Under the pieces are notes generated by a model. The model saw only the letters and a list, made by a program, of their open reading frames with translations, was not told the DNA's origin and did not search any database. A DNA stretch of 64,000 bases from an uncultured Ruminococcus sp. (GTDB taxonomy: Bacteria > Bacillota > Clostridia > Oscillospirales > Acutalibacteraceae), in assembly GCA_934476515.1 (NCBI GenBank), contig CAKSNZ010000008.1, forward strand, positions 7,348 through 71,347. Reading direction: 5' to 3'. Below are positions 1-64,000 of the stretch, in pieces; the stretch's first letter is position 1; every line of letters starts with the position of its first letter. A program made the position numbers and the translations under genes.

Positions 1-86
1 AATTCTCAGATAATTTTCACTATAATTTTAATTATAATTTCTGACAGAGAATTATTCTAAACTATAAAATGAGCATTATAAAGGAA

Positions 87-962
87 TTATCCCTTAACAG
101 CACCGGCAACAACACCTTCGATAATATACTTCTGACAAGCGAAGTAGAAGATGATGATTGGCAAGATACTTACAATGATAAGAGCCATAATAGCACCCAT
201 ATCCGTTTGTCCGTAACTACCGTTTAGGTACTGAATATGAATAGGAATTGTTCTATAGTTTGTACCACTAAAGATTAGGTATGGTAGTAGGTAGTCGTTC
301 CAAATCCACATTGTTTCCAGAATACCAACAGAAATAATTGTTGGCTTCATAATAGGAACAACAACACCGAAATATGTTCTTAGAGGTCCTGCACCGTCAA
401 CACTTGCAGCTTCTTCAACTTCAATAGGAATACCCTTTACGAAGCCGGAGAACATAAAAATTGCAAGACCTGCACCAAATCCCAAATAAACTACCAAAAT
501 ACCAACAGGTGAATTTAGGTGTAGCTTATCAGCTGTCTTTGAAAGAGTGTACATAACCATCTGGAATGGTACAACCATTGAGAATACACAGAAGTAGTAA
601 ATAATCTTACAAATCTTTGAGTTAACTCTTGTAACATACCATGCAGTCATTGATGTACAAAGTAGGATTAGGAATACACCACCGATAGTGATAAATAAAC
701 TTGTTAAAACAACTTTCCAGAAAGAGAAGTTACCAAATGTCATACCTTTAATATAGTTTTGAAAACCATAGAAAGTTTCGGCATTTGGGAAGGCAAATGG
801 GTTGTCACTAATATCTGTCTTAAACTTAAAGGAGTTCATCAAAACAATAAATAGTGGTGACACATAGAAAATTGAAATAACAGAAAATACTACTGTCAAA
901 ATTTTCATACCTAAAGTTTGCTTTTTCTTAGGTTGTTTTTCTTTAGGTTTAACCTTTGCCAT
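87..962 (-). CDS. Carbohydrate ABC transporter permease, MalG type
   Basis: Inner-membrane subunit of a binding-protein-dependent sugar importer. It is 291 aa, the usual length for the family. A Lys/Pro-rich cytoplasmic N-terminus of about 18 residues precedes six predicted membrane segments. The EAA loop that docks the ATPase is visible around residue 182 (VEEAASVDGAG) followed by PIMKPT. Its start codon shares one base with the stop of the upstream permease (TAATG), so the two are translationally coupled. It is the last gene of the binding protein-permease-permease operon. No ATP-binding subunit follows inside the window, so the importer probably borrows a shared MsmX/MsiK-type ATPase encoded elsewhere. 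The sugar cannot be read from the sequence. Confidence 0.93.
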   Translation of the reverse strand: MAKVKPKEKQPKKKQTLGMKILTVVFSVISIFYVSPLFIVLMNSFKFKTDISDNPFAFPNAETFYGFQNYIKGMTFGNFSFWKVVLTSLFITIGGVFLILLCTSMTAWYVTRVNSKICKIIYYFCVFSMVVPFQMVMYTLSKTADKLHLNSPVGILVVYLGFGAGLAIFMFSGFVKGIPIEVEEAASVDGAGPLRTYFGVVVPIMKPTIISVGILETMWIWNDYLLPYLIFSGTNYRTIPIHIQYLNGSYGQTDMGAIMALIIVSILPIIIFYFACQKYIIEGVVAGAVKG

Positions 963-1831
963 TACTGCTGCACCTCCCTCTTTCTAGTGAAGTATAGCTG
1001 AGCAAGAGCAATTACAACAACAATTACGAAGAAGATAACTGCCTCTGCTTGACCAACACCACGAGAGTTAGCATTTGAATAGAAGGTGTTGTAAATATTA
1101 AGTGCCATCATTTCCGTTTGCTTAATGGTTACACCACCACTTGTAATAACACCGGGATCACCGGCAGTTAAAGCTAAGTTCTGGTCAAATAGCTTAAATG
1201 AATTTGTTAGTGTTAGGAATGTACAAATTGTAATTGATGGTGCCATCATAGGAATAGTAACCTTAGTAAGAATTTGTCTTCTGTTAGCACCGTCAATCTT
1301 TGCTGCTTCAAAAAGGTCACTAGGAACACTTTGGAAGCCGGCAATATAAATAATCATCATATAACCTGCTTGTTGCCAACACATCAGAATTACAAGTCCC
1401 CAAAAACCATAAGTACTGTCAAGTGCTAGGTTAGTACCATAGTTGTGTAGGATACCATCAAAAATAAGTTTCCAAATGTAACCAAGGATGATACCACCAA
1501 TTAGGTTAGGAACAAAGAACACTGTTCTAAAGATATTAGAACCTCTAATACCAAGAGTTAGAACATATGCAACTGCAAAAGCAATAAGGTTAATGAGAAC
1601 TATTGAAACAATAACAAATAGAACTGTAAACCAGAATGAATGCATAAAGGCTTCATTTTGGAATGCTTTTACATAGTTATCAAAACCAATCAGTTTAGCA
1701 TCGGTTACTGTATGGAACTTACAGAATGATAGATAAATGCCCTGAAAGAAGGGATAAATAAAACCGATAGCAAAGGCAATTAATGTTGGTAATACGAAAA
1801 TCAGAAAATACTTTTTATGTTTCTTTACCAT
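962..1831 (-). CDS. Carbohydrate ABC transporter permease, MalF type
   Basis: Second membrane subunit of the sugar importer, 289 aa with about six membrane segments and the EAA motif near residue 175 (FEAAKIDGANRRQ). The N-terminus is short, as in CUT1-family permeases that lack the extra periplasmic domain of enteric MalF. The Shine-Dalgarno AGAAAGGTGAGAAA sits just before the ATG. It lies between the lipoprotein gene and the MalG-type permease. The 78-bp gap to the lipoprotein gene holds a strong hairpin that may lower permease expression relative to the binding protein. CUT1 membership is clear; the transported sugar is unknown. Confidence 0.93.
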   Translation of the reverse strand: MVKKHKKYFLIFVLPTLIAFAIGFIYPFFQGIYLSFCKFHTVTDAKLIGFDNYVKAFQNEAFMHSFWFTVLFVIVSIVLINLIAFAVAYVLTLGIRGSNIFRTVFFVPNLIGGIILGYIWKLIFDGILHNYGTNLALDSTYGFWGLVILMCWQQAGYMMIIYIAGFQSVPSDLFEAAKIDGANRRQILTKVTIPMMAPSITICTFLTLTNSFKLFDQNLALTAGDPGVITSGGVTIKQTEMMALNIYNTFYSNANSRGVGQAEAVIFFVIVVVIALAQLYFTRKREVQQ

Positions 1832-1861
1832 TTTCTCACCTTTCTTCTTAATTTAAAATTA

Positions 1862-1883
1862 TAGGGGGCGAATCCGCCCCCTA
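1862..1883 (-). terminator. Intercistronic hairpin between binding protein and permeases
   Basis: A perfect 9-bp inverted repeat (TAGGGGGCG, loop AATC, CGCCCCCTA) lies 26 bp after the stop of the lipoprotein gene. It is very GC-rich for this genome. The tail on the transcribed strand is A/T-rich but not a clean U-run. It is probably a partial terminator or an mRNA-stabilising stem that raises the binding-protein:permease ratio. Confidence 0.7.
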
Positions 1884-1909
1884 ACTAAGTTTAATAATTA
1901 AAGGATAAA

Positions 1910-3238
1910 TTAGCCGTTAGCCTTTGCGTATTCTGTCTTCCAACCGTCAACGAAAGCCTTAACAACGTCATCCCACTTACCTGTACCGGCAGCATACTGT
2001 GTTAGAGCTGTACCAACACCGTCCTTCCAGTCTTCACTAGGCATTGTTGTAAAGTTCCAAGAAACAGCTTCTTTACCGTCAGCCACATACTTGTCAGCAA
2101 TCTTAACTAGAGCATTTGTAGCTTCCTTAGCATCCTTAAATGGGATTACAAAGCCCATATCGGTAGACATTGCAGAAGTACCCTTGTCAGATGTTACACA
2201 CCAGTTCATAAAGTCTAAAGTGGCCTTCTGATCCTCTTCAGAAGCGTTGTTGTTTACACACCAGTAGTTTTCAGAACCTGTGCATAGGCCCTGATTTTCT
2301 TCACCGTCAGCACCGATGTAAATAGGTAGCATACCCATTTCGTCGTCCTTTAGGCCACCCTTCTTGATAGCGTCATATTCCCAAGTACCGTTCTGGAAGA
2401 ATACTGCCTGACCCTTAATGAATTCTGTTTCTGAGTCAGTAGCTGTCTTGCTAGCAAGAGAAGTAGGAGCACATGTTGAATCTGTGATATATAGGTCGAA
2501 AATCTTCTTGTAGTTATCTAGGTAAGTACCCTTGATAGCATCTGTAGAAGTAATGTTGTCCTTCTTGTATTCATAGTAGATAGGCATATTTGCTAAGTGA
2601 GTCTTAAATCTCCAGTCAGATGAGCCATCCATACCTGCTGAAGTGAATGCACCCTTAACACCTAACTTAGCTTTGTTCTTCTGGATTTCATCAGCAACAG
2701 TCTTTAGCTTATCAAAGCTGTTGATGTCTTCAATCTTCTTAACTGTAGCAAATGAAGAATCACAATACTTCTGAAGTAGAGTCTTGTTGTAAATGATACC
2801 ATATGACTCAATAACATAAGCAATACCGGATACACTGTCGCCGTCCTTTAGTGCAAATGAATCGCTTGTTAACTGCTTGTAAATGTCAGAATCTTTAAGA
2901 TCTAGACAATAGTCTTTCCAGTTCTTTAGACCAACAGGACCGTTAACCTGGAATAGTGTAGGAGCATTGTCCTTATCCATTGCAGATGTAAGAGTTTCTT
3001 CATACTTACCTTCGGCAGCAGTCTGAACCTTAACCTTAACACCTGTTTCCTTTGTGTATTCCTTAGCTAACTTCTGCCAAGCCTGATCCTGTTCAGGCTT
3101 AAAGTTTAGATAATAAACCTGACCTTTAGCACCGTCCTTATCGTTGGAACTTGAAGTGTTACAACCTGCTAAACAAGTAGCTGCCATCATACCTGCCACG
3201 CCGGCAACTACGATTCTCTTCACTGTTTCTTTTTTCAT
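1910..3238 (-). CDS. Sugar ABC transporter substrate-binding lipoprotein
   Basis: Extracellular solute-binding protein family 1, the ligand-capturing subunit of the sugar importer. The signal peptide is Lys/Arg-rich and ends in a lipobox LAGC, with the lipidated Cys at residue 26. A Ser/Asn/Asp-rich linker follows, then a mature domain of about 410 residues, normal for the family. The frame can be extended to a GTG at 3247, but that GTG lies inside the Shine-Dalgarno AAAGGTG. The ATG at 3238 has ideal 8-nt spacing, so I take it as the start. It is the first gene of the operon. The GC-richer codons than neighbours fit high expression. The sugar is not identifiable from sequence alone. Confidence 0.93.
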   Translation of the reverse strand: MKKETVKRIVVAGVAGMMAATCLAGCNTSSSNDKDGAKGQVYYLNFKPEQDQAWQKLAKEYTKETGVKVKVQTAAEGKYEETLTSAMDKDNAPTLFQVNGPVGLKNWKDYCLDLKDSDIYKQLTSDSFALKDGDSVSGIAYVIESYGIIYNKTLLQKYCDSSFATVKKIEDINSFDKLKTVADEIQKNKAKLGVKGAFTSAGMDGSSDWRFKTHLANMPIYYEYKKDNITSTDAIKGTYLDNYKKIFDLYITDSTCAPTSLASKTATDSETEFIKGQAVFFQNGTWEYDAIKKGGLKDDEMGMLPIYIGADGEENQGLCTGSENYWCVNNNASEEDQKATLDFMNWCVTSDKGTSAMSTDMGFVIPFKDAKEATNALVKIADKYVADGKEAVSWNFTTMPSEDWKDGVGTALTQYAAGTGKWDDVVKAFVDGWKTEYAKANG

Positions 3239-3287
3239 TTTTTTCACCTTTGTCCTTAAAAATTTTTCGCCTTATCAGAAGACGAAT

Positions 3288-3306
3288 TTGAGGAGTGTCT
3301 CCTCAA
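3288..3306 (-). promoter_or_regulatory. 5' leader hairpin of the binding-protein gene
   Basis: A perfect 8-bp stem with a 3-nt loop (TTGAGGAG-ACA-CTCCTCAA on the transcribed strand) lies about 50 nt before the start codon, downstream of the candidate promoter. The 5' arm holds a GAGGAG, which could act as a standby or decoy ribosome site. It may equally just protect the mRNA 5' end. Confidence 0.5.
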
Positions 3307-3318
3307 CCTCACAAGTGC

Positions 3319-3347
3319 AGTTTAACACACTTTTTATAAAAATACAA
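3319..3347 (-). promoter_or_regulatory. Candidate sigma-A promoter of the sugar importer operon
   Basis: TTGTAT, 17 bp, TAAACT on the minus strand. The -10 box matches at four of six positions. It is correctly placed upstream of the leader hairpin. Confidence 0.4.
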
Positions 3348-3531
3348 TAGTTTTGATTAATATTTTTTTATAAAATATGTGTAATTTAATTTACAGACTG
3401 TTACAGATGTTCGCAATATATTCAAAATTTTTTAAAAATTATTAATAATTTTATTCAGTTATTTTGTGGTAAGCACTGAGTTTTTACGGTATTTTGTTCT
3501 TTTAAAGAATATAACAATTTTGATTTATTTA

Positions 3532-3561
3532 TTGCAAATTCAACTACTGTTGTGGTACTAT
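3532..3561 (+). promoter_or_regulatory. Candidate sigma-A promoter of the DUF624 gene
   Basis: TTGCAA, 18 bp, TACTAT, about 30 bp before the start codon at 3591. Confidence 0.45.
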
Positions 3562-3590
3562 AAAAAAGAAAAATTTTAAGGAATGATTGA

Positions 3591-4436
3591 ATGAAAAGTT
3601 TTAAAAACTCTGCTTTTGCAAGATTTTTCACTAATTTCCCAAAAATTATGTTTGCAAATCTTTTATATACTATTCCCTCAACCATATGTTTTGCTATATT
3701 TGGTTTGATAGGTTACTTAACTGGTTTTCAAAATGTAATAGTTTGGTTTTTAGGAATTATACCGGCTTATCCTCTATATGCCGGACTTGTAATGGTAATT
3801 AGGAAAATCGCTATTGAAAAGAAAGATATTAATGTACTTGATACATTTAAAACTTCAGTAAAAGATAATTGGAAAACATTTTTAATTAACGGTATAATCA
3901 CTTACCTTATTGTTACACTTTCAGTTTTCGCAATTCTTTACTACTATTCAATGGCTTCTGTCAGTGCAGTTTACAGTGCATTGCTTACACTATACTTATT
4001 CTTTAGTGCAATGTTAGTGGCAACAATGTTCTATGTTCCTATGATGAACATTACATATGATATTAAACTACTTCAAGTCTACAAGAACTCATTTATCCTA
4101 GTATTTGGCAAGATTTTAAGAAGTATTTTGACTTTACTGGCAGTTGCAGTACCTACTGCTGTAGCATTCTTTGCAATTATGCTAACAAGCAATGTATGGC
4201 TACTGATTTCAGGTATTTTGGTTTCACTTATTTATCCACTATTCTATACTTACATTGTTGTTTCTATTATCTCAAAGCCATTGCAAGAGGCAGTTGGTTC
4301 TTTCACTAAGAAAGATGACAGATATGTTGTACTACCTAAAGAAAGAGATATTGAAAAAGAAAAGAAACTTATGGACGAAAATAAAGACAGTGAATATGTA
4401 TTTGTTAACGGTAGAATGATTAAGAAAGATAAATAA
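3591..4436 (+). CDS. DUF624 (YesL-like) membrane protein
   Basis: A 281-aa polytopic membrane protein with six likely membrane segments. The conserved N-terminal region (NLLYTIPS near residue 25, then P..PLYAGL near residue 63) and the spacing of helices fit the DUF624/YesL family. That family is habitually encoded beside carbohydrate ABC importers, as here, where it is divergent from one. The C-terminal 40 residues are charged and cytoplasmic. The start has a Shine-Dalgarno AAGGAATG. Molecular function is unknown; the neighbourhood suggests a role in assembly or regulation of the adjacent sugar transporter. It is somewhat longer than most family members (about 210 aa). Confidence 0.75.
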   Translation: MKSFKNSAFARFFTNFPKIMFANLLYTIPSTICFAIFGLIGYLTGFQNVIVWFLGIIPAYPLYAGLVMVIRKIAIEKKDINVLDTFKTSVKDNWKTFLINGIITYLIVTLSVFAILYYYSMASVSAVYSALLTLYLFFSAMLVATMFYVPMMNITYDIKLLQVYKNSFILVFGKILRSILTLLAVAVPTAVAFFAIMLTSNVWLLISGILVSLIYPLFYTYIVVSIISKPLQEAVGSFTKKDDRYVVLPKERDIEKEKKLMDENKDSEYVFVNGRMIKKDK

Positions 4437-4480
4437 CTTATCTGTAAATTTTAGTTTAAAAATTAAAAATCACTAATAAT

Positions 4481-4507
4481 AAAGCTCCCTATTATGGGAG
4501 CTTTTGT
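4481..4507 (+). terminator. Rho-independent terminator after the DUF624 gene
   Basis: AAAGCTCCC, loop TATTAT, GGGAGCTTTTGTT. It lies between convergent genes, and the minus strand also has a T-rich tail (TTTATTATT), so it may serve both directions. Confidence 0.8.
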
Positions 4508-4529
4508 TATATCTAAATTCTGCATTTTA

Positions 4530-6185
4530 TTAGCAAATCTTGTTTCTGTCAATTTCTCTGATGTCTGTTCTTTTGATTTTTCCGCTGATTGTCTTTGGCA
4601 TTTCGTCAATAAACTCCAGGTGCTGAATGTGCTTGTAGGATGCTACTCGGCTGTTTACAAAGGTTTTCAGCTCTTTTTTCAGTTCTCTGCTCTCTGTGTA
4701 GCCCTCTGCAAGGTGAACGGTTGCCTTGATTGCCTGACCTCTTGACTCGTCAGGTACACCGATAACTGCACATTCCATAACAGCAGGGTGCTTCATCAGT
4801 ACATTTTCTATCTCAAAAGGTCCTACTCTAAAGCCTCTTGTCTTGATAAGGTCGTCAATTCTGCCAACATACCAGTAATATCCGTCCTCGTCCTTGTAGG
4901 CTGTGTCCCCTGTGTGATAAACGCCGTTTCTCCAAACCTTTTCGTACAGCTTTTCGTCACCGCAGTAGCCCATAAAGATGCCGTGCTGATTTTCCTGTGG
5001 GGCAACTACAATTTCGCCAACCTCGTTTGCAGGCATCTCGTTACCGCTGTCGTCAACAATCATTGTGTTGTAAAGTGGTGTTGGTTTGCCCAAAGCACCA
5101 ACCTTTTCCTCACTCCCCACAAGGTTGCCAAGCATTAGTACAGACTCTGTCTGACCGAAGCCCTCCATAAGTCTTAGTCCTGTCTGCTCAAAAACCTTTT
5201 TGAATACAACAGGGTTAAGTGCCTCGCCTGCTGTGGTGATGTGCTTTAATGAAGAAAGGTCGTAATTATTCATTCCACGCTTGATGAAATAGCGGTAAAC
5301 TGTTGGCGGTGCGCAGAAAGATGTAACCTTGTACTTTTCCATAACTCTCAACAGCTTGTCAGGTGAGAAATGGTCGAAGTCGTAAACCATAACACCGCAA
5401 CCGCAAAGCCATTGACCGTAAATTTTGCCCCAGGAAGCCTTACCCCAGCCTGTTTCCGCAACTGTGAGGTGAAGTCCCTTTTCCTTTACATCCTGCCAAA
5501 ACTTTGCTGTGATTATGTGGGAAAGTGTGTAGGTGTGGTCGTGCATAACAGCCTTTGGGTAGCCTGTTGTACCTGATGTAAAGTATATGAGCATTGGCTC
5601 CTTAGCAAGGGTTTCAACTCTTTCAAAGTTGTCGTCAGCCTTTCCAATTTCATCTGTAAAATTAACAGCGCCCTCCACATCTCTGCGTACAACAAAAACC
5701 TTTTCAAGAATCGGTCTTTCCTTTGATGCCTTAACTAAAGTTTCCGCTGTGTCACCGTCAGGTGTGGAAACTGCAAAGCGAATATCCGCTGTGTCAACTC
5801 TGTATGTGATGTCGTCAAAGGTGAGCATATTTGTTGCAGGGATAACGATAGCGCCCAGCTTGTGAAGTGCGGGAACAATGTACCAGTATTCATAATTCCT
5901 TTTAAGAATTACAATCACTCTGTCGCCCTTTTTAACACCCTGATTTTTAAAGGCATTTGCCGCCTTATTGCTAAGTCTTTTTATGTCGGCAAAGGTAAAT
6001 GTCTTGTGAAGATGGTCGGGGTTTGTCCACTCCATAGCAATGTCGTTTGGTGCAAGCTCCCCCATTTTATCCACAACATCATAGCCAAAGTTGTAGTTTT
6101 CGGGATAATCAAGCTGAAAACTGTTCAGCACTCCATTTTCGTCCAAGGTATAGTTACAAAAATCATTAAACAACTGCATAATCAT
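4530..6185 (-). CDS. AMP-forming acyl-CoA synthetase (acetyl/medium-chain type)
   Basis: Adenylate-forming ligase that would activate a carboxylic acid to its acyl-CoA through an acyl-adenylate. It is 551 aa, full length for the ANL superfamily. Visible motifs are the P-loop-like A3 segment YFTSGTTGYPKAV near residue 205, the A5 segment GFGQTES near residue 343, the A7 segment YHTGDTA near residue 423, and the C-terminal catalytic Lys in KTISGKIKR near residue 537. It resembles the acyl-CoA synthetase medium-chain (ACSM) branch rather than classical acetyl-CoA synthetase, which is about 650 aa. The gene stands alone. Its base composition is visibly richer in GC than the flanking genes. The start has AAGGAG at 7-nt spacing. 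The substrate is not defined. Confidence 0.85.
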   Translation of the reverse strand: MIMQLFNDFCNYTLDENGVLNSFQLDYPENYNFGYDVVDKMGELAPNDIAMEWTNPDHLHKTFTFADIKRLSNKAANAFKNQGVKKGDRVIVILKRNYEYWYIVPALHKLGAIVIPATNMLTFDDITYRVDTADIRFAVSTPDGDTAETLVKASKERPILEKVFVVRRDVEGAVNFTDEIGKADDNFERVETLAKEPMLIYFTSGTTGYPKAVMHDHTYTLSHIITAKFWQDVKEKGLHLTVAETGWGKASWGKIYGQWLCGCGVMVYDFDHFSPDKLLRVMEKYKVTSFCAPPTVYRYFIKRGMNNYDLSSLKHITTAGEALNPVVFKKVFEQTGLRLMEGFGQTESVLMLGNLVGSEEKVGALGKPTPLYNTMIVDDSGNEMPANEVGEIVVAPQENQHGIFMGYCGDEKLYEKVWRNGVYHTGDTAYKDEDGYYWYVGRIDDLIKTRGFRVGPFEIENVLMKHPAVMECAVIGVPDESRGQAIKATVHLAEGYTESRELKKELKTFVNSRVASYKHIQHLEFIDEMPKTISGKIKRTDIREIDRNKIC

Positions 6186-6326
6186 TCTCCTTAAATTTTA
6201 AATTCTGAAATCACTCTTTTATTTTTACAATTATATTGTACGAAAGGGATAATACTTTTACAATCCGACATACAATGCAAATGTAATAATTTTTGAATAA
6301 GTTAATGCAGATTATGCATAAATAAC

Positions 6327-6352
6327 AAAGGCTCCCCTTTTGGGAGCTTTTG
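6327..6352 (-). terminator. Terminator after the small Cys protein gene
   Basis: Inverted repeat GCTCCC/GGGAGC with flanking A/T pairs, followed on the minus strand by TTTGTTATTT. It resembles the hairpin at 4481 (same GCTCCC stem), so the acyl-CoA synthetase gene lies between two similar terminators. Confidence 0.65.
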
Positions 6353-6382
6353 TGTTATATTTAGTTTTAAAAATTAAATTTA

Positions 6383-6574
6383 TTAATAAAAATCATCATC
6401 ATTTCTTAAATTAGGTGGAAGGTACTGATACATTTGGTCATAATTATCCAACTCATTTTCGCTTATTGTTTCTGCCGGAATAAGACCTGTACAATCATAT
6501 GCTGAGCAGGTGCTATATTCTAAATCTAAATCAGAGTCCATATCAGGTTCTTCAATAAATCTATTTTTTATCAT
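6383..6574 (-). CDS. Small acidic protein with CSAYDCTGLIP motif, function unknown
   Basis: A 63-aa protein, strongly acidic (many Asp/Glu), with two Cys in a CSAYDCTGLIP core around residues 23-33. I recall similar short proteins with an xDCTGLIP core in sporulating Clostridia, but no function is established to my knowledge. The start is firm: GAGGTGA at proper spacing before the ATG at 6574. That Shine-Dalgarno is the 3' arm of a 14-bp hairpin that also follows the stop of the upstream gene, so expression may be restrained by RNA structure. The gene ends in its own terminator. No membrane segment or signal peptide is visible. Confidence 0.7.
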   Translation of the reverse strand: MIKNRFIEEPDMDSDLDLEYSTCSAYDCTGLIPAETISENELDNYDQMYQYLPPNLRNDDDFY

Positions 6575-6577
6575 AAA

Positions 6578-6612
6578 AAATCACCTCACACTTATTTTGT
6601 GCAAAGTGATTT
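6578..6612 (-). promoter_or_regulatory. Terminator-like hairpin that buries the Shine-Dalgarno of the small Cys protein
   Basis: On the minus-strand RNA the arms AAATCACTTTGCAC and GTGTGAGGTGATTT pair over all 14 positions, counting G-U wobbles, around a 7-nt loop. The structure starts 4 nt after the stop of the GT39-like gene. It ends in a run of six U, the first three of them in the stem, which leads straight into the ATG of the next ORF. It therefore looks like an intrinsic terminator whose 3' arm is also the ribosome-binding site. Confidence 0.65.
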
Positions 6613-6615
6613 AAA

Positions 6616-8127
6616 TTATAAATTATTTAGCAAATAATATTTCGAATTTTGTTTTACAATGTTATATTTATTTAATTGGTCTTTGTTTTTATCATACTGT
6701 TTCTTTGATATTAAAAGTACAGATTCTCTACTTTCCTTAGTGAAGCTATCTATTCCACCATCCTTACAACGCCAATCACCATATAATTCTGCAACTAGAA
6801 TATCTGCTTGCTCCCACTTAGATAAATCTGTATAACTATTACTATCTTTTAAAATATAAGCACTTGTATCACTATATATTTCTCTATCTTGTGATAACTC
6901 TATAATAGCAGACTGTTCATCATTTATTGATGGATTGAATACATTACTCATAAAATAGCTACGGATTCCTACAGCAGAAAATACACCAAATATACCTATA
7001 ACCAAAGCATATGTTATTATTGTTTCTAATTTATATAATTTGTTTTTCTTAATAAAATCTTTTGAAAATTTAATCACCTTTTCAATTAATATAGAAGCAA
7101 CAATTATCATTGTTATAAATGTAGGATAATAATACCACGACAATGTAGATTTAGATAAATTATATATAACAAAATTAATAAAAATACATAAACCAAATAG
7201 AATAAAATCATGTCTTTTAATTATGCTCACATTAATTTTTTTAGAAACGAATAAGTAAATACTACATATAATAATTATTGCCTCAATCATAATTATTGGT
7301 TTATAGGTTAACATATATTTTAGGAAATAAAACATTCCATTTGCATTTTTAGAACTATCACTAACTCTATTAACAACATCAACGCCAAACATACTTCCTA
7401 AAAAACTCAAACCATCGTTACAATACCTTAATACTGCCCATATAGCTACCAATCCAAAAGTTGAAAAAAACATAGTAACATAATTAATAAATTTAAGTTT
7501 CTTTATTATACCTGATAAAACAACGTAAAGTACAATAATACCTAGAATACTAAACGCGTGAAAACTTTTACTTAAAAACGCTAAAGAAAACATTAAACCG
7601 CTTAAATATAAATATATTATTTTTCTTTCTGAATAATATAAAAATATTGTAGATAGTACAAAAAATAACAAAAATAAAGCATCAGCATCACCGCTTCTAT
7701 AGCAATGTTGAACTATTATATCATTAAATAATTGAAATAAAATCATAAAGCTGATTGTAGCTTTATATCCATACTGTTTATGCAAGAAAATACTAACGGA
7801 AAAAAATGTTAACAAAGACGCAATAACCGACGGCAATCTAAATGCGAATAAATTATAACCAAATACAGAAAACGATATAGCTTCAGTCCAAAAACTTAAA
7901 GGGGGCTTCAAATTCCACAAATCCGGTGTATAGTTAAATGTATTAATCATATAATTATCATTTTTCAACATTTCATATGCACTAATACCGTGTCTTGCCT
8001 CGTCCCAATTTTCTACCGAATTATTGCCAAGATTATAAAATAATAAAAAACATATAGAAAATGAAAGTAATGCGTATATTCCATAAACTACATAATTATA
8101 TTTTATTTTTGATTTTTCATTTCTCAT
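6616..8127 (-). CDS. GT39/ArnT-like membrane glycosyltransferase
   Basis: Polytopic membrane protein of 503 aa with about ten membrane segments. It is of the dolichyl-phosphate-mannose protein mannosyltransferase / ArnT superfamily, which transfers sugar from a polyprenyl-phosphate carrier on the outer face of the membrane. The diagnostic first extracytoplasmic loop has WDEARHG near residue 36 and LKPPL near residue 69, supplying the catalytic acidic residue. The longest frame starts at a GTG at 8142, but a GGAG 7 nt before the ATG at 8127 favours that start. It follows ispF by 17 bp and is probably co-transcribed with the isoprenoid genes, a reasonable link because the donor carrier is a polyprenol. 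AT-richer than its neighbours. Acceptor unknown. Confidence 0.8.
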   Translation of the reverse strand: MRNEKSKIKYNYVVYGIYALLSFSICFLLFYNLGNNSVENWDEARHGISAYEMLKNDNYMINTFNYTPDLWNLKPPLSFWTEAISFSVFGYNLFAFRLPSVIASLLTFFSVSIFLHKQYGYKATISFMILFQLFNDIIVQHCYRSGDADALFLLFFVLSTIFLYYSERKIIYLYLSGLMFSLAFLSKSFHAFSILGIIVLYVVLSGIIKKLKFINYVTMFFSTFGLVAIWAVLRYCNDGLSFLGSMFGVDVVNRVSDSSKNANGMFYFLKYMLTYKPIIMIEAIIIICSIYLFVSKKINVSIIKRHDFILFGLCIFINFVIYNLSKSTLSWYYYPTFITMIIVASILIEKVIKFSKDFIKKNKLYKLETIITYALVIGIFGVFSAVGIRSYFMSNVFNPSINDEQSAIIELSQDREIYSDTSAYILKDSNSYTDLSKWEQADILVAELYGDWRCKDGGIDSFTKESRESVLLISKKQYDKNKDQLNKYNIVKQNSKYYLLNNL

Positions 8128-8144
8128 GTTATAACTCCACACTC

Positions 8145-8621
8145 TTAATTCTTCTCGTTAATTAGGCAAACACTATGTGCAGAGATACCCTCTTTTCTGC
8201 CGGTAAAGCCCAGGTGTTCTTCTGTTGTAGCCTTTACACTGACTCTATCAACATCAATATTACAAGCCTTTGCAATATTTTCTCTCATAGTAAGAATATA
8301 GTCTTTCATCTTAGGGGCTTGAGCAATAATTGTTGAGTCTATATTTTCTATATAATAACCATTTTGGTCAAGTAGTTTTACAACCTCTTTAAGTAGCATT
8401 AAGCTATCAGCACCTTTATACTTAGGGTCAGTATCAGGAAAATGCTTTCCAATATCACCTAAAGCACAAGCACCTAAAAGTGCATCGGAAATTGCGTGTA
8501 ATAACACATCTGCATCACTATGACCAAGTAATCCCATAGTATGGGGAATCTTTACCCCACCAATTATTAAATCTCTATTTTCAACTAGCTTATGAACATC
8601 ATAACCATGACCGATTCTCAT
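8145..8621 (-). CDS. ispF: 2-C-methyl-D-erythritol 2,4-cyclodiphosphate synthase
   Basis: MEP-pathway enzyme that cyclises CDP-methylerythritol 2-phosphate to MEcPP with release of CMP. It is 158 aa, the standard length. The zinc site is visible as GYDVH (Asp8 and His10), with the conserved [19 protein letters not shown] region following. The C-terminal block [15 protein letters not shown] is typical. It starts one base after the ispD stop region, so ispD and ispF are tightly coupled, as in many Firmicutes where they are adjacent or fused. It supplies isoprenoids, including undecaprenyl carriers used by the surface polysaccharide genes. Confidence 0.97.
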
Positions 8622-8622
8622 A

Positions 8623-9378
8623 TTATTCTCTACCTTTCAAAATACTTTCTGCCAAAATAATATCATCTTGTGTTGTTAACTTTATGTTTGTATATAAACC
8701 GTCAACAACAGTTACCTTTTCTCCAAAGTATTCAAAAAGTTTGCAATCATCTGTAAAGTCAACTGCATCATTTTTTGCATTTTCAAGGAACTTTATGTAT
8801 TTGTCTTTGTCAAAAACTTGTGGTGTTTGAATTGCTCTTAGGGTACTTCTGTCAGGTGTATCCTTAATAGTTTCATCATCATTTACAACCTTAATTGTAT
8901 CCTTAACTTTAACACCTAAAGCTGATGCACCTGTAAGCAATGCTGACAAAATTACCTTTTCAATTTCATTTGTTGTAATTAAGCACCTTGCACCATCATG
9001 AATAGCAATATGAGTTGCTTTTTCACTTGTTGCATCAATGCCATTCTTTACACTTAATGAACGAGTTTCTCCACCATTTACTATTGCAACTACTTTTGTA
9101 AAGCCGTACTTTGCAACAATACTTTGAAAATCAGCTTTGTCACATTCTCTGCATACAATAACAATTTCTTTAACTGACAAAGAATTTTCAAAGGCTAAAA
9201 GTGTATAATATACTGCCGGATTACCTAGTAAATCAATAAACTGCTTTGACTTATTAAGTCCCATCCTTGTGCTGTTACCTGCACAAACAATTACTGCTGA
9301 AACGAAAGGTTCTTTCCTATTCATATTTTCTTTCTCGTATGGATTAAAATGTTTGTTTAGAACTTTAGTTAATCTCAT
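8623..9378 (-). CDS. ispD: 2-C-methyl-D-erythritol 4-phosphate cytidylyltransferase
   Basis: MEP-pathway enzyme making CDP-methylerythritol from CTP and MEP. Length 251 aa. The nucleotide-binding motif [12 protein letters not shown] is near residue 29, HDGARCLI near residue 127, and RAIQTPQVF near residue 179. There is an N-terminal extension of about 18 residues relative to the usual start (MNRKEPF), but the upstream ATG at 9378 has the better ribosome site (AGAGG, 6 nt), so I keep it. It sits directly upstream of ispF and 9 bp downstream of a zinc-ribbon protein gene. Confidence 0.96.
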
Positions 9379-9387
9379 TTTTTCCTC

Positions 9388-9909
9388 TTACTGATAGAAC
9401 AATGTTTTGATAAAGTCAATTAGCCAGTCTGCTCCCCAAATAAATAGGCAGAAAACTAAAATAAGTAATAATGCAGAAACAATCCTTACAAGTGTTCTTT
9501 TCTTAGGAGTCATTTCTTCAAATTCTTCAATATCTTTATCATACTGTTCTTTTTTGCTTTCAATATCTGCTTTTGTTTTTTCGTCAATGGTATCATCATC
9601 AACTACACCGATACCGATACAAATATCCAGAGCCTTGTCATATGCCTGGTAAGGTACTGTAATAATAACATCAGAAAGGTCACCACCGGTAATAGCCTCA
9701 GCAGAAACCTTGCTCTTTACTCTCTGTTCACTGGATGGAATACCTGCATCTTCCAAAGCAGCATGAACTCTCATTCTGTCCACACCTGAAACTTTACAAA
9801 CACCTACAGGTGTGTTCTTGTTTTCAATGTTCTTTAGTTTTTTTCTACAGTCAGAACAAGTAACCTCTGAGTCATCATATATTTTCTTACATTTTGGACA
9901 AATTTTCAT
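9388..9909 (-). CDS. Zinc-ribbon, single-pass membrane protein of unknown function
   Basis: A 173-aa protein. The N-terminus is a zinc ribbon with two CxxC pairs (CPKC at 4 and CSDC at 18). The middle (about residues 33-105) resembles a small alpha/beta domain found in putative signal-transducing proteins. A charged helix rich in Asp/Glu/Lys follows at 107-135, and one membrane segment lies near residues 142-165 with a short C-terminus. The start ATG has AAGGAATG upstream. It is the first gene of the ispD-ispF-GT39 group. Function unknown; the arrangement suggests a membrane-tethered regulatory or quality-control role, which is inference only. Confidence 0.7.
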   Translation of the reverse strand: MKICPKCKKIYDDSEVTCSDCRKKLKNIENKNTPVGVCKVSGVDRMRVHAALEDAGIPSSEQRVKSKVSAEAITGGDLSDVIITVPYQAYDKALDICIGIGVVDDDTIDEKTKADIESKKEQYDKDIEEFEEMTPKKRTLVRIVSALLLILVFCLFIWGADWLIDFIKTLFYQ

Positions 9910-9957
9910 ACAATCATTCCTTATTTTAGATAGTCACATTTTATCATATAGTGTAGT

Positions 9958-9991
9958 AAAAAACAAGTAGCCCCATATATATGAGGCTACT
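9958..9991 (-). terminator. Terminator of the dpaA-dpaB operon
   Basis: AGTAGCCTC...GGGGCTACT stem-loop on the minus strand followed by TTGTTTTTT, 14 bp after the dpaB stop. Confidence 0.85.
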
Positions 9992-10004
9992 AAAATTTAT
10001 TAAT

Positions 10005-10577
10005 CTATATAAACACAGGCTGATATTGTTTATTCTCGTAAGCTAATGTTATACATTCCGGAATAAGGGTAAAATCACTTACCAAGGAATTAGGCTTTTT
10101 CACACAATCATCCTGTGACATTGGAACAAAATATACGTTTTTAGTATTTAAGAGTTTTCCTATATTCATTGCAGATGCACCAAGACCATCATTAGTAGCT
10201 ATTGCCAGTAGTACAGGTCTCTGAATTCTCAGATGGCTTTTTACTGCCATAGTAACAGGTGTGTCGGTTATAGCGTTGGCAATTTTCCCAAGGGTATTGC
10301 CGGTACAAGGAGCTACTACAAGAACATCACACATTTTCTTTGGTCCAACCGGCTCTGCATCTTCTATTGTCCTAATAACTTTCTTATTTGTCAGGTTTTC
10401 TACTTCCGTTACAAATGTCTGTGCAGTTCCAAATCTTGTGTCTTTAGTACTTGCATTTGTGGACATTATGGGAATAACATCATACCCCATCTCCACTAAT
10501 TTTTTTAGCTGTGCTATTGATTTACTAAAGGTACAAAAGGAAGCCGACAGAGCATATCCGACGGCAAGCTTTTTCAC
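10005..10577 (-). CDS. dpaB: Dipicolinate synthase subunit B
   Basis: Flavoprotein-fold subunit (SpoVFB) of dipicolinate synthase. The enzyme makes dipicolinic acid in the mother cell for uptake into the spore core. It is 190 aa, the normal length. The N-terminus VGYALSASFC and the block VVAPCTGNTLGKIANAITDTPVTMA near residue 87 are characteristic of the flavoprotein/DFP-like family. It starts with GTG overlapping the dpaA stop by 4 bp (GTGA), with AGGAGG 7 nt upstream, so it is translationally coupled to dpaA. A strong terminator follows. Good evidence that this organism forms endospores. Confidence 0.96.
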   Translation of the reverse strand: MKKLAVGYALSASFCTFSKSIAQLKKLVEMGYDVIPIMSTNASTKDTRFGTAQTFVTEVENLTNKKVIRTIEDAEPVGPKKMCDVLVVAPCTGNTLGKIANAITDTPVTMAVKSHLRIQRPVLLAIATNDGLGASAMNIGKLLNTKNVYFVPMSQDDCVKKPNSLVSDFTLIPECITLAYENKQYQPVFI

Positions 10578-11425
10578 CCGTCATCCTCCTTGAGTATGCT
10601 CAAAATTGTGCTTTCAATAATTTCTCCGGCTGACTTTGGTGCTACCTTTCCCGGCAAAGACAAGGCATGAATTGTTTTTATCCCAAGCTCTTTAGCTTTC
10701 TCAAAGTCCACCCCACCCGGGTAAGAAGCTAAATCTATAATTAATGCACCGGACTTTATTCTCTTTAACTTTTCTTCATCAAAAATCATAGCAGGTACAG
10801 TGTTAAATATTAAGTCATATTTTTCTAATTCAGAAAAATAACCGGTCTTAACACCCTGAAAACTATTGAGCTTTATCCACGCAAGGTCACTGCTCTTTCT
10901 GGCAGAAACAGTGACCTCAGAACCCATCCCACGAAGCATCTCTGAAAGCACCTTGCCAATTCTACCATAGCCACAAACAAGTGACTTGCTACCGTTTATA
11001 GTAAAGTCACTGCTATTTATTGCTTTTTCTATTGCACCCTCTGCTGTAGGTACTGCATTTTTCACAGAGAACTCTTCTCTATCACTATATGACAAGGTTT
11101 CCTTTTCCATACCTGAAAATTCAGAAAGAAATTTTTCTCTCTTGCCGGTAAAGACTTTTTTACCCTTTAATTTATCTTCATAACCACTTAGGTCAACAGT
11201 CTTTTCAGCATAAGGGGACTTTACTTCTTTACCCTTATCAAAAGGAATAATAGGAAGAACAAGCACATCACTGTCTAAAGCAGAGGCTACTTCACAACTC
11301 ATATTTGACAGTTTTTCAAAGCCACATAACTTTACTTCATAACCATCATTCTTTAGTGCCTTAGCTAGGTAGTAATTTCTTTTATCTCCACCAAGAATAC
11401 CAAAAGTCAGTTTATCACTTTTCAT
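10574..11425 (-). CDS. dpaA: Dipicolinate synthase subunit A
   Basis: NAD(P)-dependent dehydrogenase-like subunit (SpoVFA) of dipicolinate synthase, acting on the product of the lysine-pathway enzyme DapA. Two Rossmann segments are visible: the N-terminal FGILGGDKRN and the central SLVCGYGRIGKVLSEMLRGMG near residue 150. The frame extends to a GTG at 11434, but that codon is inside the ribosome site AAAAGGTG. The ATG at 11425, 8 nt downstream of AAGG, is preferred, giving 283 aa. An excellent sigma-K promoter lies 54 bp upstream, matching the known mother-cell control of spoVF in Bacillus. Confidence 0.96.
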   Translation of the reverse strand: MKSDKLTFGILGGDKRNYYLAKALKNDGYEVKLCGFEKLSNMSCEVASALDSDVLVLPIIPFDKGKEVKSPYAEKTVDLSGYEDKLKGKKVFTGKREKFLSEFSGMEKETLSYSDREEFSVKNAVPTAEGAIEKAINSSDFTINGSKSLVCGYGRIGKVLSEMLRGMGSEVTVSARKSSDLAWIKLNSFQGVKTGYFSELEKYDLIFNTVPAMIFDEEKLKRIKSGALIIDLASYPGGVDFEKAKELGIKTIHALSLPGKVAPKSAGEIIESTILSILKEDDG

Positions 11426-11478
11426 AAAAAGCACCTTTTATCTTATTATCTTAACTATTTATTTTTCGTCTTATACTT

Positions 11479-11505
11479 TATTATATGTAAGCGACACTAA
11501 GTTGT
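11479..11505 (-). promoter_or_regulatory. Predicted sigma-K promoter of dpaAB
   Basis: AC, 16 bp, CATATAATA on the minus strand. This is an exact match to the Bacillus sigma-K consensus (AC, 16-17 bp, CATAnnnTA). Predicted transcription start is near 11470. Bacillus spoVF is known to be sigma-K dependent. Confidence 0.7.
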
Positions 11506-11538
11506 GCCGCCATAAAATAATTTAATGTGCAAAAGTTA

Positions 11539-11721
11539 TTAGCAACTGCACTTTGACTTTGCTACAAAACTTTCGCAGTCAACACATTTACTTTCACTAG
11601 GATGTGGTTCATGTGTACCGATATTTACTGTGTCTAGGGCACAATAGTTTTCTGACATATTGTGGTTTTCACAAGAAGTAACGGTACAACGGATTGAATG
11701 GTTCTTATTTGTCTTGTCCAT
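11539..11721 (-). CDS. DUF1540 small Cys-rich protein
   Basis: A 60-aa protein with seven Cys. The spacing RCTVTSC..N.....YCAL..V.IGTHEP......C..C.SF matches the DUF1540 family of short Cys-rich, probably metal-binding proteins common in spore-forming Firmicutes. Only the N-terminal DUF1540 unit is present, with a short SKCSC tail. The frame extends to a GTG at 11730 inside the ribosome site GAGGTG. The ATG at 11721, 6 nt further on, is the start. A sigma-G-like promoter lies upstream, which would place it in the forespore. Function unknown. Confidence 0.8.
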   Translation of the reverse strand: MDKTNKNHSIRCTVTSCENHNMSENYCALDTVNIGTHEPHPSESKCVDCESFVAKSKCSC

Positions 11722-11764
11722 ATTTATCACCTCAAAATATTTTGCACAATTCTTTGTGCCTAAT

Positions 11765-11794
11765 TATTATGGATTAAAACTTAATAAAATATAC
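11765..11794 (-). promoter_or_regulatory. Candidate sigma-G promoter of the DUF1540 gene
   Basis: GTATA, 18 bp, CATAATA on the minus strand. The -10 box fits the sigma-G pattern CATWHTA fully, and the -35 differs from GMATR at one position. Between it and the gene is a short hairpin (GCACAA/TTGTGC). Confidence 0.4.
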
Positions 11795-11838
11795 AGACAA
11801 AAATAAATTATCAACATATTATGTAGTGAGGTGATTAT

Positions 11839-12171
11839 ATGGTATTTCTTTATACATTACTTTTTATATTTGCTATTGTTGGTTTTACGGAAATTATCAG
11901 CTACTTAATCTTTAGAATAATGAGTGTAAAAAATGAATGTTCAACTATGCTGATTACACCTATTAACAGTAATTCAAATTATGAATTTATCATTAGAAGT
12001 GTAACAGAAAAAGCAAAATGGATGGGTAGCTTTAGACCACAGAAAATTATTATTGTTACCGAGAATTTATCTAAAGAAGCAATAAATGACATTAAGTCCC
12101 TAACCTATGGTTATGACTTTATAAAAATTATTGATAAAAAGTATCTTTCTAATGAGGTTAATTCGTTGTAA
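11839..12171 (+). CDS. Small membrane-anchored protein, unknown function
   Basis: A 110-aa protein with one hydrophobic segment at residues 3-27 (an uncleaved anchor) followed by a soluble alpha/beta-looking region rich in Ile, Lys and Asn. I do not recognise a domain. The start has a strong GAGGTGAT site. It is transcribed divergently from the DUF1540 gene, and its stop codon forms part of the -35 box of the recD2 promoter, so it is directly upstream of recD2. Confidence 0.6.
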   Translation: MVFLYTLLFIFAIVGFTEIISYLIFRIMSVKNECSTMLITPINSNSNYEFIIRSVTEKAKWMGSFRPQKIIIVTENLSKEAINDIKSLTYGYDFIKIIDKKYLSNEVNSL

Positions 12172-12194
12172 ATACAGCCGGTTAGTGTTATAAT
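12166..12194 (+). promoter_or_regulatory. Sigma-A promoter of recD2, placed for a leaderless mRNA
   Basis: TTGTAA, 17 bp, TATAAT. The -10 box ends 7 nt before the recD2 ATG, so transcription would begin at or within 1-2 nt of the start codon. The -35 box includes the stop codon of the preceding gene. No Shine-Dalgarno is visible in front of recD2. Confidence 0.65.
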
Positions 12195-12201
12195 AAAAGT
12201 T

Positions 12202-14412
12202 ATGGAAAATAATGAGATTTTACAAATTACAGGGACAATTGAAGATATTATTTATAGAAACAACGATAACGGTTACAGCGTAGTTGATGTAGATGTTAAG
12301 AAAGAATTAATTACTGCTACAGGAGTAATGCCTACTGTTGAAGTTGGTATGGAAGTTAGGCTATACGGTCGATATAAAAGTCACCCAAGCTATGGTTTAC
12401 AGTTTTGTGTAGAAACCTTTGAACCTACTATTCCAACAACCTCTAACGGTATTTTGCGTTATCTTTCATCTGGTGCAATTAAAGGTGTCGGTTCATCAAC
12501 TGCTACAATGCTTGTAAAAGAATTTGGTGAAAAAACTCTTGAAGTGCTGGAAAATGAACCTGAGAGAGTTGCTTTGTTAAAGGGTATTTCAGAAAAGAAA
12601 GCTAATGATATTTCCAAACAGCTAAAGGAAAGTATCGGTATAAGGGAGCTTATGCTATACCTTAGTGAATTCCAAATTTCTGCAAATACTGCTGTAAGAA
12701 TTTACAAATTTTTTGGCAACAGAAGTCTTGAATATATTAGAGATAATCCATATACACTTTGTGACAATGGACTTAGAGTCAGCTTTGAAATGGCTGATAT
12801 GATAGCTAAAAAGCAAGACAGACCTATTGATGATAAAAACAGAGTGAGAGCAGGTATTGCCCATGTACTAAACCATAACAAGCAAAACGGTCACACTTGT
12901 CTGCCGGAAGAAAGGCTCATAGCCACTACTACAAACTTTTTACAGGTAGATACTGAACTTGTGAAAGACGCACTTAATAATATGATTTTTGATGCGTCAC
13001 TTATGCGTGAAAATTTTGATGATAAGAATTTTATTTTCTTACCTGAAATGCACAGAGCAGAAACTTTCATTGCAAACAGAATTAAACTAATGCAAAGTTT
13101 CCCTGCTGCTAAGTTTTCAAATACAGATACTCTTATTGAAAAGATACAACAAGAGGACAACATTCAGTATGCAGAAAAGCAGATTGAGGCTATTAAGTCA
13201 GCTATGGAAAAGGGCTTTCTTATTCTTACAGGTGGTCCCGGAACAGGCAAAACAACAACACTAAATGCCATCATTAAGATACTTGAAAAGAATGGACAAA
13301 CTGTACTGTTAACTGCACCTACAGGCAGAGCATCACAGAGAATGGGTGAAGTTACCGGCAAAGAGGCAAAGACAATTCACAGACTACTGGAAGTTGCTTA
13401 TGATAAAGATGATAAACCGGTATTTAAGAAAAACGAAAAGAACCTACTAAAATGTGATGCACTAATTGTTGATGAAGTTTCTATGGTGGATAGTCAGCTA
13501 TTTGCAAGTTTAATAGAGGCTTTGCCATTTGCCACAAGACTTATTCTTGTAGGTGACAGTAATCAGCTACCGTCAGTTGGACCGGGTAATGTTCTTGGCA
13601 ACTTAATTGAATGTGAAAAGTTACCATTTGTAGAATTAACAGAAATTTTCAGACAATCACTAAAAAGTCTTATTGTTACTAATGCTCACAAAATTGTTGA
13701 AGGTGAACTTCCTGACATTTCAAAACACAACAATGACTTTTTCTTCTTGCCAACTAAAAATGGCACAGAGGCAACTAACCTTGTAATTGATTTATTTACA
13801 AGACGACTTGTAAAAAGCTACAACTATTCCCCTACTGAGGATATACAAATCTTGTGTCCCGGCAGAAAAGGGGCTTTAGGTGCAACTGACTTAAATGAAA
13901 GACTACAAAATGCACTTAACCCACCGGCTAAAGACAAACAAGAAATTAAGTTTGGCAGAAAGATTCTTCGTATCGGTGACAAGGTTATGCAATACAAAAA
14001 CAACTATGACATAATGTACACCAAAGATGATGGAGAAACTTCTACCGGTATTTTTAACGGTGATATTGGCACAATAATTGAAATTAACAAAAAGCAACAG
14101 TATATAAAAATTCGCTTTGATGACAAGGTTGCTACCTATGACTATGACTCAGCACAGGATGTTGAATTAAGCTATGCAACAACTATACACAAAAGTCAGG
14201 GTAATGAATTTGAGGCAGTTATTATTCCTTTGTTCCACACACCACCACAGTTATGTTACAGAAACTTACTTTACACAGGTGTTACAAGAGCAAAGAAACT
14301 GCTTATTATTGTTGGAGATAGCAACATTATTGCTAATATGACCCACAGTAACAAGAAGAATAAACGATATACAGGACTAAAATATTTTTTACAACAAGAT
14401 AGTGCTATATGA
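12202..14412 (+). CDS. recD2: ATP-dependent RecD-like DNA helicase (RecD2)
   Basis: Superfamily 1B 5'-3' DNA helicase acting in DNA repair and replication-fork maintenance, the RecBC-independent type. It is 736 aa, full length. The N-terminal region (about residues 1-300) contains the OB-like and helix-hairpin-helix segments (LKGISEKKANDISKQL near residue 131). Walker A is GGPGTGKT at 344-351, Walker B is ALIVDEVSM near residue 422, and the C-terminal motif VI area contains YATTIHKSQGNEF near residue 660 and YTGVTRAKK near residue 691. It lacks a ribosome site and may be translated from a leaderless transcript. It overlaps comFC by 4 bp. Confidence 0.96.
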   Translation: MENNEILQITGTIEDIIYRNNDNGYSVVDVDVKKELITATGVMPTVEVGMEVRLYGRYKSHPSYGLQFCVETFEPTIPTTSNGILRYLSSGAIKGVGSSTATMLVKEFGEKTLEVLENEPERVALLKGISEKKANDISKQLKESIGIRELMLYLSEFQISANTAVRIYKFFGNRSLEYIRDNPYTLCDNGLRVSFEMADMIAKKQDRPIDDKNRVRAGIAHVLNHNKQNGHTCLPEERLIATTTNFLQVDTELVKDALNNMIFDASLMRENFDDKNFIFLPEMHRAETFIANRIKLMQSFPAAKFSNTDTLIEKIQQEDNIQYAEKQIEAIKSAMEKGFLILTGGPGTGKTTTLNAIIKILEKNGQTVLLTAPTGRASQRMGEVTGKEAKTIHRLLEVAYDKDDKPVFKKNEKNLLKCDALIVDEVSMVDSQLFASLIEALPFATRLILVGDSNQLPSVGPGNVLGNLIECEKLPFVELTEIFRQSLKSLIVTNAHKIVEGELPDISKHNNDFFFLPTKNGTEATNLVIDLFTRRLVKSYNYSPTEDIQILCPGRKGALGATDLNERLQNALNPPAKDKQEIKFGRKILRIGDKVMQYKNNYDIMYTKDDGETSTGIFNGDIGTIIEINKKQQYIKIRFDDKVATYDYDSAQDVELSYATTIHKSQGNEFEAVIIPLFHTPPQLCYRNLLYTGVTRAKKLLIIVGDSNIIANMTHSNKKNKRYTGLKYFLQQDSAI

Positions 14413-15047
14413 GTATTGCAGATAAAATAAAAAACTTTTTCTTTCCAAACAGATGTCCTTTCTGTAACAAGGTTATCGAAGAAAAGGAAATTGTATGTAA
14501 AGATTGCATCAGCAAATTCCCTATAAATTATTTTGATGGTTTTGCTATTGGTGGATTTAGGTGTATTTCACCATTTTACTATGAAGATGATTTTAGAAAA
14601 GGTATGCTACAATTTAAATTCCACGATAGAGATTATTACGGCAAATCTATGGGAATTTTAATGGTTGATACTATTAAGAAAAGTTATGGTGACTTACACT
14701 TTGACATTATTACTGCAGTACCTTTACATAATAAAAGGCTGAAAGAAAGAGGATACAATCAATCAGAAATTTTAGCCAGAACAATTGCCGAAGAACTTAA
14801 CATTCCCTATACAGAAACACTGTTTAAACACAAAAACAACAAAGTGCAACATACCTTAAAAGGCAAAGACAGAATGAATAATGTTAAGAATGCATACAAG
14901 GTAATTGACAAAAGTCTAATAAAAGACAAAAATATACTTATTGTTGATGATATAATTACAACAGGTTGTACCATTGGTGAATGTGCAAAAACACTTTTCA
15001 AAGGTGGATGCAACACAGTATGTTGTTGTACACTATGCAAAGCATAA
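14409..15047 (+). CDS. comFC: ComF family phosphoribosyltransferase-like protein
   Basis: ComFC/GntX-type protein linked to handling of transforming DNA in competent bacteria. It is 212 aa. An N-terminal four-Cys zinc ribbon (CPFC at 17, then CKDC near 31) is followed by a type I phosphoribosyltransferase fold with the PRPP-binding loop ILIVDDIITTGCT near residue 178. The segment KERGYNQSEILAR near residue 112 is typical. It starts inside the end of recD2 (ATGA overlap), so the two are coupled, a DNA repair/competence pairing. No comFA helicase is seen next to it. The symbol follows family resemblance. Confidence 0.88.
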   Translation: MSIADKIKNFFFPNRCPFCNKVIEEKEIVCKDCISKFPINYFDGFAIGGFRCISPFYYEDDFRKGMLQFKFHDRDYYGKSMGILMVDTIKKSYGDLHFDIITAVPLHNKRLKERGYNQSEILARTIAEELNIPYTETLFKHKNNKVQHTLKGKDRMNNVKNAYKVIDKSLIKDKNILIVDDIITTGCTIGECAKTLFKGGCNTVCCCTLCKA

Positions 15048-15062
15048 ATTTAGGAGAACATA

Positions 15063-16082
15063 ATGAATATTGCTATAGATATTGGCACTTGCAATACTCA
15101 AGTTGCTACAAAAAATAAAGGTGTTATAATCTCTGAACCATCAGTTATTACATATGACACCTATACAAATTCAATAATAGCAGTTGGTGATATGGCATAC
15201 AAAACCATAGGCAAAACTCCCGAGAGAGTAAAGGCTACCTTTCCTATGGTTGACGGTGCAGTATCTGCCTCAGAACTTATGGAAAATATGATAAGAATTT
15301 TCATAGAAAAAGGTTGCAGAAAAAGAATATCTATGCCTAAAATTATTACTGCTGTTCCCGGTGGAATAACCGAGGTTGAAAAAAGAGCAATAGTAAATGC
15401 AATTAGCAGTTATGGTGTACGGTCTGTGTATTTAATTGAAACACCTAAAGCATCAGCAATGGGTGCAGGTCTTGACATACTTTCAGGTGAAGGTAAGTTG
15501 GTTGCTGACTTAGGTGGTGGTACTGCTGACATTGCAGTTCTTTCCTTAGGTGGAGTCAGTTCCGGTATTTCCATAAAAAAAGCCGGTAATGAAATGGACA
15601 AGAATATTATTAAATATATGAAAAGTCATTACAATCTTTCAATAGGTCAGCAAATGGCTGAACAATGCAAGAAAGAAATCGGTGCAGTTAAATTTGTTGA
15701 TGCTGACAAAACCTTTATTATGAAAGGCAGAGATATGGTAAGTGGCTTACCTAAGGCAATTGAGGTTAGGAAAAGTCAGCTAATACCTATTTATCAAAGA
15801 ACTATGCTGGAAATTATCAGAGGTATTGTTGATGTGTTGGAAAACACACCTCCTGAATTAAACGGTGATATTCTAAAAAGTGGCATTGTATTTACAGGTG
15901 GACTTAGCAAAATTGAGGGCTTAAAAGAGCTTGTTAAGGACTACATAAGAAACCTAAAAATCACTGTTGCGAATGAACCTGAGTTTTGTACAATCAAAGG
16001 CATTGTAAAAGCCTCTCAGTACATAAATAAAGTTGATAATAATAAAGGTCATGAGATTAACCCTTTACTTGCAGTTTATTAA
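15063..16082 (+). CDS. MreB/Mbl-family actin-like protein
   Basis: Bacterial actin homologue that would polymerise under the membrane and organise cell-wall synthesis. It is 339 aa, standard for MreB/Mbl/MreBH. The phosphate-1 loop AIDIGTCNTQVA lies at the N-terminus, phosphate-2 VADLGGGTADIAVL near residue 146, and the adenosine loop IVFTGGLSKIEGL near residue 278. Typical MreB has GTANT in phosphate-1; here it is GTCNT. No mreC or mreD follows. It lies 15 bp after comFC and ends in a strong terminator, so it is the last gene of the recD2-comFC transcript. It may be an additional paralogue rather than the main MreB. Confidence 0.88.
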   Translation: MNIAIDIGTCNTQVATKNKGVIISEPSVITYDTYTNSIIAVGDMAYKTIGKTPERVKATFPMVDGAVSASELMENMIRIFIEKGCRKRISMPKIITAVPGGITEVEKRAIVNAISSYGVRSVYLIETPKASAMGAGLDILSGEGKLVADLGGGTADIAVLSLGGVSSGISIKKAGNEMDKNIIKYMKSHYNLSIGQQMAEQCKKEIGAVKFVDADKTFIMKGRDMVSGLPKAIEVRKSQLIPIYQRTMLEIIRGIVDVLENTPPELNGDILKSGIVFTGGLSKIEGLKELVKDYIRNLKITVANEPEFCTIKGIVKASQYINKVDNNKGHEINPLLAVY

Positions 16083-16098
16083 AATTTTATACTATATT

Positions 16099-16135
16099 AA
16101 AAGGTCGGTAACAAAATACCGACCTTTTGCTTTTG
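16099..16135 (+). terminator. Terminator of the recD2-comFC-mreB-like operon
   Basis: AAAAGGTCGGTA, loop ACAAAA, TACCGACCTTTT, then GCTTTTG. Twelve perfectly paired bases. Confidence 0.92.
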
Positions 16136-16224
16136 TTTAGTATGTTTTATATTTAATAGTTTCCCTTTTACTCACAGTTTAAGATAAATCAGTTCTGCAA
16201 ATTAGGGTTTGTGGGGATGTTGTA

Positions 16225-16612
16225 AATTATAAAAAAGTGTATACTATGTCCTTGTGTAAACTGTAAACTATGTGGTTGTATAATTCAAAATACAACGATA
16301 TTTTGTAGCATAAACAATAGTAATTTATATATCGTATTGTGGCTCACAGGTGTAGGGGCGAACAGTGTTCGCCCGTTAAAAAGTGTGATACCTATGGGAT
16401 TATTGTCCTATTTGCAGATTATAAATTTATAATATCTACAAAGGACAAAATACAAATAGAAAGGTTAATTTTCAAACGGGACATCAATGATGTCCCCTAC
16501 ACCTGTGAGTCATAGTTTCATATGATTTTATGGTATATATTCTCACTACAAATTCACCTTAACTAACAATCAAAACTATAAGACAACCCCAAATTTATAA
16601 AACAATTCATCT
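16225..16612. repeat. Long MITE-like repeat, copy 1
   Basis: A non-coding repeat shared, in inverted orientation, with the end of the window (63672-63985). Its core (16343-16509) has 16-bp terminal inverted repeats, CTCACAGGTGTAGGGG and CCCCTACACCTGTGAG. Inside each end is a perfect hairpin (GGGCGAAC-AGT-GTTCGCCC and GGGACATC-AAT-GATGTCCC). About 75 bp around the right end is identical between the copies, and weaker similarity continues on both flanks. No ORF. It fills nearly all of the 536-bp gap 16083-16618 between the mreB-like and tspO-like genes, apart from the terminator. Confidence 0.8.
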
Positions 16613-16618
16613 ACACTT

Positions 16619-17083
16619 TTAATTCAAAATTACCACAATATAATTTAGATATAGTGCAAAGCACAGCCACACCAAATAAGGGATTTGGAGATAACTTGCA
16701 GTTTTATTACATTTATAAAAAAGCAAAATCATTCCCAACACCATAAGGATAAGAATTGTTAACCAACCAAATGACAGTACAAACTGTTCCCCTAAAAAGA
16801 AAAACATTGACCACAAAAAGTTAAATACTAACTGCACACCATAAATCAGCAGTCCATACCTTCTATATTTACAACCGGACTCAAAAACTAATGTTGCAGA
16901 AATACCCATCAAGAAAAACAGTATTACCCACACAACAGGAAACACCCAATCAGGTGGTGTTAGTGCTGACTGATTAAAATTACTTGAAAAATTTTTGGAT
17001 GCATTCTTAGTTAAGAACCCAGAAATCTGCCCTATACCAATACTTATAATAAGGCTGATAATGTAATTTTTTAATTTTATCAT
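16619..17083 (-). CDS. TspO/MBR family membrane protein
   Basis: A 154-aa protein with five membrane segments and the Trp/Pro-rich signature of the TspO family (PPDWVFPVVWVILFFLMG near residue 43, and NFLWSMFFF near residue 88). Family members bind porphyrins and other small hydrophobic ligands and act in stress or tetrapyrrole regulation. The length is standard. Single gene with a GGGGAAAT ribosome site. Its stop abuts the repeat element. Physiological role in this organism unknown. Confidence 0.88.
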   Translation of the reverse strand: MIKLKNYIISLIISIGIGQISGFLTKNASKNFSSNFNQSALTPPDWVFPVVWVILFFLMGISATLVFESGCKYRRYGLLIYGVQLVFNFLWSMFFFLGEQFVLSFGWLTILILMVLGMILLFYKCNKTASYLQIPYLVWLCFALYLNYIVVILN

Positions 17084-17165
17084 TTTATTTCCCCTACCTA
17101 TAAAATGTATATCATTATTATGCGTAAAATTTCTAATTTATCACCACAAAATTTTTAAGATAGTA

Positions 17166-17194
17166 TTTCATTTTACAGAAACTTTTGGTACAAT
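17166..17194 (+). promoter_or_regulatory. Candidate extended -10 promoter of the lipase-like gene
   Basis: TTTCAT, 17 bp, TACAAT, with TG one base before the -10 box (TGGTACAAT). The -35 is weak, as expected for an extended -10 promoter. It begins about 50 bp before the start at 17218. Confidence 0.4.
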
Positions 17195-17217
17195 TAAAGT
17201 TGATAGGATGTGAAATA

Positions 17218-18567
17218 ATGAATAAAATTTTGAAATTCGATAAGCTAAAATTATTCTTTTACTTTTTGGCAAGTGTATTCACTTCTAACTGTTACTTGCT
17301 GATTAAAAGTGGACAGTTTTCATTTATTATGGTAGCTATTGTTACCTTTTTATATTCAAACATTATGCCTTTAATAGGTAGCACAGTACATACTAAAAGG
17401 TTAAAGCTATGTGACCATGGTAGGATATGCTTAACAACATTTGCTTATTCTTGTTTGGTGTCGGTGATTTATTATATTGTATTTATGATTTGGATGATAC
17501 CTAGTGTGGCAAGTTGGACGGACTTTTTATACAGTGCATTAATATGTGTTGTTACACTTTCAATATTATTCTGGAACGGAATTATAACTGTTTATCTTGT
17601 ATCATTACAACTGGGAATCAGACACAGAGTAATAGGCATTTTGTGTGGGCTTATTCCTATTGCAAACCTAGTTGCTTTGGGTAAAATTGTAAAGGTTGTT
17701 AAGGGTGAAGTTGTTACAGAAGAAAACAAATACCTACTAAATGAAAGTAGAAAAGATAAAGAAATTTGCAATACTAAGTACCCTATTTTATTTGTACATG
17801 GCGTGTTCTTTAGAGATTTTAAGAACTTTAATTATTGGGGTAGAGTTCCTAATGAGTTGGAGAAAAACGGTTGTAAAATCTACTACGGCAACCACCAATC
17901 TGCTTTATCTGTAAAGGACAGTGCAAAGGAATTGGCAGAAAGAATCAGAAATATTGTAGCTGAAACCAACTGCAAAAAGGTAAATATTATTGCTCACTCT
18001 AAAGGTGGCCTTGATGTTAGATATGCTATTGCTAAAGAAAATATCGGTGAAATGGTAGCTTCTCTCACTACAATCAACACACCACATAAAGGTTGTGAAT
18101 TTGCCGATTACTTACTGACTAAAGTGCCTAAGTCAATTCAAAACAAAATTGCAACTACATATAACACTTCCCTAAGACAACTTGGTGACAAAAATCCTGA
18201 CTTTATGGCATCGGTTAATGATTTAACTGCAAGTGGTGTTAAGGCTATTAATGAGGATATTGGTGAAGAACACCTTGATAATATTTACTGTCAAAGTTTC
18301 GGTTCTATACTTAACAAGGCTACAAGTGGTAAATTCCCACTTAATCTTTCCTACCATTTGGTTAAATATTTTGATGGTAAAAATGACGGTTTGGTTTCTA
18401 TAAAATCATTTCCTTGGGGTGAAAACTATACTCTACTAACTGTTAAAGGCAACAGAGGTATTTCTCATGGTGATATGATTGACCTTAACAGAGAAAATAT
18501 TAAGGGTTTTGATGTAAGAGAATTTTATGTTCAACTTGTAAGTGACCTAAAAAACAGGAACTTATAA
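17218..18567 (+). CDS. Membrane-anchored alpha/beta-hydrolase, lipase-like
   Basis: A 449-aa protein. The N-terminal 160 residues hold four or five membrane segments. The C-terminal part is an alpha/beta hydrolase of the triacylglycerol-lipase/PGAP1-like type: an oxyanion-loop LFVHGVFF near residue 195, nucleophile elbow AHSKGG with the Ser at 261, and a late GISHGDM that would supply the catalytic His. The frame extends to a TTG at 17185, but AGGATG before the ATG at 17218 fixes the start. It ends one base into a tandem ATG and is co-transcribed with the amylase gene. Substrate unknown; esterase or lipase activity is inferred. Confidence 0.75.
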   Translation: MNKILKFDKLKLFFYFLASVFTSNCYLLIKSGQFSFIMVAIVTFLYSNIMPLIGSTVHTKRLKLCDHGRICLTTFAYSCLVSVIYYIVFMIWMIPSVASWTDFLYSALICVVTLSILFWNGIITVYLVSLQLGIRHRVIGILCGLIPIANLVALGKIVKVVKGEVVTEENKYLLNESRKDKEICNTKYPILFVHGVFFRDFKNFNYWGRVPNELEKNGCKIYYGNHQSALSVKDSAKELAERIRNIVAETNCKKVNIIAHSKGGLDVRYAIAKENIGEMVASLTTINTPHKGCEFADYLLTKVPKSIQNKIATTYNTSLRQLGDKNPDFMASVNDLTASGVKAINEDIGEEHLDNIYCQSFGSILNKATSGKFPLNLSYHLVKYFDGKNDGLVSIKSFPWGENYTLLTVKGNRGISHGDMIDLNRENIKGFDVREFYVQLVSDLKNRNL

Positions 18568-18578
18568 TGGAGGTAACT

Positions 18579-20324
18579 ATGAATAGAGGAAATATATTTC
18601 ACAGAAGTTTCGGCAATCAGTGTTATGCACTTGATGAAAACAGAATAAAAATTTCACTGACTACCGGTGATGATATTGAGAAAGTTTATATTTGTTACGG
18701 CGATCCATTTGATGCAGGTATTATGGGTGGTCAAGAAGTATGGGAAGGCACTAAGGAAGAAATTAAAACCTATATGACACTTGACCACAACAGAATTTGG
18801 AATGTCGTTGTTGAACCTAAACATAAAAGGCTGAGATACTACTTTATTGTTGAGGACAGTAAGGAAATTTTATGTTTCCTAGAGGATGGTCTTTTTTCTA
18901 AAGAAGAATTAAAAAATCTTATGCTACCTAGTTACTTTGTAATGCCTTGGCTAAACAGCAGTGATGTAAATGTTACTCCTAAATGGGTACAAGACACAGT
19001 ATGGTATCAGATTTTTCCTGACAGATTTTGCAACGGCAATCCTAGCATTAACCCTGAACATTGCAAAAAGTGGCAAAAAGGCAAAGTAGGTATGGGAGAC
19101 TTTTATGGTGGTGACATTTACGGTATTAAGGAGAAAATCCCTTACCTAAAGGACCTAGGCATTACCGGTATTTACATTAACCCTATTCTAAAATCATCAA
19201 CAAACCATAAGTACAACACAGATGATTATGAAGTAATTGACCCTCACTTTGGTGATGATAAAATCTTTAAGGAAACAGTTGAACTTGCCCATAAGAATGG
19301 CATTAAAGTAATGGTTGATGCTGTATTTAATCATAGTGGCAGTGACCATCCATTCTGGAAAGATGTACAGAAAAACGGTGAAAAGTCAAAGTACAAAGAC
19401 TGGTATATGGTAAACAAATTCCCTGTAACTAAATCAGGTGACACTAGAGATAATCAGTTTTATTCCTTTGCTTTCACCAAACATATGCCTAAGCTAAATA
19501 CAAACAACCCTGAAGTTATTGACTACTTTACAAAGATTTGCAAGAAGTGGATTACCGATTGGAAAATTGACGGTATAAGATTTGATGTAGCAAATGAAGT
19601 TAGCCATACATTCCTAAAGCATCTACACAAAGAGTTAAAGGCCATTAACCCTGACATTTATTTAATCGGTGAAATTTGGCATGATTCAATTCAATGGTTA
19701 ATGGGTGATGAGTTTGACTCTATTATGAACTATCCTCTAACCTTTGGTATCAGAGAATTTTTCTTAAACAAAAATATGCCTAGTGAAAAGCTATTTCAGC
19801 ATATTAACAGAAGACTTAATATGTATTATGACCAAACAAATAGGGCTATGTTTAACCTATATGACTCTCATGATACACTAAGACTTATTAATTCAGTTGA
19901 CTTTAATCTTGATGTTTACTATCAGCTACTTACAATTCTATTTACAATACAAGGCAGTCCTTGTATTTACTACGGTACAGAAGTTGCCTTACATGGTGGA
20001 TTTGACCCTGACTGTAGAAGATGTATGCCTTGGGATAACATTGAGAAAGGTACATACAAAGATATTACAAGCAAGGTTAAAGAAATTATCAGCCTAAGGA
20101 ACAACCATATTGCCACAAAGTCACCTAATATGGAACAGGTTAATAACCCTAACAGTAGAGTTGTTGAGTACATAAAGCATAGTGATAATGAGGACATTAA
20201 GGTTATATTTAACTGTAGTGACAGTCCAATTACTATAGAAGATGTTGACAACATTCTCTTTGAAAACGGTTACAGTAATAATTCTTTAAAAGAAAATGGT
20301 ACTTTGGTTTACAAAATCAAATAA
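18579..20324 (+). CDS. GH13 alpha-amylase family enzyme (neopullulanase/cyclomaltodextrinase type)
   Basis: Glycoside hydrolase 13 enzyme of 581 aa with no signal peptide, hence probably cytoplasmic and acting on imported maltodextrins. The N-terminal domain (about 1-125) precedes the (beta/alpha)8 barrel. Conserved regions are DAVFNH near residue 246, GIRFDVANE with the nucleophile Asp336, GEIWHD with the acid Glu365, and DSHDT with Asp432. All three catalytic residues are intact. The sequence YQIFPDRF near residue 142 is typical of the neopullulanase group (GH13_20). A first ATG at 18567 overlaps the upstream stop, but the GGAGGT before the ATG at 18579 sets the start. A terminator follows. 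Confidence 0.9.
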   Translation: MNRGNIFHRSFGNQCYALDENRIKISLTTGDDIEKVYICYGDPFDAGIMGGQEVWEGTKEEIKTYMTLDHNRIWNVVVEPKHKRLRYYFIVEDSKEILCFLEDGLFSKEELKNLMLPSYFVMPWLNSSDVNVTPKWVQDTVWYQIFPDRFCNGNPSINPEHCKKWQKGKVGMGDFYGGDIYGIKEKIPYLKDLGITGIYINPILKSSTNHKYNTDDYEVIDPHFGDDKIFKETVELAHKNGIKVMVDAVFNHSGSDHPFWKDVQKNGEKSKYKDWYMVNKFPVTKSGDTRDNQFYSFAFTKHMPKLNTNNPEVIDYFTKICKKWITDWKIDGIRFDVANEVSHTFLKHLHKELKAINPDIYLIGEIWHDSIQWLMGDEFDSIMNYPLTFGIREFFLNKNMPSEKLFQHINRRLNMYYDQTNRAMFNLYDSHDTLRLINSVDFNLDVYYQLLTILFTIQGSPCIYYGTEVALHGGFDPDCRRCMPWDNIEKGTYKDITSKVKEIISLRNNHIATKSPNMEQVNNPNSRVVEYIKHSDNEDIKVIFNCSDSPITIEDVDNILFENGYSNNSLKENGTLVYKIK

Positions 20325-20334
20325 CAAAAGAAAG

Positions 20335-20374
20335 AAACCTCTCACCTAACAATAGTTAGATGGGAGGTTTTCTT
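20335..20374 (+). terminator. Terminator after the amylase gene
   Basis: AAACCTCTCACCTAAC, loop AATA, GTTAGATGGGAGGTTT with G-U pairs, then TCTTTAT. It lies between convergent genes. Confidence 0.85.
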
Positions 20375-21804
20375 TATATAAAACAAAACAATAAACACGA
20401 AATTAAAATATCAATAATCACAATAATTGTGTTACTTACCTTAAATTTTTCCGATAAAATATGATTCAAAACTACTGAACCAATCAACAAAGAAAATATA
20501 GCAGTCATAGGTATTTGGTAGGTAATTGCTGTATTCTTACTTTGTCTAAACAAAACTAAAATAACATTACCCAAAAGTCCACCAATGATAGCTCTAATAT
20601 AGTTACCCAGTGTTTGGCATACTTTTGAAGTAGAAAATTCTTCGTACAATGAATAAAACATTTGGAATACGCCACAAGAAACACCGATAGCAATACCACC
20701 ACCGGCTATTGCAGACAAAGCACTGCCAAGATAACCGTTAAATTCATTTATACCGTAATAGTAACCAACACAAGACAAGGTCTTGCCAAGTATTGAACCG
20801 GGAAGAATATTTACCACAGAAACAATATTGTTGTAGAATGTATCTTCACTAACCATATCATCTACAAAAAGGCCATCGGCAATTACAAGATAAGCATCTC
20901 CACCACCAAAAGACATTAATACGGAAATAATGCTCCTAAATACAAACACAAATGACTGTAAGTCCATTATTATAATAGGAGAAATAATCAATAGTAAAAA
21001 TGCTACCCAACAGCCTAAGTCAGAAAGTGTTTCCTTGATTTTCAAGTTGTTTTTCTGAAAATGCTTAATCCTACTTACCGTAAAAATAAGTACCATCAAA
21101 ATCATTGCCACATCAACGCAAAAAGTAATTTCTGATATATACTTATGCTCATATCCACCATGCTCAAAAAGATAAACACCTGAAATTATAAGTGAAACAA
21201 TCTGCAAGATTTTGTTATCAGTTGCTTTAATACATATAATTAAGAAAAAAGCAGTTAGCAGTATATAAACCGTTGATACTGAAATTATATAGTCAGAAGT
21301 TATATCAAATAGCTTAAGCAAGTTTTTGCCACCGGACAAAACAAACACAGCTATCATAATTACTACTGACCTTTGAAGTCGTACTTTGTTTTTATTTTTA
21401 TTTTCTACAAAAACACTTTTTACGTAATTAAGTAGCAAATAAATAATAAAAGCCGAAACACCTACAGTCAGACACTTTACAACAGGTGCAATCTTGTCTT
21501 GAAGTGTTGACAACAAGGTTACTAAAAGTAAAGAGGCTAATATTCCCGGTAAAGCCATCATAACTCCACCAAGAATCATACCCTTTTTACCATAATTTCG
21601 CTTACCTATAGAGGCAGCAATTTCAATAGGAAGTGCTCCCGGTGTAAGACTTGCTACAATAATATCTTTGTCAAAATTTTCTTTTGTATCAAGCTTGCCT
21701 TTGTCAATAAACAAATCTTCGAATATTGGTATTAAGGCACTGCCTCCACCAAAGCCCAAACAACCTATTTTTAAAATATTAAGTAAAAATGTAGAAAATT
21801 TCAT
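20374..21804 (-). CDS. CHR-superfamily (chromate/sulfate) transporter, two-domain
   Basis: A 476-aa membrane protein made of two repeated CHR halves. The first carries KIGCLGFGGGSALIP near residue 12 and SLTPGALPIEIAA near residue 52. The second carries LMSFGGGDAYLVIADG near residue 291 and NILPGSILGK near residue 330. The family includes ChrA chromate exporters and proposed sulfate transporters. Here it is the last gene of an operon with APS kinase and a sulfotransferase, which makes transport of sulfate or a related anion more likely than chromate resistance; that substrate is inference. Its ATG lies 1 bp beyond the sulfotransferase stop. Confidence 0.8.
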   Translation of the reverse strand: MKFSTFLLNILKIGCLGFGGGSALIPIFEDLFIDKGKLDTKENFDKDIIVASLTPGALPIEIAASIGKRNYGKKGMILGGVMMALPGILASLLLVTLLSTLQDKIAPVVKCLTVGVSAFIIYLLLNYVKSVFVENKNKNKVRLQRSVVIMIAVFVLSGGKNLLKLFDITSDYIISVSTVYILLTAFFLIICIKATDNKILQIVSLIISGVYLFEHGGYEHKYISEITFCVDVAMILMVLIFTVSRIKHFQKNNLKIKETLSDLGCWVAFLLLIISPIIIMDLQSFVFVFRSIISVLMSFGGGDAYLVIADGLFVDDMVSEDTFYNNIVSVVNILPGSILGKTLSCVGYYYGINEFNGYLGSALSAIAGGGIAIGVSCGVFQMFYSLYEEFSTSKVCQTLGNYIRAIIGGLLGNVILVLFRQSKNTAITYQIPMTAIFSLLIGSVVLNHILSEKFKVSNTIIVIIDILISCLLFCFI

Positions 21805-21805
21805 A

Positions 21806-23032
21806 TTACTTTTTCTTAAAGATACTTATTATTTTTTTAACAAAAGATTTAATAGGATGCTTTAGTAAATACCTTGTTTCTCTTGAGTAGGCCTTTTCTT
21901 TATTTAGTTTTGTGTTAATATCTTTAATTTTGCTATTTAGCTTTTCAAAATCTTTACTATACTGTTGTTTTAACTGTTGATTTTCTTTTTTAAGTTTTTG
22001 ATTTTCCTTATAAATACCACCAACAGCCTTTGTAAAGAACAAGATTACTTCTTCATGATACTTCTTGTCGTTATAATCCCAAGCAGTAGTTTTCTTGTAA
22101 TTATAATCAAACAGTGGTTCATTGTCACCGATATATTCGGCAGCTAATTCTTCATTGCCTTTAATAAAAGGTTTCATATACTTTTCAACCTGTTCAGTTG
22201 ACATCATAGCTGCTTTACTTTCAGGAAGTAGGTTATCACATTCATTAAGCAAAGCAATAAGCTTTTCGTTATCCTCAAATGAAATCGGTCTTAATCTATT
22301 GATAATTCTCTTAATTTCACCTGACTGAATAGACAAACCAACATTTGCAATTTCTTCAAGTGGTTTAAATGTATCATCAAGCTCTAAACCTAAAATATGA
22401 AGAAAATCAGCTGTTAAATCACCTTTGTAAAAATACTTTCTGTCAAATCTCTTAACAATAATATTTTCTTTAGGAACATATTTCGCAATATCCTCAATTC
22501 TTTCACGATACTGAAGCATTGGCTTAAACTGAGTGTTCATAGATTTCTTGTAACTTGCAAATCTTCTGACACCGGCAACAACATCAGTCTTAAGCATCTG
22601 ATTATATCTTGAAAGCATAAGCTGATCTTGTCTTCTTAGATAAACAATAACCTTAATCTGATAATTGTACTTTTCACTGTGTTCCTTTAGGATTTTCCAC
22701 AAATCCTTTTTTCTTGTAGCAGAAATTGTCCAAATACTTTCTTCTGAAAGCATAATAGTATTATGCTCCTGAAAAAGTTCACCAAGGTGTTCTAATTCCT
22801 CAGCAAAAACCTCATTTTCTTTTTCAATATTTCTTTCTCTGCTACCATCAAATGTAATAGAACCAACCAGAAAATGTCCGTTTCTGGTTGGATTTACTCT
22901 TTTAAAGCAATAAGGCATTACAGGATAATGTATGCCAAGTTCATCAAGTCTTTCTCTATTCAAGCCACAAAAGTTTTGAATAGAAGTAGTACCGGTTTTT
23001 GGAGTACCAATATGTAAAATAAGTGTTTTCAT
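21806..23032 (-). CDS. Sulfotransferase family protein
   Basis: A 408-aa protein with the PAPS 5'-phosphosulfate-binding loop at the N-terminus (HIGTPKTGTTSIQ, residues 7-19) and a 3'-phosphate-binding region VIVYLRRQDQLMLSRYNQ near residue 137. These are hallmarks of PAPS-dependent sulfotransferases that add sulfate to glycans or other acceptors. The C-terminal 70 residues form a Lys/Gln/Glu-rich coiled coil. The frame runs back to a GTG at 23044, but GAGG before the ATG at 23032 favours that start. It is directly downstream of an APS kinase gene that would make its donor. The acceptor could be a surface polysaccharide, which is inference. Confidence 0.82.
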   Translation of the reverse strand: MKTLILHIGTPKTGTTSIQNFCGLNRERLDELGIHYPVMPYCFKRVNPTRNGHFLVGSITFDGSRERNIEKENEVFAEELEHLGELFQEHNTIMLSEESIWTISATRKKDLWKILKEHSEKYNYQIKVIVYLRRQDQLMLSRYNQMLKTDVVAGVRRFASYKKSMNTQFKPMLQYRERIEDIAKYVPKENIIVKRFDRKYFYKGDLTADFLHILGLELDDTFKPLEEIANVGLSIQSGEIKRIINRLRPISFEDNEKLIALLNECDNLLPESKAAMMSTEQVEKYMKPFIKGNEELAAEYIGDNEPLFDYNYKKTTAWDYNDKKYHEEVILFFTKAVGGIYKENQKLKKENQQLKQQYSKDFEKLNSKIKDINTKLNKEKAYSRETRYLLKHPIKSFVKKIISIFKKK

Positions 23033-23040
23033 ATTGCACC

Positions 23041-23667
23041 TCACAAAAGCTTTTCTAACTGTTTCATAATCTCATCTACAGATTCTTCAAGTGTATAATT
23101 TGTAGTATCTATAGTAATTGCCGGATTTTCCGGCTTTTCATAAGGACTTGAAATTCCTGTAAATTCCTTAATAACACCATCTCTTGCCTTCTTGTAAAGG
23201 CCCTTAATGTCCCTTTTCTCACATTCTTCAAGAGGTGTACTAACAAAAACTTCAACAAAATCATCACCGATGATTTTGTTAGCATTTCTTCTGTCCTTTC
23301 TAAACGGAGAGATAAAAGCAGTAAGAACAATAAGACCTGCATCATTCATAAGTTTTGCTGTTTCTGCAATTCTTCTAATGTTCTCTACCCTATCTTCATC
23401 GCTAAAGCCTAGGTTTTTGTTAAGTCCCATTCTTACATTGTCACCATCAAGCAACATTGTATGCTTACCCATAGCAACAAGTCTTTTTTCAACTTCGTTA
23501 GCTAAAGTTGACTTTCCGGAACCGGATAGACCTGTAAACCAAATTGTTCTAGCCTTTTGATTTAGTGACTGTTCCCTAATTGTCTTTGAAATATCTGTTT
23601 TTTGCCACACAAGGTTACTGCCCTTTGTAGCAGAAGAAACAGACTTCTGTTCTAAATTGTTATCCAT
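23041..23667 (-). CDS. cysC: Adenylyl-sulfate (APS) kinase
   Basis: Phosphorylates APS to PAPS, the universal sulfate donor. It is 208 aa with an intact P-loop GLSGSGKST near residue 46 and the conserved LDGDNVRMGLNKNLGFSDEDR segment split around residues 74-94. YKKARDGVIKEFTGISSPYE near residue 161 is the typical APS-kinase lid and substrate region. It has a 40-residue N-terminal extension, normal for the family. First gene of a three-gene operon with the sulfotransferase and CHR transporter. No ATP sulfurylase is in the window, so APS must come from elsewhere. Dissimilatory or cysteine-pathway roles are less likely, because a sulfotransferase follows directly. Confidence 0.94.
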   Translation of the reverse strand: MDNNLEQKSVSSATKGSNLVWQKTDISKTIREQSLNQKARTIWFTGLSGSGKSTLANEVEKRLVAMGKHTMLLDGDNVRMGLNKNLGFSDEDRVENIRRIAETAKLMNDAGLIVLTAFISPFRKDRRNANKIIGDDFVEVFVSTPLEECEKRDIKGLYKKARDGVIKEFTGISSPYEKPENPAITIDTTNYTLEESVDEIMKQLEKLL

Positions 23668-23713
23668 AAATCATTATTCCTTTAAATCCCTGTATTTTTG
23701 TCGCATACTTAAC

Positions 23714-23741
23714 ATTATAACGAAATTTATTATAAAATCAA
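23714..23741 (-). promoter_or_regulatory. Sigma-A promoter of the cysC operon
   Basis: TTGATT, 16 bp, TATAAT on the minus strand, about 45 bp before the cysC start. Confidence 0.6.
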
Positions 23742-23745
23742 TTCC

Positions 23746-23774
23746 TTGAAATAATATTGAAAATATTTTATAAT
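23746..23774 (+). promoter_or_regulatory. Sigma-A promoter of the two-component system
   Basis: TTGAAA, 17 bp, TATAAT on the plus strand, about 40 bp before the response-regulator start. It is back to back with the cysC promoter, 4 bp apart. Confidence 0.6.
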
Positions 23775-23812
23775 TATTTAAGATATTACAAATTTCTACA
23801 TTAGGAGATAAT

Positions 23813-24487
23813 ATGCGAATTTTAATTGTTGAGGACTCTTATAGTCTTGCTGATACATTACAAACTGCATTAAAAAATGAAAATTACATTGTTGATGCAG
23901 TTTTTGACGGTTTAGATGGTTATGAATATGGCAGAACAGGAATATACGATATTATTATTCTTGACCTTATGTTACCTAAATTAGACGGTTATGAGGTAAT
24001 AAAAAAGCTAAAGGAAGAAAAGGTTTATACACCTATTTTGATTTTATCTGCTAAATCTGAACTTGATGACAAGGTAAAGGGATTTGAGGTTGGTGCTGAT
24101 GATTACCTTACAAAGCCTTTTGAAATTAAAGAATTAATAATGAGGGTTAATGCTATTGTAAAGAGAAATTACAACTTGCTAAGTCAAAACCTTATTTGCA
24201 ACAATATGTCCCTTGATATAAAAAGTTGCCAGATGATAAACACAGATACGGGAAAATCAATTAGAATTTCAGGAAAAGAACTTCAACTTCTGGAAATGCT
24301 AATGTATAACCAAAGGCAGGTACTGACAAAAGAACAAATCACAGAGAAAATCTGGGGTTATGAGTCTAACGCCGAATACAACAATGTTGAGGTTTATGTA
24401 TCCTTTATTAGAAGAAAATTAAAACAGCTTAACTGTAATGTAACTATTAACTCAGTTAGAGGTGTCGGGTATTCTTTGGAGGGATAA
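23813..24487 (+). CDS. OmpR/PhoB-family response regulator
   Basis: A 224-aa DNA-binding response regulator. The receiver domain (1-115) has the acidic pocket ED at 7-8, the phospho-acceptor Asp51 in ILDLMLPKLDG, and Lys103-type switch residue in YLTKPF. A winged-helix DNA-binding domain occupies about 128-224, ending in INSVRGVGYSLE. AGGAG ribosome site. The histidine-kinase gene follows directly, with the stop codon and next ATG adjacent. The regulated genes are not evident. The divergent sulfotransferase operon is a candidate target only by position. Confidence 0.93.
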   Translation: MRILIVEDSYSLADTLQTALKNENYIVDAVFDGLDGYEYGRTGIYDIIILDLMLPKLDGYEVIKKLKEEKVYTPILILSAKSELDDKVKGFEVGADDYLTKPFEIKELIMRVNAIVKRNYNLLSQNLICNNMSLDIKSCQMINTDTGKSIRISGKELQLLEMLMYNQRQVLTKEQITEKIWGYESNAEYNNVEVYVSFIRRKLKQLNCNVTINSVRGVGYSLEG

Positions 24488-25684
24488 ATGAAAAACAAAC
24501 AACAAAAAAGAGTTTTCATAGTGCTAATGATTATCTTCACTATCACATTAGTCAGTGTACTTGTTGCCGTTAATATAATTAATGTAAATTCCAGCTTTAG
24601 ACAACAAAGAAGAATGATTAGAGATGGCATTGGTTTTTATGGCATTGAGGCATTTTGTGGTAATGAAAAGGACAAAATAAAAAGAAAAGGATATGACTAT
24701 AGCACTTCTATTGTGCTGAAAAACAACAGTACAATGGTTCTTTCAAACAGTCTTAAGAATACTTCAAAAAAAGATATTCTTAGTATGACCCATAAACTTC
24801 AAAAAAGCAAAACACGTTTTGGTTCAATAGATGATTATATTTATGTTGTAAGAATTTTAAGAAGTGGCAACACAGTTTATATTTTTGTTGACAACAAAGA
24901 GGCATTACAAAATGCAAAGTCATTTATGTTTGTATCCCTATTTATATTTTTACTTTCACTTGTGGCCTTTACAATAATCTCCTATTACCTATCAAAATGG
25001 ATGATTAAGCCATCGGAAAAAGCAATAAAAAATCAAAAGATATTTGTTGCTAATATTAGTCACGACCTAAAAACACCTATTACAATTATTAAGGCTAATG
25101 CTGATTTAATTGAAAATGAAGTAAAAAATAAGAAAAGCATAAAGTACATTCAGCAAGAAACAGAAAAGTTAAATCACCTTGTAAATGAAATGCTGACGCT
25201 TACTAGGATTGACAACACAATAAGTAAAGAGAACTTCAAAAACTTTAACTTTGGGGATTCTTTGTTTGATGTTGTACTTCCTTTTGAAAGTGTAGCATAT
25301 GAAAAGGGGATTCACTTCAACATTAATATTGACGAAAACACCACATACTTTGGTGATGAAGTTAACATTCAAAAGTTAGCAGAAATTTTAATTGATAATG
25401 CAATGAGTTACACTTCTAAAGGTGGCACTGTTGATGTTAATGCTTATGAAAATTCTAAGTCAACTGTAATTTCTGTTACCAATACAGGTGAAGAAATCAG
25501 TAATGAAAAGAAAGAAGAAATCTTTGATAGATTTTACAGAGAAAGCAAGTCAAGAGAAAGTACAGGCAACCACTACGGTTTGGGACTTTCTATTGCAAAC
25601 ACTATTGTTAAAAAACATAACGGTAAAATAACTGTTGAAAGTAAAAACGGCAAAAACACATTTACAGTTACATTGCCAAAATAA
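24488..25684 (+). CDS. Membrane sensor histidine kinase
   Basis: A 398-aa kinase partner of the upstream response regulator. Two membrane segments (about 10-32 and 146-168) flank an extracytoplasmic sensor region of about 110 residues. The H-box NISHDLKTPI lies near residue 190, the N-box LAEILIDNAMSYT near 297, and the ATP lid HYGLGLSIANTIV near 362. All catalytic motifs are intact. No clear HAMP domain lies between TM2 and the H-box. The overall layout resembles small Firmicute kinases next to OmpR-type regulators. Signal unknown. Confidence 0.92.
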   Translation: MKNKQQKRVFIVLMIIFTITLVSVLVAVNIINVNSSFRQQRRMIRDGIGFYGIEAFCGNEKDKIKRKGYDYSTSIVLKNNSTMVLSNSLKNTSKKDILSMTHKLQKSKTRFGSIDDYIYVVRILRSGNTVYIFVDNKEALQNAKSFMFVSLFIFLLSLVAFTIISYYLSKWMIKPSEKAIKNQKIFVANISHDLKTPITIIKANADLIENEVKNKKSIKYIQQETEKLNHLVNEMLTLTRIDNTISKENFKNFNFGDSLFDVVLPFESVAYEKGIHFNINIDENTTYFGDEVNIQKLAEILIDNAMSYTSKGGTVDVNAYENSKSTVISVTNTGEEISNEKKEEIFDRFYRESKSRESTGNHYGLGLSIANTIVKKHNGKITVESKNGKNTFTVTLPK

Positions 25685-25697
25685 ATTCATACATAGA

Positions 25698-25737
25698 AAA
25701 AGAACCTTGATGGAATTTCCACCAAGGTTCTTTTATA
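25698..25737. terminator. Bidirectional terminator between the kinase and cysK
   Basis: AAAGAACCTTG...CAAGGTTCTTTT with an almost continuous stem through TGGAA/TTCCA. T-runs are present in both directions, and the flanking genes converge. Confidence 0.9.
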
Positions 25738-25747
25738 TTAATTAGGA

Positions 25748-26677
25748 TTATTCATCATATAGATTAGTTGATAGGTATCTTTCGCCACCATCAGGGAAGA
25801 TAACAACAATGTTCTTACCCTTGTTTTCAGGACGAGCAGCTAACTGCTTACCTGCCCATAGAGCTGCACCTGAAGAAATACCGATTAAGAAACCTTCCTG
25901 CTTAGCAGCCTTTCTGGCTGTTAGGATTGCTTCATCATTAGGTACTGCAATGATTTCATCATAAATTTCTTTATCAAGAGTTTCAGGTACAAAGTTAGCA
26001 CCGATACCCTGAATCTTATGAGGACCGGCCTGACCCTTTGATAGTAGTGGAGATGTTTCAGGTTCTACTGCAATAACCTTAACATTAGGGTTCTGTTCCT
26101 TTAGATACTTACCTACACCGGAAAGTGTACCACCTGTACCAACACCGGCTACAAAGTAATCAACCTTGCCTTCTGTATCTGCCCAAATTTCAGGACCTGT
26201 TGTATCATAGTGCATCTTAGGGTTAATTGGGTTAGTAAACTGACCGGCAATAATGCTGTTTGGAATTTCCTTAGAAAGTTCCTCAGCCTTGTCTGATGCA
26301 CCCTTCATACCCTTGCTACCTTCTGTTAGTACAAGTTCTGCACCGTAAGCCTTAATAAGCATCTTTCTTTCGTTAGACATTGTTTCAGGCATTACGATAA
26401 TTGTTCTGTAGCCTTTAGCAGTTGCAACGGAAGCAAGACCGATACCTGTGTTACCACTTGTAGGTTCGATAATAACTGAACCTTTCTTTAGTCTGCCTGT
26501 CTTTTCTGCATCTTCAATAATAGCCTTAGCTACCCGATCCTTAACACTACCGGCTGGGTTAAATGATTCCAGCTTAGCTAGTAGTGTTGCCTGAATATTT
26601 TCTTCTGCTTCAATATGTGTAAGTTCCAGTAGTGGTGTGTTACCAACTAGTTCTGTAATTGATTTCTTAATTGCCAT
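25748..26677 (-). CDS. cysK: Cysteine synthase (O-acetylserine sulfhydrylase)
   Basis: PLP enzyme that makes L-cysteine from O-acetylserine and sulfide. It is 309 aa. The PLP lysine is in GSVKDRVA (Lys46), the substrate loop is [11 protein letters not shown] near residue 69, and the phosphate-binding GTGGTLSG is near residue 177. It follows metY by 16 bp, so both are in one sulfur-assimilation operon. That operon is headed by a leader ORF with four Cys codons. GC-richer codon use suggests high expression. Confidence 0.96.
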
Positions 26678-26693
26678 TGTTAGTTACCTCCCA

Positions 26694-27986
26694 TTACTTA
26701 ATTGCTGCAAAGCCTTTTTCTAGGTCAGCGATAATATCGTCAATGTTTTCAATACCGATTGATAGTCTTACTGTGTTTCTATAGATACCGGCACCTGCTA
26801 GTTCTTCATCATTCATCTGAGCATGAGTTGTGCTTGCTGGGTGAATTACAAGTGACTTAGCGTCAGCTACGTTAGCTAGTAGTGAGAATAGTTCTAGGTG
26901 GTCGATAAAGTCCTTAGTCTTCTGTTCGTCACCCTTTACTTCAAATGTAAAGATTGAACCACCACCGTTAGGGAAGTACTTCTTATATAGTTCCTGCTGA
27001 GATGGGTCATCAGAAACTGATGGATGGTGAACCTTTTCTACTAGTGGATGGTTGTTTAGGAACTGTACAACCTTTAGTGCATTTTCAACATGTCTTTCAA
27101 CTCTTAGTGAAAGTGTTTCAAGACCCTGTAGGAAGATAAATGCGTGGATTGGTGAAAGTGTAGCACCTGTATCACGAAGTAGTAAAGCTCTAATCTTTGT
27201 TACGAATGCTGCAGCACCTACATCTTCTGAGAAGCTAACACCATGGTAACTTGGGTTTGGAGCAACTAATGATTCAAACTTGCCTGATGCCTTCCAATCG
27301 AATTTACCACCATCAACAATAACACCACCGATTGTTGTACCGTGACCACCGATAAACTTAGTTGCTGAATGAACAACAACATCAGCACCGTATTCAATAG
27401 GTCTTACTAGGTAAGGTGTAGCGAATGTGTTATCAACGATTAGTGGAATGTTGTGCTTATGAGCAATCTTTGCAACTGCTTCAATATCAACAACATCGGA
27501 ATTTGGATTACCAAGTGTTTCAATGAAAACAAGCTTTGTGTTGTCCTTAATTGCATTTTCGATTTCATCAAAATCAAATGGATCAACGAAAGTTGTTTCA
27601 ACACCGTATTCAGGTAGTGTGTGTTCAAGTAGGTTGTATGTACCACCGTAAATGTTCTTAGCAGCAACAACATGGTCACCGTTAGAAGTAATGTTAGCAA
27701 TTGAGTAGTAAACTGCTGCTGCACCGGAAGCAACTGCAAGAGCAGCTACGCCACCTTCAAGAGCTGCAATTCTCTTTTCGAAGATTTCCTGTGTTGGGTT
27801 AGTAAGTCTGCCGTAAATGTTACCTGCATCTGCAAGACCGAATCTTGCTGCTGCATGGTCGCAGTTCTTAAATACAAATGAAGAAGTCTGGTAGATTGGA
27901 ACTGCTCTTGAATCTGTAACTGGGTCCGGAGCTTCCTGACCTACATGTAGCTGAAGTGTTTCGAATTTATAATTATTGTTTGACAT
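26694..27986 (-). CDS. metY: O-acetylhomoserine sulfhydrylase
   Basis: PLP-dependent Cys/Met-metabolism enzyme making homocysteine (or cysteine from O-acetylserine) with sulfide. It is 430 aa, the length of O-acetylhomoserine sulfhydrylases and about 50 residues longer than cystathionine synthases. YGRLTNPTQ near residue 60 and the PLP lysine in HSATKFIGGHG (Lys210) are visible. Ribosome site AAAGGAG. It lies 37 bp downstream of a 31-codon leader ORF, transcribed from a near-consensus sigma-A promoter. With cysK it forms a two-gene sulfide-incorporation operon. Confidence 0.95.
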   Translation of the reverse strand: MSNNNYKFETLQLHVGQEAPDPVTDSRAVPIYQTSSFVFKNCDHAAARFGLADAGNIYGRLTNPTQEIFEKRIAALEGGVAALAVASGAAAVYYSIANITSNGDHVVAAKNIYGGTYNLLEHTLPEYGVETTFVDPFDFDEIENAIKDNTKLVFIETLGNPNSDVVDIEAVAKIAHKHNIPLIVDNTFATPYLVRPIEYGADVVVHSATKFIGGHGTTIGGVIVDGGKFDWKASGKFESLVAPNPSYHGVSFSEDVGAAAFVTKIRALLLRDTGATLSPIHAFIFLQGLETLSLRVERHVENALKVVQFLNNHPLVEKVHHPSVSDDPSQQELYKKYFPNGGGSIFTFEVKGDEQKTKDFIDHLELFSLLANVADAKSLVIHPASTTHAQMNDEELAGAGIYRNTVRLSIGIENIDDIIADLEKGFAAIK

Positions 27987-28023
27987 AATTGTTTCTCCTT
28001 TAAATAAAAAATATATTTTAATG

Positions 28024-28119
28024 TTAGTTAGTTTCTGTTAAGTTTTGTGAGTTATTACAGCAACAACATCGTCCACTGCCATAATTTATTCTGTTGTAAA
28101 AATAAAATTTTTCAGACAT
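28024..28119 (-). CDS. Poly-cysteine leader peptide (31 aa), putative cysteine attenuator
   Basis: A complete short ORF, too small for routine gene calling, lies between the metY promoter and metY. Its ATG has GAGGT 8 nt upstream. Residues 13-21 read YGSGRCCCC, with consecutive codons TGT TGT TGC TGT, followed by ten residues and a stop 37 nt before the metY start. Four adjacent Cys codons in a leader of cysteine-making genes are the signature of ribosome-mediated cysteine sensing. Mycobacterial poly-Cys leader ORFs are a described parallel. No clear intrinsic terminator lies after it, so control may act on metY translation or on Rho rather than by classical attenuation. The mechanism is inference. 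Confidence 0.75.
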   Translation of the reverse strand: MSEKFYFYNRINYGSGRCCCCNNSQNLTETN

Positions 28120-28173
28120 AAATTTTTACCTCATTTCTTAATTACACATTTCCTATCTGTTTAGTGTGATTTG

Positions 28174-28202
28174 AATATATCATATTATTTCTGACTTGTC
28201 AA
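28174..28202 (-). promoter_or_regulatory. Sigma-A promoter of metY-cysK
   Basis: TTGACA, 17 bp, TATATT on the minus strand: a perfect -35 box, optimal spacing and five of six -10 matches. The predicted start near 28167 gives a leader of about 180 nt containing the poly-Cys ORF. Confidence 0.8.
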
Positions 28203-28220
28203 TAGTATTTTTTAAATTTC

Positions 28221-28260
28221 TTAAAAAAAATTACCACCCAATATTTTTGGATGGTAATTA
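28221..28260 (-). terminator. Terminator of the metallophosphoesterase gene
   Basis: AATTACCATCC, loop, GGGTGGTAATT on the minus strand, followed by TTTTTTTTAAG. It lies between the phosphoesterase stop and the metY promoter. Confidence 0.9.
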
Positions 28261-28284
28261 CAGATTTATTATTCTCTTACTGAA

Positions 28285-29394
28285 TTATTTATTAATATCC
28301 ACAACAACATATTCAGCTACACAACCGGTCTTAAACTTAATTGACCAGTCCCCTATTCCCGAACTGACAATAAAGTCTGTGTTCTTTTCTCTTTCGTAGC
28401 CATATGTTTTGTCATTCATACCCAGCCATTCACCTGAATATGTAATAGGAATTAACTGTCCACCATGAGTATGACCTGATAGTACCAGGTCAACATTGGT
28501 ATTCTTTTCTTCCTTATAGTGGTTAGGCTGATGGTCCAGCATAATTATATACTTATTGCAATCAAGGTTCTTTACAAGGTCCTTAGCACTTGCTCTTGTG
28601 CCACCCTTTTCTACCTCAGAATAATCCTGTCTGCCTACAATATAGAACTTATTATTTAGAAGTACACTTTCATCCTCAAGAACCTTAACACCGTTTTTCT
28701 TTAGTTCTTTTGCTAAATCATTACCGTCATAGCCTCTGTATTCTTTGCCGTAGTAACCCTTATCGTGATTACCGTAAACAAAATACACACCATACTTTGT
28801 CTTAAACTTACTTAGTGCTTTACAAGACTGTATCATATCTTCCTTAGAAGTATCATCATCAACAAAGTCACCTGTAATAACTACCACATCGGGATTTTCT
28901 TTATTCATAGTATCAACATACTGAGAAAATTCTTTATAGTGGAAAGTTGCACCAATATGAGAGTCTGAAAGTTGCACAATACGAAGTGAATTCATATCTT
29001 TCTCGGTAGTTAAGTTATAATCTGTAGCCACCACATTGTGAGCAAAGTACCAACCGAATGTTAGATACACTGCTGTAAGTATCATAGCGATTATACCTTG
29101 GAAATAAAATTTAAAAGGCTTTTTCCTACACTTCTTAATAATAAAGAAAATAAAGTCAACAATAAGCCAAATCACAACTAAATGCATCAGCACAATAATA
29201 CTGTTCATCATATTAAGAGTTAATGTTAAAACAGTAAACATAACAAGAATAATTATGATAGAAAGTAGAATATTGAGAAATTTCTTGTTCATTGTGATTT
29301 TCTTCATAAATCTAAATTTATAAAATCTGCTGATTAAATAAACAAAACAGGCTACTGCAAAAAGCAGAACAAAGCCAAATATTAACCCCCACAT
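28285..29394 (-). CDS. Membrane-anchored metallophosphoesterase
   Basis: A 369-aa protein. Four membrane segments occupy residues 1-125. A calcineurin-like phosphoesterase domain follows with all metal-binding motifs: LSDSHIG near residue 143, GDFVDD near 175, YGNHDKG near 206, and SGHTHGG near 307. The topology resembles YkuE/YaeI-type enzymes, some of which act on phospholipid or UDP-linked lipid substrates. The active site would be on the outer face after TM4. Single gene with promoter and terminator. Substrate unknown. Confidence 0.87.
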   Translation of the reverse strand: MWGLIFGFVLLFAVACFVYLISRFYKFRFMKKITMNKKFLNILLSIIIILVMFTVLTLTLNMMNSIIVLMHLVVIWLIVDFIFFIIKKCRKKPFKFYFQGIIAMILTAVYLTFGWYFAHNVVATDYNLTTEKDMNSLRIVQLSDSHIGATFHYKEFSQYVDTMNKENPDVVVITGDFVDDDTSKEDMIQSCKALSKFKTKYGVYFVYGNHDKGYYGKEYRGYDGNDLAKELKKNGVKVLEDESVLLNNKFYIVGRQDYSEVEKGGTRASAKDLVKNLDCNKYIIMLDHQPNHYKEEKNTNVDLVLSGHTHGGQLIPITYSGEWLGMNDKTYGYEREKNTDFIVSSGIGDWSIKFKTGCVAEYVVVDINK

Positions 29395-29429
29395 AATAAA
29401 CTCCTTTTCTGTAAAAAACTTTAGGTAAA

Positions 29430-29458
29430 ATCATAACAGAATAAATCCCAATTTGCAA
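29430..29458 (-). promoter_or_regulatory. Sigma-A promoter of the metallophosphoesterase gene
   Basis: TTGCAA, 17 bp, TATGAT on the minus strand, 36 bp before the start codon. Confidence 0.6.
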
Positions 29459-29501
29459 CAAAAAATTTCTTTTAAAACATTTACATCTACACAAAAGAGA
29501 G

Positions 29502-29530
29502 ATGGCTGTGATAGAGGGTATCACAGCCAT
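29502..29530. repeat. Isolated strong hairpin in a divergent intergenic region
   Basis: ATGGCTGTGAT, 7-nt loop, ATCACAGCCAT: 11 perfectly paired bases. Neither side has a clean T-run, so it is a poor terminator. It lies in the 324-bp gap 29395-29718 between divergent genes, upstream of both promoters. It could be an operator or a remnant. Nothing else is seen in this gap apart from the two promoters. Confidence 0.5.
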
Positions 29531-29668
29531 GAAGGGTATAAAAACAAATAACTTAGTTGTACTCAAATAATACTTTCATTTCAGCGTCCATTATAGCACA
29601 AAAAATGTTTTTGTAAATACAAATGGTAAAAATGATAGCTTTTTTGTCCAAAACGATTTATTTTTTTG

Positions 29669-29697
29669 CTGACAAATTAAAACAAATTATGTATAAT
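29669..29697 (+). promoter_or_regulatory. Sigma-A promoter of the LytTR regulator gene
   Basis: CTGACA, 17 bp, TATAAT, about 20 bp before the start codon at 29719. Confidence 0.6.
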
Positions 29698-29718
29698 AGT
29701 ATTAAGGAGAGGATAATT

Positions 29719-30444
29719 ATGATAAACCTTTTAATTTGTGATGATGATGTAAAAAGCACTGACAGCATTACTAAGCTGATAAGGGAATTCGAAAGCAAAA
29801 ACGATGTTGAATTTAATATTGAAGTGGAAAATGACAGCACTAAGGTTTCTTTAGAAAAAAACAGATACGACATTGCTATTGTAGATGTTGAGATGCCTAA
29901 CAAATCAGGACTTTTACTTGCTCAAGATATAAGAAGGGCTAACGAGGACTCTATAATTATTGTAATAACTTCTCATATGATTTATCTAGACAGTGCAATG
30001 GATATTCAAGCCTTTAGATTCTTAACAAAGCCTGTTGAAGAAGATAGATTTGACCTTAACTTTAAAAAGGCTATACAATATTATCAAACATTATTCAAAG
30101 AGATTTTTGTTGAGGAAAACGGAAAGGTGTATAAAATTAAAAGTGTTGATATTCTCTATATTGAAAATATTAAGCATGGTTCTAATGTAGTTACCAAAAC
30201 CAGAACATATAGAACAAACAAAAAGCCTTCCGAATGGGAAAAAATTATTGACCAGCCTAATTTCTTTGTACGTTCTCACAGAAGCTACACTGTTAACCTA
30301 CAGAACATAATTTATTTTGATAAGAATATTATCTCATTTACCAGAGGCAGAGGTAATGAGCCTATTTCATTACCTTGTGTTAGCCAAAGAAAATATCAAA
30401 ACTTCAGAAAAGCATTTTTTGATTTTGCCGGTCAGCTTGTTTAA
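29719..30444 (+). CDS. LytTR-family response regulator
   Basis: A 241-aa regulator. A receiver domain (1-120) has the acidic pocket DDD at 8-10 and phospho-acceptor Asp56 in AIVDVEMP. A LytTR DNA-binding domain occupies about 135-235, with the motif FFVRSHRSYTVNL near residue 183. The frame could extend upstream to 29623, but GGAGAGG 8-10 nt before the ATG of MINLLICDDD and the promoter position fix this start. It is a single gene: no sensor kinase or ABC exporter adjoins it. Such orphans often answer peptide or cell-envelope signals, but nothing here shows the target. Confidence 0.9.
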   Translation: MINLLICDDDVKSTDSITKLIREFESKNDVEFNIEVENDSTKVSLEKNRYDIAIVDVEMPNKSGLLLAQDIRRANEDSIIIVITSHMIYLDSAMDIQAFRFLTKPVEEDRFDLNFKKAIQYYQTLFKEIFVEENGKVYKIKSVDILYIENIKHGSNVVTKTRTYRTNKKPSEWEKIIDQPNFFVRSHRSYTVNLQNIIYFDKNIISFTRGRGNEPISLPCVSQRKYQNFRKAFFDFAGQLV

Positions 30445-30466
30445 ACAAATTTTATTTACAAAAGTT

Positions 30467-30500
30467 TCAGCGTGTATTTTATATACACGCTGATTTTTTA
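30467..30500. terminator. Terminator between the LytTR regulator and the LRR operon
   Basis: TCAGCGTGTAT, loop, ATACACGCTGA followed by TTTTTTAT on the plus strand. The minus strand ends in AAACTTTTG, so it may also end the leftward surface-protein operon. Confidence 0.88.
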
Positions 30501-30503
30501 TGC

Positions 30504-33500
30504 TTATTTAACTGTTACAATACACTTTGCCTTTTTCTTGCCATCCTTTGTTGTAACGATAATGGTAGTTTTTCCTGCTTTCTTCCCTACCACTTTACCT
30601 TTACTGTTTACTGTGGCAACTTTCTTATTACTTGAAGTAAATGTTACTGACTTCATATTTGCATTAGTAGGAAGTACAGTAGCCCTTAAAATAAAAGACT
30701 TGCCTTTCTTTATAGTTTTATTTTTTGCTGAAAGTTTAACTGACACTACCTTTTGGATAACAGTTACCTTACAAGTAGCTTTAACCTTACTGTCAGCTTT
30801 AGAACTTGCAGTAATAATACAAGTACCCTTTGAAACAGTAGTTACCTTACCTTTACTATCTACCTTTGCTACCTTTGGATTAGATGACTTCCAAACAACA
30901 CCTTTAGAACTTGCATTAGTTGGAGTAACAGTAGCTTTTAGTACAGTAGCAGTGTTTTTATTATACTTAGTCAGCACAATATTCTTTTTGTTAAGTGTTA
31001 ACTTAGTAGGGTTTACTACAGTAGGAGTTGTAGTTGATGGAGTTGTTGGAGCTTCAATATCGAAAAATCTAAATAGCTTTACTTCTTGTGTTAGCTTTTC
31101 TGCTGTTGAGCCTTTGTAACCTGTAATGTCAATTATACCCTTTCTATAAAAATATTCGCCATTATCACTTGTAACATATCCTATAGAATTAAGTTTTAAA
31201 TCAACATTTCTGTTTAGACAAGTAACTCTCCTTAATTGTTTACAATCCAGAAAAGCTAATACGGCTACATCTTCTACAGAAGTATCCAAAACTATCTTTT
31301 TCAATCCTGTTCCTTTAAAAGCATACCTACCTATTTTCTTAACATTCTCAAGGGTAACATCCTCAAGTGATGAACAATTATAAAATGTACTGTCTGATAA
31401 CTCAGAAATACTGTATGGGATTACTGCTTTCTTTAGTGATGTACAATTAGTGAACACACCTGTTCCCAACTTTGTAACAGAGTCAGGAATAGAGATTTCT
31501 TCAAGACTTGTACAACCGTAAAAGGCTTTGGAATTAATAGTCTTTATAGAGTCAGAAAACTCAACTGACTTTATACCTTTATTTTTGTAGAAAAGTTCAT
31601 CAGAAAGTGACTCAACACCATCTTGGAAAATAACCTTCTCTAAGTTATCGGCACGTGTAAAAGCACCCTTTGAAAAAGAAGTAATACCGTTTGGTACAGT
31701 ATATGTTTTGCTTGTTCTACCGGCAGGGTATAGCATTAACTTTGTCTTTTCTTTATTTACAAGAATACCGTTTATATCGGTATAAACAGAGTTGTTACTG
31801 TCAACATAAATTCCACCTAATGAAGAACAGTTATCAAAAATTCTAATACCTATTGATTTAATAGTGTATGGAATATACACTTCTTCAAGTGAAGTACAAT
31901 TTTTAAATAATGACTTACCTAAGCCGGTAATATTCTCATCAATAACCATTGATTTCAGTGATTTACAATTATAAAACAAACCATCATTTAAATATGTAAC
32001 GTTCTTAGGAATATTGAATTCTTTAACAGACTTACAATTTGAAAAAGCATAACTTCCAATACTTGAAACTGACTCAGGTAAAATTATTTCTTTTAGTGAC
32101 TTACAATTATAAAATGCATCTTCACCTATCTTTGTAACACCAAAAGGAATATTAACATTTTCAAGAGAAGAACAGTTATAAAATGCTCTGTATTTTATTT
32201 CTGTAATAGAATTAAGTTTAGGGATCTTCTTTAAATTGGTACAACCCATAAATGATTTTTCGCCTATATAATTTATATCACTTGAAAATTCAATTTCTTT
32301 TAAATAGGTGTCATTATAAAAAGCACTGTTTGGAATTTGAGTCACTGTATCAGGCAAAATAATTTTCTCTATATTGTAATATTTATAGTTACTTGCAAAA
32401 TTATATTCAAGAAAATTATATGAAACTTTAGTTACCTTATAGCCGTAAATTTCAGATAGTACATTCAGACTAGGCTTTTCTGCAAAAATATTCATATTGA
32501 ATTTTGTAATTTCTGCTGTACCGTCTGACAATACCTTGAAGTCATACAAATCATATTCAGGGTTTGGCTTATATTCTTTTCCACTTTTAATATCAACAAA
32601 AGGAATACTGCAATGGTTAGCATATTTATGAATATTAGAGCCATAATCACCATAGATTACAAAGTTAGTGTTTCTGCTAACGTCATAATAATCATAAGTA
32701 TCTTCCTTATAATAACCCAATGACTTTTGGTTATAATCAATTTCAAAATCATCTTTATCTCTACAATAAACCTTTTCAAGGTTAATAGCGTTTAAAAATC
32801 CTGCACCCTCAACAATACCTTCTACTGATTTAGGAATAGTATAGGAGGTATCCTTTCTGCCAACAGGATAATAGAGTATTATGCTACGTAAACACAGTAC
32901 ACCCTCAACATCTCTATAAAATTTATTGTCATTTGATACAAAAACATTTTGCATATTAGTTGAATAGGTAAAAGCAAATTTGTTTATATCGGTAACACCA
33001 CTGCCTATATGTACAGTTTCCAAGGTTTTGGACTTAAACTTACAAGAGATATTCTTGTAGCTATCAGGAATTGTCAGTTCCTTAATGTTGTTATTATACT
33101 TTAAAATATCTTCACCGATACCTACAACAGTTTTGCCATCTAGAGTTTCAGGTAAAGTAACACTTTCTTCTTCACCATAAGCCTCTACCAAAGTTGCCTC
33201 ATTATTTTCATCAAGTGTATAAACATAGTTATCTGCATAATATTTTTTCTGTTCAGTAGGCTGATACTTTTCAGCTACATTTACCTTAGTGTCCTTGCTT
33301 ATAGTCATAATAGGTCTAACACCAACGCAGTAGCTGTCAGGAGCAACATAATAATAATAGTCACTTGTTGATTTATAATCGGCAACATAACCCTTACTGT
33401 CAATACTGTTTATCCAACTGTAGCTATCATATCCGTTACATCTTGCATAAGCAGTTGAAGGTGTATTGTCCATTGTGAAAGTATCACTTTCATATTCTGA

Positions 33501-34208
33501 TTTAGTAGGAATCCATAACTTATCTGTGGCATAGTCATAATCCTTATTATCAGTTTGGTTAAGTTGGTTGTGGTGCTTTGTAGAATTAATCACTGACTTT
33601 TCATCATCACTAAAAGCAATAGAATAAAACTTTTCATTTAACCAATTACGCAAATAGGACTCATTCCATGATTGATATAACTTTACCCTATCATATATAG
33701 AAGTATCAAGGTTTCTTTCTGCAAGTACAGTTACATCGTCACCCTTAATACTTATAACTTTCCACTTGATAGGTTCATATGTAAACCAATAAGCCTCATC
33801 AATCTTGTAAGTACCTGTTCTTGAAATATAACCATATTGGGCTTCAGTGGCAGTACCGTAACTTCTTGGAATAGCATTTTCGGCATATACCTTTCTGTAC
33901 TTAACTCCATTATAAGTAACATCGGCATATCCCATATTTACTTCACCATAATTATCTACATAACCATAGCTTATCAGAGGTGCATCAATAGCATTTAGCT
34001 CACTTAGTAACTGAGTGCCTATAACCCTCTTTTGAGGATAAGAACCAAATTCTATAATATCACCTACATTTAAATTCTTGGTTTCTTCCTTAACTGTTTC
34101 GGTAGTGTTACCTGAGCTTTCCTCACCGTTTACAGAGGAAGGAACAGTTGTAACAATACTGATTGACATTAAAAGTGCCAACAAAACCGAAAAACTCTTT
34201 TTTAACAT
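30504..34208 (-). CDS. Secreted BspA-type leucine-rich-repeat protein with Ig-like (Big2) domains
   Basis: A 1234-aa exported protein and the last gene of the sigma-factor operon. The signal peptide spans residues 1-28. An N-terminal domain (about 48-305) with GSYPQKRV and YLRNWLN resembles the DUF6273 module of Firmicute surface proteins. Residues 330-1075 hold LRR_5/BspA repeats of the pattern IGxxAFxNCxSLxxIxIP, often interrupted by YPAGRTSK-like insertions. The C-terminus has two Big2-type Ig domains (about 1083-1160 and 1162-1234), each with a KVAKVDSKGKV or KVATVNSKGKV core. No LPXTG or S-layer motif is visible, so attachment is unclear. Likely binds host or plant polymers or other cells. 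GGAGGG ribosome site. Confidence 0.88.
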   Translation of the reverse strand: MLKKSFSVLLALLMSISIVTTVPSSVNGEESSGNTTETVKEETKNLNVGDIIEFGSYPQKRVIGTQLLSELNAIDAPLISYGYVDNYGEVNMGYADVTYNGVKYRKVYAENAIPRSYGTATEAQYGYISRTGTYKIDEAYWFTYEPIKWKVISIKGDDVTVLAERNLDTSIYDRVKLYQSWNESYLRNWLNEKFYSIAFSDDEKSVINSTKHHNQLNQTDNKDYDYATDKLWIPTKSEYESDTFTMDNTPSTAYARCNGYDSYSWINSIDSKGYVADYKSTSDYYYYVAPDSYCVGVRPIMTISKDTKVNVAEKYQPTEQKKYYADNYVYTLDENNEATLVEAYGEEESVTLPETLDGKTVVGIGEDILKYNNNIKELTIPDSYKNISCKFKSKTLETVHIGSGVTDINKFAFTYSTNMQNVFVSNDNKFYRDVEGVLCLRSIILYYPVGRKDTSYTIPKSVEGIVEGAGFLNAINLEKVYCRDKDDFEIDYNQKSLGYYKEDTYDYYDVSRNTNFVIYGDYGSNIHKYANHCSIPFVDIKSGKEYKPNPEYDLYDFKVLSDGTAEITKFNMNIFAEKPSLNVLSEIYGYKVTKVSYNFLEYNFASNYKYYNIEKIILPDTVTQIPNSAFYNDTYLKEIEFSSDINYIGEKSFMGCTNLKKIPKLNSITEIKYRAFYNCSSLENVNIPFGVTKIGEDAFYNCKSLKEIILPESVSSIGSYAFSNCKSVKEFNIPKNVTYLNDGLFYNCKSLKSMVIDENITGLGKSLFKNCTSLEEVYIPYTIKSIGIRIFDNCSSLGGIYVDSNNSVYTDINGILVNKEKTKLMLYPAGRTSKTYTVPNGITSFSKGAFTRADNLEKVIFQDGVESLSDELFYKNKGIKSVEFSDSIKTINSKAFYGCTSLEEISIPDSVTKLGTGVFTNCTSLKKAVIPYSISELSDSTFYNCSSLEDVTLENVKKIGRYAFKGTGLKKIVLDTSVEDVAVLAFLDCKQLRRVTCLNRNVDLKLNSIGYVTSDNGEYFYRKGIIDITGYKGSTAEKLTQEVKLFRFFDIEAPTTPSTTTPTVVNPTKLTLNKKNIVLTKYNKNTATVLKATVTPTNASSKGVVWKSSNPKVAKVDSKGKVTTVSKGTCIITASSKADSKVKATCKVTVIQKVVSVKLSAKNKTIKKGKSFILRATVLPTNANMKSVTFTSSNKKVATVNSKGKVVGKKAGKTTIIVTTKDGKKKAKCIVTVK

Positions 34209-34220
34209 AACTATTCCCTC

Positions 34221-36713
34221 CTACTTTACAACAACAGTTAAAGGCAACACCTTTACACCGTTAACCTTAATTTTTAATGTTGATTTACCTTTCTTCATAC
34301 CTTTAATTTTTAATGTTGAAGAATTTTTATTTCCCATAACCTTTGCATACTTACTGTTTACAAATTGGTTGCTAACCTTATCTGCTTTACCATAAATCTT
34401 TATTGTAGCTGTTTTACCTTTCTTAACTAATACAGTAGATTTACTTAGCTTTGGTGATGACTCTACAGTAAGTTTATACACAATCTCAATGTTGTAGTCA
34501 TATTTTGCAACAATATTTGTTGTACCCTTTTGAAGTGCAGTTATCTTGCCGTCTTTTACTGTAGCAACTTTTGTATCAGAACTTTTCCAGCTGAGAGGCT
34601 TTCCGTAATTCATTAAAAGCTGAATATCATCTCCGGCTCTCATTTGCAATGTTTTGTTTCTTTCAATTACAGGAGGCAAAGTCTTTACATCAACAAACTT
34701 AATATTATGACTGTTAGCATAGGACTCTGTAGTAGAATTCTTAAAGCCTATTAAAGTTACCTTATCTGTTGGATAAAAGGCATTGTTCTCAATTTCAGTA
34801 ACTGTCTGTGGTACATTGTAATACATTTGTTTTGCATTATAAAATGCTCCATAGCCTATAGAAGTTACACCATAAGGAATTGTAATTTTCTCAAGGGAAG
34901 TACAATTATAAAACATTTTAGGACTAATCTTCTTAAGTGACTTTGGAATATTTATATTAATAAGTGATGTGCAATTATTAAAGGCACTGTCCCCTACTGT
35001 TGTTACCTTGTCACCAATCTTAAAATCAGTAAGACTTGTATTGTTGTAAAAAGCCTTTTTACCGATTTCTACAACATTGTTGCCACCTACTACGTCAGTT
35101 AAAGCAGTATTATCAGCAAAAGCATTTTCACCGATATTAGTTATATTGTCACCTAAAGTAACCTTTTCATTTCTTTTACATCCGGCAAATGAATATCTGC
35201 CAACTTCTTTTACATTATTATTAAGGGTAACATCAGCAAGTTTCTTACAATTATAAAATGAATAATCCCCTAATGTGGTTAAGTTATTTCCCATATTAAA
35301 TGAGGTTAAACTTTGGCAATTATAAAATGCACTGTTCTCTATATTTTTCAATGAGCTATAGTCACCGTTAACATTTAAAAGGTAGCAATTTTGAAAAGCA
35401 TTTTTACATATGGTTTCAAGATTTTTTCCGAAAGTAATATTTCTCAATAAACCACAATTTGAAAAAGCAAATTCATCAATCTTTACTACACTGTCAGGCA
35501 ACTTAATTGACTCCAAAGAATAACAATTATAAAATCCATAATCACAAATATATTGCAAAGTATTTGGAAGATTGATTTCAGTTAATTTTTTATTGGCCAA
35601 TGCCCAGTTACCGATACTAACTGTACCATCCTTTACTGTAAGGCTATCGGTGCTATTGCCCTTTAGTTTATAAAGAGTTTTGCCAATATAGATAGGGCCA
35701 TCTTCTTTAGATTTTTCCCACTTTGTATTTGCGAAACATCCACTTCCTGTAGAAATAACATTATCCCCACCAATAACAGTTTCAAGATTTTTCAAACCAT
35801 TACACATTCTTGTAGGAATTGTCTGAACCTTATCCCCTATTTCTACTGTAGATATATTTTTGCAACCGGATAAAAATTCCATTTGATAATCTGTTAGATT
35901 TATTGCATCATAATTTAATTTTTTAATACCTTGACAATTAGTAAATACACCATTATCAATTTTTGTAAGACTTTCAGGTAGATTAATTTCTTCCAGAGAT
36001 GTACAGTTATAAAAATTCCAATATTTTATTGTAGTCAGACTTGATGGTAGCTTTATACTTTTCAAGCCGGTACAACCTTCGAAAGTTTCAAAATCTAACA
36101 TTTGTAAATTATCAGGTAATTTTACCGATGTTAAATTTTTACATCCTCTAAAAACCTCTGATTGAATAACTGTGTCACTTCCTAAGAATTCTACTGTTTT
36201 CAATGACTTACAATTTTTAAAGGCTTTATATTCAACTGTTTCAACATTTTTACCGATAACTACATTTTCCAAAGAACTGTTATTCTCAAAAATACAATCG
36301 TCAATATATTTTACATTATCCTGCAAAATCAAATTTTTAAGTGAACTTGAACTGTTATATACTTTACCGATTTTTTCAGTATCAGTATAAATTGTTTCTA
36401 GATTTCTTGCAGACATAAACTCATCAAAATCAATATAAACAATAGTATTTGGTATGTAGATAGTTTTTACATTATCACCAAACAAACCATGATAAAGTTC
36501 ATCTACTACCATATTATCAATAGTTTCAGGAATACGACATTCCTCTATATCTAATAAATACTTAAGAAGTTTGATTTTTCCATCTTCTTTAACTTCATAT
36601 TCAAAAATAGTATTGTTATATGTTCCGGGTCTTTTTTTACTAACTGCTGAAAAAGTTTGTACAACAGAAAAAATCATCAATAAACTTAAAATCACACTTA
36701 CATATTTTTTCAT
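34221..36713 (-). CDS. Secreted BspA-type leucine-rich-repeat protein
   Basis: An 830-aa exported protein with a signal peptide (1-23). LRR_5 repeats run from about residue 40 to 685 (for example IKLPSSLTTI and SIGYGAFYNAK). A Big2-like domain follows at about 690-755 (WKSSDTKVATVKDGKI). The final 80 residues are a second Ig-like module beginning SPKLSKSTVLVKKGK, shared with the next upstream gene product. No sorting motif. It lies 12 bp from the downstream LRR gene and 13 bp from the upstream Ig-like gene, so all are one transcript. GGAGGG ribosome site. Confidence 0.87.
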   Translation of the reverse strand: MKKYVSVILSLLMIFSVVQTFSAVSKKRPGTYNNTIFEYEVKEDGKIKLLKYLLDIEECRIPETIDNMVVDELYHGLFGDNVKTIYIPNTIVYIDFDEFMSARNLETIYTDTEKIGKVYNSSSSLKNLILQDNVKYIDDCIFENNSSLENVVIGKNVETVEYKAFKNCKSLKTVEFLGSDTVIQSEVFRGCKNLTSVKLPDNLQMLDFETFEGCTGLKSIKLPSSLTTIKYWNFYNCTSLEEINLPESLTKIDNGVFTNCQGIKKLNYDAINLTDYQMEFLSGCKNISTVEIGDKVQTIPTRMCNGLKNLETVIGGDNVISTGSGCFANTKWEKSKEDGPIYIGKTLYKLKGNSTDSLTVKDGTVSIGNWALANKKLTEINLPNTLQYICDYGFYNCYSLESIKLPDSVVKIDEFAFSNCGLLRNITFGKNLETICKNAFQNCYLLNVNGDYSSLKNIENSAFYNCQSLTSFNMGNNLTTLGDYSFYNCKKLADVTLNNNVKEVGRYSFAGCKRNEKVTLGDNITNIGENAFADNTALTDVVGGNNVVEIGKKAFYNNTSLTDFKIGDKVTTVGDSAFNNCTSLININIPKSLKKISPKMFYNCTSLEKITIPYGVTSIGYGAFYNAKQMYYNVPQTVTEIENNAFYPTDKVTLIGFKNSTTESYANSHNIKFVDVKTLPPVIERNKTLQMRAGDDIQLLMNYGKPLSWKSSDTKVATVKDGKITALQKGTTNIVAKYDYNIEIVYKLTVESSPKLSKSTVLVKKGKTATIKIYGKADKVSNQFVNSKYAKVMGNKNSSTLKIKGMKKGKSTLKIKVNGVKVLPLTVVVK

Positions 36714-36726
36714 TATTTTCCCTCCT

Positions 36727-37749
36727 TTATATTACTTTTACCTTAACACTTACAAGCTTAGTGTCATTAATTTTCACTCTAATAAAGGAAACACCTTTCT
36801 TGATTCCTTTGATACAAACCTTTGTTGCATTATTTTTTGAAGTTATTTTGGCATATTTAGAGTTGGTGTATTTATTGTCAATACTCTTAGCTTTGCCGTT
36901 AATATTTATGTATGCCGATTTTCCCTTTTTTACTGATACAGTTGATTTGCTGACTGTAGGTGAAGTTACAACATTGAGCATACATTTTAAAGTATATGTA
37001 CCGGAGATTTTTGCCGTAATATTTACCTTGCCTTTGTTCAGTGCAGTAACCTTGCCATTTTGCACTCTTGCCACCTTATTATTCGAAGAATACCAGTTTA
37101 CCTTATTGGCATTGTTCACCTTAATATTCCACACATTACCTGCCTTTAGATTATGAGGTACTTGCACTAAATATGGTTTTGGGGACACCAAAACCGGCAC
37201 TTTTGGTTCAGGCTTTGGTGACTGTGCATTATAATATGAAACCTGAGTAACTAAGTCAGACCTAGAGATTGTATTAATCTGTCTTTTATTTAGGTACATA
37301 TTCATTGCAGAAACCGATGTACCGGTAGAGATAACCTCTGGTTTAGTGGAAGGAAATAATTCTTCATAAGAATATTCATTATTATCCTTAATCATATCTG
37401 TAATTACCTTATTTTCGGTTTTCACTACAGTATTAATTTGTTTTTCTGCTTGTGACTTGGACAATGATGTTTTGTTGCCGTCACCATAAGCAATATCAAG
37501 AATTTCGTCAGACACAACATTCTGAAGTTTATCAATAGTCTTTTCTTCTGCCTCAGCATAGTTAATACAAGCAAAGGAAACTGTTACAGGGACGCTTGTT
37601 CCCTCAGGCTGTTCTTCCAGCTTTTCAATTAGTTCTTCATCTTGCTTTCCGTAATAATCAAATTCATCAGCTGACGCTACAAGCACATTACTGCACACTA
37701 AAGCAACAGCCAAAATGCCACAAAATAAAATTAATAGTTTCTTCCTCAT
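36727..37749 (-). CDS. Secreted protein with Ig-like C-terminal domains, unknown N-terminal domain
   Basis: A 340-aa exported protein: signal peptide 1-28, an N-terminal domain of about 150 residues that I do not recognise (Lys/Glu/Asn-rich, helical), a Pro/Lys linker near 185, then a Big2-like domain (WYSSNNKVARVQNGKV) and the same C-terminal Ig-like module as the 830-aa LRR protein (SPTVSKSTVSVKKGK). The frame extends to 37782, but AAGGAGGTG lies immediately before the ATG at 37749. First structural gene after the anti-sigma gene. Possibly a surface scaffold or the ligand whose state the anti-sigma reads; that is inference. Confidence 0.75.
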   Translation of the reverse strand: MRKKLLILFCGILAVALVCSNVLVASADEFDYYGKQDEELIEKLEEQPEGTSVPVTVSFACINYAEAEEKTIDKLQNVVSDEILDIAYGDGNKTSLSKSQAEKQINTVVKTENKVITDMIKDNNEYSYEELFPSTKPEVISTGTSVSAMNMYLNKRQINTISRSDLVTQVSYYNAQSPKPEPKVPVLVSPKPYLVQVPHNLKAGNVWNIKVNNANKVNWYSSNNKVARVQNGKVTALNKGKVNITAKISGTYTLKCMLNVVTSPTVSKSTVSVKKGKSAYININGKAKSIDNKYTNSKYAKITSKNNATKVCIKGIKKGVSFIRVKINDTKLVSVKVKVI

Positions 37750-37762
37750 AAACTGCACCTCC

Positions 37763-38566
37763 TTATTTTTCATAGCCCACAATTACATTGTTCTCATTAT
37801 CAAACTTAATCTCAATATTCTTAGTTACACTTTCACCGTTTTTGTAATAAAGTGTAATTACAACTGTATCTGAGAAATATTTATTACTGCTACTATATTC
37901 ATTTGATGAACTATTTGGTGTAGCAGTATTTGCTGAGCTATTGGCATTAGTCATTGCCTCACTGGCATTTTTCTCAGAAACTATCCAGCCTAAGTCGTTG
38001 ATATTTTGAAGTTTCAACTTCTGATAATCACTGTTAAATTCTGTTGTAAGATTATCATTATCATCAGCATAGGTACAAATAATAGAATTGTCATTTTTTG
38101 ACGAAACATCTATATAATCAATCTCAGTACCTTTAATATTAAAATACAGAGAATTAAGGGAAATTGTATTTCCACCGTCTTTTGAGATAATCTGCACTCC
38201 ATTATTCTCTAAAGGAATAATGGTATCTTTTTCCTTTATTTTATATTCTTTATTCCATTTTTTCTTTTTATCATTAGACAAAGAAACTGTAATTGAACTG
38301 TTCCTGTCCAGCCTTTTACTTTGACTTTTTTGGTTAACAGATAATTTTTGTGAAAATATAGCCACTAAAACAATTAGCACTATTGATGCTGCAAGTACAA
38401 TAACTCTTTTAAAGGTAATAATTTTATTTTGACTTTGTGGCTTAGTACCATTGACAGTAGAATTATTTTCTTTTTTCATTAAAGCAATCAATTCTTCTTT
38501 TCTCTCATCACTGACAGTAACTTTATCATAAGACTTTTTGTATTTTTCAAAATCAAAATTACTCAT
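37763..38566 (-). CDS. Membrane anti-sigma factor
   Basis: A 267-aa single-pass membrane protein with a cytoplasmic N-terminus of about 48 residues, one membrane segment (about 49-68) and an extracytoplasmic domain of about 200 residues with a Ser/Asn/Thr-rich stretch near 213-233. Its start overlaps the end of the ECF sigma gene by 8 bp, the usual sigma/anti-sigma arrangement. No zinc-binding HxxxCxxC motif of ZAS anti-sigmas is present, so it would be a non-ZAS type recognised mainly by position and topology. It would hold the sigma factor at the membrane until an external signal triggers release. Confidence 0.75.
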   Translation of the reverse strand: MSNFDFEKYKKSYDKVTVSDERKEELIALMKKENNSTVNGTKPQSQNKIITFKRVIVLAASIVLIVLVAIFSQKLSVNQKSQSKRLDRNSSITVSLSNDKKKKWNKEYKIKEKDTIIPLENNGVQIISKDGGNTISLNSLYFNIKGTEIDYIDVSSKNDNSIICTYADDNDNLTTEFNSDYQKLKLQNINDLGWIVSEKNASEAMTNANSSANTATPNSSSNEYSSSNKYFSDTVVITLYYKNGESVTKNIEIKFDNENNVIVGYEK

Positions 38567-39464
38567 TATTATCCTCCTTTTCTAAGATTTCTTTCAACAT
38601 ATTTCTGCCACGAGATAACCTTGACCTAACACCCGACCTTGTAATACCGAGGATTTTTGATATTTCTTCAACGGTAAGTTGTTGATAATAATAAAGGTGG
38701 ATAGGCACTTTATACTTTTCCGGTAATTTCATCACACTGCCTATTGTTTCATCAATTTCGTTACTGCAAGAAGCATAACTTTCTGAAATTTCACTGATAG
38801 ATACAGTGTGTTTTTTGTAGCTTTCAGTTACCTTACTTTTGCTACAATTTATAGTTACCTTTATGAGCCAATGCTTTATGTGTTCTTTGCTTTTTATTTT
38901 ACTTTTGCTTTTAACAAGCCTTAAGAAAACATCTTGCATCACATCATTTGCATCATCTATGTTGCACAATATGTTTAGGGCGATTTTGTAAACCATATCT
39001 GAATATACATTAACAACTTCTTCTATTAAATTGTCATCAAAAATAAAACCTTTTTCACTGTGTTTATAAACTTTGTCACTGTGCTGTGATTCACTATGAC
39101 TATAGTTTTTACCTTTGTATGTATCGGCTTTGTGACTATGCTTTTTATCATTATTCTTATAGATTTCATCAATATCTATATAGTCTTTTTCGTCACTATT
39201 TTTATGACCTTTGTCACTTTGTTTTTCTTCTCTAAATTTATAGTTTTTATTGTTATTTTTATATGTTACTTCACTATTTTCATAGTTGTTGCTACGGTTA
39301 TAAACTTTTTCTTTGTAACTGTGAACTTTTCCACTATACTCATAGTCATCATCCATATGTTTATCAACACTGGGTTTATATCCAAATCTATGGTCCACAT
39401 TATCCCCCCTAACTTTAAATTTTTCTATTAATGTTTTACCAACAATTTGCTTTTGGATTAACAT
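38559..39464 (-). CDS. ECF RNA polymerase sigma factor with long hydrophilic N-terminal extension
   Basis: Sigma-70 family ECF factor. The canonical core is at the C-terminus: region 2 around residues 150-195 (DDANDVMQDVFLRLVKS) and region 4 around 243-295 (TVEEISKILGITRSGVRSRL). Ahead of it are about 140 residues rich in Lys, His, Ser, Asp, Tyr and Asn, with recurring HSxK and YKNN elements, probably disordered and unlike ordinary ECF factors. The ATG at 39464 lacks a ribosome site. A GTG at 39398, 5 nt after AGGGGGG, is the better start and still leaves an extension of about 120 residues. The anti-sigma gene overlaps its end, and secreted LRR/Ig proteins follow. Confidence 0.88.
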   Translation of the reverse strand: MLIQKQIVGKTLIEKFKVRGDNVDHRFGYKPSVDKHMDDDYEYSGKVHSYKEKVYNRSNNYENSEVTYKNNNKNYKFREEKQSDKGHKNSDEKDYIDIDEIYKNNDKKHSHKADTYKGKNYSHSESQHSDKVYKHSEKGFIFDDNLIEEVVNVYSDMVYKIALNILCNIDDANDVMQDVFLRLVKSKSKIKSKEHIKHWLIKVTINCSKSKVTESYKKHTVSISEISESYASCSNEIDETIGSVMKLPEKYKVPIHLYYYQQLTVEEISKILGITRSGVRSRLSRGRNMLKEILEKEDNNE

Positions 39465-39497
39465 TAAATCATCAACTTTATAAGTACTTACATATAT

Positions 39498-39526
39498 AAT
39501 ACCTTATAAACTTCAAAAGTGTTGCA
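39498..39526 (-). promoter_or_regulatory. Candidate ECF autoregulatory promoter
   Basis: TGCAAC, 17 bp, GGTATT on the minus strand. The -35 box has the AAC core typical of ECF promoters (compare TGAAAC for sigma-W), followed by a T-run. It lies just upstream of the sigma gene. The -10 assignment is weaker. Confidence 0.35.
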
Positions 39527-39604
39527 AAAATAAAAAAATTTTTTATTTTTTATATATGTAATCCTGTATCATAAAAAATCTTAATAATTAAAATTAAAAT
39601 ATAT

Positions 39605-39640
39605 AAAACTATAGCCCAATGTTATTTCTAACATTGAGCT
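39605..39640 (-). terminator. Terminator of the exopolysaccharide operon
   Basis: AGCTCAATGTTA, loop, TAACATTGGGCT on the minus strand, followed by ATAGTTTTATA. It lies 44 bp after the stop of the last exopolysaccharide gene, in the 219-bp gap before the sigma operon. The remainder of that gap is AT-rich and contains the ECF promoter. Confidence 0.75.
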
Positions 39641-39683
39641 TATTTTCAATATCTATAATTATTCTTCATTTAATACCACTAAA

Positions 39684-40709
39684 TTAATACACACCTTTAT
39701 CAAATATGTAACTATATTTATACCGATTACCATTACGATAAATAGCCATTTCGCTACCACCACTTAATCCGGTTACAAGATAATCACATTTACTTACTAT
39801 ATTTATAGATGACATATATTCTAACATTTTTAAGTAATCGTCATTTTCTCTATTAAAATGTACTTGGGATACTCTTTCTAAATTGTTTTCATCGAACTTT
39901 TCATTAAAATAATGTCTTTTATTCTCAATAACTTTATTTGGAAACTCTTCATGAAATCTATCTGCTATTAACTTATCTTCTGTTGCTATATAAATATACT
40001 CAACATTAAATTCATCCATAACATTGTGTATCTTTTCAAAAACTTCTTCAAGTGTTGGTTGAATTGGATGACTTTTAGGCTTTGTTTTTGTATAATCAGT
40101 ACTTCTTAAAACACAAGCCACAACACTTTTACCAAGAATCAAATTGTTATATTCATTGTCAAAGTATTCTTGTACCTCATCATTGTAAACACCAAATTCA
40201 TCCAATATGTTGTGCCAAAATTCAACCATTGTAGGATTTTGTACATCAGTAAATTTTGCTCTTATGGGAGTTTTTTTGATAGGACAAACTAATTTATCTG
40301 ATATTTGCAATGTATTCATTAAATTATGTTTAGGTTGCTTAAAAAACATATCCCATAGTCGAGTATCACCACTATAATACTTGCTATTTTTAGGATAAAT
40401 ATCTACAACAGGAATATAACCACTCTCTACAGACCATATGATACTTTCAAGCATGTCCTTAACAAAGCAAAAATTAGCTAACTGATATTCCCAAGTACCA
40501 CTTTTTATCAAACAAAGCTTATTGGTATATTCCTTATTTTTTAAATAGTTCTTAGTATCTAAAAATAATTCAGAACTATTAAAAAATCTATCAGAATATA
40601 CTTCATTAACAAAATCCACTAACTTAGTTTTACATAACTTTGGATAAATCTTTAAAAAGCTGTTATAAGGGATTGCTCCCAAAACACATTTAATTAAACT
40701 ACTCAACAT
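39684..40709 (-). CDS. Fucosyltransferase-like glycosyltransferase (paralogue 1)
   Basis: A 341-aa cytoplasmic protein. The segment VVACVLRSTDYTKTKP near residue 193 resembles the Arg-containing donor-binding motif of alpha-1,6/O-fucosyltransferase-type enzymes, and YIYIATEDKLIADRF near residue 237 is a second family feature. The C-terminal LVTGLSGGSEMAIYRNG fits the end of that fold. It shares these elements with the gene at 43652, so the two are paralogues. Last gene of the exopolysaccharide operon, downstream of the Kdo genes. Donor and acceptor unknown; the fucosyltransferase label is by fold resemblance only. Confidence 0.6.
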   Translation of the reverse strand: MLSSLIKCVLGAIPYNSFLKIYPKLCKTKLVDFVNEVYSDRFFNSSELFLDTKNYLKNKEYTNKLCLIKSGTWEYQLANFCFVKDMLESIIWSVESGYIPVVDIYPKNSKYYSGDTRLWDMFFKQPKHNLMNTLQISDKLVCPIKKTPIRAKFTDVQNPTMVEFWHNILDEFGVYNDEVQEYFDNEYNNLILGKSVVACVLRSTDYTKTKPKSHPIQPTLEEVFEKIHNVMDEFNVEYIYIATEDKLIADRFHEEFPNKVIENKRHYFNEKFDENNLERVSQVHFNRENDDYLKMLEYMSSINIVSKCDYLVTGLSGGSEMAIYRNGNRYKYSYIFDKGVY

Positions 40710-40740
40710 AATTCTTATTAAACACCCTATCTGTATTTAT

Positions 40741-41226
40741 CTATTTATAAAATTTGTAAATTAAATAATCAACAAATTCCCTCACTGCACCTTTCCCTCC
40801 ATTATGTTTACAAACATAATTAACAGATTTTTTAACTTCATCAATAGAATCTGCCGGACATCCGGAAAAAGCAACATAGTTTATACAATCCATATCATTT
40901 AGATCATCACCAATATATGCAATGTTACTATTTGATAAATTATATTTATCTGCAAGACTTTTTAAAACTGATATTTTATCAGTTACACCTTGATAAACCT
41001 CATTAATTCTTAAATCACTAGCCCTTTTCTCTACAATTTTTGAATTTTTGCCAGTAATTATTGCTGTTATATATCCATATTCTTGACATTTAGCAAGTAT
41101 GTAACCATCATGAACATCAAAGGCTTTAAATTCTTCTCCATTATTTCCAAGATAGATTTTACCATCTGTAAGGGTACCGTCAACATCCATAACAATCATT
41201 TTTATATCATTTAACTTTTCACTCAT
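40741..41226 (-). CDS. kdsC: 3-deoxy-D-manno-octulosonate 8-phosphate phosphatase
   Basis: HAD-superfamily phosphatase (C1/tetrameric type) that converts Kdo-8-phosphate to Kdo. It is 161 aa, typical of KdsC. Motif I is VMDVDGTLTDG (Asp14 and Asp16), motif II IITGKNS near residue 57, and motif IV YIGDDLNDMDC near residue 107. The pattern DVDGTLTDGxIY is diagnostic for the KdsC/NeuA-C subfamily. Its position beside kdsA and kdsD makes Kdo-8-phosphate the likely substrate rather than a nonulosonic acid phosphate. Confidence 0.9.
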   Translation of the reverse strand: MSEKLNDIKMIVMDVDGTLTDGKIYLGNNGEEFKAFDVHDGYILAKCQEYGYITAIITGKNSKIVEKRASDLRINEVYQGVTDKISVLKSLADKYNLSNSNIAYIGDDLNDMDCINYVAFSGCPADSIDEVKKSVNYVCKHNGGKGAVREFVDYLIYKFYK

Positions 41227-41238
41227 ATAATTCTATCC

Positions 41239-42207
41239 TTAAAGAACAATGCCTGCACCTGTAATGTGACTAATAGTAATTGTACCAACAAACTTCCCAT
41301 TATCTACAACAGGTAATGCAGATATACTTTTATCTATCATAATTTTTAATGCTTCTATTGCCATCATATTCGAAGAAACAGTAGTAGGTGTCTTAACCAT
41401 CAATTCATCAATAACAATATTATAAACATCAATTTCTTTTGATAATGCTCTTCTTAAGTCACCGTCAGTAAATATACCTAAAAGCTTTTTATCATCAACA
41501 ATGTTAACAACACCCAACGCTTTCTTACTCATAACAACAATGGCATCCTTTAGTAGTGTACCACTACAAACTACTGAATTTTCCTCATCTGTTTTCATTA
41601 AATCTTTTACTCTAGTTATTAACTTCTTTCCAAGAGCACCAGCAGGATGAAATAGAGCAAAATTTTTCTCATTAAAACCATAGATTTTTGAAGCACAAAC
41701 GGCCAATGCATCACCAAATGCAAGTGCAACAGTTGTGCTGGAAGTTGGGGCTAAATTCATAGCGCAAGCTTCCTTAAAAGGAGGAAAAACAAATGAATAA
41801 TCACTACAACTAATAAGTGTACTTGTTGGGTTTCCTGAAATACCAACAAGTGTAGCACCTATCAGCTTTAAACTTGGTATAAGTCTTGTAACTTCTTCAC
41901 TTTCACCGGAAAAAGATATTGCAATCACTACATCTTTTTTGTCAATCATACCTAAATCACCATGAAGGGCCTCAGCAGGATGCAAGAAAAACGATGGAGT
42001 TCCCAAACTAGCCATAGTCGCAGCTATTTTTGTTCCTATATGTCCCGGTTTACCCATACCGGTTATCACAACTTTGCCCTTACATTCACAAATAAGTTTA
42101 ACAATATCTTCAAACCTACTATCAAGAGAATTTTTAACTAACTCCATAGCATCAATCTCAACATCAAATAGATTTTTACCTTCTTGTACAATATTGATTT
42201 CAGGCAT
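41239..42207 (-). CDS. kdsD: D-arabinose 5-phosphate isomerase
   Basis: Converts ribulose 5-phosphate to arabinose 5-phosphate, the first committed step to Kdo. It is 322 aa: an N-terminal SIS domain and two C-terminal CBS domains (about 205-260 and 270-322), the KdsD/KpsF architecture. Conserved stretches are GMGKPGHIGTK near residue 50, SLGTPSFFLHPAEALHGDLG near residue 67, SFSGESEEV near 99, and LAPTSSTTVALAFGDALA near 147. It lies 1-2 bp from kdsA and 12 bp from kdsC. Confidence 0.94.
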   Translation of the reverse strand: MPEINIVQEGKNLFDVEIDAMELVKNSLDSRFEDIVKLICECKGKVVITGMGKPGHIGTKIAATMASLGTPSFFLHPAEALHGDLGMIDKKDVVIAISFSGESEEVTRLIPSLKLIGATLVGISGNPTSTLISCSDYSFVFPPFKEACAMNLAPTSSTTVALAFGDALAVCASKIYGFNEKNFALFHPAGALGKKLITRVKDLMKTDEENSVVCSGTLLKDAIVVMSKKALGVVNIVDDKKLLGIFTDGDLRRALSKEIDVYNIVIDELMVKTPTTVSSNMMAIEALKIMIDKSISALPVVDNGKFVGTITISHITGAGIVL

Positions 42208-42208
42208 A

Positions 42209-42979
42209 TCAATGCACCGCCTTATGTACTTTAATTAATTTTACTAACAAATCTTCCATGTCATCCAGTTTGACCATATTGGGACCATCAGACCAAGCAA
42301 TATCAGGATTTTGATGAGTTTCCATAAACAAACCATCAACACCAACTGCTATAGCTGCCTTAGCTAGATATTCAACATATTCTCTATTACCACCTGTTGC
42401 ATTACCTTTGCCACCTGGTTTTTGAACAGAATGAGTTGCATCAAAAACAACAGGATAACCAAACTTCTTCATTTCTACTAATCCTGTCATATCAACTACA
42501 AGATTATTATAACCAAAGCTGGTACCTCTTTCACATACCATGATATTATCGTTACCACTGTCGGAAACTTTTTGTATGCAATTTTTCATATCCCAAGGAG
42601 CCAAAAACTGTGCCTTTTTAATATTGACACATTTTCCTGTTTTAGCTGCTGCAACTAACAAATCGGTTTGCCTACATAAAAAGGCTGGAATTTGAACAAC
42701 ATCTACAACTTTTCCAACTGGTTCTGCTTGCCATGATTCATGAATGTCAGTAGCAACTGAAATATCAAAAGTTTTCTTAATTTTTTCTAATATTCTTAAA
42801 CCTTCATCTATTCCTAATCCTCTTTTACTATAAATAGATGTACGATTTGCTTTATCAAAAGAGCCTTTAAAAGTATAATCAATACCTAATTTATTAGTAA
42901 TATCAACCATTTTTTTTGCTATATCCATAGCCATTTCTTCAGACTCAATTGCACAAGGACCTGCAATTAATTTAAACAT
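42209..42979 (-). CDS. kdsA: 3-deoxy-D-manno-octulosonate 8-phosphate synthase
   Basis: Condenses phosphoenolpyruvate with arabinose 5-phosphate to Kdo-8-phosphate. It is 256 aa. The hallmark block [13 protein letters not shown] is at residues 38-50, [11 protein letters not shown] near 77, [12 protein letters not shown] near 95, and the metal/substrate residues in [12 protein letters not shown] near 177 and METHQNP near 217. The N-terminal GPCAIES has Cys9 where metal-independent enzymes (for example E. coli) have Asn, so this should be a metal-dependent class II KdsA. DAHP synthase is excluded by the KANRTS block. A Kdo enzyme in a Gram-positive exopolysaccharide operon is unusual. Confidence 0.95.
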
Positions 42980-42987
42980 AATATTTT

Positions 42988-43635
42988 TTACACTCCCTCA
43001 ATCTTAGCTAACTGACACGCTAAATCATAATCTTTCTTTTCGTCAATATCAATAGCTTCTATTCCACTAACCTCTTGTATATATGGATTAAATCCAATTC
43101 TTCTATTATAATCAGTAAAAATCTCTTTTTTAAACATAAAGAATGCACTGGTTTCAACCCAAATTGGTTCTAAGTCTTGTGTCCTTGGTACATCATTTAA
43201 GTCATAATTAATTGGTTTATCTTTATACCAAGCAAAAGTTTGAATTTTTTCAGCTGAAAACGCTGAATCATTACTACCGGACACAATATGTTTTAAAGCA
43301 TTATCAATAGATTCTTGTTTAATAAACGGTGATGTTGTGTGAGCTAAAACATAAACATCTGCATCAACTTCTGATATAAAACTTCTATATATATCAAAGC
43401 CTTTAACTAAATCGCCATCTAGTTTTTTATCTCTCTTTTTTAAAATAACACCTTCCGGTATATAATCAGTAACTCTTTCATCACTACAATAAACATATAC
43501 TTCATCAATATTGTTTACTTTCAATAAGGTATTGCATAAATGCCAACATAGAGGATGTCCTGCAATAGGAAGTATATTTTTGTGTGGCAATCTTTGTGAG
43601 TTCAATTTTATCGGAACAAAAGCAACAACTTTCAT
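42988..43635 (-). CDS. CMP-sugar (probable CMP-Kdo) cytidylyltransferase
   Basis: Acylneuraminate-cytidylyltransferase family (COG1083-type) enzyme, 215 aa, with the CTP-binding N-terminus [23 protein letters not shown] near residue 97 and an acidic C-terminal metal site [10 protein letters not shown] near 193. The family activates nine-carbon acids or Kdo to CMP-sugars. It is immediately followed by kdsA, kdsD and kdsC, so CMP-Kdo is the likely product, although the sequence is closer to NeuA/PseF/LegF than to E. coli KdsB. The frame extends to a GTG at 43638. The ATG at 43635, with AAGGA upstream, is preferred. Confidence 0.82.
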
Positions 43636-43651
43636 CACATAATTCCTTTCT

Positions 43652-44608
43652 TTAATAAAATTTATTCAAATCTATAATATTAATATATTTATACTTTTTT
43701 CTATATTCTGCTACAATAGTAGCCCCACATTTACCACCAATCAAAGCTTCACACTTGTTTAAAATATAAAGTATTGTTAAATAATTAATTGAAGAATCAT
43801 AAGCAGATTTGCTTTTACGAATCTGTTCACCAATCAAACCATTAGCTTCTTTAATATTTCCTGCACCAAATGAGACCATCTTGTCTTGGGGTAACTTTTT
43901 TTTCAATTCATTGAAAATATTGAAATCTTCGGTAGCAACAAAATAATAGTCACAATTTAATTTTTTGAAAATGTCTTTTGCATTTTCAGCAACAACATCT
44001 ATTTGAGGTTGTTGAGGATGATGAAAAAGTAAGTAATCTGTTCCACGCAAACATATGCCCACTAATTTTGCATCTTCCTTATCAATAATTTTTCTATAAT
44101 TATCTTCACAAATCGTCCTAATACTATTTTTCAAGTTAATATATTTGCTGTAACATTCTCTCAAAAAATCAACATTTTCACATTTCTTTTTTCTAATTCT
44201 AACATATACAAACCACTCTTGGGAGGGATCTCCAAGTACATAATTATTACTGTTAAGGGCTCTCTTTAACGAAACTCCACAAGGCTGCTCATAATATTTT
44301 TCCCAAGCATTTACTTTACCAACCTCATCATCTTCTAAGTAGATATTTTTATTTGTTTGCATATCTACTACAGGAATCATATTATGGTCAATTGCATATA
44401 TACATCCAAATAACACAACTCTTTCCCAAACTGTCCAGCCACAAGACATATCGTCATTGTATCGTATTATGTAATAAATAGGTAATTTTTTGTCTGCAAT
44501 ATGCTGAACTTCCAATGACTTATGATCCTTCATATTATTATAATAATACTTTGCTTTCATAAAGCTTGTACTATAAACTTTATCTAGCAATTTTGAAATA
44601 ATAAACAT
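43652..44608 (-). CDS. Fucosyltransferase-like glycosyltransferase (paralogue 2)
   Basis: A 318-aa protein, paralogous to the gene at 39684. LVGICLRGTDYLLFHHPQQP near residue 160 matches the Arg-containing motif of the O-/alpha-1,6-fucosyltransferase superfamily. YYFVATEDFNIF near residue 202 and ALIGGKCGATIVAEYRK near residue 290 complete the fold. An early SCGWTVWERVV block near residue 56 is also seen in this group of exopolysaccharide enzymes. GAGG ribosome site. Likely adds one sugar of the repeat unit; the sugar is unknown. Confidence 0.6.
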   Translation of the reverse strand: MFIISKLLDKVYSTSFMKAKYYYNNMKDHKSLEVQHIADKKLPIYYIIRYNDDMSCGWTVWERVVLFGCIYAIDHNMIPVVDMQTNKNIYLEDDEVGKVNAWEKYYEQPCGVSLKRALNSNNYVLGDPSQEWFVYVRIRKKKCENVDFLRECYSKYINLKNSIRTICEDNYRKIIDKEDAKLVGICLRGTDYLLFHHPQQPQIDVVAENAKDIFKKLNCDYYFVATEDFNIFNELKKKLPQDKMVSFGAGNIKEANGLIGEQIRKSKSAYDSSINYLTILYILNKCEALIGGKCGATIVAEYRKKYKYINIIDLNKFY

Positions 44609-44631
44609 TCTAAAACCTCATTCAAACACAA

Positions 44632-45414
44632 TTAAAATAGAGAATCAAATTCAACTCTTGGAAAAACTTCTAATTTTCCGCCTCGTGTAGCATTAAAAAC
44701 ATTTATTCCTAAGCTATCACAAGCAGCTTTAGCATCTCTATATGCCCTAGTGTTTTGTCCCATATCGTGAGAAACAATATCCTTAATATCATTATCGTAG
44801 TCATCACAAAAATAATCTTTTGCGTTATCATCTACAATTGTTTCACCGGCTTCATTAATAGTAATGTGATAATTATGATCAACACCAACTAAATAAATAT
44901 CCTTAAATCCCATATAGGCAGCAATATTAATACAAGTAAATGTAACTGTACCACGAGAATCCATTTGTACATCGATATCTGTTGAAAAACTGTGTGGATA
45001 ATCCTTATTTCGATCATAGTTTGCTTTGAAATAGTATGCACCATCAATGTCTATATTATTGTAAAAATGTAAATTTAAAGGAATAAATTTCAATTTTGAT
45101 GGAATACTATTTATCTCATCAATGCTTTCATTGAAAATATTGATATCCTCACAAACATAAAATGAAGGTCTCCAACTTGTTTGATCAAACATTTTATATA
45201 TTCTATTCATACCAAAAGAATATTCATTATTTTGATATATTTTTTCTAGATCATCACTAGTTAAACTAGGACCATTAGCAACTACGAAACATCTCTCTCC
45301 TTTGTGAGAATTTTTAATTTCTCTTAGCTTTTTTCCATACTTACTTTTTTGTATATTTGTTAATATATACCCTTGATATCTAGCAACAATTGATTTTAAT
45401 GGATTCATAATCAT
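44632..45414 (-). CDS. DUF115/MptE-like protein, possible GT42-like transferase
   Basis: A 260-aa protein with an N-terminal nucleotide-binding-like motif CFVVANGPSL near residue 43, a WRPSFYVCED block near 81, and a central RGTVTFTCINIAAYMGFKDIYLVGVDH region (about 152-178, partly quoted). A late TRAYRDAKAACDS segment follows. It is of the DUF115 / 6-hydroxymethylpterin pyrophosphokinase MptE-like group. The NGPSL start and the middle block also resemble GT42 sialyltransferases, which use CMP-activated donors. Next to CMP-Kdo genes it is a candidate Kdo transferase, which is inference. It overlaps the flippase stop by 4 bp. Confidence 0.6.
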   Translation of the reverse strand: MIMNPLKSIVARYQGYILTNIQKSKYGKKLREIKNSHKGERCFVVANGPSLTSDDLEKIYQNNEYSFGMNRIYKMFDQTSWRPSFYVCEDINIFNESIDEINSIPSKLKFIPLNLHFYNNIDIDGAYYFKANYDRNKDYPHSFSTDIDVQMDSRGTVTFTCINIAAYMGFKDIYLVGVDHNYHITINEAGETIVDDNAKDYFCDDYDNDIKDIVSHDMGQNTRAYRDAKAACDSLGINVFNATRGGKLEVFPRVEFDSLF

Positions 45415-46958
45415 ACTTTCTTTCTAAATTTATTAAATATTTTTTTTACAGGGACAACAAAAATATCTTTTTCATACTGATTCATTATAACAATCCAATT
45501 ATATAATACATAAATTACAGCGTATGCAAGAATCCCTATAAACAATACCTTAACATTATAAAAATCAATAAATTTTGAAATTAACAATGTTATTATACAC
45601 ATTATAAAAGGTCCTATAAATAATGGCAACACACTCTTCCAAAATCTTGGAATATCTAGTTTTATTTTTTTCCAATAATACCAGTTCATAACAAAAAGCT
45701 GTCCAATAACAAAAGCAATACCTGACACTACCGCTGCACCAACTATTCCAAATGGTTCTACACATAATATTGTGCCAACTACATTTACAATTGCTATAGC
45801 TAAATAAACAAGAGATCTAAATTTATGTTTATTCTGAGCAACAATAACATTCATAGCAATGTTCTGTATTAACGGAACACAACCTGGTATCATTGTAACA
45901 AGTGCAACCCAATAGGCATCTTCATATCCCTTACCTGCCCAAATATAAATAAAAGGCATACCAAATGCAATAAATCCCGAACAAACTAAGGTAACAATAT
46001 AACACTGTAACCTACCCACGCGAATCATTAAATCAGTCAATTCTGTGTTTGAGGCATTTTTAAACACTAACATATTTACTTTAGGAGTTAGAACATTAAG
46101 CATTCCTAAAGAAATATTAGTCATCATACTGCTAAAAGTAGCACCTATGTTATAAATAGCAACCCCCACTGTAGCAAGTGCTGGAACAGATCCTATTATT
46201 AATGTATCTGTTGAATTATAAAGTTGATTTACGACATTTGCCAAAAACACCCAAAAAGAAAATAGTAATATTTCTTTGATTAATTTTTTAGGCATATTAT
46301 TATATTTAGGTTTTAAATGTAAGTTCTTTCTAACGTATATTATATAACATATTTGCACCAATATAGTTAATAACATACTTGAACAAACTAAACCTATTGA
46401 TTTATATCCCATAAATAGAACTACTAGATTAGCTATCGGTGTAACAACTGTTGTTATTATATTTACACATTGAACAAATAAAAATCGTTCATGAGAAGTT
46501 ACTACAGCATTATAAGGCGATGCTAAAAAGCCAACAGCTGTATTTACAGATAATAGAATTGTAAGAATTTGCATTCTTTGTAATTGATTATCTGAGCCTA
46601 ATGAATCTGAATAAAATATTCCTAGATTAAGAGAAATTATAACTCCCACTAACAATGCTAAGAAAGATATTATAGCAAATACTATATTAAATAAACCAAA
46701 TATATTTTGTTCGCCATCTTTATCACCTTCAGCTCTATACTTTGTAAAATATCTTACAACAGCTGAACCTATACCAAATGAGATTAGTGATAAGTAGCTA
46801 GTTACACTACTTGATAATCTATATAAGCCAAACTCACTTTGTCCCATTAATTGTAACATAATAGGTGTATAGAACATAGGAATAAGCGAACCTATACCCA
46901 TATTTATATATGAAAGTATAGCACCCATTCTTACCTGATTCATATTTCTATTCTTCAT
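45411..46958 (-). CDS. Wzx-type polysaccharide flippase (MATE/MVF superfamily)
   Basis: A 515-aa membrane protein with 12-14 predicted segments and the N-terminal pattern of polysaccharide translocases (GAILSYINMGIGSLIPMFYTP, partly quoted). It would move the undecaprenyl-linked repeat unit across the membrane for EpsG-type polymerisation. The ATG at 46958 is used because the longest frame begins at a TTG. It overlaps the upstream GT2 gene by 11 bp and the downstream DUF115 gene by 4 bp. One flippase and one polymerase in the operon indicate a Wzx/Wzy-dependent system. Confidence 0.88.
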   Translation of the reverse strand: MKNRNMNQVRMGAILSYINMGIGSLIPMFYTPIMLQLMGQSEFGLYRLSSSVTSYLSLISFGIGSAVVRYFTKYRAEGDKDGEQNIFGLFNIVFAIISFLALLVGVIISLNLGIFYSDSLGSDNQLQRMQILTILLSVNTAVGFLASPYNAVVTSHERFLFVQCVNIITTVVTPIANLVVLFMGYKSIGLVCSSMLLTILVQICYIIYVRKNLHLKPKYNNMPKKLIKEILLFSFWVFLANVVNQLYNSTDTLIIGSVPALATVGVAIYNIGATFSSMMTNISLGMLNVLTPKVNMLVFKNASNTELTDLMIRVGRLQCYIVTLVCSGFIAFGMPFIYIWAGKGYEDAYWVALVTMIPGCVPLIQNIAMNVIVAQNKHKFRSLVYLAIAIVNVVGTILCVEPFGIVGAAVVSGIAFVIGQLFVMNWYYWKKIKLDIPRFWKSVLPLFIGPFIMCIITLLISKFIDFYNVKVLFIGILAYAVIYVLYNWIVIMNQYEKDIFVVPVKKIFNKFRKKV

Positions 46959-47970
46959 CAATGCTATTCCTTCCTAAAAATCTAAAAACAAATTCTATTA
47001 TCTTAACAATCCTATAATTTTTAGATAAGTATGCTAATTTATACAAAATATTAGGTTTATAAGACATATTATTGATTGCCATAGTAAATTCTTTTGATTT
47101 TAATATTTTGTTATTAATCTTAATCTTCTCTTTGTTTGATACATTGTTTTGATTACTAAAAGTATTTTTCAATACAACTTCATATTTAAAGAAACAGGAA
47201 TTATAGTATTTTCCAAACTGACTTTTATCACAATTCCATTTATTCAAATATTGATGCATAACAGAGTTAATTTTTTTGTAAATTTCAAACATATCTTGAT
47301 AATATTTTTTTGATAGAGAGTTTTCATTATTTTGTAAATAAAAATATAATTCTTTATTAATCACTATGATGTTTTTGTTAGTATAATCAAGATAAACAAA
47401 ATTAAAAATCAAGTCTTCTCCCAATGATAAACTATCATCAAATTTTAAATTATTTTCTTTTATTATATCTGAAATATATAATTTACATACAGGACCGGCA
47501 TCTAACCACTTTTCATGCAAAGTCATAATATCCTTAACTGTATATTTTTTAAGATTAGTCTCAGATGAAACTTCTTTACGATCAATTTTCTCACTGTATT
47601 TATCTACTGTTTTAAAATAACACCAAATATTATCTACATCATTATATTTTTCTTTTATCTCAATCAAAGTCTTTAGATAATCTTTACTTACATAGTCATC
47701 ACTATCAACAAAGCAGATATACTTTCCTTTTGCTTTATCAATACCAACATTTCTAGCTGATGATACACCACCATTTTCTTTATGTATAACAATTACTCTA
47801 TGATCTTTTTGAGCATATTCATCACAAATTTTACCGGAATTATCCGGTGAACCATCATCAACTAAAATAAGTTCAAAATCAGTAAATATTTGATTTAATA
47901 TGCTTTCTATGCAATTTTTGACTACATATTCCACCTTATATACCGGAACTATAACACTAACTAAAGGCAT
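46948..47970 (-). CDS. GT2 family glycosyltransferase
   Basis: A 340-aa inverting GT-A glycosyltransferase. The N-terminal VSVIVPVYKVE, LVDDGSPDNSG near residue 36 and the DxD-type metal motif CFVDSDDYV near residue 90 are intact. The C-terminal 200 residues are divergent, Lys/Asn-rich and AT-rich in coding. One of four consecutive GT2 genes in the operon, 1 bp from its neighbour. It adds one sugar to the lipid-linked repeat unit on the cytoplasmic face. Specificity unknown. Confidence 0.9.
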   Translation of the reverse strand: MPLVSVIVPVYKVEYVVKNCIESILNQIFTDFELILVDDGSPDNSGKICDEYAQKDHRVIVIHKENGGVSSARNVGIDKAKGKYICFVDSDDYVSKDYLKTLIEIKEKYNDVDNIWCYFKTVDKYSEKIDRKEVSSETNLKKYTVKDIMTLHEKWLDAGPVCKLYISDIIKENNLKFDDSLSLGEDLIFNFVYLDYTNKNIIVINKELYFYLQNNENSLSKKYYQDMFEIYKKINSVMHQYLNKWNCDKSQFGKYYNSCFFKYEVVLKNTFSNQNNVSNKEKIKINNKILKSKEFTMAINNMSYKPNILYKLAYLSKNYRIVKIIEFVFRFLGRNSIDEE

Positions 47971-47971
47971 A

Positions 47972-48946
47972 CTAAAAACCTATTCCTAAAACACTTCGAA
48001 TTTTACAACATAAATAAAAATTCAACTTTGCTAATTTATAATACTTTCTTGAACTATCATCAACATTATTTATTTCATCATTAGTAAGTTTACATCTATT
48101 CTTATAATCTTTTATTATCTTACCGGCTTTTTTCTTATCTTTACCGGACATAAACTTTAGAACACTTTGATAAGCAAAGATACAAGAACCATACAAATCC
48201 ACCTTAGCTTTAGTAGTTAAAATTGGAAAATTCTTTTCAATATAAGCTTGTCTATTCATTTTACCTTCTAAAGCATCAAGTCTTTTTATATTGTAACCAT
48301 TACCCATTATACTACTACCTCTTTGAAAATAGTAGTACATAGTTTTATATATCCTAGTAACTTTTTTAGCTTTGCCAAATATTTGATAAGTCCAAAATTC
48401 ATCTTCGTTTAGCTTGCCAACTGCATATGGAATATCAAGTGCTATATTAGTTTTATATAATTTATTCCAAACATGCTGTTTAAATGGATTTTCATTAATT
48501 AAACCTACTAAACCATCTAAGGTATCATAATTTGTCACTTTTAAATCGTCACTATATTCATCAAATTTTTCATTTTCATAAAATTTAACAACACTACATT
48601 CAACAATATCACTGTCGTTATCAATCATAGTTTGCAAAAGTGTTTCATAAAAATCTAATGAAATATAGTCGTCACTATCTATAAAGCTGACATACTCACC
48701 GGTTGCAACTTTCATACCTGCATTTCTGGCATCAGAAAGTCCACCGTTCTCTTTATGTACAACCTTAATTCTGCTATCTTTTTTTGCATAATCATCACAC
48801 ATTTTAGGACAATTATCCGGTGAACCATCATCAACTAATATGATTTCTAAATTTTTATATGTTTGATTTATAATGCTATCTACACATTTTTGAAGATACT
48901 TTTCTACATTATAAATCGGTACTATAACGCTGATTAATGAATTCAT
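47972..48946 (-). CDS. GT2 family glycosyltransferase
   Basis: A 324-aa GT-A enzyme with ISVIVPIYNVEKYL at the N-terminus, LVDDGSPDNCPKM near residue 36 and the metal motif SFIDSDDYIS near residue 90. KENGGLSDARNAG near residue 66 is the usual donor-loop segment. It is close to the next downstream GT2 in its first 120 residues, so the two may derive from a duplication with divergence of the acceptor half. AGG ribosome site 7 nt before the ATG. Confidence 0.9.
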   Translation of the reverse strand: MNSLISVIVPIYNVEKYLQKCVDSIINQTYKNLEIILVDDGSPDNCPKMCDDYAKKDSRIKVVHKENGGLSDARNAGMKVATGEYVSFIDSDDYISLDFYETLLQTMIDNDSDIVECSVVKFYENEKFDEYSDDLKVTNYDTLDGLVGLINENPFKQHVWNKLYKTNIALDIPYAVGKLNEDEFWTYQIFGKAKKVTRIYKTMYYYFQRGSSIMGNGYNIKRLDALEGKMNRQAYIEKNFPILTTKAKVDLYGSCIFAYQSVLKFMSGKDKKKAGKIIKDYKNRCKLTNDEINNVDDSSRKYYKLAKLNFYLCCKIRSVLGIGF

Positions 48947-48954
48947 AATAAAAC

Positions 48955-49944
48955 CTACTGCTCCGGATCTAATTTTTTTACCCTTATTTTATCATATATT
49001 GGAAATATTAATTTAAAAATATGAGGAATATATCTATACATGAAATATAGAACCTTATCTCTTTTATTATTATAAAAACCACGAGTTTTGTATTCTTTTA
49101 TTTCTTTCATTGTTTGTTTTTTTTCATTTTTATATTTTTTGTCATTGTAAAAAACATACACTCTATATAGATTCATCAAATTATCTGCAATTCTACAATA
49201 TGCATCTCTTTCATATACTTTATTCTTAGAGACATCACAAATCTTTCTAGAAACATACAAACATTGGATTGCAGATTTTACTGCATTTGCAGAATGTGTA
49301 GAACTACTGCTCTGTGCAACATAATTGTAAAAAGGTTTGTCAATATAAACACTTTTGTCTATTAAATTGAATAAATAAATATTAGCCAAAACATCTTCAT
49401 TAAACTTAATAGTTTCATCTAAACGAACATTGTCAAATAATGACTTTTCATATAGTTTGTTACAAAGTCCCCCAATAAATAACTTTCCTTGTACTAAACA
49501 AGACATAGCCTCATCATGGTCTTGTACAACAACTTTATCATTATTACCTACAATGGAAACAATATTCTCATTTTCATCAATATTCTTATAACTGCAATGT
49601 ACAATAGGAACATTATATTTTTCCATTGTGTCGTTTAGTGTTTGATACATATCTGCATCAATATAATCATCTGCATCAACAAATGTAATCAGTTCTCCAG
49701 TAGCTTTTTCTATGCCTACATTTCTAGCATGAGAAACCCCACCGTTGGGAATTGTAACTACTTTTAATCTATTATCATTTTCAGCAATTTTCAAGCAAAT
49801 ATCTTCTGTGCTATCTTTTGAACCATCATTAATCAATAGTACTTCTAAATTACTGTATGTTTGTCTTAAAATACTATCTAAACATCTCTTAACTGTCTTT
49901 TCAGCATTATATGCCGGTACAACAATAGAAATCAATTTTTCCAT
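48955..49944 (-). CDS. GT2 family glycosyltransferase
   Basis: A 329-aa GT-A enzyme: ISIVVPAYNAEKTV at the N-terminus, LINDGSKDSTEDI near residue 34, and the metal motif FVDADDYIDADM near residue 87. The longest frame begins at 49983, inside the preceding gene and without a ribosome site. AAGAGG before the ATG at 49944 fixes the start, which is 11 bp after the upstream stop. Sugar specificity unknown. Confidence 0.9.
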   Translation of the reverse strand: MEKLISIVVPAYNAEKTVKRCLDSILRQTYSNLEVLLINDGSKDSTEDICLKIAENDNRLKVVTIPNGGVSHARNVGIEKATGELITFVDADDYIDADMYQTLNDTMEKYNVPIVHCSYKNIDENENIVSIVGNNDKVVVQDHDEAMSCLVQGKLFIGGLCNKLYEKSLFDNVRLDETIKFNEDVLANIYLFNLIDKSVYIDKPFYNYVAQSSSSTHSANAVKSAIQCLYVSRKICDVSKNKVYERDAYCRIADNLMNLYRVYVFYNDKKYKNEKKQTMKEIKEYKTRGFYNNKRDKVLYFMYRYIPHIFKLIFPIYDKIRVKKLDPEQ

Positions 49945-49955
49945 ACACAAACCTC

Positions 49956-51149
49956 TTACTGATAACAACTTGCTAATTTCCAAAGTTCAATATCATTATT
50001 ATCAAAAGCCTTTTCAACTTGTCTTAGCATGTAAGGTAACTTGACCTTATGATTTGGTTTATACTCTATATATAGTTCTTTTGCTAAAACAAACAATGCC
50101 TCTATAATATCTTCACTTAAACCATTTATGCTTCCAAAATAATATGTACTAATGTGTCTTAATACTAAAGTATAAAGCTGTTCATTTATAGGTAAATTAC
50201 TTTTCTTATATTGTTCAAGAATTTCGACTAAAATCCAATATGAGTCAATAGTTTTTATGTTTGCTGAATTACCTTGAACATGAGAAAAATTCTTTTCATA
50301 CCACTTATATTCATACTCAATTTTTGAAATATAAGCATAATTCTTACACTGTGTAAAAATCAAAAATTGAATAATTGTATCCTCATACCAATATCCCGGG
50401 AAAAATCTTACATTATTCCACAATTCTCTTTTATAAACTTTACACCAAGGAAGACCGGCCAAATTCATTATCTTATCTCCATTTTTATAACCCATCAAAT
50501 TATATTTTGGATATATATTAGGAATAATATCAAATATTTGTCCATTTCTTTCCTTTGATAGATCGTGTGCACACATAACCATATCATAGTCATTACTATA
50601 TGCTTTATTAAGCAAAGTTTCTACAATATCATCATGTACAATATCATCACAATCAACAAACATAATATATTTACCGATTGCATTATTAATACCGGTATTT
50701 CTAGCTGCTCCAATACCTGCATTCTTTTGATATATCAGTTTAACTTTAGAATTATTTTCATACTGGTTGATAACTTCACCTGCACCATCAGTTGAACCAT
50801 CATCAACTATAATTACTTCATAATTATACTTAGTTTTCTGATTTAATATTGCATTTATATTAGCCTCTATTAATTCAACATAATTATATACAGGAACAAC
50901 AATAGAAAGGTCAACAGAATTGTCGATAGCTTTATTGTCATAAACAGGTTTACTGTCTAACCTAGGATAAACACCATTAACAATTTCTTTTGCCTTAGAA
51001 ACATTTATTATTTTCTTTGTCTTTTTTCTCTTTATTTTTTTAACCCAAAAAAACACACAATAAAGAAAATAAGCTATTTTCGCAAGTATACTGCAAAATA
51101 ATTCATTATGAAATTTTTTATAAAATCTAAAATAAAAACCGTATACCAT
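49956..51149 (-). CDS. GT2 family glycosyltransferase with basic N-terminal segment
   Basis: A 397-aa enzyme. The first 60 residues contain one hydrophobic stretch (about 17-36) followed by a run of Lys/Arg, suggesting peripheral membrane attachment. The GT-A domain begins near residue 78 (LSIVVPVYNYVEL) with IVDDGSTDGAGEV near 115 and the metal motif FVDCDDIVHDD near 168. The C-terminal third includes WYEDTIIQFLIF, as in LPS/EPS glycosyltransferases of this type. Sugar specificity unknown. Confidence 0.88.
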   Translation of the reverse strand: MVYGFYFRFYKKFHNELFCSILAKIAYFLYCVFFWVKKIKRKKTKKIINVSKAKEIVNGVYPRLDSKPVYDNKAIDNSVDLSIVVPVYNYVELIEANINAILNQKTKYNYEVIIVDDGSTDGAGEVINQYENNSKVKLIYQKNAGIGAARNTGINNAIGKYIMFVDCDDIVHDDIVETLLNKAYSNDYDMVMCAHDLSKERNGQIFDIIPNIYPKYNLMGYKNGDKIMNLAGLPWCKVYKRELWNNVRFFPGYWYEDTIIQFLIFTQCKNYAYISKIEYEYKWYEKNFSHVQGNSANIKTIDSYWILVEILEQYKKSNLPINEQLYTLVLRHISTYYFGSINGLSEDIIEALFVLAKELYIEYKPNHKVKLPYMLRQVEKAFDNNDIELWKLASCYQ

Positions 51150-51167
51150 TTTATTATCTTTCTATAA

Positions 51168-52292
51168 TTATAAGTTATTTAACATATCTTCAACTGCTTT
51201 AACAGTCTTTTCTGTACTAAATCTTTGTCCTCTGACTTTTGCTTGTTCCTTATAATGTTGAAGCAAATTTTCTTTTGTTAACATTTTTTTGATACCTTCA
51301 TAAAGTGCATCTTCATCATTTTCGGTAACAATGCCATATTCATTGTTGTCACCTAGCAACTCATATGCACCACTGCAATTTGTACTTACAACAGGTGTTC
51401 CAACAATCAAAGCCTCTGTTACTGCTGTACTGAAGCCCTCTCGTCGGGAAGAACACACATACAAATCGGCATTTTTCACATACTTGTATGGATTATCTCT
51501 AAAACCTAAGAAGGTAAATGTATCTTCCAAATGATTATCTTTTAGATATTTTTCATATTTTTCTTGTTCTTCACCAATACCAAGAATATATATATGATTC
51601 TTTATACCGTCATCCAAAAGTTTTTTATGTATTTTTATAAGTCTGTCGTAGCCCTTTGACGGTACGATTTTTGCAACAGAAACAAGATTATATACATCTT
51701 TATCAAAAGTTATATCAACAATTTTATCATTAGCTTTTTTAACAATTAAGTCAGATTCATTGGTATTGTATAAAACCTCAACCGGATTTTTCAAATCAAA
51801 TATACTTTGAAAATCTTCTTTAACTGTTCTAGATACACAAATTGTTTTGTCAAATTTAGAATAGCATTTTAGTGCCTCGTTATAATTTTTAAAGCTACCG
51901 GAAGCTACCCTTTCATTATGCTGTTCAATATGTATCCAACTAACAAGTTTAGTGTCAGGATTAGTACAACCACTTACTATTCTTGCAGTAGGTCCTTCCA
52001 GATAAGAAACTATAATATCATATTTATCTTTTATCAAATATGAATATAGTCTTTCAGGGGAAAACAGTTTCATTATATGAGAATTGCCTCTAGGCATTCT
52101 TTTAAATCCACCAATATAGTGAACATCTTTATTTAAATATTGCCTATTAACACCAACATCAAATAAAGTTTGAATTGTCACATCAAATTTTTCTTTGTTG
52201 ATATTATTTGCTAAATTCACAAGTACCTTTTCAGCACCACCATGTGCTAAATTAGGTATCAGAAATAAAACTTTTATCTTTTTTATATCCAT
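51168..52292 (-). CDS. GT4 family glycosyltransferase
   Basis: A 374-aa retaining GT-B enzyme. The N-terminal acceptor-site loop is PNLAHGGAEKVLVNLA (residues 12-27), and the C-terminal donor motif is REGFSTAVTEALIVGTPVV near residue 286, the E-x7-E signature. CSSRREGF and TNCSGAYELL are typical of the family. The frame extends to a TTG at 52307. The ATG at 52292 overlaps the polymerase stop and is preferred. Sugar specificity unknown. Confidence 0.9.
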   Translation of the reverse strand: MDIKKIKVLFLIPNLAHGGAEKVLVNLANNINKEKFDVTIQTLFDVGVNRQYLNKDVHYIGGFKRMPRGNSHIMKLFSPERLYSYLIKDKYDIIVSYLEGPTARIVSGCTNPDTKLVSWIHIEQHNERVASGSFKNYNEALKCYSKFDKTICVSRTVKEDFQSIFDLKNPVEVLYNTNESDLIVKKANDKIVDITFDKDVYNLVSVAKIVPSKGYDRLIKIHKKLLDDGIKNHIYILGIGEEQEKYEKYLKDNHLEDTFTFLGFRDNPYKYVKNADLYVCSSRREGFSTAVTEALIVGTPVVSTNCSGAYELLGDNNEYGIVTENDEDALYEGIKKMLTKENLLQHYKEQAKVRGQRFSTEKTVKAVEDMLNNL

Positions 52293-53425
52293 GAAGCATC
52301 GCCCCAATCATTACAGAAAAACATATATCTTTCATACCAACTCAAGTTATATGTAAATACCATTTGATAAATAAAATACGCAACAAAACAAACAATGCAA
52401 GCGTACTTTATCCACTTATACCTTTCCCGTTTTACTATATCATTAATATTCCATACCAAAAGTATTACGTTAAACAATTCAAAATACAGATTTAATCTTG
52501 CATATACTGCTGATAATAGTCCGATTAACGTACACATTGCACATAGTAAAGACATATTAAACACAATATCATAGTATTTATATTTACCTATCATATTTTT
52601 TCTATTTAAAAATGAAACCATAATAGGTACAGACATAACTGCTACCCTAATAATATTAATACTGTAATTAAACTCCGATGTATTATACTTTTCACCATAG
52701 TCAGTATTTTCAACAAAAAGATTATTCATAAATGAACCGGTTACAGGATATGTAACAAGAAGAAATAAACCTATAACCAACATAATTTTTGTAAATTTTC
52801 CCCAGGCAGGTTTATTCGCTATAAAATACACAACTATAAAGATATATGCCGAAGTGTGAATCTGGGCTGCAAGAATAACTATAGGAATATATAAATACCA
52901 TTTCCTTTTATATAACAACGAGAAAGCCATAAGCATTATTGCACAAGCCAAGTATTGTCTTAAACCATTCATGGAATGTTCCCAACAACCGGACAATACA
53001 AATAACAAAAATGCAAATTTTAAATCACCACTATAATTAAAATAAAAATACAGTATAGGAACTATAGTTATGAATGAAACAATTTCAATAAATACTCTTG
53101 GTTCAGTTGATATATACTGTCTTATGAAAACTTTTATTAAAAGAAATAGATGTTCTTGTCCAAGTTTAAATTCGGACAAGACTTCAGACACTGTTACATC
53201 AATATTATTAAATGAATCTATATAAGCATTTGTGTCACCAAACACAAATCTCTGTCCTGTTACATACGCAAAAATCACTACCCCTATAATAAAGAAAAAT
53301 GTTTGGGTATCTCTATTTATATCTATTTCCGTATTAACTGTAATACCTTTAGAGGTTACTGTTTTTCTTTTTCCTAATGCAAAAATTAGATATACAAGTA
53401 AAGTAGTTAAAACAAAAACACTCAT
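52283..53425 (-). CDS. EpsG-family exopolysaccharide polymerase
   Basis: A 380-aa membrane protein with about ten segments. Features of the EpsG/Wzy group include GQRFVFGDTNAYI near residue 63, the SGCWEHSMNGLRQYLA region near residue 143 and AQIHTSAYIF near residue 185. It would join flipped repeat units on the outer face of the membrane, together with the Wzx flippase. It begins directly after the upstream GT2 stop (TAAATG). Confidence 0.85.
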   Translation of the reverse strand: MSVFVLTTLLVYLIFALGKRKTVTSKGITVNTEIDINRDTQTFFFIIGVVIFAYVTGQRFVFGDTNAYIDSFNNIDVTVSEVLSEFKLGQEHLFLLIKVFIRQYISTEPRVFIEIVSFITIVPILYFYFNYSGDLKFAFLLFVLSGCWEHSMNGLRQYLACAIMLMAFSLLYKRKWYLYIPIVILAAQIHTSAYIFIVVYFIANKPAWGKFTKIMLVIGLFLLVTYPVTGSFMNNLFVENTDYGEKYNTSEFNYSINIIRVAVMSVPIMVSFLNRKNMIGKYKYYDIVFNMSLLCAMCTLIGLLSAVYARLNLYFELFNVILLVWNINDIVKRERYKWIKYACIVCFVAYFIYQMVFTYNLSWYERYMFFCNDWGDASWI

Positions 53426-54355
53426 TTACTTAATTCCTTCTACTTTCATATATGAATCCTTAGATTTCTTAACCACTAAACATTTTAAACACCAACCGAG
53501 TGGTAAGCTTACTACTGTTAAAAATTTTTCCGGTGATTCCTTAATGAAATTTTTATTTTTAGCAATTAATGAACTAGACACATAATGAATACAAGCCTTA
53601 AATTTCTGCTTTATATTAATACTATGTTTCATTTGTTCTTTTCTCCAAAAAGCAAAACCTTTTGGATTATTGATATATTGCCTATACATATTTGTACTTG
53701 AACCATCCATTTGATAATCAACAATACAAACGCATTTATTAAGTATCTTAATTTCATATTTTTCATCTATTAAATGATACTTATATGCCAAAGCAACATA
53801 CTTTTCATTATCAAAAACAGGATACGGTGGTGTTTGTTTAATTATATCAGTTCTGTAAATTAACTTTTTATCGCCAAATCCACCATTATTATAATATCCC
53901 ATCAAGGTTGTACTATCTTTATCAGGTAAATTTTTACCAATTACGCTCTTAGTTGAGTCTGCATAATCAAGTGCAATAATTCCTGCATAACCTCTATTTC
54001 TGTTTTCACTCCAACAATTCTCTATTAATTCAATGGCATCATCAGGCATATAGTCATCAGAATCAATACAGACATTTAACTCTGTATCTATATTTTCATA
54101 TGCAACATTATGTGCTGTATGCATTCCACCATTTTTCTTATGTATATACTTAATTTCAAAACCATTATCTTTTTTTAGCCACTCTTTAATAGTATCATAA
54201 GGATTGTCGGTAGAACCATCATCAATAATCATCCAAACAAAATTTTTGCTTGTTTGTCTGCACATACTTTCATATGTTCTTTTTAATGTATTTATTCGAT
54301 TATATAAAGGTGTAAAAACCGTAATCAACGGTTTATCAATGTTTATTGTACTCAT
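53426..54355 (-). CDS. GT2 family glycosyltransferase
   Basis: A 309-aa GT-A enzyme with ITVFTPLYNRINTLK at the N-terminus, MIIDDGSTDNPYDT near residue 41 and the metal motif VCIDSDDYMPDD near residue 94. KNGGMHTAHNVAYEN near residue 74 is the donor-loop region. It overlaps the upstream GT4 gene by 20 bp, which implies translational coupling. Sugar specificity unknown. Confidence 0.9.
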   Translation of the reverse strand: MSTINIDKPLITVFTPLYNRINTLKRTYESMCRQTSKNFVWMIIDDGSTDNPYDTIKEWLKKDNGFEIKYIHKKNGGMHTAHNVAYENIDTELNVCIDSDDYMPDDAIELIENCWSENRNRGYAGIIALDYADSTKSVIGKNLPDKDSTTLMGYYNNGGFGDKKLIYRTDIIKQTPPYPVFDNEKYVALAYKYHLIDEKYEIKILNKCVCIVDYQMDGSSTNMYRQYINNPKGFAFWRKEQMKHSINIKQKFKACIHYVSSSLIAKNKNFIKESPEKFLTVVSLPLGWCLKCLVVKKSKDSYMKVEGIK

Positions 54356-55439
54356 TCAAATAAAACTCCTGAAGCCACATAGCATTTTTTTCAATATCAA
54401 AGTTTGCTTTTTCCACACTGTCAAGCATATTTTTCTTACTATAAGCACCCTTAAAGGCAATAAGTTTATCTGCCCAAACTTTAGGGTTTGCGTCAATAGA
54501 CAACATTTCTACATTATCAGTAATAATACACTCTTTAGAAATAGTATCAGAAATAACAGATTTCACACCGGTAGCTTGCATTTCCACCATTGCTACAGAC
54601 AAACCTTCAAACAAAGATGGAAAACAAAAAACATCAAAACACTGTGCAATTTCATTAACATTAGGAACAACACCTGTAAAAACAACTGAATCTGATATAT
54701 TCAAATCGTCAATTTTTTTCTTTATATTTTTCTTCAAATCACCATCACCAACTAATACTAGTTTAGCTGAAGGCTCAATTTTTAATAACTCATTAAAAAT
54801 ATCAATTAAGTAAGTGTGATTTTTCTGTGAATTGAATCTACCTACATGACCAACAACAAAATCATTTCCTAAATTATACTTTTCTCTTACTGACTTAGCT
54901 ATTTGCTCATTATAAATATATTGTTTTGTATCTATAGCATTATTCATAACATGAATATCATTGCTAAACTTATTTCCGAACATCCATATTCCGGAATTTT
55001 TAGAACAAGCAAACAGATAATCTGCATATTTATGAATACTTCTCTTATATATTAACTTAAGTGGGTAGTTCTTATCTTTTGGTTGGTTACTATTATGAGA
55101 ATGTGCTATTGTTAAAGGCACACCATATTTTTTAGCATATTTCAATGGAATAGCAGACATACAATCAATATGAGAATGTACAATTTTATATTCTTTATGT
55201 TGAGCAAAAAATGACTCTAATGCATTAAGATATGTTTTGCTAAAAGGATTAAGATTAGGAAGTCTGTATATTCTTCCACCTAAAGATAATATTTCAGCAT
55301 CGTAATCTGCTTCAAAATCTCTGTGACATAAAAAATCAAACTGTACTTTGCTTCTATCAATATTTCTATAGTAGTTCATTAACATAGTTTCAAGTCCACC
55401 ACGACCCATATATGTAACCACATGTAAAACTCTCACCAT
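54336..55439 (-). CDS. GT4 family glycosyltransferase (EpsF-like)
   Basis: A 367-aa retaining GT-B enzyme. It has VTYMGRGGLETMLMNYYRNI at residues 7-26, FDFLCHR near 37, GHVGRFNSQKNH near 200, and the E-x7-E motif FEGLSVAMVEMQATG near 279. It resembles Bacillus EpsF-type enzymes. The longer frame to 55466 has no ribosome site, while AGGTG sits 7 nt before the ATG at 55439. Sugar specificity unknown. Confidence 0.9.
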   Translation of the reverse strand: MVRVLHVVTYMGRGGLETMLMNYYRNIDRSKVQFDFLCHRDFEADYDAEILSLGGRIYRLPNLNPFSKTYLNALESFFAQHKEYKIVHSHIDCMSAIPLKYAKKYGVPLTIAHSHNSNQPKDKNYPLKLIYKRSIHKYADYLFACSKNSGIWMFGNKFSNDIHVMNNAIDTKQYIYNEQIAKSVREKYNLGNDFVVGHVGRFNSQKNHTYLIDIFNELLKIEPSAKLVLVGDGDLKKNIKKKIDDLNISDSVVFTGVVPNVNEIAQCFDVFCFPSLFEGLSVAMVEMQATGVKSVISDTISKECIITDNVEMLSIDANPKVWADKLIAFKGAYSKKNMLDSVEKANFDIEKNAMWLQEFYLNEYNKH

Positions 55440-55449
55440 ACTAACACAC

Positions 55450-56541
55450 CTACAAACCAATAACACTTATCGTCTCATTGACAACATCATTTTTATCAAA
55501 ATTATCTTCCATATGCTTACGGGCAAGTTTACCCATTTCAACTTTTTGTTCATAAGGAAGATTTATAAATTCTTTCATTTTCATATACAAGTCTTCTTTA
55601 TCCTGTACCTTTACAAGATAACCACTTTTCTTATCCACAACTGCTTCCTTACAGCCATGAATATCACTTGTAATAATAGGCCTACCAACTGATGCACTTT
55701 CAAGCAAAGTATTTGCCATTCCTTCGTGATAGCTAGGTAGCACCACACAATTTGACTCTTGAATAAAAGGCACAACATTCTTTTGAAAGCCAAAATACTT
55801 TATTAAACCCTTGGACTGAAGTTCTTTTACCTTTTCTTCATATTCATCTTCATAAATTCCAATGAAATTAAACTGAAGATTGTTATATTCTTTTCTTAAT
55901 TTTTCAATGGCATAAAATAATTCATCTACACCTTTTTCTTTCATAATTCGTGCAAAGAATAAAAAAATTATCTTATCTTCATCATTCGGATAAGGTGTAA
56001 AAGCAAATTTCTCAAGATTTACACCAGCACCATTGAGTACATAGGTCTGACTAGGCTTAAACAACTTCATATTAAGAACAGTCTGTTCATTACCTTTATT
56101 CTCAAAAAACACTTTCTCAGCTTTATTCATAGAATACTTGTACATTTTTGAAGTAACAAATCTCAGTAATCCACCGTTATTAAATGCCGAACCTAGTCCG
56201 GTTACATTACAATAACAAGGAATTTTCTGAGATTTACAAGCCCAAGCACCATAAATATTACACTTAATTGTATATGTAATAACCTTATCAGGTTTTTCTT
56301 CTTTTAATAGTCTTTTATACTCACTAATAAGTTTTAAGTCTTCAATAGGGTTAATTGCTCGTCTGTCCATATTCTTTACATAGACAAGTCTTGCACCAAA
56401 GGAACGCAATTCATCCATATATTCCTTACTATCTTCCGGTAAAGAAATAATAACCTCATGGGACTCAGACAACTTCTGTATTAGCTCTCTACGAAAAACT
56501 CTCAATGTTAAATAATGATTAGCAAGAATTAAAATTTTCAT
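55450..56541 (-). CDS. GT4 family glycosyltransferase (second sugar of the repeat)
   Basis: A 363-aa retaining GT-B enzyme with ILANHYLTLRVFRREL at the N-terminus, CNVTGLGSAFNNGGLLR near residue 110, and the E-x7-E motif HEGMANTLLESASVG near 268. This branch is usually encoded next to the priming sugar transferase and adds the second residue of the repeat unit. Here it overlaps the priming transferase stop by 4 bp (ATGA). Confidence 0.9.
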   Translation of the reverse strand: MKILILANHYLTLRVFRRELIQKLSESHEVIISLPEDSKEYMDELRSFGARLVYVKNMDRRAINPIEDLKLISEYKRLLKEEKPDKVITYTIKCNIYGAWACKSQKIPCYCNVTGLGSAFNNGGLLRFVTSKMYKYSMNKAEKVFFENKGNEQTVLNMKLFKPSQTYVLNGAGVNLEKFAFTPYPNDEDKIIFLFFARIMKEKGVDELFYAIEKLRKEYNNLQFNFIGIYEDEYEEKVKELQSKGLIKYFGFQKNVVPFIQESNCVVLPSYHEGMANTLLESASVGRPIITSDIHGCKEAVVDKKSGYLVKVQDKEDLYMKMKEFINLPYEQKVEMGKLARKHMEDNFDKNDVVNETISVIGL

Positions 56542-57200
56542 ACAGCTGTTGTTTCCTCTACCTTTTCATCAATCTCATTTTGAGTCATTTGACCTGTGCC
56601 ACCCTCTACAACACCGTCATGCTTAAATACACTGACAACTGTCACAAACAGACATTTAACATCAAACCAAAAACTTAATTTATCGTAATAAACCTTATCC
56701 ATCTGTACCTTAGCAGGAATCGACAATTCATCCCTACCATTAATCTGTGCCCAACCGGTAAGCCCCGGTTTTAAAGAATTAATATTATATTCATCTCTTT
56801 CAGCAATAAGGTCATCTTGATTCCATAAAGCAGGTCTTGGACCTATAACAGACATATCTCCTTTAAATATATTAAAAATCTGAGGAAGTTCATCAAGACT
56901 GGTTTTTCTTAAGAATTTGCCAACTTTAGTTATATATTGATCCGGATTTTCCAATAAGTGTGTTGGACAATCCTTAGGGGTGTCAACCCTCATTGTACGA
57001 AATTTTAAAATATTAAAATAATTTTTATTCTTACCAACTCTCTTTTGCTTAAAGAAAATCGGTCCTTTGCTCGTACACTTAATTACAACACAAATTGGTA
57101 AATATATAATTGACAAAAATACAATAGCCATAAAAGAACAAATTATATCAATCACACGCTTTACAACCTTATTGTAAAATGAATTTTCTCTGTCCTTCAT
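56538..57200 (-). CDS. Undecaprenyl-phosphate sugar phosphotransferase (priming enzyme)
   Basis: Polyprenyl-phosphate hexose-1-phosphate transferase of the bacterial sugar transferase family, the monotopic PglC/EpsL/WcaJ-C type. It starts the exopolysaccharide repeat on undecaprenyl phosphate. It is 220 aa with one membrane-inserting helix near residues 12-38. Motifs are KFRTMRVD near 75, the catalytic Asp-Glu in TSLDELPQ near 107, SVIGPRP near 124, and PGLTGWAQINGR near 153. ATG at 57200, with TAGGTGA upstream, is preferred over the ATG at 57218. First gene of the 18-gene operon. The sugar attached is unknown. Confidence 0.93.
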   Translation of the reverse strand: MKDRENSFYNKVVKRVIDIICSFMAIVFLSIIYLPICVVIKCTSKGPIFFKQKRVGKNKNYFNILKFRTMRVDTPKDCPTHLLENPDQYITKVGKFLRKTSLDELPQIFNIFKGDMSVIGPRPALWNQDDLIAERDEYNINSLKPGLTGWAQINGRDELSIPAKVQMDKVYYDKLSFWFDVKCLFVTVVSVFKHDGVVEGGTGQMTQNEIDEKVEETTAV

Positions 57201-57262
57201 AAATTCACCTACAAACATTAAATCTCATTAATACATACAATAACACATAATAATATGGGATT

Positions 57263-57291
57263 ATTATATCACACAATACCTCTAATTTCAA
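57263..57291 (-). promoter_or_regulatory. Sigma-A promoter of the exopolysaccharide operon
   Basis: TTGAAA, 17 bp, TATAAT on the minus strand, about 60 bp before the priming transferase. No other convincing promoter was seen inside the 17.5-kb operon. Confidence 0.75.
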
Positions 57292-57293
57292 CA

Positions 57294-57326
57294 CAGTATA
57301 ACGATTCGTTATACTGTATAACGATT
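57294..57326. promoter_or_regulatory. Operator-like repeats upstream of the exopolysaccharide promoter
   Basis: A perfect inverted repeat CAGTATAACG-ATT-CGTTATACTG (57294-57316). A further direct copy of GTATAACGATT begins exactly 20 bp after the first (57296 and 57316). The array abuts the -35 box of the promoter, 2 bp away. Three half-sites on one helical face suggest a cooperative regulator. Confidence 0.6.
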
Positions 57327-57473
57327 TATGTGTATATTATTCTTTAATTTCGCACACTAATTTTATTGTTATTAAAATTAATTGTTAGAATAAGCTAAAT
57401 GTTACTGTAATTATATTAATATGCAGTATAATTTCAGTTTGCACCAACTTTACAACTCATTATTAAAAACTAT

Positions 57474-57505
57474 AAAAAATAGCCCCTAACATCAGTTAAG
57501 AGCTA
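57474..57505 (-). terminator. Terminator of the acyltransferase gene
   Basis: TAGCTCTTAAC, loop TGAT, GTTAGGGGCTA with G-U pairing, then TTTTTTATAG on the minus strand. It lies in the 314-bp gap 57201-57514. The gap also holds the exopolysaccharide promoter and operator, and is otherwise AT-rich without further features. Confidence 0.88.
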
Positions 57506-57514
57506 CAATATATT

Positions 57515-58573
57515 TTATTTATTCCTATAAATTAAGTTATTCCATTTCTCCTTTATATTAAATTTCTTTTCAAGTAATGACCATAAGAAATCATAAACCA
57601 TTGCACCAACACAAGAAATGATAAAAGCTAAAATAGTAACAATAGCAATATAAACAATATAATTACCGGTTACGCTAGGAATAAACTTTTCCAATAGTTT
57701 TAATAATACAATATACACTTTTGTATGTAAAAGATATATTACATATGTATATCCGGATAATTTTCCTAAATTAGTTTTTATTTTTATTCCACCAAACGCA
57801 ATAAATACGCATATTGACGCAATTATAATTAATGGTGAAAACCAATTACTATATGCATCTATACTAAATCTTGAAAAACCGGTTATTCCTCTGTACAAAA
57901 ACAACAAAGCATAACTAACAATAGCAAAAATAAAATACAATCCCTTAAATTTTATTCTAGACATATTTTCATAGATTACATTACCTACCAAGAAATAGCC
58001 TACAAAAGAAAAAATAATGCCAAATGACCATGATACAGAATATGTAGAAGTTAATTGTGAAATCATTGCAACTAAAAGCCACACGAAAGAACCTATTGTA
58101 TAACACTTTTTACTTATAGTATTTTTTATTCTTATAATTATAGGTACAAGAAAATACAAACCGGCAAGCATAAACATAAACCAATAATTATTGAAATTTC
58201 CTTTCAATAATGATAAAACAGGCTCTGCTAAACCGGCGCCTTTCAATACTGCACTTACTTCCGAAATTATTAACATTAAAAATGAAAATATAATTAACGG
58301 TATTCCTATTTTATAAAAAGATTTTGCATAAAAGTGTTTATAGTCTGCATTCTTTTCATTATTTAAAATAAACGCACCGGAAAGCATAACAAAACATGGA
58401 ACACTAAATCTGGTAATAATATTAATCAAACTGCAAATATTAAATCCAACTAATGATATGTTGTTGCTATTAGCAACAGTTGCATTTACATGTATAAGCA
58501 CAACCGAAATAGTTGATATTATCCTTAACAAATCAAAATTACTTTGCCTACTTTTTATTATTTTATCACCCAT
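57515..58573 (-). CDS. Membrane acyltransferase 3 family protein
   Basis: A 352-aa integral membrane O-acyltransferase (OafA/WecH-like) with about ten segments. The N-terminal FDLLRIISTISVVLIHVNA (residues 14-32) carries the catalytic-type His, and RFSVPCFVMLSGAFI near residue 56 is conserved. Such enzymes acetylate or succinylate surface sugars. The gene lies immediately upstream of the exopolysaccharide operon but has its own promoter and terminator. A role in modifying that polymer is likely but inferred. AT-rich like the polysaccharide genes. Confidence 0.88.
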   Translation of the reverse strand: MGDKIIKSRQSNFDLLRIISTISVVLIHVNATVANSNNISLVGFNICSLINIITRFSVPCFVMLSGAFILNNEKNADYKHFYAKSFYKIGIPLIIFSFLMLIISEVSAVLKGAGLAEPVLSLLKGNFNNYWFMFMLAGLYFLVPIIIRIKNTISKKCYTIGSFVWLLVAMISQLTSTYSVSWSFGIIFSFVGYFLVGNVIYENMSRIKFKGLYFIFAIVSYALLFLYRGITGFSRFSIDAYSNWFSPLIIIASICVFIAFGGIKIKTNLGKLSGYTYVIYLLHTKVYIVLLKLLEKFIPSVTGNYIVYIAIVTILAFIISCVGAMVYDFLWSLLEKKFNIKEKWNNLIYRNK

Positions 58574-58602
58574 AAAGTTGCCCCTTAATACAATATGTTA
58601 CC

Positions 58603-58632
58603 ATCATAACATATATAAATTCATTAATTCAA
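58603..58632 (-). promoter_or_regulatory. Sigma-A promoter of the acyltransferase gene
   Basis: TTGAAT, 18 bp, TATGAT on the minus strand, about 30 bp before the start codon. Confidence 0.5.
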
Positions 58633-58662
58633 GTAATTTATTTATTTTTCTACACAAAAGCC

Positions 58663-58693
58663 AATCCCCCACTGACTAAGTCAATGGGGGATT
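58663..58693 (-). terminator. Long perfect hairpin downstream of clpC (terminator or IS200/IS605-type end)
   Basis: On the minus strand AATCCCCCATTGAC, loop TTA, GTCAGTGGGGGATT pairs along its whole length with one G-U. The tail is GGCTTTTGTG. It may end the clpC operon, 117 bp downstream of the stop. The shape and GACTTAGTC tip also recall the subterminal hairpins of IS200/IS605 elements; no transposase is present. Confidence 0.55.
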
Positions 58694-58742
58694 TAGTATA
58701 TATTAAGGATTAGGGAATAACAGTAAATTCTACTGTGCTGAT

Positions 58743-58792
58743 GCTAGTGATAATTTAGGTGGATAGCAAATCAATTTTAAATTACCACTAGC
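58743..58792 (-). repeat. Imperfect hairpin directly after clpC
   Basis: GCTAGTGGTAATTT and AAATTATCACTAGC (13 of 14 paired) around a 22-nt loop, 18 bp beyond the clpC stop. No U-run follows, so it is probably an mRNA 3'-end structure rather than a terminator by itself. Confidence 0.5.
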
Positions 58793-58809
58793 TATGCACT
58801 ATATTAAAA

Positions 58810-61266
58810 TTACTCAAAAGTAAAGGCATTATCCTTGAAGTCACAAGTAATCTTGTTATCCTTGGATACTTTACCTTCAAGCATTTGTTCAGAAAGGGCA
58901 TCTTCAATCTTAGTTGTGATTGCTCTTCTTAGTGGTCTTGCACCGTAATCAGGGTCGTAACCTTCCTTAGCAATTTCCTTAACTGCTGTATCTGTGAAAG
59001 TAATATCAACACCAAGACCATGTAGTCTCTTCTTTAGAGTATCAAGCATCTTACCGGCAATTTGTTCAATATCCTTCTGATTTAGCTTGTTGAATACAAT
59101 AATGTCATCAACACGGTTTAGGAATTCCGGTCTGAACATACTCTTTAGTTCATCAATAACCTTAGTCTTAACTTCTTCAAAAGAATTTTCCTTTTCTTTT
59201 TCTGATGAGAAGCCTAGGGAACTGTTCTGATGATCTGTAATAATTCTAGCACCAACATTACTTGTCATAATGATAACAGTGTTCTTAAAGTCAACTGTTC
59301 TGCCTTGGCTATCTGTTAGACGACCATCTTCAAGAATCTGTAGCAAGATGTTAAATACATCAGGGTGAGCCTTTTCGATTTCATCAAACAAGATAACTGA
59401 ATATGGTTTACGACGAACCTTATCTGTTAGATAACCACCTTCATCGTAACCAACATATCCTGGAGGTGAACCGATTAGTTTGCTGACTGTGTGCTTTTCC
59501 ATATATTCAGACATATCAAGTCTAATCATAGCGTTTTCGTCACCAAACATAACCTCTGCAAGTGACTTACAAAGTTCTGTTTTACCTACACCTGTTGGGC
59601 CTAGGAAGATAAATGAACCTACAGGACGCTTAGGGTCTTTTAGACCTACTCTACCTCTTCTGATAGCTCTGCTGATTGCTGAAACTGCTTCATCCTGACC
59701 GATAACTCTCTTGTGAAGAATTTCTTCCATCTTTAGTAATCTTTCAGACTCTTCCTGAGTTAGCTGTACAACAGGTACACCTGTCCAGTCAGAAACAATC
59801 TTTGCAATATCTTCGGCAGTAACTTCTCCACCTTGCTGATTATCTTTGTGCCACTTTTCCTTTTCAGTATTTAACTTTTCGTCAAGTGACTTTTGTTCAT
59901 CTCTTAGCTTTGCAGCTTTTTCAAAGTTTTGAGATGCAACTGCTGCTTCCTTTTCCTTTTCAAGTTCCTTAATCTTATCTTCAATAGACTTAACATCGGT
60001 AGGCATTGTCATACCTTCAAGTCTTACTCTTGAAGCTGATTCATCAATAAGGTCAATTGCCTTATCAGGTAGGAAACGGTCTGCAATATATCTTGAAGAT
60101 AGCTTTACTGCTGCCTCAATAGCCTCATCGGTAATCTTTACCTTATGGTGAGCCTCATATCTGTCTCTTAAACCTTTAAGGATTTGTATAGCCTCATCTT
60201 CACTTGGTTCACCAACCTTAACAGGTTGAAATCTTCTTTCCAGAGCTGCATCTTTTTCAATGTACTTCTTGTATTCATTGATAGTTGTTGCACCAAGTAC
60301 CTGGAAGTCACCTCTAGCTAGAGAAGGCTTTAGAATATTAGCAGCATCTGTTGAGCCTTCTGCTGAACCTGCACCGATAATTGTGTGTAGTTCATCAATG
60401 AATAGGATAACATTGTTAGTATTCTTTACTTCTTCAATGATACCCTTAATTCTCTCTTCAAAGTCACCTCTGTACTTTGCACCGGCAATCATTGAGTTAA
60501 GGTCAAGAGCAATAATTCTCTTATCCTTTAGAATTTCCGGTACTTCACCATTGGCAATCTTTAGAGCAAGGCCTTCGGCAACTGCTGTTTTACCTACACC
60601 GGGTTCACCGATTAGAACAGGGTTGTTCTTTGTTCTACGGCAAAGGATTTGTACTACTCTCTGAATTTCTTCAGTTCTGCCAATAACAGGGTCAATCTCA
60701 CCCTTTCTTGCAGCCTCTGTTAAATCTCTGCCATAAGTATCAAGAGCCTTAGTAGAACCGTTGCCACCCATACCTTGACCGTCAGCACCCATACCATTCA
60801 TAGACTGGAAGTTATCTTCACCATTGCCTAGGTTTAGTGAGTTGCTGATTTCTCTCACAATATTATCGGTATTAGCACCAAGCTCTCTTAAAAATCTTAC
60901 TGAGTAACTGTCGTTATCAGATAGAATTGCAAGTAGTAAATGTTCTGTACCAACAAAGTTGTTGCCAATTCTGTTAGCAATATATACAGCCTTTTGCATA
61001 ACTCTCTTTAGTCTAGGAGTAAAGTCTTCAATAGAAAGAACACTCTTTGAACCTACACCGATTGTGTGTTCAATTGCGTTTCTAAGGTCAGTTTCTTTTA
61101 CACCTGATTGAGAAAGGATAGTTGATGCAAAACCCTCTTTATCCTGTGTAAGTGCAAGTAGCAAATGTTCTGTACCTACATATGTGTGGCCTAGTTCAGA
61201 TGCTACCTTAATTGCACCGTTTAGTGCATCATTAGCTTTTTGTGTGAAACCTTTGAAGTTATACAT
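58810..61266 (-). CDS. clpC: ATP-dependent Clp protease ATPase subunit ClpC
   Basis: HSP100 unfoldase that feeds proteins to ClpP, including arginine-phosphorylated substrates marked by McsB. It is 818 aa. Two Clp-N repeats lie at 1-145, the first AAA+ domain has Walker A GEPGVGKT near residue 218, a UVR-like middle segment ([16 protein letters not shown]) lies near residue 420, and the second AAA+ domain has Walker A GPTGVGKT near residue 550, with a C-terminal D2-small domain. The ATG at 61266 follows AAGG at 8 nt; the GTG at 61275 lies in the ribosome site. Last gene of the ctsR operon. Confidence 0.97.
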
Positions 61267-61306
61267 AAATAACACCTTCCTTTCGATAAGGAAAGCAAAT
61301 TCCTTA

Positions 61307-62299
61307 TCAGTTTAACTTATTTCTAATATATTCTGCCCTACTAATATCTCTATCTTTTACTGTGATTTGTTCACCTAAAATAGTCATTAGTGTTGCAGGT
61401 TGTATTTCTATTAACAAATCATTAATTGTTTCAATGTTAATATTGTCAATCAACCCGATACTTATGCCAAATCGCACATTTGAAAGTAAGTTTACTGCCT
61501 CTTTGTGGCTCATAATACAAGCTGTCTTTAAAATACCCAATGAACGCATAACCTTGTCTTTGGTTTCAATTGACTTTACCAAAGTTTCTCTTTGCTTTAG
61601 TTCTTGACTAATAAGTTGGTTTGTAATGTTCTTTAGGTTTTCTATTGCTGACTTCTCAGAAATACCAAGGCTAACTTGGTTAGACAGCTGATAAATAGCA
61701 CCCTCTGAGGAAGAACCCTCACCATGTGCTCCACGAATTGTAAGACCTAATTTATTAAGATTATTGGCTAACATATTCATAGCACCTGACTTTTTCAGTG
61801 CCGGTAAATGCAACATTACTGATGCTCTCATACCTGTACCCAAGTTGGTAGGACATTGAGTTAAGTAACCTAACTTTTCATTAAAAGCAAAGTTAAGTTG
61901 CTCATCAAGCAATGTATCTAGCTTGTCAGCTAAGTCATAAGCCTCATCAAGACAAAAACCATTTTCAATAACCTGTAGTCTTATATGGTCCTCTTCGTTC
62001 AGCATAATGGAAACTGTACCGTTGTTAAGTAACAAAACTGCTCTGCCTGAAGTATTGCTGATAAATTCAGGACTTACAAGGTGTTTCTCAACTAAAGAAA
62101 CTTTCATTGTTTCTGACATATTATCAAAATCAATATACTGAAAATCCTTTGCTATAGCTGAGTTACCGTTAATAAGTGCCTTCCTTACCTTTTCATCAAC
62201 TTCAGCTTTGCCTTTGTCACTTAACCTGCAAGGAAAAGGATAATCCTTCAAGTTCCTTGCAAGTCTTATTCTGGTTGATATTACAATATTATTATCCAT
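61307..62299 (-). CDS. mcsB: Protein-arginine kinase
   Basis: Phosphagen-kinase-fold enzyme that phosphorylates arginine residues on misfolded proteins and on CtsR, targeting them to ClpC-ClpP. It is 330 aa. The N-terminal [10 protein letters not shown], the catalytic [15 protein letters not shown] block near residue 150 (with the conserved Cys) and [10 protein letters not shown] near residue 192 are intact. The longer frame is excluded because GGAGGG lies just before the ATG at 62299, which overlaps the mcsA stop by 8 bp. Needs McsA for full activity in Bacillus. Confidence 0.96.
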
Positions 62300-62822
62300 T
62301 GTTGCCCTCCATTGCCTTGATTTCATCTCTTAACTTAGCAGCCTCTTCAAAGTTCTGAACCTTAACTGCCTCATCAAGTCTTGCCTTTAGGTCGGACAAC
62401 TTATCCTTTGGTTGTGGCTTTTCTTCTACATTATCAGGAGTTTCGGTATATTCAATACCGGCTACTGACTTCTTGCCACAATGGGTTGTGTTGCCATGAA
62501 TTCTTCTGATTGATGGTAAAAGCATATCAAAGAAAGTATCATAACAATCTGCACAACCTACCATACCACTGTCGGCAATATCATAATAGGTACTGCCACA
62601 GGTCTTGCAGTGTGTTGACTGACTTCTTGATGGTAATGTGTTACCGAAGAATGAACCTAACAAACTGTTAAATTCTGAACCAAAGTCAGAGAAGAAGCTG
62701 TTTGTTGTATAGCCCATTTCCTTTGCACATTCAGGACACAAATCATATTCTTTGTAGTCACCGTTGATTATTGTTTTAATATGAGTATTGGCATTATTCT
62801 TACCACATTTTTGACATTTCAT
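62292..62822 (-). CDS. mcsA: McsA, zinc-binding activator of McsB
   Basis: A 176-aa protein with three or more CxxC zinc motifs (CQKCGKNN at 3, CPEC near 33, CKTCG near 72, CADC near 91) and a C-terminal UVR domain (LDEAVKVQNFEEAAKLRDEI near residue 150). In Bacillus it activates McsB and senses thiol/metal stress to relieve CtsR repression. Lies 12 bp after ctsR and overlaps mcsB. Confidence 0.94.
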   Translation of the reverse strand: MKCQKCGKNNANTHIKTIINGDYKEYDLCPECAKEMGYTTNSFFSDFGSEFNSLLGSFFGNTLPSRSQSTHCKTCGSTYYDIADSGMVGCADCYDTFFDMLLPSIRRIHGNTTHCGKKSVAGIEYTETPDNVEEKPQPKDKLSDLKARLDEAVKVQNFEEAAKLRDEIKAMEGNNG

Positions 62823-62834
62823 AAATCATTCCTC

Positions 62835-63296
62835 CTAGCTAATTGTTGCAATCAACATATTCTTAAATATTGATGCCCTTAAACTATCTCTAATGTTTTG
62901 TGGAGCAGTCGCCAAAGCTCTGTCTGACAATGCAACCATCATTACATTAGCTAACTTTCTATCAAGTAGTTGCTGACGGTATAAATTTTTAATCATCACC
63001 TCTGCAGTTACCTTATCAATTTTATCACCGATAGAATTGACAATGTGCATTACAAGTGTTTCGTTATCAGCGTGAACTCTTGTAATTCGGATATAACCGC
63101 CACCTCCTCGTCTTGATTCAACCATATATCCTTGTTCCGGTGTAAACCGGCTGGTAATAACATAATTTATCTGACTTGGCACACACCCAAGGGTAGTAGC
63201 AAGTTCATTTCTTTGGATTTCTGCGTTACCGTTGTGGTCGTCCAGCATTTCCAAAATGGTTTGAGCTACTAAGTCACTCATCTTCATACTACTCAT
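62835..63296 (-). CDS. ctsR: Transcriptional repressor CtsR
   Basis: Heat-shock class III repressor of clp genes. It is 153 aa. The N-terminal winged helix-turn-helix includes VPSQINYVITSRFTPEQGYMVESRRGGGGYIRI (about residues 39-71, partly quoted), where the Gly-rich beta-wing RGGGGYIRI is the heat-sensing, DNA-contacting element. The C-terminal dimerisation domain, with its McsB-target arginines, follows. There are three possible Met starts (63296, 63287 and 63281). Only a weak AAGAG is present, which fits 63287 slightly better, so the first three residues are uncertain. The promoter overlaps its own operators. Confidence 0.95.
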   Translation of the reverse strand: MSSMKMSDLVAQTILEMLDDHNGNAEIQRNELATTLGCVPSQINYVITSRFTPEQGYMVESRRGGGGYIRITRVHADNETLVMHIVNSIGDKIDKVTAEVMIKNLYRQQLLDRKLANVMMVALSDRALATAPQNIRDSLRASIFKNMLIATIS

Positions 63297-63357
63297 CTCT
63301 TTTCAATATCTATATATTGGAGGTTCTTTTCTTAACCTCTCTTAACTTTGTGACTTT

Positions 63358-63386
63358 ATTATAGGTCCAAAGTCAGATAAAGTCAA
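63358..63386 (-). promoter_or_regulatory. Sigma-A promoter of the ctsR operon
   Basis: TTGACT, 17 bp, TATAAT on the minus strand. The -35 box is itself one of the CtsR heptads. A small hairpin (GAGGTT/AACCTC, 63320-63339) lies in the 5' leader before ctsR. Confidence 0.8.
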
Positions 63387-63403
63387 AGTCAAAGAAAGTC
63401 AAA
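63371..63403 (+). promoter_or_regulatory. Tandem CtsR operators
   Basis: Heptads AGTCAGA (63371), AGTCAAA (63381), AGTCAAA (63387) and AGTCAAA (63397) on the plus strand. The pairs 63371/63381 and 63387/63397 are direct repeats with 3-bp spacers, the canonical CtsR box (RGTCAAA n3 RGTCAAA). They overlap the -35 region, fitting autorepression. Confidence 0.85.
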
Positions 63404-63484
63404 TATGAACCGCTAAAGCCGTTTATCTTAAATTAGCTCACTAATACTCTTGTTTACTTAAATTTTTAAAAATTTTAGACTTTT

Positions 63485-63550
63485 TTTGACCTTTAATAAA
63501 AAGTTTGACCTTCCACTATATTTTTTGACCTTCGTCCTTGTTTTTTGACC
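63485..63550 (-). promoter_or_regulatory. Periodic array of CtsR-like heptads
   Basis: TTTGACC (GGTCAAA on the minus strand) occurs at 63485, 63504, 63524 and 63544, spaced 19-20 bp, two helical turns apart. This lies 80-150 bp upstream of the ctsR core operator and in addition to it. Confidence 0.65.
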
Positions 63551-63671
63551 ATTGCCTATATTATTTATTCTTTTTATATACCAATCCTTTTAATTATAAT
63601 AATTCTCTCCTTATCATAAATTTCCTTGTTGGTTAATATTAGTTAAGTAAATTCGGGTTTTAATTTCCTTT

Positions 63672-63985
63672 GTGTGTAAATATGAATTAGTTTTACAAAT
63701 TTTGGTTTTTCAATTTTGTTTGTGGGTAAAGGTAAGTTTGTAGTGAGAATATATACCATAAAATCATATGAAACTATGACTCACAGGTGTAGGGGACATC
63801 ATTGATGTCCCGTTATAAACTATCCTATTTATCGGTATTTTCCACTGTGTAGTAAGTTATAATTTATAATCTGCAAATAGGACAAAAAGCCCATAGGTAT
63901 CACACTTTTTAACGGGCGAACACTGTGTATAGAGTAATAAGATGGTATACAACAGAGAAAGGACATGGTATACAGTTTTGTGATA
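63672..63985. repeat. Long MITE-like repeat, copy 2 (inverted and internally deleted)
   Basis: Inverted copy of the element at 16225-16612. About 75 bp (63740-63815) containing the TIR TCACAGGTGTAGGGG and the GGGACATC-ATT-GATGTCCC hairpin is identical to copy 1. The second end keeps only AACGGGCGAACACTGT and then jumps to flank sequence, losing the rest of the hairpin, the TIR and some adjacent bases. The outer flank (GGTATAC and GACATGGTATAC motifs) again matches copy 1's left flank (GTATACTATGTCC), so the loss is an internal deletion and not the edge of the repeat. Confidence 0.75.
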
Positions 63986-64000
63986 AAATTAAAGGCATAA

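Follow-up and report, generated by a model that had tools for sequence, protein, structure and literature searches.

A Short Leader Frame in Front of metY and cysK

The window, i.e., the whole stretch of 64,000 nucleotides analysed here, carries on its minus strand a sigma-A-like promoter, a 31-codon open reading frame (ORF), a 37-nt spacer, metY and cysK, in this order (Table 1). The promoter (TTGACA-17-TATATT, 28202–28174) was recovered by a scan with 11 of 12 consensus matches, and the ORF encodes the peptide MSEKFYFYNRINYGSGRCCCCNNSQNLTETN. A sequence-only reading of this DNA had pointed to the promoter, to a well-initiated 31-codon ORF with the codons TGT TGT TGC TGT and to the 37 nt left before metY, and we found all of them as described; the matches to TIGR01326 and TIGR01139 likewise support the identity it gave to metY-cysK. 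Judging from the promoter position, the RNA is predicted to start near 28167, about 48 nt before the leader ATG; with this start and its own Shine–Dalgarno sequence (SD), the ORF would not be leaderless. The ORF matches no NCBIfam family, and a scan of the window returned zero Rfam families at gathering score and zero tRNAs.

Table 1. Features of the metY-cysK locus, in window positions.
Feature	Position	Strand	Basis
−35 hexamer TTGACA	28197..28202	−	Promoter scan; aligned with L001/L002
−10 hexamer TATATT, with TG before it	28174..28179	−	Promoter scan
Operator-like element CACACTAAACAGATAGG, degenerate CCTA-N9-TAGG, at the predicted transcription start	28152..28168	−	Family motif
SD of the leader, GAGGT, 8 nt from ATG	28128..28132	−	Sequence inspection
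Leader peptide ORF, 31 codons, KFYFYNRINYGSGRCCCCNN core and tail	28024..28119	−	ORF list; alignment with family members
CGA codon, Arg 17, same codon as in the family	28069..28071	−	92/92 other members
Four Cys codons TGT TGT TGC TGT, proposed sensing codons	28057..28068	−	Sequence; Cys-rich family tails
AU-rich spacer of 37 nt, from leader stop to metY ATG (27986)	27987..28023	−	No terminator, no predicted masking
metY SD AAAGGAG, inside the spacer	27995–28001	−	Sequence inspection
metY, O-acetylhomoserine sulfhydrylase, first gene behind the leader	26694..27986	−	TIGR01326, 634 bits
cysK, cysteine synthase A, second gene, 16 nt after metY	25748..26677	−	TIGR01139, 440 bits

An adenylylsulfate kinase (23041–23667, minus strand) lies close to metY-cysK. 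Next to it is a 412-aa protein (21806–23044, minus strand) that matches neither Pfam nor NCBIfam at 1e-5; its N-terminus presumably resembles a sulfotransferase, and a sulfation pair near metY-cysK is possible.

Four consecutive Cys had been taken as very unlikely by chance. The run is indeed rare, with one CCCC-containing ORF among the 1318 of 10–60 aa in the window where 100 dinucleotide shuffles give 0.12 on average, but window-wide it is only mildly unusual; CCC-containing ORFs of the same size number 3 in the window and 1.8 in shuffles. By itself the CCCC run is weak and not decisive at this scale, and it is position and conservation that carry the case. We take the leader ORF as real because it is conserved, despite a run that is only mildly unusual.

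Leaders of the Same Kind in Other Genomes

We searched for metY in contigs of one genome per species and took the best 80 of at least 549 confirmed loci. A short ORF with CCC near its end is found in the 500 nt upstream in 8 of these best 80 (L001, L002, L004, L006, L007, L015, L019 and L021; the far ORF of L072 was excluded). L001 and L002 are the nearest relatives and both align with the window; from the −10 hexamer to the SD, the window differs from L001 at 3 sites over 53 columns. The word CGAATGTG occurs within 330 nt upstream in 20 of the best 80 of at least 549 loci, even without a Cys run, and in the loci inspected it mostly reads Arg-Met-Cys or Arg-Met-stop within a short ORF. It is missing upstream in the other 60 of the 80, four of which (L004, L021, L052 and L055) have a similar ORF without the word; by eye, some loci lacking it have a similar promoter but no leader. 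Conservation in relatives, proposed as a check, gave a divided answer: the ORF is kept and precedes sulfur genes, whereas the Cys run is not the conserved core.

Searches for the exact word CGAATGTGYTGYTGY in sets of 40, 300 and 299 genomes gave 9, 20 and 24 matches, and the reversed control pattern gave 0, 3 and 5. By context, 5, 8 and 7 of these matches are leaders, counts in which L082, L083 and L085 appear twice, and the remainder lie inside longer open frames. Most of the leader peptides carry R-x-N-[FY]-R-x-G-R-M and the others RMCCC alone. A hidden Markov model (HMM) of the R-x-N-[FY]-R-x-G-R-M peptides, later enlarged, was then searched at the protein level. In the family to which L001's genome belongs, it matched (E ≤ 0.02) in 70 of the 300 genomes searched. 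In the Blautia family, where 299 genomes were covered, the first and smaller HMM gave 139 matches at E ≤ 1. Many of these are weak; the strong ones proved to be leaders, most of them followed by metY. Weak matches were fetched in part. Following 60 further stretches, a local re-scan and the removal of duplicates, 101 rows were available; we left out the 9 that score below 22 bits and kept the other 92 as distinct leaders. L188 and L202 belong to the same genome and could be a single locus that was assembled twice. The 92 leaders are not independent cases, since they form 21 clusters at 70% identity over the 12 codons before CGA, and 4 clusters at 60%.

Leaders of this kind occur in Lachnospiraceae and in the family to which the window's nearest relatives belong. 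None of 368 genomes drawn across the phylum matched the HMM at E ≤ 0.001, and the core form looks confined to a few families on these sequence searches; the HMM does miss divergent leaders, since the genome of L006 (G005) has a leader yet gave no match. Four pattern searches yielded 41 matches set aside as non-leaders, all in stop-to-stop frames of at least 143 aa, a rule that is not exclusive, given that long frames also extend over the true leaders L124 and L135. One match counted among the non-leaders, a CGAATGTGCTGCTGT word in L112, has a lipoprotein gene about 90 nt downstream and could be an additional leader. We found no report of the leader family among the open-licence papers listed by our searches; subscription papers fall mostly outside this scope, and absence is not proven.

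Sequence motifs identify the downstream gene of the 92 leaders as metY in 72 cases, metQ-like in 8, a sulfate-binding protein in 3 and other in 9. By eye, five of those nine are sulfur genes as well: L181 and L245 have metY (in L181 with an early stop), L202 and L226 a metQ-like gene and L207 a cystathionine lyase/synthase relative. The total of leaders before sulfur genes is thus 88 of 92, a call resting on motif, families or eye, and L179, L205 and L235 precede unrelated genes. The leader assigned to metY-cysK is conserved in relatives, but the wider family also stands before genes for metQ-like and sulfate-binding proteins.

Some members deserve individual description. L236, L238 and L246 stand before sulfate-binding proteins, and their leaders have an extra C-terminal motif, GGI[ST]YC, with Trp replacing Phe/Tyr in the core. 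The L244 leader precedes a nitrogenase-like protein (PF00148), at a guess a sulfur-salvage enzyme. In L147, the leader is followed by a metQ-like gene and then by a gene that we take to resemble the tRNA 2-thiouridylase mnmA. L001's genome has a second leader, L205 (reverse strand, ~1440–1620), which contains two Cys runs and is followed by a 7-codon ORF and an ECF sigma gene; it looks like a decayed or re-used leader copy.

The Last Arginine Codon and Its Surroundings

Members of the family have the core R-x-N-[FY]-R-x-G-R-(M) in common, and behind it a Cys-rich tail that varies among them. All 92 have R(−7), N(−5) and G(−1), 88 have R(−3) and 86 have [FY](−4). The codons of the conserved core residues vary, R(−7) using six of them. 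The last Arg, on the other hand, is encoded by CGA in 92/92 members, including 80/80 of those first found at the protein level. CGA makes up 26/1072 Arg codons (2.4%) in the downstream genes of 88 loci and 16/197 of the other Arg codons in the 12 codons before. When we searched 391 genomes for a non-CGA Arg with the pattern GGNMGNATGTGYTGYTGY, 9 matches were obtained against 7 for the reversed control; 8 of them lie inside genes and the one true leader has CGA. The window copy is divergent: it keeps R, N, G and R, with Gly at −3, along with the promoter, the CGA and the Cys codons.

The codon after CGA is ATG in 88 of the 92 members and TGT in 4, as it also is in the window. Behind the 88 ATG codons come Cys in 54 cases, a stop in 18 (16 TGA, 2 TAA) and other codons in 16. 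Cys accounts for 165/715 residues in the tails against 10/1196 in the 13 codons before, and in 23/92 members the four codons after CGA include no Cys. Poly-Cys was tried as the defining feature and rejected, for the tails vary and may be absent. Cys-tRNA cannot be the signal of 18 of the 88 RM leaders because these stop right after Met.

Passages of PMC4046918 describe CGA as slow or poorly read, and as derepressing a bacterial his leader; by analogy, poor reading may explain why CGA is invariant here. Pairing to the SD of the next gene, in our model, accounts for the invariance in part only, and little: CGA contributes −0.28 ± 0.15 kcal/mol overall, −0.62 ± 0.20 in the loci with an FGR core and +0.70 ± 0.30 in the rest.

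A Palindrome at the Promoter

CCTA-N9-TAGG with at most one mismatch is found upstream of 65/90 leaders, where 3.6 are expected from shuffles; CCTA is fused to a TTGACA-like hexamer in 41/90 (0.1 expected), and two or more copies occur in 24/90 (0.1 expected). The best copy in the window has 2 mismatches and is identical in L001/L002. This is likely, from its sequence and placement, a repressor site over the promoter, i.e., an added transcriptional control. The operator overlaps the −35 hexamer, and a second copy is often seen at the transcription start (e.g., L155, L244 and L206).

From Leader to Gene Start

The sequence-only reading had noted the lack of an intrinsic terminator between leader and metY. 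We confirmed this for the window, where the nearest terminator-like site (28259–28229) is upstream of the promoter, and it extends to the family, with 0 terminator-like sites at 84 loci against 0.6 expected. The proposed departure from T-box and SAM-riboswitch control agrees with our Rfam searches, in which neither family matched upstream of metY. T-box RF00230 has no match in the window and none upstream of metY in the best 80 of at least 549 metY loci, the only one among those 80 being downstream of metY (L027, 4207–4444); SAM riboswitches are absent at gathering score from the window and from the same 80 loci.

Compared with shuffles, the RNA between the CGA and the gene start has somewhat more structure (mean z −0.92). 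A first pairing test, between the 18 nt from CGA (the RMCCC codons) and the region before metY, gave a mean z of −0.20 (n = 33), with 4 of 33 at p < 0.05; for L096 it took the wrong copy of the word CGAATGTG. Since the test of a wider core was chosen after this one had failed, synonymous and swap controls were added. The core codons AAY TTY CGN TTY GGN CGA ATG TG are complementary to the sequence around the following gene's SD (e.g., L135, L171, L177, L182 and L214). For the 88 loci in which a gene starts no more than 200 nt away (55 FGR, 21 NGR and 12 others), the mean duplex z against shuffled targets is −1.64 for FGR, with 19/55 loci below −2, −1.06 for NGR and −0.71 for the others. Synonymous recoding gave a z of −1.02 ± 0.19 for FGR, whereas it was not negative for NGR (0.01 ± 0.31) or for the others (0.27 ± 0.32). 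Under a stricter control, which merged related loci into 76 clusters and left the codons from CGA onward unchanged, the 46 FGR clusters retain a z of −0.74 ± 0.20, and their own target ranks at 0.31 ± 0.04 among foreign ones (36/46 below 0.5). The corresponding values are −0.14 ± 0.35 and 0.40 ± 0.07 for NGR, and 0.55 ± 0.39 and 0.38 ± 0.10 for the others.

We also modelled a ribosome sitting on CGA-AUG-UGY. SD accessibility rises by more than 0.2 in 24/55 FGR loci and falls in 2; 0/21 NGR loci open and 3 fall, and 1/12 of the rest opens, which amounts to 25 opening and 5 falling over all 88 loci. A control ribosome placed 12 codons earlier leads to opening in 4/88 overall and in 2/55 FGR loci. 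The window's own SD goes from 0.66 to 0.65 with the ribosome, so that masking is not predicted there, and its pairing is no better than with foreign SD regions (rank 0.49). The suggestion of a translational or Rho-dependent output is thus supported on its translational side in the FGR branch, which is the main one, while SD masking is not predicted for the window itself. As to a Rho site, the spacers have 42% A, 12% G and 17% C, being G-poor yet not C-rich.

A programmed frameshift from leader to gene was considered and rejected: 19 of 25 loci, the window included, lack any frame passing the gene start, and an alternative frame passes it in the other 6 (L019, L046, L102, L103, L124 and L135).

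Discussion

We hypothesize, with a little better than even confidence, that the ORF is a regulatory leader read by the ribosome, which combines slowing at CGA, a halt dependent on Met- or Cys-tRNA, unmasking of the SD in the main branch and control through an operator. A ribosome would read the R-x-N-[FY]-R-x-G core and slow at the invariant, poorly read CGA, and a shortage of Met-tRNA or Cys-tRNA would then halt it on the next AUG/UGY codons. In the main branch (core ..RFGR), the codons beneath the halted ribosome would be those complementary to the SD region of the next gene. That SD would be masked when the ribosome is absent and freed when it is halted, allowing metY or metQ to be made. 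A repressor probably acts too, because the promoters carry a palindromic operator, which would form a second, transcriptional layer. We infer leader translation, slowing or stalling, signal, output and direction of control from the patterns described above. In the window, a Cys signal is favoured because the codons after CGA are four Cys; as modelled, this copy has the sensing half and no predicted SD masking. The original idea of a cysteine attenuator retains the conserved ORF, the Cys-rich tails, the sulfur genes and the lack of a terminator, but has to give up poly-Cys as its core.

Alternatively, the peptide rather than its codons could be the active element: R-x-N-[FY]-R-x-G-R-M would sense cysteine, methionine or S-adenosylmethionine in the exit tunnel and arrest at the next codon or UGA, with the Cys tail as an accessory. 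R, N, G and R are kept while their codons change, 18 of the 88 RM leaders end right after RM (16 with UGA), which makes a Cys codon dispensable, and the same core precedes biosynthetic and transport genes, all of which speaks for such nascent-chain arrest. However, peptide chemistry does not explain why the last Arg is always CGA, nor does it sit well with the strong enrichment of Cys codons in the tail, and a masked SD requires arrest in shortage instead of excess. We consider arrest by the nascent chain unlikely. The opposite simplification, a pure poly-Cys codon counter of the mycobacterial type in which Cys-tRNA shortage stalls ribosomes and the output is Rho-dependent or through mRNA stability, draws on the four Cys codons of the window, the missing terminator, the A-rich, G-poor spacers and the mycobacterial cys leaders with Cys runs and no conserved hairpins published in PMC1262725, as far as the relevant passages of that paper go. 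The run, though, is one tail type of several, a quarter of the members (23/92) having no Cys within four codons after CGA, the core upstream of it is conserved and SD pairing is supported in the main branch; such a counter seems to us quite improbable.

The ORF itself might also be incidental. The operator could control these genes alone, with the leader as a by-product, in line with its frequency (65/90 leaders against 3.6 expected) and with the 60 of the best 80 of at least 549 metY loci that lack CGAATGTG, some of them with a similar promoter and, by eye, no leader; yet the frame, the core residues and CGA are kept from lineage to lineage and before different genes, and we give this explanation very little credence. 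It is highly unlikely that the ORF makes a small working protein, e.g., a metal-binding Cys peptide: a Cys run and conserved residues would suit it, but the tail is unconserved and may be absent, no NCBIfam family is matched and 88/92 members are found just upstream of a sulfur gene. The ribosome-read leader with CGA slowing therefore stays our preferred explanation.

Several known systems resemble parts of this leader. In erm-type translational attenuation, a ribosome that halts in the leader makes the start region of the gene behind it accessible. The signal there is a drug, whereas the one proposed here is sulfur amino-acid supply, and masking in the Clostridia leader is predicted to come from the leader's own core codons. 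TnaC-like arrest peptides have conserved nascent-chain residues and halt near the C-terminus; compared by description, our family likewise has conserved residues near the proposed halt site, where stalling is a prediction, but differs in its invariant synonymous codon CGA. The richness in Cys codons expected of a trp/his-type leader is present, in the four Cys of the window and in the Cys-rich tails of the family, but those attenuators need a terminator between leader and gene, and none is found in the window or at the 84 family loci.

Mycobacterial polycysteine leaderless ORFs are reported to work by cysteine-dependent translation attenuation (Canestrari et al. 2020, as summarized in passages of PMC9031893 and PMC13236596). 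They are likewise short Cys-codon ORFs upstream of cysteine genes. Unlike them, the Clostridia leader has its own 5′ UTR (with a predicted start) and SD, an R-x-N-[FY]-R-x-G-R-M core, an invariant CGA and an optional Cys run. Candidate cys leaders of Actinobacteria share Cys-codon runs near the stop and the lack of a conserved terminator hairpin, according to the sections of PMC1262725 dealing with them; these belong to another phylum and to other genes, the same sections do not mention a CGA or RM core, and SD complementarity is supported here in one branch of the Clostridia family. In C. perfringens, Cys T-box and S-box control is described in parts of PMC2940859, where cysteine shortage turns on sulfur genes; in contrast, neither T-box nor SAM riboswitch was found before metY in the window or in the best 80 of at least 549 metY loci.

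Tentatively, and with more doubt than confidence, we suggest a new class of ribosome-based sulfur sensor, in which the core and an obligatory CGA would poise the ribosome over an anti-Shine-Dalgarno and the next codon (AUG, UGY, even UGA) would select the shortage that is sensed, one module serving a whole sulfur regulon of homocysteine synthesis, Met uptake and sulfate uptake. If true, many gut Clostridia would steer sulfur assimilation by a leader read by the ribosome and not by T-boxes or SAM riboswitches, and one leader module would have been placed ahead of several sulfur genes. The CGA found in 92/92 members would then be a rare natural case of a seemingly indispensable single synonymous codon, and the leader offers a testable model for codon-specific ribosome slowing as a regulatory device. 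The family also supplies a list of small ORFs for genome annotation.
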